NCBI RefSeq assembly: GCF_000470315.2
Contig: NZ_CBRF02000025.1
Span: 25,677-78,790 of the forward strand
DNA length: 53,114 bases
Reading direction: 5' to 3'
Origin: Psychromonas sp. SP041
Lineage (GTDB): Bacteria; Pseudomonadota; Gammaproteobacteria; Enterobacterales; Psychromonadaceae
Shown here: positions 1-53,114 of the stretch, piece after piece
Layout: each line of letters starts with the position of its first letter
How positions within the stretch are numbered: position 1 is the stretch's first letter
Made by a program: the position numbers and the translations under genes
Notes under the pieces: model-generated
What the model saw: the letters and a program-made list of their open reading frames with translations, nothing else
The model's database searches: none
Told to the model about the DNA's origin: nothing

Positions 1-167
1 TACTTAGGTTACTTAGGTTACTTAGGTTACTTAGGTTACTTAGGTTACTTAGGTTACTTAGGTTACTTAGGTTACTTAGGTTACTTAGGTTACTTAGGTT
101 ACTTAGGTTACTTAGGTTACTTAGGTTACTTAGGTTGCTTAGGTTGCTTAGGTTGCTTAGGTTGCTT
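1..167. repeat. 9-bp tandem repeat (minisatellite)
   Basis: Fifteen perfect copies of TACTTAGGT run from position 1 to 135. Three copies of the variant TGCTTAGGT follow (136-162), then a partial TGCTT. The array starts at or before the window edge and ends 2 bp before the stop codon of the DedA-like gene on the minus strand. All A-to-G variants sit at the unique-sequence end, which is the pattern expected if the array grows from the other side. On the plus strand one frame stays open from base 1 to 213 as Tyr-Leu-Gly repeats and then Cys-Leu-Gly repeats, overlapping the DedA gene end. I take that as a side effect of a 9-bp unit, not as a proven gene. Confidence 0.95.
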
Positions 168-169
168 GA

Positions 170-754
170 TTATAATAAATGACTTAACCCCCAAGCACCT
201 AAAATTAAAATAGTTAAGGCAATCATTACTTTGTTTTTATGTTTACTAATAATACGTTCTGCCTGATTACCCGCATAATAGACAACAACCGCTAACCCAA
301 AGTAACGTATAGAACGGGCAATAGCTGAAGCAATTAAAAACAGGGTAATTGAGTACTTTGTTGCTCCAGCAGCTAACATTGCTATTTGGAATGGAATAGG
401 CACGATCCCTAACGTCATCACAAACCAAAAACCTTGTTCTTGCATTTGTTGTCTCACATTTTCAAATTGTTCTGGGCTTGAAAATGTATTGATGACCCAA
501 TCGCCAACCACATCAAATAAATAATAACCCAAAGCATAACCGAATAATGCACCGACAATACAACCTAACGTAGCCATTAACGCAATAGCCCAAAGTTTTT
601 CACGACGAGCCTGCATTAACGGCACCAATACAGCTTCTAAGGGAATGGGTACTATGGTTGATTCCAAAAATGAAGCAATCGTAATACCGCTGAGCATATG
701 TTTAGAATCGATAAAACGTCGTGTTTTTTGCTTAATGTTGTTTTGGATAGACAT
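170..754 (-). CDS. YqaA/DedA (VTT/SNARE-associated) membrane protein
   Basis: 194-residue integral membrane protein of the DedA/VTT superfamily, YqaA-like branch. These proteins sit in the inner membrane and are linked to lipid carrier flipping or membrane homeostasis. Visible signatures are the re-entrant motif FLESTIVPIP at residues 29-38 and the second half-motif with VPIPF and a following AAGA, flanked by hydrophobic helices. The frame can be opened 12 codons further upstream (to 790), but the ATG at 754 has AAGGA about 7 nt before it and the upstream one has no ribosome site, so 754 is preferred. The stop codon lies directly beside the 9-bp repeat array. Family call is firm; the substrate is unknown. 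Confidence 0.85.
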   Translation of the reverse strand: MSIQNNIKQKTRRFIDSKHMLSGITIASFLESTIVPIPLEAVLVPLMQARREKLWAIALMATLGCIVGALFGYALGYYLFDVVGDWVINTFSSPEQFENVRQQMQEQGFWFVMTLGIVPIPFQIAMLAAGATKYSITLFLIASAIARSIRYFGLAVVVYYAGNQAERIISKHKNKVMIALTILILGAWGLSHLL

Positions 755-945
755 AAGATTCCTTTTTTGCAATAAGGTAATTGCTTTCACATAAACGTTG
801 AAAATAGAGTGATGACAAAAAAATAAAGTGAGGGTACAGATAAAATGAAGATAGTTTCTATTTTTTCATTACTCATTAACCGTTTATTCATTACCTTTAA
901 ATGACTTAACTTATTTATTACTTTTTCAGGTGCTTAATTAATTTT

Positions 946-1275
946 TTAATGAGCTGCACTTTTTGAAAAAACGTTCATGATAACGACACCTGTTATAATC
1001 AAAAACATACCAATGATCGCCGCGGTATCAGGAAATTCTTTATAGACGACAGCACTAATTGAAGCGACCAATACAATCCCCATACCAGCCCAAATTGCAT
1101 AAGCAATACCAATAGGCACCGTCTTAAAGACTAATGATAAAAGATAGAATGCAACAACATAACTCACGATACAAACAGAGCTATAAAACCAATTGGTAAA
1201 TTCATCAGACGCTTTAAGCGCTAATGTGCCAATGACTTCAGATACTATTGCAATTGCTAAAAACCAATACCCCAT
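946..1275 (-). CDS. SMR-family multidrug/quaternary ammonium exporter
   Basis: 109-residue small multidrug resistance protein with four predicted membrane helices. Such proteins work as dimers that exchange protons for cationic drugs, quaternary ammonium compounds or guanidinium. The essential membrane Glu is visible in helix 1 (AIVSEVIGT, about residue 14). The helix-3 signature YAIWAGMGIV matches the EmrE/QacE type. The ATG at 1275 has GGAG six bases upstream; a GTG lies at 1278 but would sit too close to that site. The gene lies downstream of, and on the same strand as, a MerR regulator, and has its own candidate MerR-type promoter (see 1428-1458). Exact substrate cannot be told from sequence. 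Confidence 0.9.
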   Translation of the reverse strand: MGYWFLAIAIVSEVIGTLALKASDEFTNWFYSSVCIVSYVVAFYLLSLVFKTVPIGIAYAIWAGMGIVLVASISAVVYKEFPDTAAIIGMFLIITGVVIMNVFSKSAAH

Positions 1276-1427
1276 CACCTACTCCAACTATACTAAAAAG
1301 AATAAATATACTAAAAAGAATAAAACGTAATTTAATTATTGATAACGCCATCTATATTAACCAGTAATAAAACTGAAATAGCCATTAGCACTAACTAGAA
1401 CAAAAATCATAATCGTTAATATAGAAT

Positions 1428-1458
1428 TTATATCAATAGGTTAACCTATAAATAACAA
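1428..1458 (-). promoter_or_regulatory. Candidate MerR-type promoter/operator for the SMR gene
   Basis: A perfect 14-bp palindrome ATAGGTTAACCTAT (1436-1449) is centred between a -35-like TTGTTA (minus strand, 1453-1458) and a -10-like ATATAA or TATAAA (about 1427-1433). The spacer is 19 or 20 bp. An overlong spacer with a central dyad is the hallmark of promoters activated by MerR-family twisting. It lies just after the MerR stop codon and about 150 bp before the SMR start, pointing at SMR. Transcription start was not measured. Confidence 0.6.
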
Positions 1459-1465
1459 AATAAAA

Positions 1466-1840
1466 CTAAATCTTATCTTCAATATTATTTGCTAATAAGC
1501 TTTTATAGTATGTGATTTTTTGTTGTAACTTTTTAAGGTGAAATTGCTCTTCTTCAATTTTAGCCTCTAAGGTTAAAGCGTGCTGCTCTAACATTTTCAT
1601 TCTACAGTCAGAAGTGATGTTTCCTTGCTCTCTTAAATCAGCATAATGCGCAATATGTTCAAGCGACATCCCTGTTTCTTTAAGTCGTTTGATAAACTCA
1701 ATCCAAAGCACTTCTTTTTCAGTAAACCATCGATGCCCGCTGCTATTTCTAGCAATATTTTTTAACAATCCAATTTTTTCATAATATCGGAGAGTATGAG
1801 CAGACACTTTGGTTACCTGAGAAAATTTTTTAATATTCAA
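1466..1840 (-). CDS. MerR-family transcriptional regulator
   Basis: 124-residue regulator. The N-terminal winged helix-turn-helix is clear (FSQVTKVSAHTLRYYEKIGL at residues 6-25, then a wing with SSGHRWF). A long dimerisation helix fills the rest (about residues 75-120). There is only one Cys (SDC), so no metal-binding Cys pair; an organic or cationic ligand is more likely than a metal. The frame opens with TTG at 1840, which gives the usual MerR start spacing. It is on the same strand as the SMR exporter and probably activates it through the palindrome just after its own stop codon. Confidence 0.85.
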   Translation of the reverse strand: MNIKKFSQVTKVSAHTLRYYEKIGLLKNIARNSSGHRWFTEKEVLWIEFIKRLKETGMSLEHIAHYADLREQGNITSDCRMKMLEQHALTLEAKIEEEQFHLKKLQQKITYYKSLLANNIEDKI

Positions 1841-1991
1841 TATTGTCTCTGCTTATTTTTTTATACATAATTAAAACCTCATATAAAACTAACTCATTGT
1901 TTTTAAGATTCAATATTTATCATTTTAAAAAAGTAAACCAAACCCTGAATTGATACGTATAAATAGGTACAAAACAAAAAAGGAGTTCATT

Positions 1992-2171
1992 ATGTTTTCA
2001 ATTTTTAAAAAAGATCCAACTAAAAAACTCAAGAAGCAATTATCTATTAAACTAGAACAAGCAATGAATGCACAAAGAAATGGAGATATAAGAAAATTTT
2101 CACAATTAAGTTTTGAAGCACAGGAAATTGATAAACAAATTGAAGTCATAGAAGCTGAAGAAAAAAACTAA
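1992..2171 (+). CDS. Small Lacal_2735/DUF6435-like protein
   Basis: 59-residue protein starting MFSIFKKDPTKKLKKQL and rich in Lys, Glu and Gln, with no signal peptide or membrane helix; predicted to be mostly two charged helices. It resembles the small DUF6435 (Lacal_2735) proteins of marine bacteria, whose function is not known. The ATG at 1992 has a strong AAGGAG ribosome site at the right distance; the frame runs open upstream, but that part has no ribosome site and is left out. The antisense open frame at 1925-2149 is a shadow. Confidence 0.75.
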   Translation: MFSIFKKDPTKKLKKQLSIKLEQAMNAQRNGDIRKFSQLSFEAQEIDKQIEVIEAEEKN

Positions 2172-2347
2172 TTTAATGATTTTAAAACAATTTTTTTAAC
2201 TTCTTTTCTTATTAACTTCTTTTCTTCTATTGTTAAGTGAGTGACAAACTGGTTGGCACTCAATTGTTTACCGAATGGATAACCGAATAACTTCATAATC
2301 AACAATATATGATAACTAAAAATTAATTAAGAGTATGTCTTTTCCAA

Positions 2348-2517
2348 TTATTTCTTAGATTCATCTTTAGGCATTCCATACTTATCTTGCATCTGCCTTG
2401 GAATTTTTCAAGGTTATCATCTATTTAGTGTAAATCGTCATCAGTTAATTTACCCCAATTCGCCTTAAGTGCACCTGAAACCTGCTTCTACTTACCTTTC
2501 ATAATATCGTGATTCAT
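2348..2517 (-). pseudogene. Decayed csbD-like gene
   Basis: The minus strand from ATG 2517, preceded by AAGGAG, reads like a CsbD stress protein (MNHDIMKGK, then KQVSGALKANWGKLTDDDLH). It has an in-frame TAG at 2490-2488 where CsbD proteins have the conserved Trp of the GxWKQ segment, and an in-frame TAA at 2427-2425. Past about 2400 the typical C-terminus (MQDKYGMPKDESKK, ending at TAA 2350-2348) continues only in another frame, so a frameshift is also present. Two nonsense changes and a frameshift make it a dead gene, although its ribosome site is intact. Confidence 0.8.
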
Positions 2518-2787
2518 CAAAGCGACTCCTTCATTCATTAAAATGAAGTAGTAAAAATAAAGTATATTTATTGCGATAAGTACGTTCAATATAAACTTAT
2601 CAAGTTCTATGCCAAAAAATAAACAATTGATTTTAAAAGGAAAATATGAGAAGGCTTACTATGTAACTATTACATAGCATTTTGTCAGGTTTTCAATATC
2701 AATAAAATGAATATCCCCATTACTCTGCATTACTAAGGGAGAAGAAAAGCCCAACAAAAAATAAGTTGCAGGTTTAATACGGCCCTG
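2518..2787. other. Intergenic stretch upstream of the csbD remnant
   Basis: No reading frame of note. The only structure I see is a small stem-loop CTATGTAA-CTA-TTACATAG at 2659-2677, of unknown meaning. Confidence 0.4.
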
Positions 2788-3756
2788 CTACTTTTTTCCT
2801 ACATAAACTAACTCACTTAATAAAGGGAAGTGGTCTGAGTCGATCGATGGCATTCTGTGTATCGCACCTAATTCAAAATGATCACTATGAAAGATATGAT
2901 CTAAAGGCCAGCGTAAAAATGGATAGCTAGCATGAAAAGTATTAAACATTCCTCTTCCCATTCTAGGATCTTTTAATCCACTAATACGCCTAAAAGCACG
3001 AGTCGTGGGAGACCAAGCTACATCATTTAAATCGCCAGTCACTATAATAGGTTCCGTTTGTCCTGCAACTTGCTTTGCGATTACTAACAACTCCTTATCT
3101 CTTGGCGTTGACGTTGCATTCTCTGTTGGACTTGGTGGTGCGGGGTGTAAAAAATGACATTTAACTTTAATGTTATCTTTTAACATTAAATAGCAGTGTA
3201 TTGATGGGATACCTTCCTCAATAAGCTCTAGCAACTGTACATCTTCTAATACAAATTTACTGTAAAGGTGCATACCATATAAATTATCTAACGGCTGATT
3301 AACTCGATGTGGATAATCATGATGAATCGGTTCTAACGCTTTTTGCCACCACATATCGGTCTCTAACGTGACCAACACATCAGGTTGATGTAAATTCACC
3401 AAGTCAATTAGCTTGTCAGATGATCGGTTTGTCATCAGTACATTGCTGGTCATTATTTTAATTGATTGCGTATGAGTTGAAGCAGCCTTACGCACTTGAA
3501 TTGGATATAGCTGTGTATAAGGAAAGATCCAAGCTATTTGGTAAGCGGACAATAGCCCATTTATAGTGATAAGAGTAATTTGCATAACAGGTGAAACAAT
3601 ATAAAAGCTAATAAGAGCAAGAGAAACAGTAATCACTGCAATTTGTACTCTAGGAAACTCCCAGACTCTCGACAACCAGTGGTTGGTTGGCAGTAAAGGA
3701 GCGACGGTAACGCCCAGCATAAGACTAGTAAGCAAAATAATAGAAACTTCAAACAT
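2788..3756 (-). CDS. Endonuclease/exonuclease/phosphatase-family protein with membrane N-terminus
   Basis: 322-residue protein. The first ~90 residues hold about three hydrophobic segments; the rest is an EEP-fold domain (the DNase I / synaptojanin phosphatase superfamily). Visible EEP landmarks are IKIMTSNVL at its start, LVTLETD with the metal-binding Glu, VTGDLND with the catalytic Asp-x-Asn, and the closing SDHFPLL with the catalytic Asp-His. The frame can be extended to a GTG at 3867, but the Met at 3756 (MFEVSIILL) has GAGAG upstream and starts a normal membrane segment. It may act at the membrane on phosphodiester or lipid-phosphate substrates; the substrate is not identifiable. Confidence 0.8.
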   Translation of the reverse strand: MFEVSIILLTSLMLGVTVAPLLPTNHWLSRVWEFPRVQIAVITVSLALISFYIVSPVMQITLITINGLLSAYQIAWIFPYTQLYPIQVRKAASTHTQSIKIMTSNVLMTNRSSDKLIDLVNLHQPDVLVTLETDMWWQKALEPIHHDYPHRVNQPLDNLYGMHLYSKFVLEDVQLLELIEEGIPSIHCYLMLKDNIKVKCHFLHPAPPSPTENATSTPRDKELLVIAKQVAGQTEPIIVTGDLNDVAWSPTTRAFRRISGLKDPRMGRGMFNTFHASYPFLRWPLDHIFHSDHFELGAIHRMPSIDSDHFPLLSELVYVGKK

Positions 3757-4195
3757 ATCAAATTCTCTCAATATTAAATAAATACACTTCTCCGATACAA
3801 TCAATAATACACACAACGACGTCTCAACAATACGCTCAAAAATATGCGACTTATTTGTATGTGACACATTAAATAGAAAATTTTAGTATTCATTAAAAAT
3901 AGGTATTTTCCCGTAAACTTTAATATGGCGTTAGAGGTTCAATAATTGTTTAAAAGCTAATGATTGGCAACAAAGACTAATTAATCATGTAGTTAGCTGT
4001 ACAGGGTACGGTAAAAATATAATTAGCGGTTAAAAATATGGCGGTTTTTTTTACACCTACTTAGAGGTAAACCAATCAAAAAAACATAAATTCCTTATAA
4101 AACATACAGTTACAAGAAATGGTCTGGAAATTGCTTTAATCGGATGCACTTTAAAGGAATTAAAAATAACAATAAAAACTAAAAAAGGGAAATCA
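3757..4195. other. Intergenic region with left edge of duplicated cassette
   Basis: No gene seen. From about 4050 (TTTACACC, then TTAGAGGTA) the sequence matches the region before the second PEP-CTERM gene at 5281-5412. This shared leader probably carries the promoter of both genes and marks the left end of the tandem duplication. Confidence 0.5.
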
Positions 4196-4789
4196 ATGAA
4201 AAAAGTATTATGCATGCTTGGCTTAATGGCACTAACGAGTACAGCACAATCTTCTATTATTTATAGTGATAGCGGACTTAGTGGTACCTTTGAAACGGAA
4301 AGTTTCGATGTTAATGATGGAAGGCTAACAGCTGCAGCATCGCAATTCTCTAACATTACTTTCGCTGCTGGAAATTATGTTGAAGAGATTAACAATGGGG
4401 TGGCTCCAAATATGTCCGGTAGTATTATTACTAACTTTAACGCTATAGATAATATTGCTAACCCAACTTCTATTAGTTATAGCTTTGACTTATCTGAACT
4501 TGCATTCTCTTATATCAGTAACATTCAAGTAACTACTTTTTCAGCTTTTTTAAATGATATTCTTATTGAAACTGTTGATATTGATACAGATGGAAGTGGT
4601 AACTATGTTAATTTTTCTGGATTCACATTCGATAAAATCACAATTAGCTTAGATAACACAGATAATAATGGTTACCTTATTGATAATATGCAGTATGTCG
4701 CTGCATCAGTACCTGCACCTGCAACGATTCTATTATTAGGCTTCGGTTTAATGGGATTAAGCTTAGCAAGAAAAAAGAAACAGCTATAA
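4196..4789 (+). CDS. PEP-CTERM sorting domain protein, copy A
   Basis: 197-residue secreted protein. An N-terminal signal peptide (MKKVLCMLGLMALTSTAQSS) is followed by a Ser/Asn/Thr-rich, beta-type body. The C-terminus is a PEP-CTERM tail: VPAPATILLLGFGLMGLSLA, then the basic RKKKQL. In this family the tail is recognised by an exosortase, which cuts near the PEP-like motif (here PAP); substrates are usually cell-surface or extracellular-matrix proteins. AAGGG precedes the ATG. It is paralogous to the gene at 5413 (same length, near-identical tail), faces a truncated rhodanese-like gene, and is separated from it by a 12-bp hairpin. The body itself is not recognised. Confidence 0.85.
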   Translation: MKKVLCMLGLMALTSTAQSSIIYSDSGLSGTFETESFDVNDGRLTAAASQFSNITFAAGNYVEEINNGVAPNMSGSIITNFNAIDNIANPTSISYSFDLSELAFSYISNIQVTTFSAFLNDILIETVDIDTDGSGNYVNFSGFTFDKITISLDNTDNNGYLIDNMQYVAASVPAPATILLLGFGLMGLSLARKKKQL

Positions 4790-4820
4790 TTTAAATTCTA
4801 TTTATTTAATAGTATGTTCT

Positions 4821-4852
4821 ACTCAGAATAGTTATATTTTACTATTCTGAGT
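4821..4852. terminator. Bidirectional hairpin after PEP-CTERM copy A
   Basis: Perfect 12-bp inverted repeat ACTCAGAATAGT / ACTATTCTGAGT with an 8-nt AT loop, between two convergent genes. The same hairpin, one base pair longer, recurs after copy B. Confidence 0.65.
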
Positions 4853-4916
4853 CATCACTTCCTCTTATTCCTAACGTTATCTTTCTGTTATTGTTATTGT
4901 TATAGTAACCTTCACT

Positions 4917-5197
4917 CTATTTAATACTTTTTTGTTCACGAGCTTCTTCAATACTGCCTGCATTGTGTAGATTTTTATACCCGGCCTGTTTTAGTGCTGA
5001 AATAGCAATATCAGAGCGCCCACCTGTTTTGTCATATAGATAAAATGTTGTATTTTTATCAGGAAAAAGGTCGCGAACTTCTCTTACAATATTTGAATGT
5101 GAAATACGTAAATCACCTTCAATATTATTACATTGGTTTTCCACTAAAGTGCGTACATCGAACCACACTGTTTCAGAAAACGATAAGCAACTATTCA
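4917..5197 (-). pseudogene. Truncated rhodanese-like gene, copy A
   Basis: From about 5197 down to the stop at 4917 this matches the intact gene at 6111-6440 almost residue for residue. Homology ends inside the signal peptide region (LSFSETVW), and the upstream sequence is unrelated. The only start in frame near the break is GTG at 5168, which would give an 83-residue protein with no signal peptide. A family that needs export would then be stranded in the cytoplasm, so this is best read as a 5'-truncated duplicate. It carries a few substitutions relative to copy B (Asn-Gln-Cys for Asn-Gln-Arg; a C-terminal QKSIK). Confidence 0.7.
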
Positions 5198-5412
5198 GTT
5201 GTTCGTCTTTTCTACCAATTCAAGTTATGCACTTATGATCTGAATCCAAGTGCAATTGACAATTAAAAATGACGAATTATTTTACACCCCGTTAGAGGTA
5301 GATTAAAAACAAAAAACAACTTATTTATAAAACATGTAGTTACGTAAAATGGTCTAAAAATTGCTTTAATCTATTGCATTTAAATGGAATAAAAATTAAA
5401 GAAGGGAAAACA

Positions 5413-6006
5413 ATGAAAAAAATATTATGCATGCTTGGCTTAATAGCACTAACGAGTACAGTACAATCTTCTATTATCTATAACGAAAATGGACTTAGTG
5501 GGAACTTTGAAACTGAAAATTTCGATGCTAATGATGGAAATTACACATCTGCAGCTTCACAGTTTTCTAACATAACGTTCAACACAGGAAATTTTGTAAA
5601 TAATGACTATAGTGGTCTGTTCCCAAATATATCGAACAGTGCCATTAGTAATTTTGATGAAAGCCTAGTAATTACTAACCCTACTTCTATAAATTATAGT
5701 TTTGAATTATCAGCACTTGCATTTGCTTTTGTTAGTAACGTTCAATCAACTACCTTTTCAGCTTATTTAAATGATGCTCTTGTTGAAAGTGTTGTGATTG
5801 AAACCGACTTAAGTGGTAACTATGTTAACTTTTCAGGGTTCACATTTGATGAAATTACAATTAACCTAGATAGTATCGATAACAACGCTTACCTTATTGA
5901 TAATATGCAGTATGTTGCTGCATCAGTACCTGCACCTGCAACGATTCTATTATTAGGCTTCGGTTTAATGGGATTAAGCTTAGCAAGAAAAAAGAAACAG
6001 CTATAA
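5413..6006 (+). CDS. PEP-CTERM sorting domain protein, copy B
   Basis: 197-residue paralogue of the gene at 4196. The signal peptide (MKKILCMLGLIALTSTVQSS) and the PEP-CTERM tail (VPAPATILLLGFGLMGLSLA plus RKKKQL) are almost unchanged, while the middle has drifted, mainly around residues 40-85. That pattern shows stronger constraint on export and sorting than on the surface body. The ATG at 5413 has GAAGGG upstream; the frame runs 13 codons further up but without a ribosome site. An intact rhodanese-like gene faces it across a 13-bp hairpin. No exosortase or polysaccharide cluster lies in this window. Confidence 0.85.
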   Translation: MKKILCMLGLIALTSTVQSSIIYNENGLSGNFETENFDANDGNYTSAASQFSNITFNTGNFVNNDYSGLFPNISNSAISNFDESLVITNPTSINYSFELSALAFAFVSNVQSTTFSAYLNDALVESVVIETDLSGNYVNFSGFTFDEITINLDSIDNNAYLIDNMQYVAASVPAPATILLLGFGLMGLSLARKKKQL

Positions 6007-6037
6007 TTTAAACTCTATTTATTTAATAGTATGTTCT

Positions 6038-6069
6038 ACTCAGAATAGTGAACTTTCACTATTCTGAGT
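6038..6069. terminator. Bidirectional hairpin after PEP-CTERM copy B
   Basis: Perfect 13-bp stem (ACTCAGAATAGTG and its complement) with a 6-nt loop AACTTT, between convergent genes. Compared with copy A the stem has gained a G-C pair, so the structure is kept while the loop changed. Confidence 0.65.
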
Positions 6070-6110
6070 CATCACTTTCTCTTATTGTTATTGTTGTAGT
6101 AACCTTTTCT

Positions 6111-6440
6111 CTATTTAATACCTCTTTGTTCACGAGCTTCTTCAATACTGCCTGCATTGTGTAGATTTTTATACCCGGCCTGTTTTAGTGCTGAAATAGC
6201 AATATCAGATCGCCCACCTGTTTTGTCATATAGATAAAATGTTGTATTTTTATCAGGAAAAAGGGCGCGCACTTCTCTTACAATATTTGAATGTGAAATA
6301 CGTAAATCACCTTCAATATTATTACGTTGGTTTTCCACTAAAGTGCGTACATCGATCCACACTGTTTCAGAAAAAGAGAAAGAACTAAACAGCGCTGTTA
6401 TCACAAATAAAGCGGACAAATTAAACGTTTTAATTTTCAT
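6111..6440 (-). CDS. Exported rhodanese-like protein lacking the catalytic Cys
   Basis: 109 residues: a signal peptide (MKIKTFNLSALFVITALFSS) and a single PspE-size rhodanese domain. The fold is recognisable from VWIDVRTL near the start, the active-site loop YLYDKTGGRSDIA, and ALKQAGYKNLHNAGSIEEA at the end. In PspE-type sulfurtransferases the loop is YC-x-x-G-x-x-S; here Asp replaces the Cys that carries the persulfide, so sulfur transfer is not expected. The likely role is a periplasmic binding or structural domain. It is convergent with PEP-CTERM copy B, and the pair is duplicated at 4.0-5.2 kb. Confidence 0.75.
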   Translation of the reverse strand: MKIKTFNLSALFVITALFSSFSFSETVWIDVRTLVENQRNNIEGDLRISHSNIVREVRALFPDKNTTFYLYDKTGGRSDIAISALKQAGYKNLHNAGSIEEAREQRGIK

Positions 6441-6577
6441 TATTTAACTCCTTCTGTCTCTAGAATAGATAACTTAAATAGTTAATTTAAATGAGCAGAT
6501 TTTTAATAAATTGATGTTACTCTTGAATTTCAAACGCAACACAACCTCACCGATAAGACAGTTTATAGATGACAGTA

Positions 6578-7912
6578 TTACGCTTGTTTATTAGTGTTTT
6601 CTCTACACTCTTGCATAGTATAAACAGCTGATTCAACTCGCTCGATATAACTGTAATCTGCAATAGGCGATAAACCTAAGATAGCACGGCGCAGCATATC
6701 GAATGCAATAGCAACCGTTAAGTCGCGTATATGGTTTCTATTACGTTTAGCGGAAAACTTAATCTTTTGGCAAATAATCTGTTCGCCTGTTTTCACACCA
6801 ATAACTACAATGCCTACTGGGTTTTCAACAGTGCCTCCATTAGGACCAGCAATACCGCTAGTTGCTATAGAGAAATCTGACACTTCAGCTTTTAAATTAA
6901 CACAAGCCGCACCTGCTGCCATTTGCCCAACACAAGCTAGTGATACTTCAGATTGATCTGAGATAGTTTGCTCGTTGACATTTAATAATGCGACTTTTGA
7001 CTCATTACAATAGGTAACAAGGGCATGTTTTAGGTAATGAGAGCTACCTGAAAACGCGACTAATTGGCTACAAATTTCACCGCCGGTTAATGACTCTGCA
7101 ATGGTCAATGTTTTTTCTTTTTGTATTAAAAGTTCGTGCACTTCAGCAGCTAACGTTCCTTTATTTCGAGCGACAATACCATCGCCTAATAACGTAGTTG
7201 CCTGTAATATGGCTTTATCTTGTTCTTCTTGACTCACATCACGCGCAATTAACTTTAATTCTAGGTAAGGCATATATGAACGGTAACCTAAGGTGATCCC
7301 TTCTGGCCAAGTTAATGTTTCTAAACGCTCTGCCATGTCTGATTCACCAATTCCTAAACTCAACAATTTGGTGACTTCTACTTTAGTCTGTAAATTAGTT
7401 TGTGATTTTACAAAAGGAATAAATTGCTCTATTACCATTTTTTTATATTCATGGGGCACTCCCGGCGTAAAAAAGAACCAACTGCGATTTAGTTTAACTC
7501 TAAAGCCACAGGCCGTTCCGACAGGGTTATCAACCACAATTGCCCCTTTTGGCAACAAAGCTTGTTTTAAATTCTTTGGGTTTAATTCAACATTGCGTTC
7601 TTTAGCCCACAATTCGAGCGTCTCACGCCAAGCTAAGTTTTCTTCTAATTCAACGCCCATGGCATCCGCCATTGCTTGCGCTGACAGGTCATCCGCTGTT
7701 GGCCCTAACCCACCATTTACTAAAACAATATCAGCAAAAGCACTGCGCTCTTGAAAGACTTCAATCAAATCAGCTAATCGGTCACCGACTGTCGTTCGAC
7801 GATGCATTTCAAAGCCATTGTCCATCAATTGGTTGCCTAACCATGCTGCATTAGTATCGACAATTTGTCCCGCAAGTACTTCTTCGCCTGTGCATATCAT
7901 TTCTAGTTTCAT
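6578..7912 (-). CDS. cinA: CinA-family protein with nicotinamide-nucleotide amidase domain
   Basis: 444-residue two-domain CinA protein. The N-terminal MoCF-biosynthesis/COG1058 domain (about 1-170) has MICTGEEVLAGQIVDTNA and LVNGGLGPTADD. The C-terminal domain (about 255-410) has IAESLTGGEICSQLV and SGIAGPNGGT, the signature of PncC-type NMN deamidase, which recycles nicotinamide mononucleotide to nicotinate mononucleotide in NAD salvage. Length is close to the usual 410-430. The start is the ATG at 7912; a TTG two codons upstream is possible. The ribosome site is weak (TGAGA). It stands alone, with no recA next to it as seen in some other bacteria. Confidence 0.9.
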   Translation of the reverse strand: MKLEMICTGEEVLAGQIVDTNAAWLGNQLMDNGFEMHRRTTVGDRLADLIEVFQERSAFADIVLVNGGLGPTADDLSAQAMADAMGVELEENLAWRETLELWAKERNVELNPKNLKQALLPKGAIVVDNPVGTACGFRVKLNRSWFFFTPGVPHEYKKMVIEQFIPFVKSQTNLQTKVEVTKLLSLGIGESDMAERLETLTWPEGITLGYRSYMPYLELKLIARDVSQEEQDKAILQATTLLGDGIVARNKGTLAAEVHELLIQKEKTLTIAESLTGGEICSQLVAFSGSSHYLKHALVTYCNESKVALLNVNEQTISDQSEVSLACVGQMAAGAACVNLKAEVSDFSIATSGIAGPNGGTVENPVGIVVIGVKTGEQIICQKIKFSAKRNRNHIRDLTVAIAFDMLRRAILGLSPIADYSYIERVESAVYTMQECRENTNKQA

Positions 7913-8405
7913 TAACAACGTCTCATTATTAGATGCTTGATGTTCAATAATTGACTTATGTATAAAGTTACCCGTTAAATTACTAAGTCATTACTGGAAG
8001 GATTGGAATAATAGTTAAATCTAGTGGGTTTAATTAAAGCCTACATATCACTTATTTACTTTAACATGCTCTATTCAAAAGAATAACTAAGGAGTTAATA
8101 AAGTTAATCGTTTTACTTAGTTAGGAGCCTTATTTTTCTAGTATTAACACTTTTCTATAAATAATTTTCTATTAAAAGCGATGATTTAGTAAAGGCTAAT
8201 TACGTTTTAAAATAAAACTTAATGAATATATTGTTGTTTAGGTTGTTAGATTTATGCTTAAGTAATCCATTAACCTATCCACTCACTTATCCATTTATCA
8301 ACATTAAAAGTTTGCAAGGTACATTATGGTGCCAAATTGCTGTAGCATGACTTTAATATCAAATAATACTTAGTTTTCACCTAGAAAAAGTCAACAATAA
8401 AAAGC
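7913..8405. other. Divergent intergenic region cinA / DUF294 gene
   Basis: 493 bp between divergent genes. No coding frame, RNA gene or convincing operator was found by eye. It must hold promoters for both genes, but none stands out enough to call. Confidence 0.4.
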
Positions 8406-10274
8406 ATGGTTAATATGAAGAATGAGTTACTCCCTGACATTGTGTCTTTTTTACAAACTATCCCCTCTTTTAATAAACTATCTTCCGATACACTTAAAGA
8501 AATAGCAGACTCTGTTAACATTATTCAACTTAATGCGGGCAAAATTTTAAATCACAACCCTGACATTTCGTACCTTTATATTATTCGTAATGGCATTATC
8601 GAACAAAATAATCCAGATGGTAGTTTGCGCTCTAAACTTGGCAATGATGATATTTTTGGCTTTAACCAACAACCGGGAGACGGTACACAACATTACTCAA
8701 TTAATGCGGTTGAAGATACGTTACTTTATCAATTTAACTACGATTCGTTAGTTAAATTAATCAATAACTACCCGCATATATTAAGCCAACTTGATTTAAG
8801 TTTACGCACTCGCTTGAAAGCAAGTGCCACAGAAGCTGATGAATCTCGACATTCTTTTCATCAATATATGCGTCCATGTAGCGATGTAATGAGTGCTAAA
8901 TTGGCACTCGTTTCAGTCAATGACACCATTCAAAGTGTTGCACATCAAATGCGTAACATAACCGGTATCTCTTGTGCATTTATTGTCGCGGAAGATAAAA
9001 CATTAATAGGGCTAGTAACCGATAAAGATATTACTCAACGTGTTGTTGCAGAAGCATTGGATGTACAACAATCTATCGGCTCAGTGATGACTGAAAACCC
9101 ACATACCATTTATGCGAATGAACTGGTAATGGAAGCCGTACAATTAATGACAAAATACAATATTCAAAACATACCTGTTATTAACAAAAAACAACATGTT
9201 ATTGGTTATATTACACCGAAAGATTTAATACAAAACAGCGGTGTTCAAAGTATTTATTTAGTCAATAAAATTCGTCATGCAAGTTCATTACAGCAACTTA
9301 TTTCATTGTCTGAACAGCGTAATGCAGCCTTTAAAGAAATAATGGAAAGCACCTCTTCTCCAAGTCTAGTGGCACAGATCTTAACAACTATTTATGATGC
9401 TTTTAATTGCCGGTTAATTGAACTTGCTATTGAGAATTTTGGCAAGCCACCTTGTGCATTTTCTTGGGTTGTTGCAGGTTCTCATGCACGAAATGAAGTG
9501 CATTTAGCATCAGATCAAGACAATGCGTTAATACTTGATAAAAGTGCAACCAAGTCCGATCGTATTTACTTTAATCATGTTGCTATGACCGTTTGTAAAG
9601 GTCTGTCTAAACTTGGATATACTCTGTGTAAAGGACGCTTTATGGCAGCCACACCAAAGTGGTGCCAAAACATCGAAGTGTGGAAAGCGTATTATGAAAC
9701 ATGGAGTAAAAAACCTGAATATGAATCATTACTAAACCTCAATGTCTTTATTGAAACTCGTCATATATACGGTGATAAATCATTATTTAGAGAGTTAGAT
9801 ACTCATCGTCATCAACAGATCACTCATAATTTCCCATTGACCATTGCATTGGTTAGAAATGCACTAAGAACTCGCCCACCACTTGGTATCTTTCAAAGTC
9901 TAGTGTTGGAAAAAGACGGTAACAATAACAATGTACTTAATATCAAAAAGGCAGCGATCGGCTGTATTGTCGATATTGCGCGAATTTATAGCATAATCAA
10001 TGAATGTAGAGATATTAATACTAGCGATCGAATTAAGTGGTTATATCAAGCTAAAATATTAAACAAAGCAACGTACCAAGATTTAATTGGTACGTATCAA
10101 TACGTCAATCACCTAAGGTATCAACACCAACAACAGGCAATAGAAAGTAACTTGAAAATAGATAATCTATTAAAGCCTAATCTATTTGGTAGCTTTGAAC
10201 GTCAGCACTTAAAAGATTCATTTCGTATCATTTCGAACTTTCAAAATATACTTAAAATGAAATATCTAAAATAA
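8406..10274 (+). CDS. cNMP-binding / CBS pair / DUF294 putative nucleotidyltransferase
   Basis: 622 residues with three parts. Residues about 15-140 form a cyclic-nucleotide-binding-like beta-roll (YLYIIRNGIIEQN). Residues about 155-280 form a CBS pair (ALVSVNDTI, LIGLVTDKDITQRVV, VMTENPHTI, VIGYITPKDLI). Residues about 325-620 form the DUF294 nucleotidyltransferase-like domain plus its helical C-terminal partner. The polymerase-beta-type signature GSHARNEVHLASDQDNAL keeps both metal-binding Asp residues. This architecture suggests a small-molecule-gated nucleotidyl- or uridylyl-transferase-like switch, but no substrate is established. These genes often sit beside a DnaQ-like exonuclease or an acetate permease; neither is here. 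The ATG at 8406 has no clear ribosome site, and the Met at 8415 is an alternative. Confidence 0.85.
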   Translation: MVNMKNELLPDIVSFLQTIPSFNKLSSDTLKEIADSVNIIQLNAGKILNHNPDISYLYIIRNGIIEQNNPDGSLRSKLGNDDIFGFNQQPGDGTQHYSINAVEDTLLYQFNYDSLVKLINNYPHILSQLDLSLRTRLKASATEADESRHSFHQYMRPCSDVMSAKLALVSVNDTIQSVAHQMRNITGISCAFIVAEDKTLIGLVTDKDITQRVVAEALDVQQSIGSVMTENPHTIYANELVMEAVQLMTKYNIQNIPVINKKQHVIGYITPKDLIQNSGVQSIYLVNKIRHASSLQQLISLSEQRNAAFKEIMESTSSPSLVAQILTTIYDAFNCRLIELAIENFGKPPCAFSWVVAGSHARNEVHLASDQDNALILDKSATKSDRIYFNHVAMTVCKGLSKLGYTLCKGRFMAATPKWCQNIEVWKAYYETWSKKPEYESLLNLNVFIETRHIYGDKSLFRELDTHRHQQITHNFPLTIALVRNALRTRPPLGIFQSLVLEKDGNNNNVLNIKKAAIGCIVDIARIYSIINECRDINTSDRIKWLYQAKILNKATYQDLIGTYQYVNHLRYQHQQQAIESNLKIDNLLKPNLFGSFERQHLKDSFRIISNFQNILKMKYLK

Positions 10275-10563
10275 TGTCATTTAACCTTTATGATTACTCA
10301 TAGAAAAGGTTCATATTGATTAACAATACACTTATAGCTTATTTTCAATATTGTTCTATCTACTTGTAAATTAATTGAAAAACTTCATTCTTAGACGTGA
10401 TTTATTCTTTTCCTCTACTTTGATACAAAAAAGAAGGTAAATGGAGAAATGCTTAAATAATTATATTAAGAGGGCTTATTTATTAACTCCCCCTTAACCC
10501 CTGACCTATTATGATTAAATTATCGACATCTATGATGTTCAATTTTTAATTTAAGGTCGCTCT

Positions 10564-11778
10564 ATGTTTTTTGTTAATGCATTAAAATATTCTTTACCTC
10601 TTTTGTTTACACTGAGTATATTAGGTTGTGGAAATCAAACAAATTCTGATAAAAAGGTGGAAAGCATTATTCATGTTGATGTCTCACCTTTAACCTATTC
10701 AACATTACGCTTAAGCACTGAATTACCAGGCCGCATTACTGCGTTCAAGGAAGCTGAGGTACGACCACAAATAACAGGAATTGTAAAAAGCCGCTTATAC
10801 CAAGAAGGTAGCGATGTAGAAGCAGGACAAGTACTTTTCCAAATTGATGACACAAGTTATCAGTCAACGGTGAACAGCGAAGATGCACAATTAAAAAAAG
10901 CATTAACAAGCGAAAAAAATGCTAAAAAGGAAATGCTTCGTTACGCACAATTAGTCAAGAAAAAGCTAAGCAGTCAACAAGTTTATGACGAAGCAGAGTC
11001 AACTTACCTACAAGCTAAAGCTGAAGTTGCGATACGTCAAGCAGCATTAGATTACGCGAACATTGAATTATCTTATACTAAAATTAAAGCGCCTATCTCT
11101 GGTAAAGCAGGCTTCTCTCTGGTATCTGAAGGTTCATTATTAACATCAAGCCAATCTGATTACATCACCACGATTATTCAAACAGACAATGTTTATATTG
11201 ATATGCAGCAGTCCGCTATTGCTTTTTATAAGATACAACAAGAATTTAAAAACGCGACTGATGAAAGCCCTGTTGTCCCAGTTACCATCACATTAGGAGA
11301 TGGAACAATTTATAATCAAATAGGCCAATTAGAATTTACCGATACACAAACTAATGGCTCTACTGGCACCTTAGCATTACGGGCGATTATTCCAAATCCA
11401 GACAATTCGTTACTAGCAGGTATGTATGTTAGAGCCCATATTTCAATGCCTGAAGCCCGTGACTATATTGTTATATCACAATCAATCGTAGTAAGAAGTC
11501 AATCGGGGCAACCTTCCGTATTTGTTGTTGACGATAATAATAAAGTTGTTAAAAAGTCGATCACATTAGGTAATGAAGTCGGTAATAAATGGGTCGTTAA
11601 AGAAGGATTAACGGTGGGTGACAAAGTCGTCATTAATAACTTGAGTAAAATTAAAAATGGGTTAACAGTCATTGTTGATAATGCAACGGAAAACGCTGCT
11701 CAAACGTCTCCTAAAATGGATGTTAAAAATAAACATTCAACAATAAAATCTGACACTAACTCAACAGATCTGGATTAA
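10564..11778 (+). CDS. RND efflux periplasmic adaptor lipoprotein (AcrA/MexA type)
   Basis: 404-residue membrane fusion protein that bridges the inner-membrane pump to an outer-membrane channel. The lipoprotein signal ends in LSILGCG, so lipidation is expected at Cys-22. The lipoyl halves (ITGIVKSRLYQEGSDVEAGQ, and IELSYTKIKAPISGKAG) flank a coiled-coil hairpin (about residues 100-160). A beta-barrel domain with VRAHISMPEA follows. The tail is Ser/Thr/Asn/Lys-rich. AAGGT precedes the ATG. The permease starts 4 bases after its stop, so the two form an operon. There is no TolC-type gene and no adjacent repressor, so the channel is presumably supplied from elsewhere. Confidence 0.93.
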   Translation: MFFVNALKYSLPLLFTLSILGCGNQTNSDKKVESIIHVDVSPLTYSTLRLSTELPGRITAFKEAEVRPQITGIVKSRLYQEGSDVEAGQVLFQIDDTSYQSTVNSEDAQLKKALTSEKNAKKEMLRYAQLVKKKLSSQQVYDEAESTYLQAKAEVAIRQAALDYANIELSYTKIKAPISGKAGFSLVSEGSLLTSSQSDYITTIIQTDNVYIDMQQSAIAFYKIQQEFKNATDESPVVPVTITLGDGTIYNQIGQLEFTDTQTNGSTGTLALRAIIPNPDNSLLAGMYVRAHISMPEARDYIVISQSIVVRSQSGQPSVFVVDDNNKVVKKSITLGNEVGNKWVVKEGLTVGDKVVINNLSKIKNGLTVIVDNATENAAQTSPKMDVKNKHSTIKSDTNSTDLD

Positions 11779-11782
11779 TTAT

Positions 11783-14700
11783 ATGTCTAACTTTTTTATT
11801 CACAGACCCATTTTTGCTTGGGCTTTAACCATTGTTATTATGATGGCAGGTATTGCTTCAATTTTAACACTGCCAATAGCGCAGTACCCGACCATTGCAC
11901 CACCAGCAATAACGATTAAAGCAACGTATACAGGTGCATCAGCGAAAACAATTGAAGATAGTGTTACGCAAGTTATTGAGCAAAGTATGACGGGGCTAGA
12001 TAACTTATTGTACATGTCTTCAACCAGTGCCTCTTCAGGTAGTGCGCAAATAACACTTACCTTTAGCGCAGATACAGACCCTGATACAGCACAAGTACAA
12101 GTACAAAATAATTTGCAACAAGCCAGCAGCCGTTTACCAACTGCCGTGCAAAATGCAGGCACGTCGGTCACTAAAAGTACGTCTGGTTTTATGTCTGTGA
12201 CTAATATTTATTCACCTGATGGCAGTATGAGTGCCGGTGACATCCAAGATTATGCTAACTCTAGTATCAAAGATATTATAAGCCGTGTTAACGGTGTTGG
12301 TAGCGTGACTATCTTCGGCCCTTCTTATGCAATGCGGATCTGGTTAGATCCCGCTAAATTAAATAGTTACAACTTAACACCAGTGGATATCTCTAGTGCA
12401 GTATCAGCACAAAACAGCCAAGTGACTGTTGGGCAATTAGGAGGAACACCAGCAACCGAATCACAATTAATTAATGCAACCATCACAGCACAAAGCCTAT
12501 TGACGACAGTCGATGAATTTAAAGAGATTTTACTTAAAGTAAACTCTGATGGATCTCAAGTTCGACTACAAGATGTAGCCCGCGTAGAGCTAGCAAGTGA
12601 AAGTGCTAGTGTCATTCCTATTTTTAATGGTTATGAAACCTCTGGGATTGCAATTACCCTAGCATCAGGCGCTAATTCACTTGATACACAAGCAGGTGTA
12701 GATGCAAAACTAGCACAATTATCAGAGTCATTTCCAGCAGGTTTAGCAATGGCAAAGTCAGTCGATAACAATGACTTTATTCGATTATCTATTAGTGAAG
12801 TAGTCAAAACGTTAATTGAGGCAATTGTTTTAGTTTTCTTAGTGATGTTATTGTTTTTACAAAATTTACGCGCAACATTAATACCCACCATTGCCGTACC
12901 TGTCGTGTTACTGGGTACTTTTGGCATCATGTCCGTGTTAGGTTTTTCTATTAATACCTTAACCATGTTTGGATTAGTATTAGCTATCGGCTTATTGGTT
13001 GATGACGCGATTGTGGTAGTAGAAAATGTCGAACGAATCATGCATGAAGAAAAGCTTTCTCCATTAGAAGCCACAAAAAAATCCATGGGGCAAATCACCA
13101 GTGCATTGGTGGGTATTACCATGGTATTAATGGTGGTGTTTATTCCAATGGCCTTTATGTCAGGTTCAACAGGTGTTATCTATAAACAATTTTCGTTGAC
13201 CATCGTTTCTGCAATGGGATTGTCAGTATTAGTCGCTTTAGTACTCACGCCAGTGCTTTGTGCAACTTTACTAAAACCTGTTGACAAAGAAAAAAGCTTT
13301 AAAGTATTCAAAGTATTTAATCGACTGTTTGACAAGCTAATAGGAAAATATCACGGGTCTATTAAGCATTTTTTATTACGTCCAATCCGTTTTTCATTAA
13401 TTTATGTCTTATTATTTGGCGGTACTGTTTATCTCTATAGCGTATTACCAAGTTCATTTTTACCTAATGAAGACCAAGGTTCATTTATGGTCATGGTGCA
13501 ATTACCAACAGGCTCAACACTAAGAGAAACAAATGAAGTAATGACTGATGTGAAAAATTACTTTGATGAAAATGAACCAGATCTTGTTAACTCTGTTTTT
13601 AATGTGTCAGGTTTCAATTTTTCAGGCTCAGGCCAAAATGCAGGTATGGCTTTCATTGGTTTAAAAGATTGGGGTGAGAGAACAACATCAGGAACAGATG
13701 TTGACTCCATTATTGCACGAAGCATGGCTTATTTTTCTCGCTATAAAAAGGCATCTATATTTGCTTTTAGTAGTCCGCCGATTAGAGAGTTAGGGCAAGC
13801 AACTGGTTTTGATTTTTATCTTCAAGATGTGGGTAGTATTGGCCATGAAAAACTAATCGAAGTACGTAATCAATTACTAGAAAAAGTAGCACAAAGCCCA
13901 ATAATACAAAATGCCAGAGCAAATGGTTTAGAAGATAATGCACAATTTTTTCTTGATATAGATTATGAAAAAGCCAAAGTATTAGGGCTTGATATCGATG
14001 ATATCAATGATTCATTATCAATCGCTTGGGGCTCTTCTTATGTTAATGACTTTATAGACCGAGGGCGCTCTAAAAAGGTATATATCCAAGCAGATGCCGA
14101 ATACCGTATGACGCCTGAAGACATGAACCTTTGGTTTATTCGTAATAATCAAGATGAAATGGTGCCTTTATCGGCTTTCAGTTCATCGCATTGGGGGACA
14201 GGTTCTCCGCAGTTAATACGTTTTAATGGTAATTCAGCCGTAGAAATATTAGGTGAAGCGGCTTCCGGGTACAGTACTGGTGATGCAATGGCTGAAGTCG
14301 ATAAAATCGCTGCTGAGTTGTCTAGTGATGTACAAGTGAGTTGGTCTGGTATGTCATATCAGGAGCTTGAAGCAGGTAACCAAGCGCCTATTTTATACGG
14401 TATCTCAATCTTAATGGTATTCCTATGTTTAGCGGCGCTTTATGAAAGTTGGAGTATCCCTATCGCGATCATTCTAGTGGTGCCATTAGGAATATTAGGT
14501 GCATTAGCGGCAATTATGGTCAGAGGACTTGAAAATGATGTGTATTTCCAAGTTGGTGTACTCACGACCATTGGATTAACCGCTAAGAATGCAATTTTAA
14601 TTGTAGAATTTGCAAAAGAATTATATGAGAAAGGAACTAATTTAATTGATGCCACAATACAAGCCTGTGAGATGCGTTTACGTCCGATCATTATGACGTC

Positions 14701-14917
14701 ACTTGCATTTGGCTTAGGGGTATTACCGTTAGTAATAAGCACTGGTGCTGGTGCAAATGCACGTAATGCTATTGGTACATCTGTATTAGGGGGGATGATA
14801 GCGGCAACTTGCCTCGTTATCTATTTTGCTCCTTTATTCTTTGTGCTTATCGTGAAATTATTTACGCCTAAGGAAGAAGTAACAGAAGTCATTGAACAAC
14901 ATGTAAATAAGTATTAA
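11783..14917 (+). CDS. RND multidrug efflux permease (AcrB/HAE1 type)
   Basis: 1044 residues, the usual length for AcrB-like pumps. It opens MSNFFIHRPIFAWALTIVIM as expected. The proton-relay helix GLVLAIGLLVDDAIVVVENV keeps the two essential Asp residues of TM4, followed by the conserved SMGQITSALVGITMVLMVVF segment. Two large periplasmic loops and a twelve-helix layout are evident, with GLTAKNAILIVEFAKELYE in the second half carrying the TM10 Lys. It exports hydrophobic and amphiphilic drugs, detergents or similar compounds from the inner membrane/periplasm, powered by protons. It is the second gene of an operon with the adaptor; an inverted-repeat element begins 5 bp after the stop. Confidence 0.95.
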   Translation: MSNFFIHRPIFAWALTIVIMMAGIASILTLPIAQYPTIAPPAITIKATYTGASAKTIEDSVTQVIEQSMTGLDNLLYMSSTSASSGSAQITLTFSADTDPDTAQVQVQNNLQQASSRLPTAVQNAGTSVTKSTSGFMSVTNIYSPDGSMSAGDIQDYANSSIKDIISRVNGVGSVTIFGPSYAMRIWLDPAKLNSYNLTPVDISSAVSAQNSQVTVGQLGGTPATESQLINATITAQSLLTTVDEFKEILLKVNSDGSQVRLQDVARVELASESASVIPIFNGYETSGIAITLASGANSLDTQAGVDAKLAQLSESFPAGLAMAKSVDNNDFIRLSISEVVKTLIEAIVLVFLVMLLFLQNLRATLIPTIAVPVVLLGTFGIMSVLGFSINTLTMFGLVLAIGLLVDDAIVVVENVERIMHEEKLSPLEATKKSMGQITSALVGITMVLMVVFIPMAFMSGSTGVIYKQFSLTIVSAMGLSVLVALVLTPVLCATLLKPVDKEKSFKVFKVFNRLFDKLIGKYHGSIKHFLLRPIRFSLIYVLLFGGTVYLYSVLPSSFLPNEDQGSFMVMVQLPTGSTLRETNEVMTDVKNYFDENEPDLVNSVFNVSGFNFSGSGQNAGMAFIGLKDWGERTTSGTDVDSIIARSMAYFSRYKKASIFAFSSPPIRELGQATGFDFYLQDVGSIGHEKLIEVRNQLLEKVAQSPIIQNARANGLEDNAQFFLDIDYEKAKVLGLDIDDINDSLSIAWGSSYVNDFIDRGRSKKVYIQADAEYRMTPEDMNLWFIRNNQDEMVPLSAFSSSHWGTGSPQLIRFNGNSAVEILGEAASGYSTGDAMAEVDKIAAELSSDVQVSWSGMSYQELEAGNQAPILYGISILMVFLCLAALYESWSIPIAIILVVPLGILGALAAIMVRGLENDVYFQVGVLTTIGLTAKNAILIVEFAKELYEKGTNLIDATIQACEMRLRPIIMTSLAFGLGVLPLVISTGAGANARNAIGTSVLGGMIAATCLVIYFAPLFFVLIVKLFTPKEEVTEVIEQHVNKY

Positions 14918-14922
14918 TTATA

Positions 14923-15086
14923 TATACCCGTGATCATTCAAGATGCAAAATTCAGCAAAGGTGAAGTGAGCAGATGCTAGGCAGAAAGAGGAAGATCTAA
15001 CGAGTTAAATCGACACATTCTAACAACGAAGGTGTTTATTTCGCCTCTTACTCTATGGGGCGTCACCTTGAACGGTAACGGGTATA
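14923..15086. mobile_element. Inverted-repeat element, family A, copy 1 (MITE-like)
   Basis: 164-bp non-coding element bounded by perfect 9-bp terminal inverted repeats TATACCCGT / ACGGGTATA. Its internal sequence (GCAAAATTCAGCAAA, GAGGAAGATCTAACG, TTCTAACAACGAAGGTG) recurs in the 264-bp copy at 15966-16229. It lies right after the RND permease stop and may affect that transcript's 3' end. Confidence 0.75.
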
Positions 15087-15161
15087 CATAAAAAAGACGG
15101 CAATATTAGTGCTAAATTTTACTGATAAAAATTGCGGTTAAATGTTACGGCTAAAAAATCG

Positions 15162-15476
15162 CTATTTAGCTTCATAAGCCATCGACTTAACGGCCTCTTC
15201 GACACTTAAAAAATAAATCTTTGTTAAACAAACTTGTGCTTTGCTAAACTCATGCAAACGTATTAGATCTGTCACTTTTTCGGTCGAAAGACATTGTTCT
15301 GATTGATATAAATTTAGATTAGGCTCAATTAAGTAACATTGCCCTGTAGAGTCAATAATGTAATCATCATCAGTGAAAATAAGCTCTTTACATTCAGTCA
15401 TAAAATCATGATTTTCAGCTAAATAAATAAGCTCATCATCCCCTTCTAGCGTTAATAAACAAGGCCAAACAACCAT
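15162..15476 (-). CDS. DUF4144-like small acidic protein
   Basis: 104-residue protein with no signal peptide or membrane segment. It has many acidic residues (LEGDDELIYLAE, TDDDYIIDSTGQCYLI). The opening VVWPCLLTLEGDDELIYL resembles DUF4144 proteins of Vibrio and relatives, whose role is unknown. The ATG at 15476 has GAGGAG five bases upstream, a strong site; a TTG one codon earlier is too close to it. The gene lies between a family A repeat and the nested repeat island. Confidence 0.65.
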   Translation of the reverse strand: MVVWPCLLTLEGDDELIYLAENHDFMTECKELIFTDDDYIIDSTGQCYLIEPNLNLYQSEQCLSTEKVTDLIRLHEFSKAQVCLTKIYFLSVEEAVKSMAYEAK

Positions 15477-15634
15477 CAATACTCCTCAGTAAATACTTTT
15501 TAATTTTAGCGTCGAGGGCTTTAAAGTAAATAAATAACTTCAATGTTAAAATAAGCAAATTGATACAGAACCGACATTAATTTAAAGGAGTATTACATAC
15601 TAAGAGGACTCGATTCTTTTTAATTCATGAACAA

Positions 15635-15951
15635 TACCGATTACATTAAATATGTTATATAAATTTTGCGCTGAAAAAATAGTTCAATTCAGGCGTAATA
15701 CCAAAAGAATTAATAAGGTGATCATTCTTGCTGGTTAAAATCACCCCTAACTGCGTTGTGAGTTTTGAAGTGAGAACAACTATCTCCTACAACTCACGCC
15801 TTATTAGTGTTGATTTTTCCTGCGCAATCTCTGATCACTTATTTAATTCCATTGGTATAAATTGAGCCTTTCGAAGATTAACCAAAAGAGGTTAATTCTT
15901 TAATGGCTGTTTTAACAAATAAAATAGATAAGCTATTTATTGTGATTGGTA
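15635..15951. mobile_element. Family B inverted-repeat element, copy 1, interrupted (host of nested insertion)
   Basis: Element with ends TACCGATTACATTAAAT (left) and TTGTGATTGGTA (right), imperfect inverted repeats of each other. It matches the uninterrupted 160-bp element at 33392-33551 on both sides of an internal insertion: GGCGTA and AATTGAGC here correspond to the continuous GACGTAAATCGAGC there. Flanking trinucleotides are CAA on the left and TAA on the right, a possible decayed target duplication. Confidence 0.75.
15699..15857. mobile_element. Nested MITE-like element with TAA target duplication
   Basis: 159-bp element starting TACCAAAAGAATTAATAAGG and ending ATTTAATTCCATTGGTA. The ends form inverted repeats of about 26 bp with a few mismatches. 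It is flanked by TAA on both sides (15696-15698 and 15858-15860). Removing the element and one TAA restores the continuous sequence seen in the uninterrupted copy at 33.4 kb. It has no coding capacity, so it must have been mobilised by an enzyme supplied elsewhere. Confidence 0.8.
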
Positions 15952-15965
15952 TAATCATAACAATA

Positions 15966-16229
15966 TATACTCGTTATCATTTAAGCTGCAAAATTCAGCA
16001 AACGGAGAAGTGAAAAAATGCTAGGCAAAAAGAGGAAGATCTAACGGGTTAAGTCAACACTTTCTAACAACGAAGGTGCTCACTTCGCAGCTTGCCTTCT
16101 GGATCGTTAGCTTGAAAACCAACTCTGCGTTGCTACCTTCGATAAGGACTAGAGATTGTCATCATGTTGCACTTGATTTGAAGTCCAAGTTAACGACTGA
16201 GCAAAGCACCTTGAGCGGTAACGGGTATA
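15966..16229. mobile_element. Inverted-repeat element, family A, copy 2 (long form)
   Basis: 264-bp copy of the element at 14923-15086. Its ends are TATACTCGT and ACGGGTATA. It shares the left ~130 bp and the right ~25 bp with copy 1 but has about 100 bp extra in the middle (from GCAGCTTGCC to GAGCAAAGCACC). Internal segments AAGCTGC with GAAGTGA, and TCACTTC with GCAGCTT, are complementary, so the transcript would fold strongly. Confidence 0.7.
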
Positions 16230-16286
16230 TGTCTAACACCCTATTAAATATTGTTTTTTAGCTGGAAAAAGGTTAAATCGGCCTAA

Positions 16287-16305
16287 TACCAACTACATAA
16301 AAAAC
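16287..16305. repeat. Possible solo end of a family B element
   Basis: TAA followed by TACCAACTACATAAAA resembles the end of the family B elements, but no matching opposite end is found. Confidence 0.25.
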
Positions 16306-16312
16306 AAAAAAT

Positions 16313-17176
16313 CTAAAGTAACGCTTCTAAATCTTCAATAGTCTCATTTAACTTTTCATTAAGATGTTTTAACTGCTGTTCATCCAACGACGTGATGATT
16401 TGATACAGCGTATTTATCCGTACTCTTTGATTATGATCTAATATGTTTGAATATTTAACTGAACGTAACGAGTTTGATTCTAGGATTGATTGTTTTAATG
16501 CAAGTTCAAAGTCTTTCTTTTTCTTATCTGTATCACCTAGGCTTCGAGCGCGTATGACATAAGCCCCTCTTATAGCGTCTGCCCATTGGCGGCGAAATTG
16601 AATACGCTCTTGAAAACTAGATAATAATTGATTATTCCCCTCTTCAAGCAGTTTTTTTTGTTGTGTATTTAATTTCCCTACAAATGACGTTACTTGTTCT
16701 TCAAACTTTTCAAACCTCTTTTCAGAACGTTTTTCTTTACTTTCTTCCTCGATCTTTTCAATTTTAATAATATTCTGTTGTTCAAATTCAGCTAAAAAAC
16801 TACCTGCTTGTTTGTCAGATAAAGAATAAGCTAACTTAACAATATCTGGTTCAGCCTTAACTAAAGCCACCTCTAAAAAGCGTTTGACAGATTTAAAATA
16901 GTTTTCAATATTCGGTTGTGTAATGCCTTTATTAAGGTCAATTTGAATTGTCTTAATTTGAGTAATATAATTTTTTAACTCTGTCTTTCGGTGCCAGAAC
17001 AACAGAGTCTCTAATTTTTTATCAAACTCATTTTCCTGAGTGTCGGTTAATTTTACATAGTCATCTATATACCAAGACACTATCCAATCTAAATTATTAT
17101 AAGTTAACTTTGTGCTACATGAGGTAATGCTCAACATCATAATGACTAACATAAAAACGTAAATTGAATTTTTCAT
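16313..17176 (-). CDS. DUF6279-family lipoprotein
   Basis: 287 residues. The lipoprotein signal ends in ITSC (lipid Cys about residue 20), so it is probably outer-membrane anchored on the periplasmic side. The mature part begins YNNLDWIVSWYIDDYVKLTD, the start typical of DUF6279 proteins. The rest is highly charged and helical, with a Lys/Glu-rich segment around residues 140-165 (EEESKEKRSEKRFEKFEEQ). Function is unknown in the family. AGGAGG lies about 9 bases before the ATG. Divergent or operon partners are not evident; the cupin gene upstream is on the same strand, 206 bp away. Confidence 0.75.
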   Translation of the reverse strand: MKNSIYVFMLVIMMLSITSCSTKLTYNNLDWIVSWYIDDYVKLTDTQENEFDKKLETLLFWHRKTELKNYITQIKTIQIDLNKGITQPNIENYFKSVKRFLEVALVKAEPDIVKLAYSLSDKQAGSFLAEFEQQNIIKIEKIEEESKEKRSEKRFEKFEEQVTSFVGKLNTQQKKLLEEGNNQLLSSFQERIQFRRQWADAIRGAYVIRARSLGDTDKKKKDFELALKQSILESNSLRSVKYSNILDHNQRVRINTLYQIITSLDEQQLKHLNEKLNETIEDLEALL

Positions 17177-17199
17177 TCTCAGAGGCCTCCTTCTTATGT

Positions 17200-17284
17200 G
17201 GCTAACTATAATGCTAATTGTGCAACTAACTATGTAATTGACTATGTAACTAACCGTGCAATTGCCTGTGAAATTAACGGTATA
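17200..17284. repeat. Degenerate 12-bp tandem repeat
   Basis: About seven imperfect copies of a 12-mer close to AACTAACTATGT (for example AATTGACTATGT, AACTAACCGTGC, AATTGCCTGTGA). They lie between the cupin gene and the lipoprotein gene, directly upstream of the lipoprotein's ribosome site. Confidence 0.6.
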
Positions 17285-17382
17285 TTCGCAATAATGATGG
17301 CTAAATAGATTGGTAGATTAGAAAGTTAAAACAACTGTATCAAGAGCTTCAATTTGAAAAATGAATCTCTCATACTAGCCGC

Positions 17383-17793
17383 TTATTTCTTTATTTCAGC
17401 TAACTTAATATGGATAGCAAGTAACACCTCTTCACCAATTAATTCTGCCGTATGTCCATGAATATTAAAATCAAATGATTCATTTTCTTGTAAGCGATCT
17501 TCAGCAATAAAAATATCTCCAGCTATAAAATCACGATATTCTCCATTGCGTAAACTTATACGTAATGTACCAGAGCGCACAACAATAAGGGTGGGGTCGC
17601 CTGCAACATGCCACGAACTAAAATAACCAGGTTCGCTCATCCTGTGACGAAAGTTAAGTGCATCTAGCCTGTCAGTGATAAATAAACCGTTATAGTCTTG
17701 AATAGAATACTGCACATCATTAAAGGTTGAATAGCTTGTATTTCCTGAGATATTAATAGTTGATGCCAGTACAGGCACATTGATATGGTTCAA
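17383..17793 (-). CDS. Cupin-domain protein
   Basis: 136-residue cytoplasmic protein predicted to be a single cupin beta-barrel. The central part, FSSWHVAGDPTLIVVRSGTL, and the GDIFIAEDRL turn are cupin-like. The first motif has a single clear His (SSWH), so a full metal triad is uncertain. Similar small proteins are annotated only as cupins. The frame has no ATG near the start; TTG at 17793 with GGAG about 10 bases upstream is the likely start. It is not obviously tied to neighbouring genes. Confidence 0.6.
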   Translation of the reverse strand: MNHINVPVLASTINISGNTSYSTFNDVQYSIQDYNGLFITDRLDALNFRHRMSEPGYFSSWHVAGDPTLIVVRSGTLRISLRNGEYRDFIAGDIFIAEDRLQENESFDFNIHGHTAELIGEEVLLAIHIKLAEIKK

Positions 17794-17938
17794 TATGGGA
17801 GGCTCCTAATAGATAACTGCTTATTCAATAAATAATGACTGTCTCAATAGACAACTATTGAATAACTAAATTCATAATTTACCGTATTAAAAGTCTCTTT
17901 AACAAGTTCTATTTGTAAGATACAAAAGGATTTCACAA

Positions 17939-20413
17939 CTATCGACCAATAGTTTCATTCCACAGAGTCACTTTGTTACGTCCGTTTTGTTTCGATTTGT
18001 ACAAGGCCAAATCAGCTTGGTGGATGAGATCTGCTGGCGTTTGAGCGTTAAATTGAATAGATGTAACACCGAAACTACATGTCACCGTCACCCCATCGAA
18101 ATAACTCGCTTCTATTTTTTGGCGTATTGCCTCTACAATTAATATTGCTTGCCCCGGTAGTACACCTGATAATATAAGACAAAATTCCTCGCCTCCGTAA
18201 CGTACGGTAATATCATCTTGACGAACACCAGCTTGCAAAATATTAGCAATTCCACGAAGTACCGTATCACCCACATTATGTCCATGAGTATCATTAACTT
18301 CTTTAAAACGGTCAATGTCCACCATGATAATACAGTACTCGCCAAGTGTTTCTAAATCAGCAAAGCTTTGGTTCATGAGATCAAATAAAGTACGTCGGTT
18401 GAAGCAGTTAGTCAGTGGGTCTCGAGCGGCAAGATAATCGAGCTTTCTATTTAATTTTCGTGAGTGATTAAATTGACGATAAATAAAGCAGACTGCAAAT
18501 AAACATATCAACAGTAAAGTCGCTAATATTAAGTTCGCATATTTGTTTTTAGTTAATTCTAACTCAGCAATTATTTGATCTTGTTTTGATATTTCTATTT
18601 CATTGTTCTTCTTTACTATTTCAAGTTGATCTAGTCGGTTTTTTTCTTTTAACTCCGCTAATTCAACCTCTTTCTTATGCGAATATAACTTAGCCTTAAC
18701 TAAAACCAGCTCTTCATCTTCTCGCTCTTGTTGCATCACTCTAAATAGCTCAATTTCTTTTTCTGCATAGTTTAAAGACGCTTCAAAATTTTGAAGTGAT
18801 TTTTCAGCTTTTTTTAATTCTCGATAAGCGTATAACATGTGAGTTGTTGAATTAATTTTGGTCGACAAAGCTAATGAGTCTTTTAATAGCTTAATCGCTT
18901 CTTCATCATTTTTACCAATCAAAATACCAGCAAGAGGGATTTGTGCTTTTATTTGGTATATATCACTCTTTATTTCAATCGCAATATCGAGAGATCTTTT
19001 ATAGTAAATAATTGCACTCGCATCATCTTTCTCTGCACGATATATATTAGCCAGAATTCTCGCTGTTAGAGACTCGTTTGATTTTTCATTTTCTGTTTGA
19101 TAAATTTTGTGAGCTCTTTTAATTTTGGCTTTTGCTGATTGATAATTGCCAAAGTTCAGATCGATAACAGCTAGCTCTCGTAATGCAGAAGCCATGGTCT
19201 TAGCGTCTACCTTTTTTTCAGGTAAATCAATGGTTAAGTGATAAAATGATCTGGCTTGGTCAAACTCCTTTAATCGCGTATAGAGAAGCCCTATTTGATT
19301 TGATGTTTTTGCAATCCCACTTGTGTTATTCACTTCCTTATAATACAAATGTGCTTTGTAAATATATTCCAATGATTTTTCATAAAGATGAATATAGCGA
19401 TAAATAATCCCCGCCCCCATTAACGCTTTCCCCCGCCCAACGGGATCGTTTATTGTTTTATGTATTTCTAATCCTTGCATTGAATAATCAAGCGCAACAT
19501 TGTAATGACCAAGATAACGCTCAGCTTCAGCTAATGTATTTAATGTACGAGCCATTAATTTACGATCTTGTATTTCCGTATAAATATCCAGAGCATTTTT
19601 ATAAGAAGAAGCCGTTAATTCTCTATTTTTTAAACGTTTGTAAGACTCTGCTAGCTTAGTATAGGTTTCTCCAAGTTCTTTTTGGATTAACCTTTCATTA
19701 TTTTCATTTTTTTTAAGGTACGCTAGCGCCTCAGTATATTGTTCGATGGCGCTTTCATAATGTTTTTGTCGATAATAGCTCTTACCTTTAACAATAATGG
19801 CTAAAGCAATAGGGTATGGCTTCCCGTATTGCTTCGCTATAGATATAATTTCATTGGTTTTTTCGCTTACTTGGTAATATAGTTTTCGATCTAAGTACGA
19901 ATTTATATAACCAACAGAAGCAATAATATAGTGTTCTTTATCATCTAGTTTTTCATAAAGAAGAGAAGCTTGTAGAAAGTGAAATGTTGACGGTTTTTTA
20001 TTCTTTGATTTTCTTTCTATCTCACCTAACAAAAAGTGGGCTTCAGCACTGACAATAATATTATTTTTATTTTCAGATCGTTGAAGGGCGCTATGGGCCA
20101 AAATACGGCTTTGTTTTCGATTACTGTCAATTTGTGATTGTGCTTTAGTGATAAGTTCTTTTTCAGTTAAATTCGAAAATTTATTTTGCACGACTGTGGT
20201 TTGAGATGCGATTGAAGGCTTAACTTGAGATACAGCTTCTTGCGAATAAACAGTCGTAACAAAAAGAAGTAGAATAAAAAACAACAAGTAATGCGTTACA
20301 TGCTTAACAAAAAATAGATTAAATAAGGGCAAAAAAATTCTGGTATTAGGATACGCACTTTGATTATTAAAAAGAGTAAAACATAATCTATATCGTGTTG
20401 AGCAAAAGCACAT
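17939..20413 (-). CDS. TPR-repeat diguanylate cyclase (TPR-TM-GGDEF)
   Basis: 824 residues. After a signal/anchor segment (HYLLFFILLLFVTTVYS, about 41-57) comes a periplasmic array of tetratricopeptide repeats (about 80-540, e.g. AIEQYTEALAYLKK, ALDYSMQGLEIHK), a coiled-coil (about 550-620), a membrane helix (NLILATLLLICLFAVCFIY) and a cytoplasmic GGDEF domain (about 660-820). The active-site loop reads RYGGEEF, with an inhibitory I-site RQDD five residues before it, so it should make cyclic di-GMP and be product-inhibited. The periplasmic TPRs probably sense a protein or peptide. The ATG at 20413 has only a weak ribosome site. Confidence 0.88.
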   Translation of the reverse strand: MCFCSTRYRLCFTLFNNQSAYPNTRIFLPLFNLFFVKHVTHYLLFFILLLFVTTVYSQEAVSQVKPSIASQTTVVQNKFSNLTEKELITKAQSQIDSNRKQSRILAHSALQRSENKNNIIVSAEAHFLLGEIERKSKNKKPSTFHFLQASLLYEKLDDKEHYIIASVGYINSYLDRKLYYQVSEKTNEIISIAKQYGKPYPIALAIIVKGKSYYRQKHYESAIEQYTEALAYLKKNENNERLIQKELGETYTKLAESYKRLKNRELTASSYKNALDIYTEIQDRKLMARTLNTLAEAERYLGHYNVALDYSMQGLEIHKTINDPVGRGKALMGAGIIYRYIHLYEKSLEYIYKAHLYYKEVNNTSGIAKTSNQIGLLYTRLKEFDQARSFYHLTIDLPEKKVDAKTMASALRELAVIDLNFGNYQSAKAKIKRAHKIYQTENEKSNESLTARILANIYRAEKDDASAIIYYKRSLDIAIEIKSDIYQIKAQIPLAGILIGKNDEEAIKLLKDSLALSTKINSTTHMLYAYRELKKAEKSLQNFEASLNYAEKEIELFRVMQQEREDEELVLVKAKLYSHKKEVELAELKEKNRLDQLEIVKKNNEIEISKQDQIIAELELTKNKYANLILATLLLICLFAVCFIYRQFNHSRKLNRKLDYLAARDPLTNCFNRRTLFDLMNQSFADLETLGEYCIIMVDIDRFKEVNDTHGHNVGDTVLRGIANILQAGVRQDDITVRYGGEEFCLILSGVLPGQAILIVEAIRQKIEASYFDGVTVTCSFGVTSIQFNAQTPADLIHQADLALYKSKQNGRNKVTLWNETIGR

Positions 20414-21144
20414 AGTGACTACCTAAATATTTGTCCTTTACGGAAATAGCCGCAAATATGTTAAAAGTAAATATATATTTAAACACTCTAATGTGTAATT
20501 TAAGAACAGGGGGACACGAGAGCATTCAGTTTCATACAAAATAGTTAGATAAAAATCAGTTCGAGAAAATTAACGTTAAGTATTTACTGATTATTTCATT
20601 ATTAATAATAGAAAGAGTCATAAATAAACAACGCCACATTAGTCATATTTTATGAATATATAATAAGCATAGAATAATTTATCTTATTTTAATCAATTTG
20701 TCATTTTTATGACTATTTAAACTGATTTTTTGCAAGCTACAACATATTTTTACTTTGTTTATACAAGATAATTAACTTACAGCTCAACATAAACTATTAA
20801 TTAGTCTAGCAGGTTTAAAACCTACCTATTTAACCGACAATAATGAATAAGAGCCATTGCTTACTTACTATAGGCTTTAGAGTGTTTAAGCTAAATAACA
20901 TGGCCTTTAATACAGCACTAGTCACTCCTTAAATAAGACAAAACCATAAAGTATTTGAATATTATATTTCCCCTCGAAATCCATTTATATTAGCTTTTAT
21001 TTACCATTAGCCAAAAAGGTTTTAAAGTCATCGCAATCGCATGATATAATCAAATATTTACCAATATAAGTATTTTTATTGTCTTATTCACTCTTCTCTA
21101 CTATCTTTTTATTTGGATATTTCAAAAAGAAAAGGAATTCTTTA
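20414..21144. other. Divergent intergenic region between two GGDEF genes
   Basis: About 730 bp of very AT-rich DNA separating the oppositely oriented cyclase genes. The only symmetry noticed is AGGTTT-A-AAACCT at about 20810-20822. No small gene, RNA or terminator is evident. Confidence 0.4.
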
Positions 21145-23556
21145 GTGCCTAACATTGTAAGGCTGTGTATTTGTTTACTTGTAGTATTTAGCAACTCGTT
21201 ATCAGCAAATGAATTGAAACAAGTAACATTACAACTATCATGGTTTGAGCAATTTCAATTTGCTGGTTATTATATAGCCAAAGAAAAAGGCTTCTATAAT
21301 GAAGTAGGTTTAACGGTAAACATAAATCCTTTCAATATAAAAAACCAACCTCTTACCCCACAGAAAGTGACAAATGGCGAAATTGACTTTGCTGTTGCCA
21401 AAGAAACACTGATTCTTTCAAAATCACATAGTAAAAAGATAGTATTTTTATATGCCCTCTTTCAATCCAGTCCACTTGTATTATTAAGTACTAAAGCATC
21501 TCGAATAAAAGCATTTGAAGATTTTTCGGGTAAAAGAGTCATGGCAAGTATTGCTGATGCCCAACAAGCCTCATTAAAAGCTATGCTTAACTCTAATGGC
21601 ATTAAAGAAAATGATTTAATCTTCTTAAAACACTCTCACCACATAGAAGATTTAATCAATAAAAAAACAGATCTAATGTCTGCTTATATTTCTAGAGCAC
21701 CCTATTATTTAGAGGAAATGGGAGTGCAATATAATGTTTTTAACCCAAAGGATTATGGGTTTGACTTATATAGTGACTTTTTATATACAAGCGAACACTT
21801 TATGGCCAACGATATTGATACCGCTAAGGCATTTAGAGAAGCATCTTTAAGGGGCTGGAAATATGCCTTTGATAATATAGCTGAAACGGTCGATCTCATA
21901 TTCGAACAATACAACGAACAAAAACTAACTAAAAAAGCACTTTTTTTTGAAGGTACAGAACTTAAAAAATTAGCTTATTTAAACACCTCTGAAATTGGAA
22001 CGATCAACGAAAACAAAATTAGAAAAAGCTTCGAACTTTACAAAGTATTAGGTATTGAAAGAGAGGCGATTGATTTCACACAACTTATTTACAATGCTAA
22101 AAACCCAACGATATTTTTAACCGAACGCGAAAAAAGTTACTTAGAAAAAATAAAAAAAATAACAATATGTATCGATCCTAACTGGTTACCTTATGAAGGA
22201 TTTGATAATAATGGGAAACATATTGGCATCAATACAGAATTTCTCGATATTTTTAGAAAACAACTTACCATTCCAATAGAAACAGTCGAAACAGACTCTT
22301 GGAATGAGTCAGTTGAGTTCGCACAGCAAAGAAAATGTGATTTATTATCCTTAGCTGCATCAACACCAGAAAGGAAGAAATACCTTAACTTTACATCGCC
22401 TTATTTAGTTTTTCCTCGTGTATTAGTCACCAAAACTAATTCTCCTTTTATCAATAACTTCACTCTCTTAGCTAATAAAATTATAGGCGTACCTAGAGGG
22501 TACGCTCATCAGGACATTATTAAGAAAGATTACCCAGAAATAATAATAGTGGAGGTTGATACGATAAAAGATGGACTACAAAAAGTCGCTGATGGTCGCC
22601 TTTACGGATTTATTGGTAGTTTAAATACTGTTGATTTATTTTTAGAAGATGAGTTCTTAGGTAAGCTAAAAGTAAGCGGAAAATTTGCTCAAGATAGAAA
22701 ACTAGGTATAGCGGTGAGAAATGATGAACCATTGTTATTAAGTATTTTCGAAAAGTTAGTTAAAAACTTATCTCAAGAGCAAATAAATAATATTACGGAA
22801 AAAAAGACACTGATTAAATACGTAGATAAAGTAAATTATAACTTATTGAAATGGATATTATTTATCGCATTCGTCATTGTCTCCGCATTTTTGTATAGGC
22901 AACGAGTGTTAAAAAGTTTAAATAAGAAACTCAATAGAAAAGTAGCAGAAAAAACCAAAGCGTTACTCTATTTAAATGCAAGCCTTGAACTAAGAATTCA
23001 AGAACGTACTGAAAAAATAGAACACTCAAAAGAACTACTACAAAATGTAGCCTATCGAGATCACTTAACCGGTATTTTTAATAGACATTACCTTTTAGAA
23101 AAATCTGATTCATTTTTTCAAGAGTCTGATTTACTTAACCGCCCATTATCTATATTACTGATAGATATTGATTACTTTAAAAAAGTCAATGATGCTTATG
23201 GTCATATCGCTGGCGATAAAATATTAAAGCACGTTGTAACGAACATACAAAAGACATTAAGAGCGGATGATTTATTTGCCCGGTATGGGGGAGAGGAATT
23301 TATATTGCTGTTACCTAAAACGAGCATTAATGAAAGCTTGATCGTGGCTGAAAAACTCAGAGTAATCATAGAGCAAAATCCATATCACTCCGAAAAATTA
23401 AATACCACTATTAATATCACTATTAGTATCGGAGCGAGTCAATATAAAAAAGGAGATATACTAGAAAGATTAATCGATCAAGCTGATTCCGCCTTATATC
23501 GAGCGAAAAAGGAAGGAAGAAATCAAGTTCACATGACCGATAGAAACAATCTGTAA
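21145..23556 (+). CDS. THI5/SBP3 dual periplasmic-sensor diguanylate cyclase
   Basis: 803 residues from a GTG start with AAGGAA eight bases upstream; the frame is open from a TTG at 21079, but only the GTG start yields a proper signal peptide (IVRLCICLLVVFSNSLSA). Two periplasmic binding-protein modules follow: an NMT1/THI5-like domain (about 25-240; LQLSWFEQFQFAGYYIAKEK) and an SBP_bac_3 domain (about 335-565; ITICIDPNWLPYEGFDNNGK). Then come a membrane helix (KWILFIAFVIVSAFLY, about 570), a coiled-coil and a GGDEF domain with RYGGEEF and I-site RADD. It should synthesise cyclic di-GMP in response to small periplasmic solutes, one perhaps an amino acid or a pyrimidine-like compound; the ligands are unknown. 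Confidence 0.88.
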   Translation: MPNIVRLCICLLVVFSNSLSANELKQVTLQLSWFEQFQFAGYYIAKEKGFYNEVGLTVNINPFNIKNQPLTPQKVTNGEIDFAVAKETLILSKSHSKKIVFLYALFQSSPLVLLSTKASRIKAFEDFSGKRVMASIADAQQASLKAMLNSNGIKENDLIFLKHSHHIEDLINKKTDLMSAYISRAPYYLEEMGVQYNVFNPKDYGFDLYSDFLYTSEHFMANDIDTAKAFREASLRGWKYAFDNIAETVDLIFEQYNEQKLTKKALFFEGTELKKLAYLNTSEIGTINENKIRKSFELYKVLGIEREAIDFTQLIYNAKNPTIFLTEREKSYLEKIKKITICIDPNWLPYEGFDNNGKHIGINTEFLDIFRKQLTIPIETVETDSWNESVEFAQQRKCDLLSLAASTPERKKYLNFTSPYLVFPRVLVTKTNSPFINNFTLLANKIIGVPRGYAHQDIIKKDYPEIIIVEVDTIKDGLQKVADGRLYGFIGSLNTVDLFLEDEFLGKLKVSGKFAQDRKLGIAVRNDEPLLLSIFEKLVKNLSQEQINNITEKKTLIKYVDKVNYNLLKWILFIAFVIVSAFLYRQRVLKSLNKKLNRKVAEKTKALLYLNASLELRIQERTEKIEHSKELLQNVAYRDHLTGIFNRHYLLEKSDSFFQESDLLNRPLSILLIDIDYFKKVNDAYGHIAGDKILKHVVTNIQKTLRADDLFARYGGEEFILLLPKTSINESLIVAEKLRVIIEQNPYHSEKLNTTINITISIGASQYKKGDILERLIDQADSALYRAKKEGRNQVHMTDRNNL

Positions 23557-23870
23557 TGTGTGAATAAAATACAACGTTAGTGATTATAAGCATGACGTTA
23601 TATAGGGGTAGTATTATTAAGTTATATTAGATAAGACTTTTAAGCATGTGATCAATGAATAATATTAATTTATGGTTATAGAGTATATTTATTTTTTATA
23701 GTATTTTATTGTTATGTTTATATTTATATTTATGCTATTTACTTCTCCACTTTGTGGCACTTTATATCCATCATTAATACCTGTAATCAGAATGATTATA
23801 GTAAGTAATATAGTGCAGCACAGATAATAATTTTATATCGGCCAACTCAGCTGTACAGCAAGGAAAAGAA
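23557..23870. other. Intergenic region upstream of the small-protein/PAS-GGDEF-EAL operon
   Basis: About 314 bp, very AT-rich. No gene or clear hairpin is seen; it probably contains the promoter of the two-gene operon that follows. Confidence 0.4.
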
Positions 23871-24083
23871 ATGGCAGAACGTGAAGATGACTTATCAATA
23901 TCATTAAAAAAACAGAACCCTCTATATGCTTTCTGTCATTTACCTATCTTTCAATATAAGGTTATTAATCAATTCATTTTACTCATAGAAGAAAGTAAAT
24001 TCCATTTACTTTCATCCATTTTAAAAGTAATCACCATTGTATTTTTGTTTTATATCTCACTTTTAGCTAGTAAAAAATTATGA
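23871..24083 (+). CDS. Small membrane protein coupled to the PAS-GGDEF-EAL gene
   Basis: 70-residue protein with a charged N-terminus (MAEREDDLSISLKKQNPLY), a middle with some hydrophobic character and one clear C-terminal membrane helix (ILKVITIVFLFYISLLA) ending SKKL. I do not recognise it. Two things argue that it is real: AAGGAAAAGAA just before its ATG, and a TGA that overlaps the ATG of the next gene (ATGA at 24080-24083), the classic arrangement of translational coupling. It may be a membrane partner or anchor for the soluble-looking PAS-GGDEF-EAL protein, but that is inference. Confidence 0.6.
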   Translation: MAEREDDLSISLKKQNPLYAFCHLPIFQYKVINQFILLIEESKFHLLSSILKVITIVFLFYISLLASKKL

Positions 24084-27000
24084 ATTTAAATTCATCTCCT
24101 AATTTGGTACTGAATAATTCAGATCCGTTATTTAAAATGATTTTCAGTCAACAACTTCAATATATGGCGGTTCTTTCTCGGGAGGGTCAAGTATTAAAAG
24201 TGAATGACATCGCTTTAACTTTTCAAGATGAACCAGAAGTGGATTATATTGGAAAGCTATTTTGGGAATCTCCAGCCTGGTGCAACACACCAGCATGGGA
24301 ACAAATTTGGAGAGCAAGACTAGAGAAGTCTTCTAATCAAAAGCAAACGGTTATATTCGAAGACACCTTTCAAATTGCAGATTGTCTTCAAATGAATGGC
24401 TCTCCTCAAATTAATGCTCCCCTTCAAATTAAAAACACTATTGAAGTTGAGAAGAACTTGCAAGTTGAAAGCAGTTTTCAACTTGCCCAAAGCACTATTT
24501 ACTATGCAAATACATCCATCACACCTATCTATACACCTGAAAATAATGACCAACCATCAGGTTATATTATTCAAATAGTTGATATTACCAAACAGCGTAA
24601 TATAGAAAATCAACATAAAAAAAATGAAACCAAATTAGAGCTTGTTTTAGAGCAAAGCCGCATTGGTAACTGGGAACTTAATCTTGCAGATCAAACGACT
24701 CATCACTCTCTGATACATGACCAAATATTTGGTTACGATTCACTAGTACCTGATTGGACCTACGAGACATTTCTTCAACATGTATTACCGGAGGAAAAAG
24801 ACGAAGTTGATAACAAACTCCAACAAGCTATTGCGAATAAAGTTAACTGGCATATTGAGTGTAGAATTCGTCGAAAAGATGGTGAAATTCGTTGGATTTT
24901 AGCCTCGGGTGGACATACCTTCGATGTGTCAGAACAAACAAAACTGATTGTCGGCATAGTGCAGGACATTACAGACCTAAAACAGGCAGAAGAAACGAAC
25001 TTACGTCATCATGCTGAATTAAAGAGTTTATTTAATGCTTTACCTGATACTTACTTTCGAATTATGTCCGATGGGGTTATTTTAGATTACCATACGCAAA
25101 ATAATGATAAATTTTATAATGATTCAAACAACTTTATTGGTAAGCGCTTACAAGATATTTTCCCAGAGGATATAGGCTTACTTTTTCAATCTAAAATTAA
25201 TGATGTACTACAAACAGATAAAATACTTACTTTCAAATACCAACTCATGATCAACAATCAAATCACTTATTTTGATGTCCGCCTTAATAATATCGGCTTT
25301 AATGATCAATTAATTTGTATTATTAGAGATGTTAGCAATGAATTACGCTCTCAAGAATCTTTAGCCGTTAGCGAACAACTGTTCCGAACTATTTTTGAGC
25401 AAGCAACGGTTGGTGTTGCATTAATTAGCTTCGACATAAAAAGTGTCATTCGTATTAATCAACGATTTTGCGATATGGTTGGTTATAGTATGAAAGATAT
25501 GTCAGATGTGAATATTTTTGAAAGGATCACACATCCCGATGACTTAGAAAGTAATTTAAGCCATCGTAAAAAAATATTAACAGGTCAACAACATGAATCA
25601 ACGATAAAAAAACGTTATATTCATAAAGATGGCCATATTATTTGGGTGGAATTAACTATTTCACCGACTCGCCAAGTTGGCTCTCAGCCAAAAACTATCA
25701 TCGTAGTCGCTCAAGATATTAGTAAACGCAAAAAAGCAGAAGATAAACTTCAATTATCCTCAAAAGTATTCAGCGATACTCATGAAGGAATTGTGATAAC
25801 TGATGCTAAAAAATTAATTGTTGATGTTAACTCTGCATTTTTTAAAATAACAGGCTATAGAAGAGAAGAGGTCATTGGCAAACAACCTTCTTTTTTAAGT
25901 TCAGGTAAACAAAGCCCTCAATTTTATGAACAAATGTGGCAATCAATTAAAGAAAGTGGGCATTGGCAAGGTGAAATATGGAATAGAACCAAACAAGGTG
26001 AACTCTACGCAGAGCTACTAAACATTACATCCTTGACTAACGAAGATAATCAAATAACCCATTACATTGGTGTATTTTCAGATATAACCAGTATTAAGCA
26101 ACAACAAGAAAAGCTTAACTTGATGGCTCATTATGATGTATTAACTAAATTGCCAAATCGCGCTTTATTTATAGACCGATTCCATCAATCAATCGCACAT
26201 AGTATACGTACTGGGCATCAACTCGCTATATGCTTTTTTGACCTAGATGACTTCAAACCAGTAAATGATAGTTTTGGACATGATGCAGGTGATCATTTAT
26301 TAATTGAAGTCGCTGAACGTATTACAGGCTGTATCAGAGAAGAAGATACCGTGTCACGACAAGGTGGAGATGAGTTTGCAATATTACTTAATGACATTGA
26401 ATCTAATTCACAATATGAAGCAACGATTAAACGTATTCACCAAATTTTAGCAGTACCCTATATTATTGACGGTATTCAACATCAGATAACCGTTTCTAGT
26501 GGTGTGACTTTATACCCATCTGATGAGGGCGATATAGATACATTATTACGTCATGCCGATCATGCGATGTATCAATCGAAATTAGCTGGTAAAAATCGTT
26601 CAAATTTATACAGTCCAGATTCAGACCAACGAATTATTCAAAAAAACCTCCAATTAGAAGAAATCAATAACGCCTTAGAAAACAATGAGTTTCAATTGTA
26701 TTATCAACCAAAAGTAAATATGGCAACAGGTAATGTATTTGGTGTTGAAGCTTTAATTCGCTGGTTCCATCCAGAAAAAGGATTGCTTCCTCCCTTAGAC
26801 TTCTTGCCTTTTATCGATGGAACACCACTAGAAATTAAAGTCGGTGAATGGGTTATCAAGAATGCTTTACAACAACTTGATAATTGGCAGCAGCAAGGTA
26901 TTAAACTAGAAGTTAGTATTAATATTGCATCAAATCATCTGCATTCTTCCTCTTTCTTTATTGTGCTTGAAAAACACTTAGCTGAGCACCCTTCTGTTAA

Positions 27001-27829
27001 CGCAAAAGATTTACAATTAGAAATACTAGAGAGCTCTACTTTAGGTGATCTCAATACCATTACTCATATTATCAAGGCTTGTCAAAGTGGCTTAGGGGTC
27101 ACTTTTGCATTAGATGATTTTGGTACAGGCTACTCATCTCTAACGCATTTAAGAAGTTTACCTGCAGAAACGATAAAGATTGATCAAAGCTTTGTAAGAG
27201 ACGTGCTTGATGACCCAAGTGACTACTCTATTATTGATGGTGTTATTTCGTTAACAAAATCATTTAATCGTAATGTTATTGCTGAAGGTGTTGAAACAAC
27301 AGATCATGGGTTAATGCTTTTACTGATGGGGTGTGAAAAAGCACAAGGATATGGAATAGCGAAACCGATGCCTGCTGTAGACTTTTTTCAATGGCTAAAT
27401 CATTACACGCCAAATAAAGAGTGGCTTGCCTGTGGCAGTACACATTATACAAGGAAACAAAACACGCTAGAAATTTTCAAATTAATGACAACTAAATGGA
27501 AAGAGAAGTTACGAAATAAGATTTTATCATCACACGGCGACATTGCATTTTGGCCTATATTGGATAATGAATTTTGTCATTGTGGTAATTGGCTCTATCT
27601 TCAAAAACAAACACAACTATTTGATGAAGAGGAAATCCAACGAATTGAAAAAATACATTATAAAATTCACGACGTTGCCTATTCAATACAACATAAATAT
27701 CAAACAGGAAAAGTGCAAGAAGCACAGAATGATTTAGCAGCATTAGAGTTAGTTTTTAAAGAAATGCACAATGCACTAAGTTCAGAGTCAATAACAATGG
27801 ATGCCTCAAAGCGTTTAGATAATTCCTAA
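24080..27829 (+). CDS. Multi-PAS GGDEF-EAL phosphodiesterase/cyclase with C-terminal CZB zinc domain
   Basis: 1249 residues without a membrane segment. About five PAS domains (about 15-180, 190-310, 315-430, 435-560, 565-680) are followed by GGDEF (about 685-845), EAL (about 860-1115) and a C-terminal CZB-like domain (about 1130-1230). GGDEF is intact (RQGGDEF, I-site REED). EAL keeps every catalytic landmark: EALIR, the Asn of SINIA, LEILE, LDDFGTGYSS, KIDQSF, AEGVET and AQGYG. The CZB part has SSHGD, EFCHCGNW and IHYKIHD, the His-Cys-His-His set that binds zinc in DgcZ-like proteins. PAS-1 carries a seven-fold six-residue repeat (97-138). It could both make and degrade cyclic di-GMP. Confidence 0.9.
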   Translation: MNLNSSPNLVLNNSDPLFKMIFSQQLQYMAVLSREGQVLKVNDIALTFQDEPEVDYIGKLFWESPAWCNTPAWEQIWRARLEKSSNQKQTVIFEDTFQIADCLQMNGSPQINAPLQIKNTIEVEKNLQVESSFQLAQSTIYYANTSITPIYTPENNDQPSGYIIQIVDITKQRNIENQHKKNETKLELVLEQSRIGNWELNLADQTTHHSLIHDQIFGYDSLVPDWTYETFLQHVLPEEKDEVDNKLQQAIANKVNWHIECRIRRKDGEIRWILASGGHTFDVSEQTKLIVGIVQDITDLKQAEETNLRHHAELKSLFNALPDTYFRIMSDGVILDYHTQNNDKFYNDSNNFIGKRLQDIFPEDIGLLFQSKINDVLQTDKILTFKYQLMINNQITYFDVRLNNIGFNDQLICIIRDVSNELRSQESLAVSEQLFRTIFEQATVGVALISFDIKSVIRINQRFCDMVGYSMKDMSDVNIFERITHPDDLESNLSHRKKILTGQQHESTIKKRYIHKDGHIIWVELTISPTRQVGSQPKTIIVVAQDISKRKKAEDKLQLSSKVFSDTHEGIVITDAKKLIVDVNSAFFKITGYRREEVIGKQPSFLSSGKQSPQFYEQMWQSIKESGHWQGEIWNRTKQGELYAELLNITSLTNEDNQITHYIGVFSDITSIKQQQEKLNLMAHYDVLTKLPNRALFIDRFHQSIAHSIRTGHQLAICFFDLDDFKPVNDSFGHDAGDHLLIEVAERITGCIREEDTVSRQGGDEFAILLNDIESNSQYEATIKRIHQILAVPYIIDGIQHQITVSSGVTLYPSDEGDIDTLLRHADHAMYQSKLAGKNRSNLYSPDSDQRIIQKNLQLEEINNALENNEFQLYYQPKVNMATGNVFGVEALIRWFHPEKGLLPPLDFLPFIDGTPLEIKVGEWVIKNALQQLDNWQQQGIKLEVSINIASNHLHSSSFFIVLEKHLAEHPSVNAKDLQLEILESSTLGDLNTITHIIKACQSGLGVTFALDDFGTGYSSLTHLRSLPAETIKIDQSFVRDVLDDPSDYSIIDGVISLTKSFNRNVIAEGVETTDHGLMLLLMGCEKAQGYGIAKPMPAVDFFQWLNHYTPNKEWLACGSTHYTRKQNTLEIFKLMTTKWKEKLRNKILSSHGDIAFWPILDNEFCHCGNWLYLQKQTQLFDEEEIQRIEKIHYKIHDVAYSIQHKYQTGKVQEAQNDLAALELVFKEMHNALSSESITMDASKRLDNS
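24368..24493 (+). repeat. Seven degenerate 18-bp (six-residue) repeats inside PAS-1
   Basis: Residues 97-138 of the PAS-GGDEF-EAL protein read as seven six-residue units: FQIADC, LQMNGS, PQINAP, LQIKNT, IEVEKN, LQVESS, FQLAQS. The pattern is hydrophobic-Gln/Glu-hydrophobic and then three variable residues. It splits a PAS domain between VIFEDT and IYYANTSITPIY. Confidence 0.75.
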
Positions 27830-27862
27830 TTAGAGAAAATAGGTAGATGATATAGGCATACT

Positions 27863-27907
27863 CGACATGCTAATTACCAATGTCTCTAAAGAGTAATTAG
27901 CATGTCG
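27863..27907. terminator. Hairpin between convergent genes
   Basis: Perfect 15-bp inverted repeat CGACATGCTAATTAC with its complement, loop of 15 nt, between the end of the PAS-GGDEF-EAL gene and the end of the EamA gene. There is no T-run, so termination is likely but not certain; it could serve both strands. Confidence 0.55.
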
Positions 27908-27918
27908 ATAAACCGTCG

Positions 27919-28827
27919 TTAGCTTGGTTGCAGTGCAGCTTGTTTGCAACGAGAAAATAAAGGTTTCTTCCGCTGAGTTAATACGTTTCCTAATATCACT
28001 AACACCAAACCAAGTGTTGAAAGTAATGTCCAATGATAGCCTTCAAAAACAGCAGAGGCGCTTAATGCCACTATCGGTGTTAACACTAATATATAAGCTG
28101 CATTACTCGCCCCTAAACGGTCAACCAAGATAAGATAAAAGGTAAACCCAAGCACAGAAGCAGGAATAGCGAGATACAATAAACTGCCTATGTATTCTGT
28201 AGTCATTGTAAATTCAAAAGGCAGTCCTCGAACTAAAATGATTAGCAATAATGCAGCACATCCATAAAGCATTGCATAACTGGTTGCAGTGAAAGGTTGA
28301 ATATTATTTTTTGTATTACGTATGCTGAGCATATTACCAATGGAAAAACACCAAGTGCCTAAAAGAGCAAAGAACAGCCCGTATAATGTATTCTGTGACC
28401 AGTCTGTTTTCAGTAAATCTCCGGTAAATAATAAACTAATACCGGCTAACCCAAACACAGCACCTAACCAAAAGTTAGCACTGGTTTTAGTTTGATAGAA
28501 GAAACGACTATGCACCGCATTAAAAATTGGAGCCGTCGCCATAAAAACAGCCACTAAACCACTCGGGATATACAAGGTTGCACTGTAGAAGGCTAAGAAA
28601 TTACAGCAAAATAAACATATACCTTGTAGTGCTAAAAAAGATTGATCTCTTGGTTTTACTGGTTGAAGTTTTCGCCAACACTTTCCAATGATGAACATAA
28701 TCATCGCAGCAATAGCAAAACGATAAAAAATAGAGACTTCCATCGGTACATCGCCATGCTGCCATTTAATCGATATCCACGACAACCCCCAAATAAAAAC
28801 CATTGATATATAAAGTAATACTGACAT
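27919..28827 (-). CDS. EamA/DMT-family transporter
   Basis: 302 residues, about ten membrane helices arranged as two EamA repeats, the layout of drug/metabolite transporters (RhaT/YdcZ-like exporters). Each repeat contains the usual small-residue-rich helices; typical segments are MVFIWGLSWISIKW near the start and YLAIPASVLGFTFYLILVDR in the second half. It probably exports an amino acid, nucleoside or toxic metabolite; the substrate cannot be read. AAGGG lies 7-8 bases before the ATG. It is divergent from an AraC regulator with 267 bp between them, an arrangement that usually means the regulator controls the transporter. Confidence 0.88.
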   Translation of the reverse strand: MSVLLYISMVFIWGLSWISIKWQHGDVPMEVSIFYRFAIAAMIMFIIGKCWRKLQPVKPRDQSFLALQGICLFCCNFLAFYSATLYIPSGLVAVFMATAPIFNAVHSRFFYQTKTSANFWLGAVFGLAGISLLFTGDLLKTDWSQNTLYGLFFALLGTWCFSIGNMLSIRNTKNNIQPFTATSYAMLYGCAALLLIILVRGLPFEFTMTTEYIGSLLYLAIPASVLGFTFYLILVDRLGASNAAYILVLTPIVALSASAVFEGYHWTLLSTLGLVLVILGNVLTQRKKPLFSRCKQAALQPS

Positions 28828-29094
28828 TCTTTACCCTTAAGAATAAAACTTATAATAGAATCACATCATGCAGTATTTAACTTATAAGAAATATCACAAT
28901 CTCATTAAAACTAACACAATATTGCGGTTTTATAATCATGGGTAACATCGAAAGCAGAGTATAAGTTGAGCTATTTAATATTAGTGTTAATGTAAGTATG
29001 AGTGTTTTCTTATCTATTTTTATAGTCGTTTATAAAAACACCTTATAACAATTTACTTCCTTCTATAATATTTATAGAGTGACCTATCAACGCT

Positions 29095-30030
29095 GTGTTT
29101 GTGAATAATATTACTATGGATAACATTAGTTCAGATCATGCCAATATAAAGAAGACCCATTTGCATTTTGAGTCTTCTAATACTAGCTTTCAACAGTCAG
29201 CTAGCAAAATCTGTTTAAGGGAAAGATCTTTAACGGATGCCTTATCTTGGGCGCATTATCAGAATGAAAATGACCATGTCTATTATAGAAATGAAAAACA
29301 ACATACCTTGAGTTTATATCTAACAGGTGGATATCAAACACATCGTACCGACATTCATTCAAGATTTGGTGCGCCAGGTAAGTTTTGTTTAATGCCAAAA
29401 GATTCTGAAAGTCATTGGCAACTTGGTCAAATGCAACAGTTTATGCACTTGTACTTTAATGATGACTACCTTAAACAACTTGCTTTGAAAGTCTTTGATA
29501 TCGATCCACGTATGTTACAACTACCAGAATTAAACTTTACTACCGATGTGGCAACTGAAGCTTTATTTCGACACTGTATGACTACTAGCGATTGGCAAAG
29601 TAAAGATAATCATTTAGCGATGGAGCAAGTTACCAATACGATATTAGTCTCCATGATACAAAATATGGGAATAACTAAGATAATAGCCCCTATCAAAGGA
29701 GGCTTATCACCAAAGGTGACATCATTAGTGTGTGATTACATGCAAGCCAACTTTCACCGTCAAATTTATCTCAGTGAATTAGCTGAGTTAGGCCAATTAA
29801 GTGAATATCATTTTTGCCGTATGTTTAAACAAAGCTTAGCGCAAACACCACAGGCTTATTTATTAAGCATTAGAATAGAACAAGTTAAATTACGACTACA
29901 TAATAAGTTAGAAAGCATCAGTGACGCAGCTCTACATTGTGGTTTTTCTAATCAAAGCCACATGGGACGATACTTTAAAAAACTCGTAGGGATATCACCT
30001 CGTCAATATCGAGATGTGATTAGCAACTAA
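29095..30030 (+). CDS. AraC-family transcriptional regulator
   Basis: 311 residues. The N-terminal ~190 are a cupin-like ligand domain (SLYLTGGYQTHRTDI, GAPGKFCLMPKDSESHW), and the C-terminal ~100 are the double helix-turn-helix of AraC/XylS proteins (IYLSELAELGQLSEYHFCRM and SISDAALHCGFSNQSHMGRY, ending FKKLVGISPRQYR). It is divergent from the EamA exporter and is its likely regulator. The start is uncertain: GTG at 29095 gives the full frame, while the ATG at 29116 (MDNISSD) lacks a ribosome site. A 10-bp hairpin follows the stop. Confidence 0.85.
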   Translation: MFVNNITMDNISSDHANIKKTHLHFESSNTSFQQSASKICLRERSLTDALSWAHYQNENDHVYYRNEKQHTLSLYLTGGYQTHRTDIHSRFGAPGKFCLMPKDSESHWQLGQMQQFMHLYFNDDYLKQLALKVFDIDPRMLQLPELNFTTDVATEALFRHCMTTSDWQSKDNHLAMEQVTNTILVSMIQNMGITKIIAPIKGGLSPKVTSLVCDYMQANFHRQIYLSELAELGQLSEYHFCRMFKQSLAQTPQAYLLSIRIEQVKLRLHNKLESISDAALHCGFSNQSHMGRYFKKLVGISPRQYRDVISN

Positions 30031-30107
30031 AAACGGTATGCTCCGAAAACAGTTAAGGGTAACTTAATAAAGTGGTTTAATAAAATGGCTTAATAAAGTT
30101 ATTCAAT

Positions 30108-30130
30108 AACGCTATTTAATAAATAGCGTT
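30108..30130. terminator. Hairpin between convergent araC-like and phosphoglycerol transferase genes
   Basis: Perfect stem AACGCTATTT / AAATAGCGTT with a 3-nt loop AAT. No long T-run on either side, but the position between two convergent stops fits a shared terminator. A loose 14-bp repeat (TTAATAAAGTGG-like) precedes it. Confidence 0.5.
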
Positions 30131-30192
30131 CATTTAAAGCGCAATTGTAGCCACTGACATGACAACAATTACGGGTGAATAACGACACAAGA

Positions 30193-32223
30193 CTAATGAA
30201 GATACTCTGAACTATAATAGCCTTTTTTATAAGCTAAACTGCCCCATAACGCATTCGCTTTGGCTTTATCAACCATTATTTCAGGCATCTCTTTACTATT
30301 CAGTTGTGTGGTTTCAGCATCATAATGAAAACCCAGTGGAGACTTACTCGGTTGTAAAATAACCACGTCATTATTATTGTCCATCCAAGCGTAGTTCTTA
30401 TAAAACTGCATCATCGCTCTTAGTTTTGATGCTTCAATATCTTGGGTCATATCATGGCCAATCATAGGCGTTAGGTTATCAACACCGATCAATGATAATA
30501 ACGTTGGTGGTAAATCGATTTGACTGGCTAAACGATCATCTTGTTTATAACCAATACCTCCACCAAAAATAACCGCAGGTATTCTAAAATGGTCAATAGG
30601 GACTAATTGATTACCGTATGCTCGTGAATCATGATCGGCAACAACCACAAACACAGTATTGTCCCAATAATCAGAGGCTTTCGCTTTTTTGATAAATTGC
30701 CCTAATTCATAATCAGAATATTTAGCTGCATTTTCCCGAGTCTGTTTTGGAGAGTTATAAGGAGTAATGACCCCGTCAGGATAATCAAACGGAGAATGGT
30801 TTGACGAAGTGAACACTAAACTAAAAAAAGGTTTTCCTGATTTATTAAGCTGTGAAAATTGTTGATCTGCTTTTTTATATAAGTCACCATCACAAGCCCC
30901 CCAAGCGCCAACAAAATCAGGGTTTTCAAATGTAGCAAAATCCTGCATGTCACTAAAACCATTGCCCAAGAAGAAGCTTTTCATATTATCAAAATGGCTT
31001 TCACCACCATAAATAAATTGCGTATGATAACCTTGGTTTTTTAATAAATCGGCAATGGTAAAAAAGTTAGTTTGGCTTTGCCCTAATTTAACAACCGAAC
31101 GCGCCGGAGTAGGTGAAAAACCAGTTGTTACCGCTTCAATACCACGTACAGAACGCGTTCCTGTGGCATACATACGATTAAAGCTCCAACTCTCTTGCAT
31201 TAACTTATCCAAATTCGGAGTTAATGGTAATCCCCCTAACCCACCGACATAGCGAGCCCCTAAGCTCTCCTGCAATAGAATAACCAAGTTCTTAGGTTTA
31301 CCTTGATAGGACGCTGAGCGGTTAACTAATGTAGGCATTAATTCAGAACTAGAACCATTAAGATTAAATTGTTTCCCGTTAACGCCTTTAAGATCTTTAT
31401 TTTCTGAAGACGATAATTCACTATGTGGTAGCCTAGTATTAGCAGACATTGATTCTTTGACCAGACGAATAATGTTAGCTTCATCCATCTTGCCATAATA
31501 TTTAAAAGCATCATCTTCAGCGCTCATCTGTTTAATAGAAAAGAACAATGAATATGATGAATTTAAGATTAAATCATTCATTAATGGATCTGTTGAGAAA
31601 GCGACCATGGCAGGATTCAATGCACGATGCCCCAATGATGAACGAGCGCCTAGAAAACAAAGTGAAACAGCTAATAATGCCATCACGGGACGCCAATACC
31701 ATTTAGGAAATGTTAACCCTGTGACAGCATATCGACTGAACTTCCAAGCCCCATAAATAGTGGTAATAGAGATCAATGCACCTAACAATAACTCAAGTTT
31801 ATAACCACTCAATAACATACCAAAAACTTCTTTAGGGTAAATTAAATATTCAACAAATAATCGATTAGGACGAACGTCATATTCTATAATAAATGAAGGA
31901 GTAACTACCTCCATATAAACAACTAACCATAAACCAGCAACGATCCAAATTCGTAAAAATACAGAACAAATTTTTCCAATAGTATTGTTATTTAACAATA
32001 AACAACTCACTAACGCAGGCACTGCAAATAGATAGCCTAAACTGGCAAGGTCTATACGCAACCCACTTAAAAAAATGGTCCCCCATCCATTAACATCATT
32101 AATTCGCTCGCTTTGCCATAATGACAAGCTCAACCGAGAAAGCATGAAAATAGATAAACAAATAACAAAAGTGGAAATGATAGGGAATAAAATGCCTAAG
32201 CGTTTTTTGAGTGAAAACGACAT
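30193..32223 (-). CDS. LtaS-like phosphoglycerol transferase / sulfatase-fold membrane protein
   Basis: 676 residues. Five N-terminal membrane helices (about 1-200) are followed by a periplasmic sulfatase/alkaline-phosphatase-fold domain (about 290-640). Catalytic landmarks of the LtaS/OpgB group are visible: LVILLQESLGARYVGG with the metal Glu, the nucleophile Thr in TGTRSVRG (about Thr-356), HFDNMKSFF, and VVADHDSRAYG with the Asp-His metal pair. Such enzymes move phosphoglycerol groups from phosphatidylglycerol to periplasmic glucans or lipid-linked sugars. The ATG at 32223 has AGGA at good distance; the frame runs ten codons further without a ribosome site. No opg glucan genes are adjacent. 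Confidence 0.85.
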   Translation of the reverse strand: MSFSLKKRLGILFPIISTFVICLSIFMLSRLSLSLWQSERINDVNGWGTIFLSGLRIDLASLGYLFAVPALVSCLLLNNNTIGKICSVFLRIWIVAGLWLVVYMEVVTPSFIIEYDVRPNRLFVEYLIYPKEVFGMLLSGYKLELLLGALISITTIYGAWKFSRYAVTGLTFPKWYWRPVMALLAVSLCFLGARSSLGHRALNPAMVAFSTDPLMNDLILNSSYSLFFSIKQMSAEDDAFKYYGKMDEANIIRLVKESMSANTRLPHSELSSSENKDLKGVNGKQFNLNGSSSELMPTLVNRSASYQGKPKNLVILLQESLGARYVGGLGGLPLTPNLDKLMQESWSFNRMYATGTRSVRGIEAVTTGFSPTPARSVVKLGQSQTNFFTIADLLKNQGYHTQFIYGGESHFDNMKSFFLGNGFSDMQDFATFENPDFVGAWGACDGDLYKKADQQFSQLNKSGKPFFSLVFTSSNHSPFDYPDGVITPYNSPKQTRENAAKYSDYELGQFIKKAKASDYWDNTVFVVVADHDSRAYGNQLVPIDHFRIPAVIFGGGIGYKQDDRLASQIDLPPTLLSLIGVDNLTPMIGHDMTQDIEASKLRAMMQFYKNYAWMDNNNDVVILQPSKSPLGFHYDAETTQLNSKEMPEIMVDKAKANALWGSLAYKKGYYSSEYLH

Positions 32224-32611
32224 ACAGTATCCTGAGATGAATGAACTTAACAATAAAGTATCATTACCAGCTTAAGGAACACTGAGAGTAACCTTAAGAT
32301 TTGCTTAAGATTACTGACTTTATTACAGCAAATAGCCGCGCTATTTTGAATCCATTACAAAGGTAAAACGGGAAGAGTGTTAATAAGAGCGTAGCAGGAA
32401 TGATTAGCAGTAAAACATTGCTGTTTTGGTAAATGTTATTTTTAAACATGAATACAATAAGTATTTAAAGCCATCTTAAATATTCACCTTCCTGTAAAAG
32501 GAAGATGAATTAACTAGAGCATTAATAGAGATAAAATTGAATTATAGAAAGTGAGCTACAAAGTCATTTATAAAAGCAATTTATAGAAGCTATTAATACA
32601 ATAAAGAAGGC
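32224..32611. other. Intergenic region between the phosphoglycerol transferase and HupE-like genes
   Basis: No gene seen. A weak hairpin at 32482-32510 (ATTCA-CTTCC paired with GGAAG-TGAAT, one mismatch) lies about 100 bp past the HupE-like stop and could end that transcript. Confidence 0.4.
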
Positions 32612-33190
32612 TCACATTACAAGCATGTGGAAACCAACCCCTGCAATACCAGCACCTAAATATCTTAAGAGTTGAGCACCACTTTTTAGTTTCAATAAAA
32701 CAAGACCAATGAAGACACCTGCAATATGTATAATCGCAGTACCAGCAACAAAGCCAAGTGCGTAATACATAGGTTTAGCTAGATAAGGCATTTCTGAACC
32801 ATGTGCATGCCCATGAAAAATGGCAAAAATGCCAGCAAACAGCATTGCTAGCAAAGCGGGAAATTTTTTCTCTGAGGCAATAGAAAGGCCTAATGCAAAC
32901 ACTGACAAAATAATGCCTAATTCAACAGAAAACAATTGAACATCTTCCATACCAAGAATGCCACCAATCAACATAACGATGACAAAAGTGGCAGGTACTT
33001 TCCATATTGCTTTCCCCCCCATCTGAGCACTTAAAATACCCACACTTAACATAGCCAGTAGATGATCAAAGCCAAGTACAGGGTGACTAAATCCAGACAT
33101 AAAGCCACCAGCACCTGGAACAGTGTGTGCGTAAGCTAAATTAGGGAGGACTAACATAATTCCAAACAGCGTGATTAATGATTTTTTCAT
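32612..33190 (-). CDS. HupE/UreJ-family membrane protein
   Basis: 192 residues. A cleavable signal (MKKSLITLFGIMLVLPNLAYA) is followed by HTVPGAGGFMSGFSHPVLGF, then DHLLAML, the family signature with its conserved His and Asp-His residues, and about six membrane helices. The His-rich FHGHAHGSEMP lies in a later helix. Family members are Ni or Co permeases tied to hydrogenase or urease, but neither enzyme is encoded here, so a role in general transition-metal uptake is more likely. The ATG at 33190 has AGGT upstream; the frame is open 26 codons further but without a ribosome site. A Fur-box-like palindrome lies upstream at 33250-33267. Confidence 0.85.
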   Translation of the reverse strand: MKKSLITLFGIMLVLPNLAYAHTVPGAGGFMSGFSHPVLGFDHLLAMLSVGILSAQMGGKAIWKVPATFVIVMLIGGILGMEDVQLFSVELGIILSVFALGLSIASEKKFPALLAMLFAGIFAIFHGHAHGSEMPYLAKPMYYALGFVAGTAIIHIAGVFIGLVLLKLKSGAQLLRYLGAGIAGVGFHMLVM

Positions 33191-33249
33191 TCGATTACCT
33201 ATGACGTTTATTATTATTGTTTTTATTACAGATAGTTTTTCATTATTAA

Positions 33250-33267
33250 TATTGATATCAATAATCA
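33250..33267. promoter_or_regulatory. Fur/Zur-box-like site upstream of the HupE-like gene
   Basis: TATTGATATCAATA is a 14-bp perfect palindrome, and TGATATCAATAATCA matches 11 of 14 defined positions of the Fur 7-1-7 site. It lies 60-80 bp before the start of a metal-permease-type gene. Confidence 0.35.
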
Positions 33268-33391
33268 TTAAGTTTAACGAAATTAAAAAATTATGCGAGG
33301 GGAACTATGATAAATAAGTATGATAAAGAAGTACGATAAAGCATCATGATTATATACTTAGAGAGCTTAATGTTTTCATTAACTTCTCTAA

Positions 33392-33551
33392 TACCGATTA
33401 CATTAAATAAGTGATCTAAATTTTACGCAGGAAAAATGACTTAGTTTAAGACGTAAATCGAGCTAAATGGTCATTCCCTTTACGAAATTTACAACGAAGA
33501 AATAAGTTATTTTAACAAGTAAAATAGATCAGTTAATTAGTGTGATTGGTA
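33392..33551. mobile_element. Family B inverted-repeat element, uninterrupted copy
   Basis: 160-bp element with ends TACCGATTACATTAAATAAG and TTAGTGTGATTGGTA. It is flanked by TAA on the left and TAG on the right. It serves as the empty-site reference for the nested insertion at 15699-15857: its GACGTAAATCGAGC is continuous where that copy is interrupted. No coding capacity. Confidence 0.8.
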
Positions 33552-33661
33552 TAGGTACAATAGAATCCTATTTTAGACAACAATCATATTCTTATCATGA
33601 ATATTGAAGAAGGCTAATAACCTTGAAGCCCTTAGAATAGAACCCTACTGAAGAATATTAA

Positions 33662-34066
33662 TTAACTTTTATTAGATTTTAGTGAGCGTAAAAATAGCCC
33701 AAGTCCACCGACGGACAATACCAAAATAACAATAAGATCAAACGAAGTCATGGTGCGCATACTAAACCTGACGCTAGATATAACACCAAAAATTAAGGCA
33801 GTAAGAGAACCAATTGAAAGGATCCAACCTAAAATGTTTCTCGCATTATAAAAAATAAGGCCAATACCAAAAATGAAAGGGATCATCACCATGCCACTGG
33901 TAATACCCATACCACCAAAGTTGTTAAAACTATAAAGTCGAGAGCCAAAACCAAAACTGGATGTTACTGTGATAGCATTAAGTAGCATATAAAAGCCACC
34001 ACACATCATAATCAAACCAATGAAAAAATTGCCAACACCACCTGAACTTCCACCTGCTCCATTCAT
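33662..34066 (-). CDS. Small membrane protein, four helices, not recognised
   Basis: 134 residues. A Gly/Ser-rich start (MNGAGGSSGGVGN) is followed by about four hydrophobic helices (FFIGLIMMCGGFYMLLNAI, GMVMIPFIFGIGLIFY, ILGWILSIGSLTALIFGVIS, IVILVLSVGGLGLFL) and a basic tail. I cannot assign it to a named family. The regular length, clear start and normal codon use suggest a real inner-membrane protein. AAGG lies 11-12 bases before the ATG, somewhat far. The neighbour on the left is a family B repeat; on the right is a DUF3010 gene on the same strand, 311 bp away. Confidence 0.65.
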   Translation of the reverse strand: MNGAGGSSGGVGNFFIGLIMMCGGFYMLLNAITVTSSFGFGSRLYSFNNFGGMGITSGMVMIPFIFGIGLIFYNARNILGWILSIGSLTALIFGVISSVRFSMRTMTSFDLIVILVLSVGGLGLFLRSLKSNKS

Positions 34067-34377
34067 CTTATTCTAAACCTTTTTATATAGTTGAAATGAC
34101 TTAAGTTATTATCATAAAAGTATAACGAATAAAGCACTAAAAGTACTCTTACAACGAATATTAAGTTAATTATTCCTTTCTCTATTAGTAGCCATTCTAC
34201 TCACACTTTTTATTAGTATTTCTATACTCTTGGTTTTTCATCAATGACTTTCATTTTTTAGCTCGATTAATGATAACGCCAAAATTCATCATAAATCACT
34301 TTTAAGAGCACTATTTTAAATAATGTTCTTAAAAGCCTTGGAAAAAAATTGGGGGTATATTGATAAAGTGTGGCAGA
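34067..34377. other. Intergenic region with a long hairpin
   Basis: The main structure is an imperfect 17-bp hairpin at 34299-34335 (CTTTTAAGAGCA paired with TGTTCTTAAAAG, then TATT/AATA). It lies just after the DUF3010 stop and probably forms the 3' end of that transcript. No T-run follows. Confidence 0.5.
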
Positions 34378-34797
34378 TTAAACTTTGAAGTGCATTCCAG
34401 TTACGGCGGTTAAATATGCATCATGTTGGTATGCATTAAGCGTAGTTGATAATTCGATTTTGTTTTTCTTCTGCATAGCGGCGGTCGTTTGTGGGGAGAT
34501 TAACGTTACCTCACCTACCGTTGAAAGTTGAATTAGCCCTTCCATTTTAAACGTATTTGCTCCACCAGCAAACCGCCCTGTTTTCCCACGTTTTTTGATA
34601 AATATTTTTCCTATCTGATTATTGAGAACAAAAGTATCAATCTTTTCTTTGAAAGATAAGACGTCCGCATTAACATCTCCATCACCTAATGAAATTTTCT
34701 TCACTTTTAAATCTACATGATGAAAGCGCTCTTCATCGGCTTCCAATACCACTAAAATCGCATCACTTGCTTTTAATTCTATACCGCATATTTTCAT
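34378..34797 (-). CDS. DUF3010-family protein
   Basis: 139-residue cytoplasmic protein matching DUF3010: it opens MKICGIELKASDAILVVLE, carries IFIKKRGKTGRFAGGANTFK in the middle and LISPQTTAA later. The pattern suggests an RNase H-like or actin-like fold start (CGIELK), but the family's function is unknown. The ATG at 34797 has AAGGA six bases upstream; the frame extends 11 codons further without one. It starts 52 bp after the topB stop on the same strand, so the two may be co-transcribed. Confidence 0.82.
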   Translation of the reverse strand: MKICGIELKASDAILVVLEADEERFHHVDLKVKKISLGDGDVNADVLSFKEKIDTFVLNNQIGKIFIKKRGKTGRFAGGANTFKMEGLIQLSTVGEVTLISPQTTAAMQKKNKIELSTTLNAYQHDAYLTAVTGMHFKV

Positions 34798-34848
34798 AAT
34801 AATCCTTTTTATAATACCTAATAACGTCATCGCGTATTTTAATAAAAC

Positions 34849-36837
34849 TTACTTAGTCACTGCTCTTTTAGTCTTAGGTTTAGTGTTAGCAATGGCTTTA
34901 GTCGTTTTCTTAAAACCCGTTGTTTTTCTAGGCGCAGATTTTCTTTTAGAAAACGACTTTTTAAATCCTGCAGGACTGGCTGGTAAATTAATTAACGCTT
35001 GTGGTCCATCAGCAATCGCTTTACTTATAATATGCCCGAGCTGATCTTGTAATGGAAATACAAAGCCTTGATAAGTTTGTTCTTTTTGGCTAATAGCATT
35101 TAACTGCATTTCCCATAACGCGGTCATATCAGGCAACGTTAGGCTATCTGGCAAGCTTTCAATTAACTTTAGACCAACCTCAGTTGCCTGAATAGTTTTA
35201 CCGATTCTTTGTAAGAATTGACGCTTAAACAGTAATTCAATAATCCCAGCTCTGGTCGCTTCTGTTCCTAACCCATCCGTTTCTTTTAGTATTTTTTTTA
35301 GCTCAGGATCTTTTACAAAACGTGCAATATTACTCATTGCCGCCAACAAGGTTGCATCAGTAAAGAAAGCCGGAGGTTGTGTATTTTTATCTAACACTTC
35401 ACCACGCTCACAATGTAAAACTTGCCCCTTTTTGAGCGTTGGTAAAAAGCTTTCAGTTTCTTTTTGTGGGAACAGTATCTTCCAGCCATCGCTTTGCTTT
35501 GATTTTGCTTTACTAACAAACAAACCTTGGTTTATTTCTATTTCAGCAATGCACTCCGCATAACAATAGTCATCATAAAATTGGCAGAGGTACTGACGGG
35601 CAATTAATTGGTAAATATTCTTTGAAACCAAATCTAATGTGTTGGTTGATTTTTTGGTATCCGTAGGAATAATGGCGTGATGCGCATCGACTTTACTGTC
35701 ATTCCAGGCACGTCCTTTAATGGATAAATTGGCACCTTGCACAGCTTCTTGCATCGCACTGTCGTTATTCGCAATTGCTTGAGTAACATACTTAGCCTGT
35801 TGATGATGATTACGCGGTAAATAACGCGAATCTGAACGTGGGTAAGTAATTAACTTATGCCTTTCATAAAGTGCCTGCGCAGCATCTAATACTTGTTGTG
35901 CGCTATATCCAAAACGTTTTGCCGCATCAATTTGTAAACTAGATAAATTATAAGGTAAAGGCGCGACCTGTTTTTTATTTTTATTAATAAAACTTTTAAC
36001 TGTAGCGGGTTGATTAGTAATACGTGCCGCTACGTTTTCTGCCAATCCCTTTACTAATACACGGCCTTCGGAGTCCTGATAAGGTGCACAAGCCTCACTC
36101 GGTTGCCACTTAGCAATAAAACTAGGCTCATTTTTTTGTTGGTTAATAACCTGGCAGTGTGCGAGTACCTCATAAAATGGCTTACTAACAAACTGCTCAA
36201 TCTCTTTATCGCGCCTTGCAACTATGCCCAATAACGGCGTTTGCACTCGTCCAACCGATATCACACCTTTGTAACCAGATTTTTGTGCAAGTAAGGTATA
36301 AGCGCGCGTTAAATTTAAACCATACAACCAGTCTGCTCGGGTGCGTGCTAAGGCAGACGTTGATAGAGGAATAAAATCTTGATTTGAACGTAATTGTTGC
36401 AATGAACGTTTAACAGCATTAACCGTTAAATCACTGATTAAACAACGCTCTACTTGTTTTAATTTATTGCCTTTTACACCACTGAAATGAATGACTTCAT
36501 CAACGAGAAGTTGACCTTCTCGATCTGGGTCACCAACATGTACCAACTGATCAGCTTGTTTAATTAACTTTTTTAAAATACTTAATTGTTTACTCGTGGT
36601 TGCAACAGATTTTAGTTTCCATTTTTCAGGAATGATTGGCAGGTGTTCGAATTTCCATTGTTTAAAACTAGGATCATAGGCTTCAGGATCAACCTGCGTT
36701 AATAAGTGCCCAATACACCAACTAACCACATCGCCATTGCCTGCATAGATACATCCATCAGCTTTACGATGTGGTTTTGGCAGTGCATCTGCAACTGCAC
36801 GTCCTAAACTTGGCTTTTCAGCAATATATAATTTCAA
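34849..36837 (-). CDS. topB: DNA topoisomerase III
   Basis: 662-residue type IA topoisomerase that decatenates DNA and resolves recombination intermediates. The Toprim domain opens KLYIAEKPSLGRAVADALP and has the metal site VGDPDREGQLLVDE. The catalytic tyrosine is in LITYPRSDSRYLP (about Tyr-332), and the conserved ISVGRVQTPLLGIVARRD is present. The C-terminus is a Lys-rich basic tail with no zinc fingers. Start: TTG at 36837 with GGAG six bases upstream gives the same N-terminus as E. coli TopB; the TTG four codons earlier overlaps that site. The length fits the family. Confidence 0.93.
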   Translation of the reverse strand: MKLYIAEKPSLGRAVADALPKPHRKADGCIYAGNGDVVSWCIGHLLTQVDPEAYDPSFKQWKFEHLPIIPEKWKLKSVATTSKQLSILKKLIKQADQLVHVGDPDREGQLLVDEVIHFSGVKGNKLKQVERCLISDLTVNAVKRSLQQLRSNQDFIPLSTSALARTRADWLYGLNLTRAYTLLAQKSGYKGVISVGRVQTPLLGIVARRDKEIEQFVSKPFYEVLAHCQVINQQKNEPSFIAKWQPSEACAPYQDSEGRVLVKGLAENVAARITNQPATVKSFINKNKKQVAPLPYNLSSLQIDAAKRFGYSAQQVLDAAQALYERHKLITYPRSDSRYLPRNHHQQAKYVTQAIANNDSAMQEAVQGANLSIKGRAWNDSKVDAHHAIIPTDTKKSTNTLDLVSKNIYQLIARQYLCQFYDDYCYAECIAEIEINQGLFVSKAKSKQSDGWKILFPQKETESFLPTLKKGQVLHCERGEVLDKNTQPPAFFTDATLLAAMSNIARFVKDPELKKILKETDGLGTEATRAGIIELLFKRQFLQRIGKTIQATEVGLKLIESLPDSLTLPDMTALWEMQLNAISQKEQTYQGFVFPLQDQLGHIISKAIADGPQALINLPASPAGFKKSFSKRKSAPRKTTGFKKTTKAIANTKPKTKRAVTK

Positions 36838-37064
36838 CGAACACTCCAACTGTTTTTATAAACAGTATTTTATATAGTGTAATAATTCAAGTTTTAGACG
36901 CCTTTATTTGCAACTAGTTTTACTATTGTTTGACTAATCACCAATGATTCTTAAAATACCCCTTAATATTTAAGATATCATTCGCATAGATTAACCAGCA
37001 TAACTTATTTTATATAAGCTTATTCGAAATTGGTTAATTAGCATGACCTCATAGGAATTGAGAT

Positions 37065-37691
37065 ATGAAAATGTCAAAAAAGATAACATCATCATTATGT
37101 TTTAGCGCAGCGTTATTACTATCAGCCTGCGACTCTGAGGAAGAGACTGAAAAAAAAATAAGCGAGCCAATGGCGATTGATCTGCAAGCAGAACAACAAC
37201 AAACAAGCGAAGCTAAACCGACCTTATTAGAGAGAGCGAAAATAGCCGCTTCTGCAGCGAGAAAAACAGATCCCACTAAGTCTTGGGATGCAGTAGGTAA
37301 ATCTAGCGAAGAAATTTGGGAGAAAAGTAAAAAAACCAGCCAAGATATTTTAACGTTAGGCACAGAGTCGAGCAAAGAAGCCTTGCAGAAAAGTAAAGAA
37401 ATAGGTCAAGAGATCTGGGAAGGTAGTAAAGAAGCAAGTGCAGAGATTTGGGATAATGGTAAAGGATCTAGTGAAGCAGTCTGGAATGAGAGTAAAGAGG
37501 CAACTAAAGAGCTTTGGGATAACGGAAAAGAATCTAGTAATGAACTTTGGAAAGACGGCAAAAAAAGCAGCACTGAACTTTGGGATGAACACATAGAAAA
37601 ACTAGAGAAATTGTTTGATAGCAACGGTAACAGCGCTGAAAATGATGCCTTTAATAAAGCTAATGAAGCATTTGAGGCCGATGAAATTTAA
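37065..37691 (+). CDS. Lipoprotein with nine 11-residue amphipathic repeats
   Basis: 208 residues. Lipoprotein signal ending LLLSAC (Cys-22), an acidic linker, then residues 80-178 made of nine consecutive 11-residue units such as SSEEIWEKSKK, IGQEIWEGSKE, ASAEIWDNGKG, ATKELWDNGKE and SSNELWKDGKK. Trp (or a hydrophobic residue) recurs at position 6 and Lys/Glu near the end. Eleven-residue periodicity is typical of amphipathic helices that lie on membranes or of LEA-like desiccation/cold proteins. AGGA lies upstream of the ATG; a second Met two codons on is possible. It is divergent from topB. Function unknown; probably an envelope protein. Confidence 0.75.
   Translation: MKMSKKITSSLCFSAALLLSACDSEEETEKKISEPMAIDLQAEQQQTSEAKPTLLERAKIAASAARKTDPTKSWDAVGKSSEEIWEKSKKTSQDILTLGTESSKEALQKSKEIGQEIWEGSKEASAEIWDNGKGSSEAVWNESKEATKELWDNGKESSNELWKDGKKSSTELWDEHIEKLEKLFDSNGNSAENDAFNKANEAFEADEI
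37302..37598 (+). repeat. 33-bp coding tandem repeats
   Basis: Nine diverged 33-bp units encode the 11-residue repeats of the lipoprotein. DNA similarity is lower than protein similarity, so the array is old and kept by selection rather than freshly expanded. Confidence 0.7.
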
Positions 37692-37935
37692 GACTATTTG
37701 CAAGGAGAGTTCAGAGCTCTTTATTTAGAAACTTAATTAGGGTGCAGTGTTTAGAAACGGTATATAGGGCTATATTTAGAAGCAGTGTTGAAGGGGAATA
37801 TTAGCAGTTATATTTAGGGGGTGGCTTGTTCCAACGAAGTTCAGTCTTTTTAGTAACATTGGCCTTATCAGTATTTAAAGTAGTCGTACAATGTTTAAAA
37901 TTATATTAGCACTTAAATCTCTATCACTCATTAGG

Positions 37936-38277
37936 CTAATACAATAAATAACCTACCACTGCTGTTGCATTAACAAGGCTCATAAAATAAAACCACCGAC
38001 GAAAGCTCACTTTGCTGATTTTGTGATTAAAGACTATTTGACCTAATACACTTGCAGGCCAACCAGATAATAGTGCTAAAACATAAAAGTGTTTTTCTGG
38101 TGTTCTTTGCCAATGCTTGATCGCTGCCAATTTATCCATACCATAAAATATAAAACTTAATAGATTAGTAATAGCTAATAGATATAGCGACCACATAGGT
38201 AGTCGCTGTATTGACTGGTAATAAAAAATAAAAACGATGTAAGCAGTGGAGATCAGCAATAATAAAAGGTTTTTCAT
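37936..38277 (-). CDS. DUF1294-family small membrane protein
   Basis: 113 residues with about three to four membrane helices. It matches DUF1294 through NLLSFIFYGMDKLAAIKHW, RTPEKHFYVLALLSGWPASV, and the following HKISKVSFRRWFYF. In many bacteria this domain is fused behind a cold-shock domain; here it stands alone. Function unknown. The ribosome site is weak (AAAGG about 11 bases upstream). It lies downstream of the FMN reductase gene on the same strand, 37 bp apart, and is probably co-transcribed. Confidence 0.85.
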   Translation of the reverse strand: MKNLLLLLISTAYIVFIFYYQSIQRLPMWSLYLLAITNLLSFIFYGMDKLAAIKHWQRTPEKHFYVLALLSGWPASVLGQIVFNHKISKVSFRRWFYFMSLVNATAVVGYLLY

Positions 38278-38314
38278 TTTATTTAGTTTGCCTTTAACAC
38301 TGTTAAAAATGCTG

Positions 38315-38839
38315 TTATTTTAATTTTGAAACCATTGCTAATAATGCAGCTTTGATTTCTACACTAACGACTTGATTCGTCACAATATCAAAGTTATCAA
38401 AAAAGTTAGGGACGGATAAAGATCCTTTTACATCCGCGGCAAAATAAGTTGCCGAGCCAACAGCAGAGCCTAATACAGAAGATGCACCACCAGGTCCTGG
38501 AGAAGTCGCTAACATTAAAACAGGTTTGTCTTGGTATACCTTCATATCAATACGAGAAGTCCAATCAAACAGGTTTTTATAAGCAGCAGTATAAGAACCA
38601 TTATGTTCTGCAAAAGAGATAATTAAAACATCAGCTTCTGTAATTTTGTCATAGAAATCTTGTGCTTGTTTTGGTTTACCTAATTGCACTTCACGTTGAA
38701 TACTATAAATAGGCATTTCAAAGTCATTAATGTTTAATAACTCGACATCGGCATCTGGGATTAGATTTGCAGTGTAATCTGCTAATTTATGGTTGATAGA
38801 ATTTTCTGAGTTACTAGCAGCAAACGCGAGTACTTTCAT
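38315..38839 (-). CDS. NADPH-dependent FMN reductase-family protein
   Basis: 174-residue flavodoxin-fold protein (FMN_red family). MKVLAFAASNSENSINHKLA is the phosphate-binding start, ISFAEHNGSYTAAYKNLFDW is the flavin/NADPH motif (family pattern PEYNGSYPAxLKNxID), and ATSPGPGGASSVL is the third FMN-contact loop. Such enzymes reduce FMN, quinones or azo compounds with NAD(P)H. ATG 38839 has AAGGAG five bases upstream; the frame runs to 38914 but without a ribosome site. It is likely co-transcribed with the DUF1294 gene. Confidence 0.88.
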   Translation of the reverse strand: MKVLAFAASNSENSINHKLADYTANLIPDADVELLNINDFEMPIYSIQREVQLGKPKQAQDFYDKITEADVLIISFAEHNGSYTAAYKNLFDWTSRIDMKVYQDKPVLMLATSPGPGGASSVLGSAVGSATYFAADVKGSLSVPNFFDNFDIVTNQVVSVEIKAALLAMVSKLK

Positions 38840-39137
38840 GTTGAGCTCCTTATGATACCGATGCCACTCAATAGCTGAATAAAAAACTATAAGGGTCGAG
38901 GTATGAAATATCACTTAATGAATAACTAATTTTATCTGTCATTACAATTTGTCATGTAACAAAAATGTCATAATATAATGGTCATGTTACTACTATGTAA
39001 CTGTAAATCAATTCTAATAATATATTTGTAAGCAAACGTGTTATCCACTTATTTTTTATTAAATATGGAAAAGAGCAATGACTATACTCTTTCAATTACC
39101 ACTACTTTAAACGCACGACATTAGATCACATAGAACT

Positions 39138-39156
39138 GATAATTGATATCATTATC
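39138..39156. promoter_or_regulatory. Fur-box-like 19-mer
   Basis: GATAATTGATATCATTATC matches the consensus 19-mer GATAATGATAATCATTATC at about 15 of 19 positions. It lies about 300 bp upstream of the FMN reductase start, with no closer gene on either strand. Confidence 0.4.
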
Positions 39157-39297
39157 GAAAACTAATAGTAAGTTTAACGATCCAATTAACACTCTGTAAA
39201 AAACCCTTTAAAAAGAACCTTTTCATTTGAATCGATCATTGAATGTAGACTTTAAACCTTTTAAACCTGTTTCAATAACTTCATTTAATCGCAGTAA

Positions 39298-39316
39298 TAC
39301 CAATCACAAAAAATAG
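39298..39316. repeat. Solo end of a family B element
   Basis: TACCAATCACAAAAAATAG, preceded by TAA, matches the complement of the right end of the element at 15635-15951 with one mismatch. No second end is found nearby, so it is a remnant. Confidence 0.5.
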
Positions 39317-39322
39317 ACGAAA

Positions 39323-39352
39323 AAAAAGGCTAATGTTTCCATTAACCTTTTT
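39323..39352 (-). terminator. Rho-independent terminator after the PA3496-like gene
   Basis: Stem AAAAAGG-TAATG paired with CATTA-CCTTTTT (one internal mismatch), 4-nt loop, followed on the minus strand by a run of T. It lies about 130 bp past the stop at 39479. Confidence 0.7.
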
Positions 39353-39478
39353 AATAACAGATAAAATTGCTATATCCCGTGTAATTTCATTTAGGTGTCA
39401 TCAAAAGCATAAGATATAAATGCATGATTTTTTGAAACGCCTTATTACAAAGACAATACAGCTTATCAGTCTAAATTT

Positions 39479-39718
39479 TTAACTATCGAGGTAATCTAAA
39501 TCGTCGTAATCATCACCTAATAAATCTTTTAAACGTCTTCTTTCTTTAATTTCTTCAATGCTACGGCGAACTCGCCCTCTTTTTCTATCATTCATTAATG
39601 CTTGTTTCTTTTTAGTTGAAGAATTGTCTTCATCCCAATCGTCTTCAGTAAAAAAGTCATTCACATCTTGTACATCATCGTCTTCAGTTTGTAGAGAGTT
39701 TGTGTTGGTATTTGTCAT
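39479..39718 (-). CDS. PA3496-like small charged protein
   Basis: 79 residues: an acidic N-terminal half (TEDDDVQDVNDFFTEDDWDED), then a strongly basic helix (RKRGRVRRSIEEIKERRRLK) and an acidic end (GDDYDDLDYLDS). The RRxIEExxERRRLKxxLGD part matches small PA3496-family proteins, proposed to affect envelope integrity, though the mechanism is unknown. GGAG lies seven bases before the ATG. It stands alone, with its own terminator downstream. Confidence 0.7.
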   Translation of the reverse strand: MTNTNTNSLQTEDDDVQDVNDFFTEDDWDEDNSSTKKKQALMNDRKRGRVRRSIEEIKERRRLKDLLGDDYDDLDYLDS

Positions 39719-40090
39719 TTTAGTTCTCCAATCATGACAGTATTGCTAAGCCTTTATCGGCTTTTTATAACTACAAAAAAATTGTTTTTAATACGTAACG
39801 TATAGGCGCTTTTTATCTTCAATTAAATAAAAAACTATACCCTCTCTTTTTAACGCATTATTCAAAAAATTCAATAAAAATATTCAATTTAGATTAACTT
39901 AAAATTCAATTTCTATAAAATATGAGATTAGAACGTTATTTTGATGATAATTTCGACCATTAATGATCAATTATTTTATCATATTTATAAGTTCAGCTTA
40001 ATGCTCCGACCACCTCTCTCAGGTAATATACAAAAGGGCCATAAGCAGTTACATTAGCAGACTAATTTCGATAATTATAAAAGGGTGAAT
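39719..40090. other. Divergent intergenic region PA3496-like / tas
   Basis: No gene. A short hairpin AAGCC-TTTATC-GGCTT followed by TTT at 39748-39766 lies in the leader of the PA3496-like gene. Otherwise AT-rich DNA with nothing recognised. Confidence 0.4.
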
Positions 40091-41143
40091 ATGCAGTTTT
40101 CAACTTTAGGCAGTAGTGACGAATCCGTTTCTCGTGTTTGTTTAGGCAGTATGACTTGGGGATTACAAAATAATCAGCAAGATGCCGACCAACAAATTGC
40201 CTACGCATTAGCACAAGATATTAACTTTATTGATACTGCAGAAATGTATGCGGTTCCGCCTTCTGCAGAGACTTACGGTAAAACAGAATCAATTATTGGG
40301 CATTATTTGAAAAAGAATAGTAGCCAACGTAAAGACATCATATTAGCGTCTAAAATTGCAGGACCAGGTTTGCCTTGGGTAAGAGAAGGAGGTCCTATTA
40401 CTGGCGAAACTGTTATCAGTTCAGTAGAAGCCTCTTTAAAGCGATTACAAACAGATTATATCGACCTTTATCAATTGCATTGGCCAAACCGTCAAACACC
40501 TCATTTTGGTCGTAATGCACCAAATCATTTTAAATTTTCTGATAGTGATAGCGCAGAACAAACTGAATCGATGTTAGATATTTTACAAGGTTTAGAGAAA
40601 TGTGTGAAAGCAGGAAAAATTCGCCATTGCGGCTTGTCTGACGATACCCCATGGGGCATTAATAGCTTCTTAAAACTCAGCGAACAACATAACCTACCGC
40701 GCATGGTCTCTATTCAAAATGAGTTTAGTTTATTGCATGCGAAAGATTGGCCATATTTAATTGAAAACTGTGTGCATGAAAATATCGCTTATTTACCTTG
40801 GTCACCATTAGCAACAGGTATGTTGAGTGGCAAGTACCTTAATGGTGCACGTCCTGAGGGGAGTCGCTGGACACTTCAACAGCGCAATGGTCTATATAGA
40901 GATACTGAAACGAGTGAAGCAGCAATTAAAGCTTATCAAGAAATTGCAATGACTAATGGCATCACTACTGCAGAGTTAGCATTGAAATGGTGTGACCAAG
41001 TTGATGGTGTAACTTCAACTATTATTGGCGCGACAACAATCGCACAGTTGAAAGAAAATATTAATGCCTTTAAAGATCCGTTATCAGAACAAGCTCTGTC
41101 GGATATAAGTGGCGTCATAAAATTATATCCTGCACCTTATTAA
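40091..41143 (+). CDS. tas: Tas-like aldo/keto reductase
   Basis: 350-residue AKR-fold NADP(H)-dependent oxidoreductase closely resembling E. coli Tas. It opens MQFSTLGSSDESVSRVCLGS. The catalytic Tyr is in DTAEMYAVPP, the Lys in ASKIAGPG, and the His in LYQLHWPNR; the NADP-binding end is TIIGATTIAQLKENINAF. Tas was named for tyrosine-auxotrophy suppression; the physiological substrate is unclear. ATG 40091 follows AAGGG closely; GTG at 40085 overlaps that site. It is convergent with polB. Confidence 0.88.
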   Translation: MQFSTLGSSDESVSRVCLGSMTWGLQNNQQDADQQIAYALAQDINFIDTAEMYAVPPSAETYGKTESIIGHYLKKNSSQRKDIILASKIAGPGLPWVREGGPITGETVISSVEASLKRLQTDYIDLYQLHWPNRQTPHFGRNAPNHFKFSDSDSAEQTESMLDILQGLEKCVKAGKIRHCGLSDDTPWGINSFLKLSEQHNLPRMVSIQNEFSLLHAKDWPYLIENCVHENIAYLPWSPLATGMLSGKYLNGARPEGSRWTLQQRNGLYRDTETSEAAIKAYQEIAMTNGITTAELALKWCDQVDGVTSTIIGATTIAQLKENINAFKDPLSEQALSDISGVIKLYPAPY

Positions 41144-41280
41144 GTGACGGGTTAAGCGACTAGGCTTATTTACTAGACTTATTTAATTTTTAGGTTGATT
41201 TCTTGGTTAATTTTTTATTTTATTCGTTAATAATCAACTTAACTAATAGTAGGGAATTTAATCACATCAGCCTTAAATCA

Positions 41281-41320
41281 AGCCGATACTCTATTGGACT
41301 CTTTCCTTTAAGCATCGGCT
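41281..41320. terminator. Hairpin between tas and polB
   Basis: AGCCGAT at 41281-41287 pairs with ATCGGCT at 41314-41320 around a 26-nt loop, between convergent genes. A possible shared terminator; the loop is long and there is no T-run. Confidence 0.35.
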
Positions 41321-41415
41321 TTAGCATTTAACTTCCCCCTTATAATTTAAAACCTATCAGTTCAAAAACATTGAAGATTGAATCAATTGAAGTATTGGAA
41401 TTAAAGTATAGTTAT

Positions 41416-43830
41416 TTAAAATAACGACATTTGGTCTGACGTAATAAGATTAAAATCTTTACCTAAGATGGGTAAAATCGCCTCTGCAATCGGTTTTAAT
41501 TGCTTGTCGATATATTGCTGATAATCAATGTCAGAATGACAATATTCCTGAGGCTCTGGGCCATTAACCGTTAATAAGTAACCAATACGACCGTTTCGTT
41601 GATAACGTAAAGGTAAACCTAATGCCGCATTTTGTTGATCAGCTAACCGCGCCGCCCTTACTTGAGGAGGAATGTTTTTCACATAATCAGCTAATGGACG
41701 ACGTAGACGTTTGTGATAGACCAATTTATCGTCTAACAATCCTTGTTTTAATTGCTCAATAGTGTCGGTGATATATTCATCGACAGGCATTTCTGAAAAG
41801 ACTTTTTGATACAATGTTTTTTGAAAGGTTTGTGCCAACTCAGTCCAATCTGAACGTACCGTTTCTAACCCTTTAAACACCATTTTCTCGCCAGACTCTG
41901 TCGCAGTTAATCCCGCATAACGTTTTTTAGAGCCCGTATCTTGCCCACGTAACGTTGGCATAAAAAACTTAGAAAATGCCGTTTCGAATTCAATTTCTAA
42001 GAAGCAATCTAAATCAAACTCATCGCGCAATAGCGCTTCCCAATGCTGATTGATATCAATCGCTAACTGTTGCCCAATTTCGTTTGCTTGCTGCAGATTT
42101 TTACAGTCTTTTAAATAAACAAAAGTAGAATCAGTATCGCCATAAATAACTTGCTGCCCTTTGCTTTCAATAAAGCGCGCAGTTTGTTGCATAATTTGAT
42201 GGCCGCGTAAGGTGATCGAACTCGCCAATCGTGTATCATGGAATCGACAACCTGCAGAGCCTAATACCCCGTACATACTGTTCATGATAATTTTGATTGC
42301 GTGTTGGAAGGCGTTATTTTTTTCTTTCTTTGCCTGTTCTCGTGCACTCGTTAAGGTATTTATAATACCGGGTAAGTGATGTTCTGTACGGCTAAATCGA
42401 GCCCCTCTAAAACCAGGAATGGTTTTATCTTCAGCTTCTAGCAACCCTTCTACCATCCCTAATGGGTCAATTTTGAAGCTGCGAATAATGTTCGGATACA
42501 AAGACTTAAAATCCAGCACTAATACCCATTCATATAAACCAGGAATGGAGTCCATGACAAACCCCCCAGGTGAATGCTGTGCTTGCACATCTCCTAAGTT
42601 GGGTGCGATGTAACCACTGCGGTGTAATAAAGGTAAGTATAAATTAATAAATGCAGCCACCGAGGCACCACGCCTTTCTAACATCAAGCCGGTTAACCTA
42701 GCTCGTTGAATCGTATATTCTGCTAATTGCTTATCTTCAAAAATGCGTTCTACTAACAAACAATCTTGTAGATTATAACGAGCAAGTGTTAACGGTTCTT
42801 GCTCAAATTGGCGCTTTATTTCCAAGCCTTTATCGCTATTGGTCGCAATTAATTTACCTTCACCAAATAAGCTTTGGCTCACAAACTCCAAGCTATAACT
42901 TTCAAAATGTAAACTTGCGTTCTTTAAGGCATCAATACCATCTAACACAACCCGACCATTTAAGATGACCGAACCAGATTCAGGGTCGTCTCGGTGTGTC
43001 AGCCATTTTAATGCGCTACCATCACGGCCAATCGTTAAAGGCACATTTAATAGTTGTGCTCGTTTTGCTAATAAACGCATGTCAAAGTTAGCAACAGCCC
43101 AACCAATAATGGCATCGGGATCATAGCACTCAAACCAAGTTATTAATTGTGATAATAATGCCCGTTCATCTTTAACCCAGATGATATTGATATCGGTCGC
43201 GGCTTGCGGTTTACCAATCATCAAGACGGTATGGTGTGCTTGTTTTTTCTGCCCAACATTCCCCATGCTTAATGCAATACTATATAACTCACTTTGCGGG
43301 CTACACTCAACATCCAATGACACCATTTTTAATGTTACATTCGCTTTGATAACATCAGGGTCGGTCTCATTCGCAATGGTTGCATGCTGACACGACCAAT
43401 AGCTTCCTAGCCACTCTATCTGCCCTGACACTTTCACCAAACCATAGATAAACCGCTCCATTAAGTAACGGTCACTGAGTTTAATATCACCTTCATAAGT
43501 GGCAATGCTTTGCTGCATCAATGCTAACTGGCACCATTTATGTAGCTGTTGCTGAAAGGTATAAACAGCGCAAACTTTTTTACCATTAAAGGTTTTAATA
43601 TCAAGTGGACGGATAAAGTTAGGCTGGCAATTTTCTTGTTTCCAAATGGCTTCTGCTTGTTCCAGTTGATCTTGTTCAATTAAGAAAACATAACGCTGCT
43701 GTGGAATAACAAGTCGACAAGGTCCGCGTTCGGTGCTTAACCAAAAAACAAGATCAACGCCATTCGCAGTCTCAATTTGCTGACGTGATAAAATCAAACC
43801 AGATAGGGAAGTAATAGAAGATTCATTCAT
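41416..43830 (-). CDS. polB: DNA polymerase II
   Basis: 804-residue family B polymerase with proofreading exonuclease, used in translesion synthesis and restart of stalled forks. Exo I is VSLDVECSPQ; Exo II includes WAVANFDMRLLAK. Polymerase motif A is LDFKSLYPNIIRSFKIDP, motif B is KIIMNSMYGVLGSAGCRF, and motif C is YGDTDSTFV, all intact. Length is near the E. coli 783. The likely start is ATG 43830 (MNESSITS); an ATG pair at 43842/43839 is in frame. No good ribosome site or LexA box was seen, so SOS control cannot be claimed. An 18-bp palindrome lies just upstream. Confidence 0.93.
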   Translation of the reverse strand: MNESSITSLSGLILSRQQIETANGVDLVFWLSTERGPCRLVIPQQRYVFLIEQDQLEQAEAIWKQENCQPNFIRPLDIKTFNGKKVCAVYTFQQQLHKWCQLALMQQSIATYEGDIKLSDRYLMERFIYGLVKVSGQIEWLGSYWSCQHATIANETDPDVIKANVTLKMVSLDVECSPQSELYSIALSMGNVGQKKQAHHTVLMIGKPQAATDINIIWVKDERALLSQLITWFECYDPDAIIGWAVANFDMRLLAKRAQLLNVPLTIGRDGSALKWLTHRDDPESGSVILNGRVVLDGIDALKNASLHFESYSLEFVSQSLFGEGKLIATNSDKGLEIKRQFEQEPLTLARYNLQDCLLVERIFEDKQLAEYTIQRARLTGLMLERRGASVAAFINLYLPLLHRSGYIAPNLGDVQAQHSPGGFVMDSIPGLYEWVLVLDFKSLYPNIIRSFKIDPLGMVEGLLEAEDKTIPGFRGARFSRTEHHLPGIINTLTSAREQAKKEKNNAFQHAIKIIMNSMYGVLGSAGCRFHDTRLASSITLRGHQIMQQTARFIESKGQQVIYGDTDSTFVYLKDCKNLQQANEIGQQLAIDINQHWEALLRDEFDLDCFLEIEFETAFSKFFMPTLRGQDTGSKKRYAGLTATESGEKMVFKGLETVRSDWTELAQTFQKTLYQKVFSEMPVDEYITDTIEQLKQGLLDDKLVYHKRLRRPLADYVKNIPPQVRAARLADQQNAALGLPLRYQRNGRIGYLLTVNGPEPQEYCHSDIDYQQYIDKQLKPIAEAILPILGKDFNLITSDQMSLF

Positions 43831-43877
43831 AGGGTGCATCATAAAGCAGTTTATGAGAAAAGGTCATTATTTATGAA

Positions 43878-43895
43878 AATAAGCTATAGCTTATT
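43878..43895. promoter_or_regulatory. 18-bp perfect palindrome upstream of polB
   Basis: AATAAGCTATAGCTTATT reads identically on both strands and lies 48-65 bp before the polB start. It could be an operator; it is not a LexA box. Confidence 0.35.
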
Positions 43896-43983
43896 GACAT
43901 TAATTTTTAATGTTAAAGGTTTAATGGAAAATATACATATTGGGGAAAAATACAGAGCATTAAAAAATTTAGAGCTAAGGCTA

Positions 43984-44013
43984 AAAATAAATAAGGAGCA
44001 CGAATGCCCCTTA
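43984..44013 (-). terminator. Rho-independent terminator of uraA
   Basis: On the minus strand TAAGGGGC-ATTCGT-GCTCCTTA (one mismatch) is followed by TTTATTTTT. It begins 30 bp past the uraA stop codon. Confidence 0.75.
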
Positions 44014-44042
44014 CTTTTACAACCTAGATTAACGACGAAGCG

Positions 44043-45317
44043 TTATACGCGATGACGCGGTAATACTAGATTAAGTAAAATGGCCACTATCCCACAAAGG
44101 CTTACACCTTGTAAGCTAAATGAACCAATTCCTAATGCCATACCGCCAATACCAAACACCAAGGTAACTGACACAATACACATATTACGTGGCTGAGATA
44201 AATCAACACGATGACGAATCATCGTATTTAAACCCACCGAGGCAATCGTACCAAATAACAACATCATGATACCGCCCATTACCGCACCAGGAATGGTTTG
44301 TAATACCGCACCAAACTTACCAACAAAGGCAAGTAGAATAGCAATAACCGCCGCCCACATCATAATTTTAGGGTTAAAGTTACGCGTTAACATAACCGCG
44401 CCAGTTACTTCAGAGTAAGTTGTATTAGGTGGTCCACCAAACAATGATGCAGCACTAGTCGCAATACCATCACCAAATAAGGTGCGGTGCAACCCTGGTT
44501 TCTTCAAGTAGTTTTTACCCGTGACATTACTGATAGCAAGGATATCACCAACATGTTCAACAGCAGGGGCAATAGCAACAGGAATCATAAACAACACAGC
44601 ATGCCAATTCCATTCAGGTGTAACAAACTGTGGAACACTTAACCATGCTGCATTAGATATCACAGTGAAATCTAAAATACCAAAAAACAGCGATAACAAG
44701 TAACCAACAATCACACCACAAAAAATAGGCACTAGTTTAAAAATACCTTTTGCCAATGTCGAGACGATCAAGGTAGTAATTAAAGACGCAAAAGAGATGA
44801 TCATAGCGGTATTTTGATCAATCAAAACCATGCTTGCATCACCGGTTTTACCCAATGCCATATTCACAGCAACAGGGGCTAAACCAAGACCGATTACCAT
44901 GATCACAGGACCAACTACAACAGGTGGTAATAAGCGATGAATAAACTCAACCCCTTTCAGTTTTACAGCGAAAGACATCAGCATGTAAACAACACCCGCG
45001 GCAAATAAACCAGACATAGTGGCTGGAATACCCCACGTTTGAACGCCATAAGCAATCGGTGCAATAAAAGCAAAAGAAGAGGCTAAGAAGATAGGTACTT
45101 GACCTTTGGTCACCAAATGAAATAACAGCGTACCAATACCAGCAGTAAATAAAGCAACATTAGGATCTAAACCTGTGATCAAAGGCATTAATACCAATGC
45201 ACCAAAGGCAACGAATAACATTTGAGAACCCGCTAGTAATTGCTGAAATACATTAAGGTTGGCAGTAATATCTTGTTCAGGTTGCTTGGATTGTTCTTCT
45301 GAGGCGATGTCAGACAT
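44043..45317 (-). CDS. uraA: Uracil permease
   Basis: 424-residue inner-membrane uracil:proton symporter of the nucleobase/ascorbate transporter family, with about 14 helices. Typical segments are LLAGSQMLFVAFGALVLMPL, VGPVIMVIGLGLAPVAVNM, and the substrate-site region VEHVGDILAISN with FGGPPNTTYSEVTGAVMLTR further on. The metal/uracil-contact Glu residues of UraA are visible in AVEHVGD and TTYSEV. It lies downstream of upp on the same strand, separated by 174 bp with a 10-bp hairpin; the pair takes up and salvages uracil. Confidence 0.93.
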   Translation of the reverse strand: MSDIASEEQSKQPEQDITANLNVFQQLLAGSQMLFVAFGALVLMPLITGLDPNVALFTAGIGTLLFHLVTKGQVPIFLASSFAFIAPIAYGVQTWGIPATMSGLFAAGVVYMLMSFAVKLKGVEFIHRLLPPVVVGPVIMVIGLGLAPVAVNMALGKTGDASMVLIDQNTAMIISFASLITTLIVSTLAKGIFKLVPIFCGVIVGYLLSLFFGILDFTVISNAAWLSVPQFVTPEWNWHAVLFMIPVAIAPAVEHVGDILAISNVTGKNYLKKPGLHRTLFGDGIATSAASLFGGPPNTTYSEVTGAVMLTRNFNPKIMMWAAVIAILLAFVGKFGAVLQTIPGAVMGGIMMLLFGTIASVGLNTMIRHRVDLSQPRNMCIVSVTLVFGIGGMALGIGSFSLQGVSLCGIVAILLNLVLPRHRV

Positions 45318-45404
45318 GAATAATTCCCTTTAATAATTTGCAGTTAAAATTTGTCTTTGAGCACGTAGACTTAAACATTCTGTTAAATAAACATGCTCAA
45401 TATT

Positions 45405-45432
45405 TTAATAAGGCGATGAGCTGCCTTATTAA
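45405..45432 (-). terminator. Hairpin between upp and uraA
   Basis: Perfect 10-bp stem TTAATAAGGC / GCCTTATTAA with an 8-nt loop, inside the upp-uraA gap and followed on the minus strand by AAATATT. Possibly a partial terminator that lowers uraA relative to upp. Confidence 0.5.
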
Positions 45433-45491
45433 TTACCTTTAGTACTTATTGCTTCGCACTAATTATCAGTTTTTTATAAAGCTTACAGAGC

Positions 45492-46118
45492 TTATTTAGT
45501 GCCGAATATTTTATCGCCAGCATCGCCTAAACCCGGAACGATATAACCACTTTCATTCAAGTGTGAATCGATAGACGCGGTGTAAACTTCAATATCAGGA
45601 TGTGCAGCTTCTAATGCTTTTAGACCTTCTGGTGCTGCTACTAAAATTAAAACTTTAATATTAGTACAACCACTTTCTTTGATAAGGTCTAATGTTGAAA
45701 TCATTGAGCCACCAGTCGCTAACATTGGGTCGACGACTAAGGCTAAACGTTGATCAATTTGGCTTACTAATTTTTGGAAGTAAGGAACAGGCTCTAGTGT
45801 TTCTTCATCACGGTAGATACCAACAACACTTACTTTTGCACTTGGAATATAATCTAAAACACCATCCATCATGCCTAAACCTGCACGTAAAATAGGCACT
45901 ACTGTTACTTTTTTACCTGCGATTTGTTGAACTTCTAACTCACCTTCCCAACCTTGGATTGTTACCGCTTCTAGTTCTAAATCTTTCGTTGCTTCATAGG
46001 TTAATAAACTGGCAACTTCACGTGCTAACTCACGAAAACGTTTGGTACTAATATCCGCTTCACGTAATAAACCTAATTTATGTTGGATCAGGGGATGTTT
46101 TACTTCAACTACTTTCAT
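45492..46118 (-). CDS. upp: Uracil phosphoribosyltransferase
   Basis: 208 residues, the exact usual length. It converts uracil and PRPP to UMP in pyrimidine salvage. The PRPP-binding motif is [13 protein letters not shown]; the N-terminal [14 protein letters not shown] and the C-terminal uracil site [17 protein letters not shown] are intact. GGAG lies about nine bases before the ATG. It is followed by the uracil permease gene on the same strand. Confidence 0.96.
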
Positions 46119-46247
46119 GATATTTCTCCAAATGGGTAAAATTTAAAATCGGCTGATAATAACAATATAAAATGAATCAAATTATGTGCTGCATCATTAT
46201 AAATTGAAAACGCACTTTTTTGTTAAAATTAGTCAATTTTTAAAGCA

Positions 46248-46277
46248 AAAAGGCCAAGAATTTCTTCTTAGCCTTTT
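46248..46277 (-). terminator. Rho-independent terminator of amt
   Basis: AAAAGGC-AAGAA paired with TTCTT-GCCTTTT (one unpaired pair), 4-nt loop, about 105 bp past the amt stop and upstream of upp. The minus-strand reading continues into CCTTTTTGC. Confidence 0.65.
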
Positions 46278-46381
46278 GATTTAAAACATTTCAATATTCA
46301 AAGTACACTTCAATGTGTGTCTGAATATAATAAATAACGTAATAAATGGTGTCATAAGTAGTGTAATAAGTAATATAAAAC

Positions 46382-47599
46382 CTAGTTGTTATTTAAGTTA
46401 GTCGCGCCAATTTTATGAATCGCTACATCCGCACCATTAAATTCATCTTCTTCACTAAGGCGAATAGGCATGATTGCATTGACTGTTTTATAAACAATGA
46501 AGCCGCCAACAACAGCAAATAATACACCTGCTAAAGAACCTATTAATTGGCTCATAAAAGTAACACCGCCTAAACCACCAAAGGCTTCAAGTCCGAATAT
46601 ACCAGCAGCAACACCACCCCATAAACCACACAGTCCATGTAACGGCCATACACCTAACACATCGTCAAAGTGAGCAAATTTATTTTGTACGTAGGTAAAT
46701 ACCCAAACAAATAGTCCACCAGCAACCAGCCCCGTCATTAAAGCGCCGATCGGATGCATTAAATCAGAACCAGCACAAACAGCGACTAAACCAGCTAATG
46801 GGCCATTATGAATGAAACCAGGATCTTTTTTACCAATAACAAGAGAACTAATAATACCGCCAACCATCGCCATTAAAGAATTCATTGCCACTAAACCGCT
46901 AATACCTTCAATTGCTTGTGCAGACATCACGTTAAAACCAAACCAACCAATAGACAGTATCCATGCACCTAATGCTAATAGAGGAATGTTCGAAGGTGCA
47001 AACGCAACGACTTTACCGTTACGGTAACGACCATTACGGCTACCTAAAACAATAATCGCAGCAAAAGCAATCCAACCACCTACTGCATGTACAACAATAG
47101 AGCCAGCAAAGTCATGGAAACCCGCACCGAAGTTAACTTCTAACCACTCTTGAAAGCCGTAATTACCATTCCAAATTAACCCCTCAAAGAAAGGATAAAC
47201 AAGACCAACACATAATGCAGCAGCAATTAGCATTGGGTTAAACTTAGCACGCTCAGCAACACCACCAGATATAATCGCGGGGATAGCAGCAGCAAACGTC
47301 ATCAAAAAGAAAAACTTAACTAACTCATAGCCATTGTTTTCAGCAAGTACTGCAGCGCCATCAAAGAATGTCACCCCATAAGCTAACCAATAACCAAAGA
47401 AGAAATAGACTAAAGCTGACACACCAAAGTCGGACATGATTTTAACTAATGCATTAACTTGGTTTTTATGGCGAACGGTGCCGACTTCTAAAAAAGCAAA
47501 GCCTGCGTGCATGGCAAAAACCATGATTGCGCCTAATAATATAAACAAGGTATCTGCACTACTGATTAATGCTGTGACGTGATTTTGTACTGACTCCAT
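46382..47599 (-). CDS. amt: Ammonium transporter (Amt family)
   Basis: 405 residues with eleven expected helices, an ammonium channel/transporter. Signatures include MHAGFAFLEVGTVRHKNQVN, VHAVGGWIAFAAIIVLGSR with the first pore His, and VWPLHGLCGLWGGVAAGIFG with the second. The phenylalanine gate and Trp positions look normal. ATG 47599 has GAGGG seven bases upstream; the frame extends 23 codons further without a ribosome site. No glnK lies next to it, unlike the usual glnK-amtB pair, so this may be a second amt gene of the strain. Confidence 0.93.
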   Translation of the reverse strand: MESVQNHVTALISSADTLFILLGAIMVFAMHAGFAFLEVGTVRHKNQVNALVKIMSDFGVSALVYFFFGYWLAYGVTFFDGAAVLAENNGYELVKFFFLMTFAAAIPAIISGGVAERAKFNPMLIAAALCVGLVYPFFEGLIWNGNYGFQEWLEVNFGAGFHDFAGSIVVHAVGGWIAFAAIIVLGSRNGRYRNGKVVAFAPSNIPLLALGAWILSIGWFGFNVMSAQAIEGISGLVAMNSLMAMVGGIISSLVIGKKDPGFIHNGPLAGLVAVCAGSDLMHPIGALMTGLVAGGLFVWVFTYVQNKFAHFDDVLGVWPLHGLCGLWGGVAAGIFGLEAFGGLGGVTFMSQLIGSLAGVLFAVVGGFIVYKTVNAIMPIRLSEEDEFNGADVAIHKIGATNLNNN

Positions 47600-47987
47600 A
47601 AATTCCCTCTCAAAAGTCCTTAAAAAAAATTGTGCAGAACCATAACTTATCGGTCCCCTACTTAACATTGTTTTATGTCATTTTATGTGACTTTTGAACG
47701 TTTATTTGATTCAAAATCAACAATCGAAATAAAAATACGATAAGAATAATGCGAAGATTTACTTCCTTTATAAAAAAAATATATTTACTTAAGTTAATTC
47801 AGTTTAAATAAAAAATATAAATCCCAAAATAATTGGCTTATATTGATTAATTTCAATTGATAATGAAAATTACTCAAGCCTCTTCACTTGTTTATATAAA
47901 ACGCCTTACGTATAGTCCTATTTAATATTTTTCCATTTTTAAACATGTGCTTTTTAATACCTTAGTCGTTATAGGACTCTACTTGCT
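47600..47987. other. Divergent intergenic region amt / ABC operon
   Basis: 388 bp. It contains TTGATAATGAAAATTACTC at about 47857-47875, which matches the Fur 19-mer at about 13 positions, weak support for iron control of the ABC operon. No cobalamin riboswitch core was seen. Confidence 0.35.
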
Positions 47988-48848
47988 TTGCTAAATAATT
48001 TATCTACTAATGACGACAAAAAAAGATCAGGGAGTGCATCCTCATTATCATGCTTTGCAAATTGTAAACCGGCTGCGTTTGAGTTAAACAATCTAGCTTG
48101 GTCACCCTATAAACACACTCCATTACTTCACCCCATTAGTATTACCGTTAATCCTGCTGAATTTGTTGCCGTAGTAGGCCCTAACGGTTCAGGAAAAACC
48201 AGTTTATTACGTTGCTTATATCGTGTTAATAAACCTTCTTCAGGCCAAGTTTTAATGGATGGAAAGGATATTTGGTCATTACCTGCTCGTACCTGTGCTC
48301 AGCGTATTGCAACGGTATTACAAGATACAGGGGCAGAATTTGGTTTGAGTGTATTTGAGATGGTTGAAATTGGATTAACCCCTAAGTCAACCAGTTGGAA
48401 GCGCACCACTGAAGATAGTGAAGCCATTGAAGGTGTATTAGCATTATTGGATGTCTCTCATCTTATTGAGCGTAACTTTAACGCTTTATCTGGCGGCGAA
48501 CGACAACGCGTTATGATCGCTCGCGCTTTAGTACAAGGTCCAGATATTTTGATTCTAGATGAACCCACCAATCATTTAGACATTCGCCATCAGCTTGAAG
48601 TGCTTGAATTATTATCTACATTACCTTGCACTATCATCGTCTCTTTACATGATTTATCACTGGCAGCCGCTTATGCAGATCGTGTGCTGGTGATGAAAGA
48701 TGGACAGATGCAAGGTTACTCGGCAGCAAATGAAGCATTTACAGAACAACAAATTGAACATGTATTTGAAGTTAAAACTATTATTGATCAACATCCGATA
48801 ACACAACGTCCGCGATTTTCTTTTTATACAAATAACCAACAGGATTAA
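47988..48848 (+). CDS. Iron/corrinoid ABC transporter ATP-binding protein
   Basis: 286-residue FecE/BtuD-type ATPase. Walker A is GPNGSGKTS, the Q-loop lies in VLQDTGAEFG, the signature is LSGGERQR, Walker B is ILILDEPTNH and the switch His is in SLHDLSLAAAYADR. An N-terminal extension of about 35 residues (SGSASSLSCFANCKPAA) is unusual for the family. The frame has no ATG before the domain; TTG at 47988 is the only nearby start, so the true start is uncertain. First gene of an operon with the binding protein and permease. Confidence 0.9.
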   Translation: MLNNLSTNDDKKRSGSASSLSCFANCKPAAFELNNLAWSPYKHTPLLHPISITVNPAEFVAVVGPNGSGKTSLLRCLYRVNKPSSGQVLMDGKDIWSLPARTCAQRIATVLQDTGAEFGLSVFEMVEIGLTPKSTSWKRTTEDSEAIEGVLALLDVSHLIERNFNALSGGERQRVMIARALVQGPDILILDEPTNHLDIRHQLEVLELLSTLPCTIIVSLHDLSLAAAYADRVLVMKDGQMQGYSAANEAFTEQQIEHVFEVKTIIDQHPITQRPRFSFYTNNQQD

Positions 48849-48854
48849 TTAACC

Positions 48855-49832
48855 ATGATTCACGTTAGTGCCCCATTTAAGTATACCGCCATTGTATTAA
48901 CGAGCTTATTAGCCAATACCGTATATGCAGCGCAGAGCGATCCAGCGCATTATCCTATTAATGTAGAAAGCTGCGATCGTATTGTCACTTTTGATCATAA
49001 GCCAAAAGCGGCGGTGTCAAATGATGTGAATTTAACAGAAATGATGTTAGCACTTGGTTTACAAGACAATATGGTAGGTGTAACAGGCATTTCTGGTTGG
49101 AAAACACTCGATCCTGTTTTGCGTGCTGGTATCGGTGAATTACCAGAGCTTTCACCTAAATATCCAACGAAAGAAGTGTTATTAGGTGCAGACACTGACT
49201 TCTATTTTGCAGGCTGGAACTATGGCATGCGTGTTGGTGGAGGTGTTACTCCAGATACGCTAGCGCCGTTAGGCATAAAAGTTTATGAATTAAGTGAAAG
49301 TTGTATTCATATTATGAAGAAACCTAAAGTCTCAATGGATGATCTTTATAATGACCTAACCAATCTAGGTCATATTTTTAATGTTGAAGAACGCGCTAAT
49401 AAACTAGTTACAGGCTATAAAAAAGAATTAAAAGACTTCCAAGCTAATTTAGCACCACTTGATCATCCGACCAAAGTATTCGTCTATGACTCAGGTGAAG
49501 AGCAACCTTTTACATCAGGAATGCACGGTATGCCAACGGCATTAATTGAGGCTGCTGGCGGTAAAAATATTATTGATGATGTACAAAAAAGTTGGATACA
49601 AGTGGGCTGGGAATCTGTTATTGACCGAGCACCGGAAGTTATCGCGATTGTGAATTACGGTGACGTAACGGCACAGCAAAAAATTGATTTCCTGCGCAAC
49701 CATTCGGGGCTTAAAGATATTCCCGCTGTAAAAAATAATCGTTTTGTTATTTTAGAATATGTTGAAGCAACACCAGGTCCAAGAAATATTCAAGCCATCA
49801 AACGTTTAGCTAAAGCGTTTAGAACGGAATAA
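48855..49832 (+). CDS. Iron/corrinoid ABC transporter substrate-binding protein
   Basis: 325-residue periplasmic binding protein of the FepB/BtuF (class III) type. A signal peptide (YTAIVLTSLLANTVYA) precedes CDRIVTFDHKPKAAVSNDVN, the first-lobe start of the family; SGMHGMPTALIEAAGGKNII and IDRAPEVIAIVNYGD follow in the second lobe. The ligand may be a ferric siderophore, haem or corrinoid; the sequence does not decide. It starts 6 bp after the ATPase gene, and its stop overlaps the permease start by one base (TAATG). Confidence 0.9.
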   Translation: MIHVSAPFKYTAIVLTSLLANTVYAAQSDPAHYPINVESCDRIVTFDHKPKAAVSNDVNLTEMMLALGLQDNMVGVTGISGWKTLDPVLRAGIGELPELSPKYPTKEVLLGADTDFYFAGWNYGMRVGGGVTPDTLAPLGIKVYELSESCIHIMKKPKVSMDDLYNDLTNLGHIFNVEERANKLVTGYKKELKDFQANLAPLDHPTKVFVYDSGEEQPFTSGMHGMPTALIEAAGGKNIIDDVQKSWIQVGWESVIDRAPEVIAIVNYGDVTAQQKIDFLRNHSGLKDIPAVKNNRFVILEYVEATPGPRNIQAIKRLAKAFRTE

Positions 49833-50893
49833 TGAAAAAGCTACCTTCATCTAAAAAGCTAAGCTTTTCAAATATACCATTAGGTTTGCTATTAGTGGGC
49901 TTAGCTGGACTACTCATTATCTCAATGGGTATCGCAATTGGTGTTGGCTCTGTACCTATTTCACAATCAACAGTGTGGGGAGTGATTGCTCATAAGCTAT
50001 CCTTTTCCAATAGTTTACCTAATTGGTCCATAGGACGTGAAAATATTGTATGGGCAGTCCGTTTCCCTCGCACTATTCTAGCCGCTATTGTAGGGGCTAC
50101 GCTTGCTGTAGTTGGTGCTGCCTTACAGTCGATCACACGTAATCCGCTTGCAGATCCTCATTTATTGGGGATTTCTTCTGGGGCAGCTTTAGGCGCTATT
50201 ATTGCGTTATTACACACTGGTATGATTTTAGGGCTGGTAACTGTGCCTGTATTCGCCTTTATTGGGGCTTTGTTTGCTATGTTTTTAGTATTAGGCGTGG
50301 CTAACTTCTCTATGGCTAACAGCGCAGGTAGATTAGTGCTTGCAGGTGTCGCGGTAGCATTTGTACTCACCGCATTAGGTAACTTATTTATCTTCATGGG
50401 CGACCACCGCGCATCACATACGGTTATTTTTTGGATGTTGGGTGGATTAGGGTTAGCACAATGGAATCAACTTTGGTTTCCATTTATTACTTTATTACTA
50501 GGGGCAAGCTACCTTATTTATAAAGCAAGATACCTAAATGCCATGATGCTAGGCGATGAAACAGCGAGTACCTTAGGTGTGCCTGTACAACGCTTCCGCT
50601 TAATCGTCATTGTGGTTTGTGCACTGCTAACGGGTGCTGCTGTTGCTTTCTCAGGTGTGATAGGCTTTGTAGGCTTAATGGTACCGCATATCGTCCGTTT
50701 GTTAGTGGGTGGTGACTACCGTAAAATTCTACCATTATCAGCTTTACTAGGCGCATTATTTTTAGTCTTTGCTGACATAGTAGCAAGAATTATTATTCCA
50801 CCAGAAGATATGCCTATTGGTATTTTAACGGGTCTAGCTGGCGGTATCGCTTTTGTGTTTTTAATGCGACAACGTCGTAATGTGGCTTTTTAA
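49832..50893 (+). CDS. Iron/corrinoid ABC transporter permease (FecCD family)
   Basis: 353 residues, about ten helices. FecCD/BtuC landmarks: VRFPRTILAAIVGATLAVVG, LQSITRNPLADPHLLGISSG with the family's NPLADP motif, and GVIGFVGLMVPHIVRLLVGG with the ATPase-coupling segment. It overlaps the binding-protein stop by one base, so translation is coupled. No outer-membrane TonB-dependent receptor is encoded nearby. Confidence 0.93.
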   Translation: MKKLPSSKKLSFSNIPLGLLLVGLAGLLIISMGIAIGVGSVPISQSTVWGVIAHKLSFSNSLPNWSIGRENIVWAVRFPRTILAAIVGATLAVVGAALQSITRNPLADPHLLGISSGAALGAIIALLHTGMILGLVTVPVFAFIGALFAMFLVLGVANFSMANSAGRLVLAGVAVAFVLTALGNLFIFMGDHRASHTVIFWMLGGLGLAQWNQLWFPFITLLLGASYLIYKARYLNAMMLGDETASTLGVPVQRFRLIVIVVCALLTGAAVAFSGVIGFVGLMVPHIVRLLVGGDYRKILPLSALLGALFLVFADIVARIIIPPEDMPIGILTGLAGGIAFVFLMRQRRNVAF

Positions 50894-51064
50894 AAACCGT
50901 AAATTTTAGAAAGAAGGCTCAGGAGTATAATATCGCTCATAAGACAGTTGTATAAGCCCATGAGGGTATTAGCAACCTAATTATAATTGATTTAACCACT
51001 ATTCTTCGCTGTTTAAGTACACTGTCATCAATATATGTCAAAACGCATAAAATAATCCATTAAA

Positions 51065-51871
51065 TTAATTAATAGATTGACCGTTTTTTAATCTTTCACG
51101 AACGTCTTTAGGTGAATATGGGGGAAACTTAATTCCCTTACTAATTAAGAGCTCTTTTGTTTTAATAGCCCAACCATAAGCTTTAAATTTTGGAGTAAGA
51201 AGATTCCTAGATAGTTTTTTGTTTATTCGATTAGCAATGGTAGCACCTACTTTATTAGGATAATGATAATCAGCACCTAGCTCAATTAATCTAAAAGTAA
51301 TTTCAAATTTATTGAGTGAAGTTGAATATAAAGCTGAATTATCATTAGTTTTATTAGTTAAATTCAAATCCGCACCAGCGTCTAATAACATATTAATATG
51401 GTTCCAATTATCATGGCCAATTGCTCTAAAGATAACAGGGTAAGCATTATGATCAACAGCGTTTGCGTTTCCACCATATTTAAGCAGTAATTCTAAAATC
51501 TTATCGTCACCATCTCCAACAATATAAGCAATAGGATGATCATTATTACCGGAAATAAAATTAGGATCTGCGCCAAGTTGTAATGCTAGTTCAATAGCAT
51601 TTAAGTCTTTATTGATAATCAAGAAAAAAAGAGGAGTAATACCTTCTTTGCCATAACTATTTAAATTAGAGCCATTTTTAATAAGCTGTTTAGATGTAAA
51701 CTTATCACCCTTTTCGATTTCATTAAGTAGTAAAGCCATATTACTATCAAAATAGTTATTTTTTTTAACTTTACCTCCAAAACTACATGCACTTGTAAAA
51801 CACAGGCTTAAAATTAATAAAGATCTATTAAAGCATTTAAGATTTGTTAATAATTTTTCTTTAACATCCAT
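51065..51871 (-). CDS. Ankyrin-repeat lipoprotein
   Basis: 268 residues. The lipoprotein signal ends LCFTSACS (lipid Cys about residue 29). About four to five ankyrin repeats follow (GITPLFFLIINKDLNAIEL, ALQLGADPNFI, LLLKYGGNANAVDHNAYPVI, MLLDAGADLNLTNK, LIELGADYHYPNK). It is likely a periplasmic or outer-membrane-attached protein-binding scaffold; the partner is unknown. The start is taken as ATG 51871; ATG 51886 is close and possible. It is convergent with the ABC operon, 171 bp away, and is the last protein gene before the tRNA-like array. Confidence 0.78.
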   Translation of the reverse strand: MDVKEKLLTNLKCFNRSLLILSLCFTSACSFGGKVKKNNYFDSNMALLLNEIEKGDKFTSKQLIKNGSNLNSYGKEGITPLFFLIINKDLNAIELALQLGADPNFISGNNDHPIAYIVGDGDDKILELLLKYGGNANAVDHNAYPVIFRAIGHDNWNHINMLLDAGADLNLTNKTNDNSALYSTSLNKFEITFRLIELGADYHYPNKVGATIANRINKKLSRNLLTPKFKAYGWAIKTKELLISKGIKFPPYSPKDVRERLKNGQSIN

Positions 51872-52004
51872 TGTAATTATTCCCATAAGTTTCAACTGCT
51901 TTAATACATTTATCTTATTATGCTTCAATCTCTACAATAACGATATCTGCATCTGTAGTAGATTAAGTCATGCCTCTCTATGAGATAAAATACTACCCTA
52001 GGGA

Positions 52005-52025
52005 AAGGTTGACAGATTCAACCTT
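52005..52025. terminator. Small stem-loop left of the tRNA-like array
   Basis: AAGGTTGA-CAGAT-TCAACCTT, perfect 8-bp stem with a 5-nt loop. No T-run; the role is unclear. Confidence 0.35.
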
Positions 52026-52076
52026 GAAGTGCATAACCACTAAGCAAAAAACACTCAATAAGTAGGTCTTTAAATA

Positions 52077-52164
52077 TATCCACTCTATTGAGCTTTAGCC
52101 ATTGATACACACGATCCTTTCACAGTAGGACAATCTATTGATCTACCAACAAAACTAAAGGGGA
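52077..52164 (-). pseudogene. tRNA-Asn-like unit 0 (most decayed)
   Basis: Recognisable by alignment with units 3 and 4 (TTGGTAGATCAA, GATTGTCCT, CGTGTGT) but with a broken acceptor stem, D-stem and T-stem. A remnant terminator with T6 (GAGTGTTTTTTGC on the minus strand) follows. Confidence 0.6.
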
Positions 52165-52213
52165 ATGTTTTTTTGTTAGTCTGTTAAACAGCTCCTGAAT
52201 TTTAGGCAAAAAA

Positions 52214-52242
52214 AATCCTGAACAATAATGTTCAGGATTTTT
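52214..52242 (-). terminator. Terminator after tRNA-like unit 1
   Basis: Perfect stem AATCCTGAACA / TGTTCAGGATT with a TTAT loop at its core and a T-run on the minus strand. The same hairpin recurs after unit 3. Confidence 0.75.
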
Positions 52243-52246
52243 AATG

Positions 52247-52334
52247 CGACGCCTCTTGCTGGGCTTGAATCAGCGACACACGCTATACATTGAAAACAGA
52301 CAGTTAGTTGCTCTACCGACTAAGTTAAAGAGAA
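52247..52334 (-). pseudogene. tRNA-Asn-like unit 1 (decayed)
   Basis: Same organisation as unit 4, but the CCA position reads TCG, the anticodon-region insert is changed and one base shorter, and the D-stem has a mismatch. The T-arm is still nearly intact. Confidence 0.65.
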
Positions 52335-52401
52335 ATTGTATTTTGGTCTTTTTGCAAAATTAAAGCAAAAAAATTAACTCAAACGAGTAGGCTTTTAAAT
52401 G

Positions 52402-52490
52402 TGGCTCTTCTTGCAGGGCTTAAACCAGCGACACACGCTATACCTTCAAAAGAGGACAGTCCGTCGATCTACCAACTGAGTTAAAGAGGA
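52402..52490 (-). pseudogene. tRNA-Asn-like unit 2 (partly decayed)
   Basis: 89 nt with CCA, but mismatches in the acceptor stem (3' side AAGAAGA against TCCTCTT) and the D-stem (ACTC against GATC). The T-stem also has a change (GCTGG to CCTGC). The anticodon-region insert is identical to units 3 and 4. It is followed by an ACTC-GTTT-GAGT hairpin and T7. Confidence 0.7.
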
Positions 52491-52537
52491 ATTGCTCTTT
52501 TTGCTAATGTATTAGGGAGAGCATAAATTTTAGGAAA

Positions 52538-52566
52538 AAAATCCTGAACAATAATGTTCAGGATTT
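52538..52566 (-). terminator. Terminator after tRNA-like unit 3
   Basis: Perfect stem AATCCTGAACA / TGTTCAGGATT followed by T7 on the minus strand, directly after unit 3. Confidence 0.75.
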
Positions 52567-52572
52567 TAAATG

Positions 52573-52661
52573 TGGCTCCTCTTGCTGGACTTAAACCAGC
52601 GACATACGCTATACCTTCAAAAGAGGACAGTCCGTTGCTCTACCAACTGAGCTAAAGAGGA
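52573..52661 (-). ncRNA. tRNA-Asn-derived RNA, unit 3 (intact arms, altered anticodon arm)
   Basis: 89-nt cloverleaf-like unit with encoded CCA. Acceptor TCCTCTT/AAGAGGA, D-stem GCTC/GAGC and T-stem GCTGG/CCAGC are all perfect. Its flanks match tRNA-Asn (TAGAGC-AACGGACTGT before, TGTC-GCTGG after), but where tRNA-Asn has GTTAATCCG it has an insert of about 20 nt (CCTCTTTTGAAGGTATAGCG). The arm can be drawn as an imperfect ~10-bp stem with loop CTTTTGA. Whether it is charged or used is unknown. Confidence 0.65.
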
Positions 52662-52709
52662 ATGGTTCTATTTGTTAGCCTGTTGAACAGTTTCTAAATT
52701 TTAAGCAAA

Positions 52710-52738
52710 AAAAAGCCTACTCATTGAGTAAGCTTTTG
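52710..52738 (-). terminator. Terminator after tRNA-like unit 4
   Basis: Minus strand AAGC-TACTC paired with GAGTA-GCTT followed by T8. Confidence 0.7.
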
Positions 52739-52742
52739 AATG

Positions 52743-52831
52743 TGGCTCCTCTTGCTGGGCTTGAACCAGCGACACACGCTATACCTTCAAAAGAGGACAG
52801 TCCGTTGCTCTACCAACTGAGTTAAAGAGGA
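52743..52831 (-). ncRNA. tRNA-Asn-derived RNA, unit 4 (altered anticodon arm)
   Basis: 89-nt unit nearly identical to unit 3, with CCA, perfect acceptor and T stems, and one D-stem mismatch (ACTC/GAGC). It has the same 20-nt insert in place of the Asn anticodon segment. The spacer on its 5' side matches the spacer before unit 3 up to 52900, where an insertion sequence begins. Confidence 0.65.
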
Positions 52832-52959
52832 ATGGTTCTATTTGTTAGTCTGTTGAACAGTTTCTAAATTTTAAGCAAAAAAAAGCCTACTCATTGAGTA
52901 TAATGCCGATCGGTTAAGGATCTAAGAAGAAAACTTGAACGATCTTGCAGATAGAACAT

Positions 52960-52996
52960 AATCCCCACTCTTATTTAAGGTTGGGGATTTTTTTGT
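52960..52996 (+). terminator. Terminator inside the IS left end
   Basis: AATCCCCA / TGGGGATT stem followed by TTTTTTT. It would stop transcripts entering the IS from the left before they reach the transposase. Confidence 0.8.
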
Positions 52997-53007
52997 TTAA
53001 TCAAGAA

Positions 53008-53114
53008 ATGGAATTGGTGTATGAATCATTTGAAAATAAAGATGCTTACGACAATGTATTAACAGCGATTGATTCTAAATGGATTGAAGAAGCATTATTT
53101 TGTACTCAAAAAGC
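53008..53114 (+). CDS. IS4-family transposase, N-terminal fragment (cut by window end)
   Basis: Thirty-five codons are visible, starting MELVYESFENKDAYDNVL and continuing AIDSKWIEEALFCTQK. The helix DSKWIEEAL followed by a Thr-x-Lys segment is the usual start of the IS4 N-terminal domain. The catalytic DDE part lies outside the window. The ribosome site is weak, as is common in transposases. Confidence 0.6.
   Translation, partial: MELVYESFENKDAYDNVLTAIDSKWIEEALFCTQK

Follow-up and report, generated by a model that had tools for sequence, protein, structure and literature searches.

Remodelled tRNA-Asn copies, most probably pseudogenes, form a lineage-specific array behind tandem tRNA-Asn genes in Psychromonas

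The rtT repeats that follow tyrT in E. coli are arranged in tandem downstream of a tRNA operon and carry tRNA 3'-end sequence. Clusters of tRNA pseudogenes in Photobacterium may be a parallel to the locus described here. According to the available part of PMC2965389, rtT is a by-product of tyrT. Non-canonical tRNA gene fragments resulting from integration or CRISPR-Cas activity are, in the accessible text of PMC9897764, archaeal. Bacillus cereus contains tRNA-Other, which is part of longer expressed RNAs and has a deletion phenotype (PMC3399842, available part), and YrlA has, beside D, T and acceptor arms resembling those of a tRNA, a stem made of its 5' and 3' ends by which Rsr is tethered (PMC8394870, available part).

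The window, i.e. the whole stretch of 53,114 nucleotides of Psychromonas sp. SP041 that was analysed (G000:C25:25677-78790, the end of contig C25), contains five related units at 52075-52831 on the minus strand. They resemble rtT in being tandem repeats with tRNA 3'-end sequence 3' of a tRNA operon, but here both halves are present, each unit being a nearly complete tRNA. No match to Rfam RtT was obtained in the window at the gathering threshold or in ten related loci at E ≤ 0.5. With the fragments of PMC9897764, as far as the available text describes them, the units share that they are tRNA-derived, low-scoring, extra to intact copies and miscalled by software (here as tRNA-Gly), whereas those fragments are archaeal and the units here form a tandem array with one shared remodelled segment. 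Like tRNA-Other in the accessible part of its description, they would be pseudo-tRNAs that do not work in translation. YrlA likewise joins D, T and acceptor arms of the tRNA type to a part foreign to tRNAs; going by the available text, it differs in the large stem that its own 5' and 3' ends form and that tethers Rsr. None of the 24 Psychromonas genomes gave a TROVE (Rsr) match, with the control search being positive in one of 14 named genomes. A YrlA match on locus L059 (33.2 bits, below the cut-off of 69) lay over tandem tRNA-Asn genes and was dismissed. The open-access literature yielded no title or abstract on such remodelled tRNA-Asn units. The structure is unusual, and it looks like a known category, namely tRNA pseudogenes in a tandem operon, and not like a new kind of RNA.

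The tandem of five minus-strand units of about 89 nt proposed in the first-pass annotation was confirmed. The 5' ends of the units are 170, 171, 156 and 170 nt apart from unit 4 down to unit 0. The proposed derivation from tRNA-Asn with a replaced anticodon segment was borne out by alignment to tRNA-Asn(GTT): TAATCC in the anticodon arm has given way to 19 nt (net +13), turning ACGGACTGTTAATCCGTGTG into ACGGACTGTCCTCTTTTGAAGGTATAGCGTGTG. The best-kept units start like tRNA-Asn with TCCTCTTTAGCTCAGTTGGTAGAGCAACGGACTGT, continue with CCTCTTTTGAAGGTATAGC where TAATCC stood and close with the tRNA-Asn T arm, acceptor strand and CCA. Unit 4 (52743-52831, minus strand, 89 nt including CCA) carries the 20-nt segment CCTCTTTTGAAGGTATAGCG at 52777-52796 (C25:78453-78472, minus strand). 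Unit 3 (52573-52661, minus strand; 20-nt segment at 52607-52626, C25:78283-78302, same strand) has retained all 16 acceptor, D and T pairs and CCA. Acceptor pairs (7/7), T pairs (5/5) and CCA are intact in both units as initially described, but unit 4 has one broken D-stem pair (G10A). The three remaining copies, on the same strand, are decayed: unit 2 (52402-52490; 20-nt segment at 52436-52455, C25:78112-78131, minus strand) with 4/16 body pairs broken, unit 1 (52247-52334, 88 nt) with the diverged insert CTGTTTTCAATGTATAGCG and without CCA, and, most strongly, unit 0 (52075-52164).

A model (R1) of 14 units, which included four window units, detected all five units of the window. Given that unit 0 was left out of the model and was still found with an E-value of 3.6e-13, the family is not a product of chance. 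The Rfam tRNA cut-off was reached by two of the five, namely, unit 3 with 47.6 bits and unit 4 with 38.0 bits. True tRNA-Asn genes of relatives scored 69.8 bits compared to 28.5-47.6 bits for the units listed. ARAGORN called unit 3 'tRNA-Gly(tcc)', which is an artefact of the anticodon-arm swap. A functional tRNA-Asn has the anticodon GTT in a 7-nt loop on a 5-bp stem; this arrangement is absent from the remodelled units, in which TAATCC is replaced.

Two repeated or mobile-looking sequences interrupt the array, one at 52901-53114 of the window and one at the end of contig C17 (L009:4318-4508). The former is a multicopy repeat. It cuts into the terminator upstream of unit 4, runs to the end of the contig and occurs at 12 other places in G000, six of which start at the first base of a contig. 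As for the latter, C17 has a set of four identical tRNA-Asn(GTT) genes, followed by a terminator and by a further remodelled unit, which is cut by the end of an IS3-like element. An ORF end in this element matched the integrase-core domain rve_2 with 20.9 bits, slightly short of the 22 bits that Pfam requires. Repeated DNA has therefore broken the array in this strain, and the interrupting DNA is probably mobile. An intact source gene persists in the same genome, in the form of the four copies on C17. While the five window units stand, the array does not end at 52900 as first described but continues on C17 beyond the repeated elements.

The locus is unbroken in G016, where an ECF sigma factor gene and a DUF3379 gene (identified by Pfam on the G000 copies) are followed by four tRNA-Asn genes, a terminator, three remodelled units and two decayed units. 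The three remodelled units are identical in sequence with a period of 173 bp, and their terminator-plus-spacer segments are identical or differ in one base. An ankyrin-repeat protein gene follows the array in both G016 and the window. From this locus we infer that C17 and C25 would carry one continuous array with an unassembled join.

The tRNA-Asn loci of 23 out of 24 Psychromonas genomes were compared, with G020 (51% complete, two weaker matches) being omitted. Lack of conservation outside the strain had been named as a sign of a mere pseudogene array; the family occurs in six of the 24 genomes (G000, G016, G015, G017, G003 and G023), with an insert that drifts about as the spacer does. Arrays are cut by contig ends in G001, G002, G004, G007 and G023, so that absence there is not proven. 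In a tree of the ECF gene from 19 genomes, the six carriers fell within one strongly supported clade of nine. This clade also includes G013 and G021, in which the chimeric unit is of another type, and G014, which lacks any. When 394 genomes of the order, a sample from a larger group, were searched for the pattern with at most two mismatches, the six carriers were returned along with one match among the 370 genomes outside the genus. This match (G302) was rejected as chance, as ARAGORN found no tRNA there and the surrounding sequence was not tRNA-like. Searches of plasmid and phage collections gave no match, and an exact 24-mer search of genome contigs returned Psychromonas sp. RZ5 only.

The units are very probably tRNA-Asn pseudogenes, in an array that is specific to one lineage and sits where the tandem tRNA-Asn operon has its 3' end. 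They repeat the last segment of the array, consisting of tRNA-Asn and terminator, which is clearest in G016, and they share one 13-nt-longer anticodon segment while being decayed to differing degrees. The suggested course of amplification and subsequent decay was upheld by intact units followed by decayed ones in G016 and by the repeated segment. Unequal recombination is favoured where identical tRNA genes stand in tandem and their spacers are similar. Such recombination between repeats is discussed for large duplications in the available part of an eLife article from 2020. Unequal recombination among the identical tRNA-Asn copies may have duplicated the terminal segment, and a single rearrangement would have put 19 nt in place of TAATCC, possibly taken from the acceptor/D region of another copy. 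The inactive rearranged copy would then have been amplified as a unit of 155-173 bp. Gene conversion from working copies, by which we infer the similarity of the arms to tRNA-Asn to be best explained, would keep renewing the shared arms, whereas the insert, the spacers and the older units would drift. Mostly situated beyond the array terminator, the copies would be expressed by read-through at most and would have no role as elongator tRNAs. The remodelled units look like wear from repeated DNA duplication.

Other chimeric units and partial copies were observed in the genus. In the terminal units of G006 (L060, reverse complement 1460-1770; two copies, 173 bp apart) and G010 (L059, reverse complement 1220-1345), the T arm, acceptor strand and CCA are those of tRNA-Asn, but they are joined to a different 5' part, which contains a hairpin (AGAAAAGGTT..AACCTTTTCT). 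In G021 and G013, tRNA-Asn copies carry an insertion of about 70 nt between the D arm and the intact anticodon arm (L056, reverse complement 1141-1290, and L057, reverse complement 1595-1743). The chimeric units of these four genomes all lie after the last normal tRNA-Asn and its terminator and would lend independent support to the view that array ends behave in this way in other lineages. Leader repeats, mostly of 74-79 nt, precede tRNA-Asn copies and are common in the genus (L009:3303-4105, L021:5309-6330, L022:7234-7310 and 11 further genomes). They consist of a near-exact 5' half of tRNA-Asn (acceptor strand and D arm), usually followed by ATAGAGACACTGTTAAT, and an AT-rich tail. An alignment of 18 leader sequences from 14 genomes (A2) folded into the D arm and a CUC/GAG closing helix, and alignment folding found no covariation in this 5' half.

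As to the source of the 19 nt, a duplicated acceptor/D-arm piece was considered. The score of the G000 insert against the 5' half of the leader was reached by 88 out of 20,000 shuffles and 426 out of 103,800 window 20-mers, and that against tRNA-Asn by 842 and 2,151, respectively. When the test was repeated with other targets, values of 0.0056 (G000), 0.0052 (G003 a) and 0.02-0.57 (other inserts) were obtained. Since several targets and variants were tried, the resemblance is a hint only and suggestive at most. An origin from the leader hairpin found no support (0.028-0.99). A helix of the internal TCCTCTT with the 3' acceptor strand was also rejected: it had 7/7 pairs in four of 14 units, but column 39 was unpaired in eight of 14, and the pairing was equalled by 30 out of 500 shuffles.

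The first-pass annotation suggested expressed RNAs, perhaps tRNA mimics or processing decoys. Transcribed by read-through or from unseen promoters, such RNAs would be recognised by RNase P and by CCA-handling or modifying enzymes and might titrate them. This is unlikely. It agrees with the intact elbow, acceptor and CCA in unit 3 and the three G016 copies and with the fact that several units are delimited by terminators. A terminator was ascribed to every unit; strong hairpins with T runs follow unit 4 (52711-52737, minus strand, 12-bp stem), unit 3 (52538-52567, minus strand, 13-bp stem) and unit 1 (52211-52242, minus strand, 14-bp stem, inverted repeat I1), but only a decayed remnant follows unit 2 (52360-52404, minus strand), which did not fold clearly better than shuffles (z -0.91). 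The hairpin after unit 3 is identical in sequence to that after the last true tRNA-Asn of G016. These individual terminators are explained if the last tRNA-plus-terminator segment was duplicated. No terminator is evident between units a and b of G003 or directly after unit c of G017. In G017, an insertion of about 50 bp with inverted ends lies in the terminator between the second and third units (L052, reverse complement, ~1590-1640).

A strong hairpin with a T run follows the last true tRNA-Asn in G000 and G016, and all remodelled units seen in G000, G016, G017, G003 and G023 lie downstream of this terminator; the C25 units of G000 were placed by analogy with G016 across the assembly gap, and the hairpin in G017, G003 and G023 was read from the sequence. 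G015 has two copies, one inside the array without the acceptor 5' strand and one without the T arm. A simple scan listed the array terminator of G000 and, in the window, only the terminator after unit 4. It listed none in L022 (G016), in our reading because the T run is absorbed into a long A-T stem. The best sigma-70-type match (TTGACA, 17, TATACT; 11/12) heads the array in both G000 and G016, the two genomes scanned, and weaker matches (9-10 of 12) are located within the array ahead of true tRNA-Asn copies; site counts exceeded those of shuffles only in L009 (C17 of G000). No promoter match was found ahead of the remodelled units in G016 or the C17 unit, nor on the unit strand at 51950-53114 of the window. 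With units mostly beyond the array terminator, without a promoter match in G000 and G016 and with stems that were not spared, expression as mimics or decoys was left unsupported.

The 32 paired sites had 29 distinct substitutions and the 27 unpaired sites had 17, in counts that pool units possibly exchanging sequence by gene conversion. Eighteen of the 29 stem substitutions break pairs compared to 19.5 expected at random, with as few in 32% of random trials. The changes are thus unfiltered by structure, as in pseudogenes, and speak against decoys. Four of the 29 come only from the lost acceptor strand of the G015 copy and are probably a single event; when they were removed by hand, 14 out of 25 broke pairs, which is near expectation. 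All 16 acceptor, D and T pairs and CCA are present in three of 14 distinct units (G000 unit 3, G016 and G017 c) and not in the other 11. Fully intact bodies are confined to three of the six carriers, which speaks against decoys. That such bodies with CCA exist at all, with G016 having three copies of one, counts against the pseudogene reading.

The insert, too, drifts like the spacer, which argues against decoys. Its 18-nt core was compared by hand count with the terminator-plus-spacer in ten pairs of G000 (segment from unit 3 to unit 2), G016, G023, G003 a and G017 a. The insert was less conserved in seven pairs (72-83% compared to 85-90%) and more in three, namely, G000-G016 (18/18 and 78/82), G003-G017 (16/18 and 66/80) and G017-G023 (16/18 and 67/80). 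These three pairs count against the pseudogene reading, as does the fact that G000, G016 and G015, the last of which is more distant, share one and the same 20-nt insert. Given that the best-matching spacers of G000 and G015 are alike at 61/65 and 58/65 positions, this identity is not remarkable for G000 and G015. The terminator segments of G016 and G015 aligned only at 50/67. Much of ACGGACTGTCCT and ATAGCGTGT is nearly invariant across units, a further point against that reading.

The proposed enlarged arm is predicted to form when unit 3 or the G016 unit is folded at minimum energy, which would suit a decoy; the fold energies were not much better than those of shuffles (z -1.59 and -0.89, respectively). 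Its maintenance, or that of a UUU 'anticodon', could not be upheld, as loops differ and changes are uncompensated. The loop is CUUUUGA in G000, G016 and G015, where formation of the 10-bp arm would bring U33 and UUU into position, and GUUUAUA, GUUUUAG or GUUUUGA in the other carrier species. Two inner pairs are broken in 5/13 and 8/14 units without compensating change; the inner stem is broken in G017, G023 and G003 b and kept in G003 a. Changes on both sides were seen in none of the ten pairs of the arm and in one of the 26 of the full structure (T stem, one sequence). Shuffled controls reached every measure in 220 to 476 of 500 trials. The full structure had a pairing percentage of 88.6 compared to 33-48 for slid versions, as expected for tRNA-derived DNA. 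The seven outer pairs (columns 27-29 with 54-56 and 32-35 with 50-53) are nearly invariant, which argues neither way. Overall, the comparison shows drift of the remodelled units across species rather than a maintained RNA. It is decidedly unlikely that read-through transcripts of the intact units (G016 and unit 3) are processed by RNase P and persist as tRNA-like RNAs with CCA ends but no usable anticodon, in a young tRNA-derived family surviving in some species and dying in others.

It is highly improbable that the units are attachment-site scars, i.e. tRNA 3' halves repeated by site-specific integration of integrative elements. Halves of this kind with CCA do recur, and integration-derived tRNA fragments are a known source of false calls (PMC9897764, available part), but most units have both halves and are separated from the next unit by just 38-133 bp. 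Moreover, there was no integrase among the eight ORFs matched to domains on one flank at 41-52 kb of the window (ankyrin-repeat protein, FecCD, periplasmic binding protein, ABC ATPase, ammonium transporter, UPRTase, permease and family B DNA polymerase), and the G016 flank has the same layout as judged from ORF coordinates. That the units are elongator tRNAs of altered, lysine-like identity, decoding with UUU from the enlarged arm, is barely credible despite the fitting loop of three carriers, as translating tRNAs have a 5-bp anticodon stem, ARAGORN's anticodon is TCC instead of UUU, the tRNA score is reduced, and the poor conservation of loop and inner stem speaks strongly against it.

The pseudogene array illustrates clearly how inactive copies may be shed from the 3' end of tandem tRNA genes. 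The chimeric copies at the array ends are not the same in all lineages, while a full-length tRNA-Asn identical to that of G016 is present in 16 of the 24 genomes. The array is also a practical trap, as tRNA counts are inflated when ARAGORN labels one window copy and three G016 copies tRNA-Gly(TCC). If an intact unit were expressed, it would offer a natural test of what the body of a tRNA does in the cell when the anticodon is missing.
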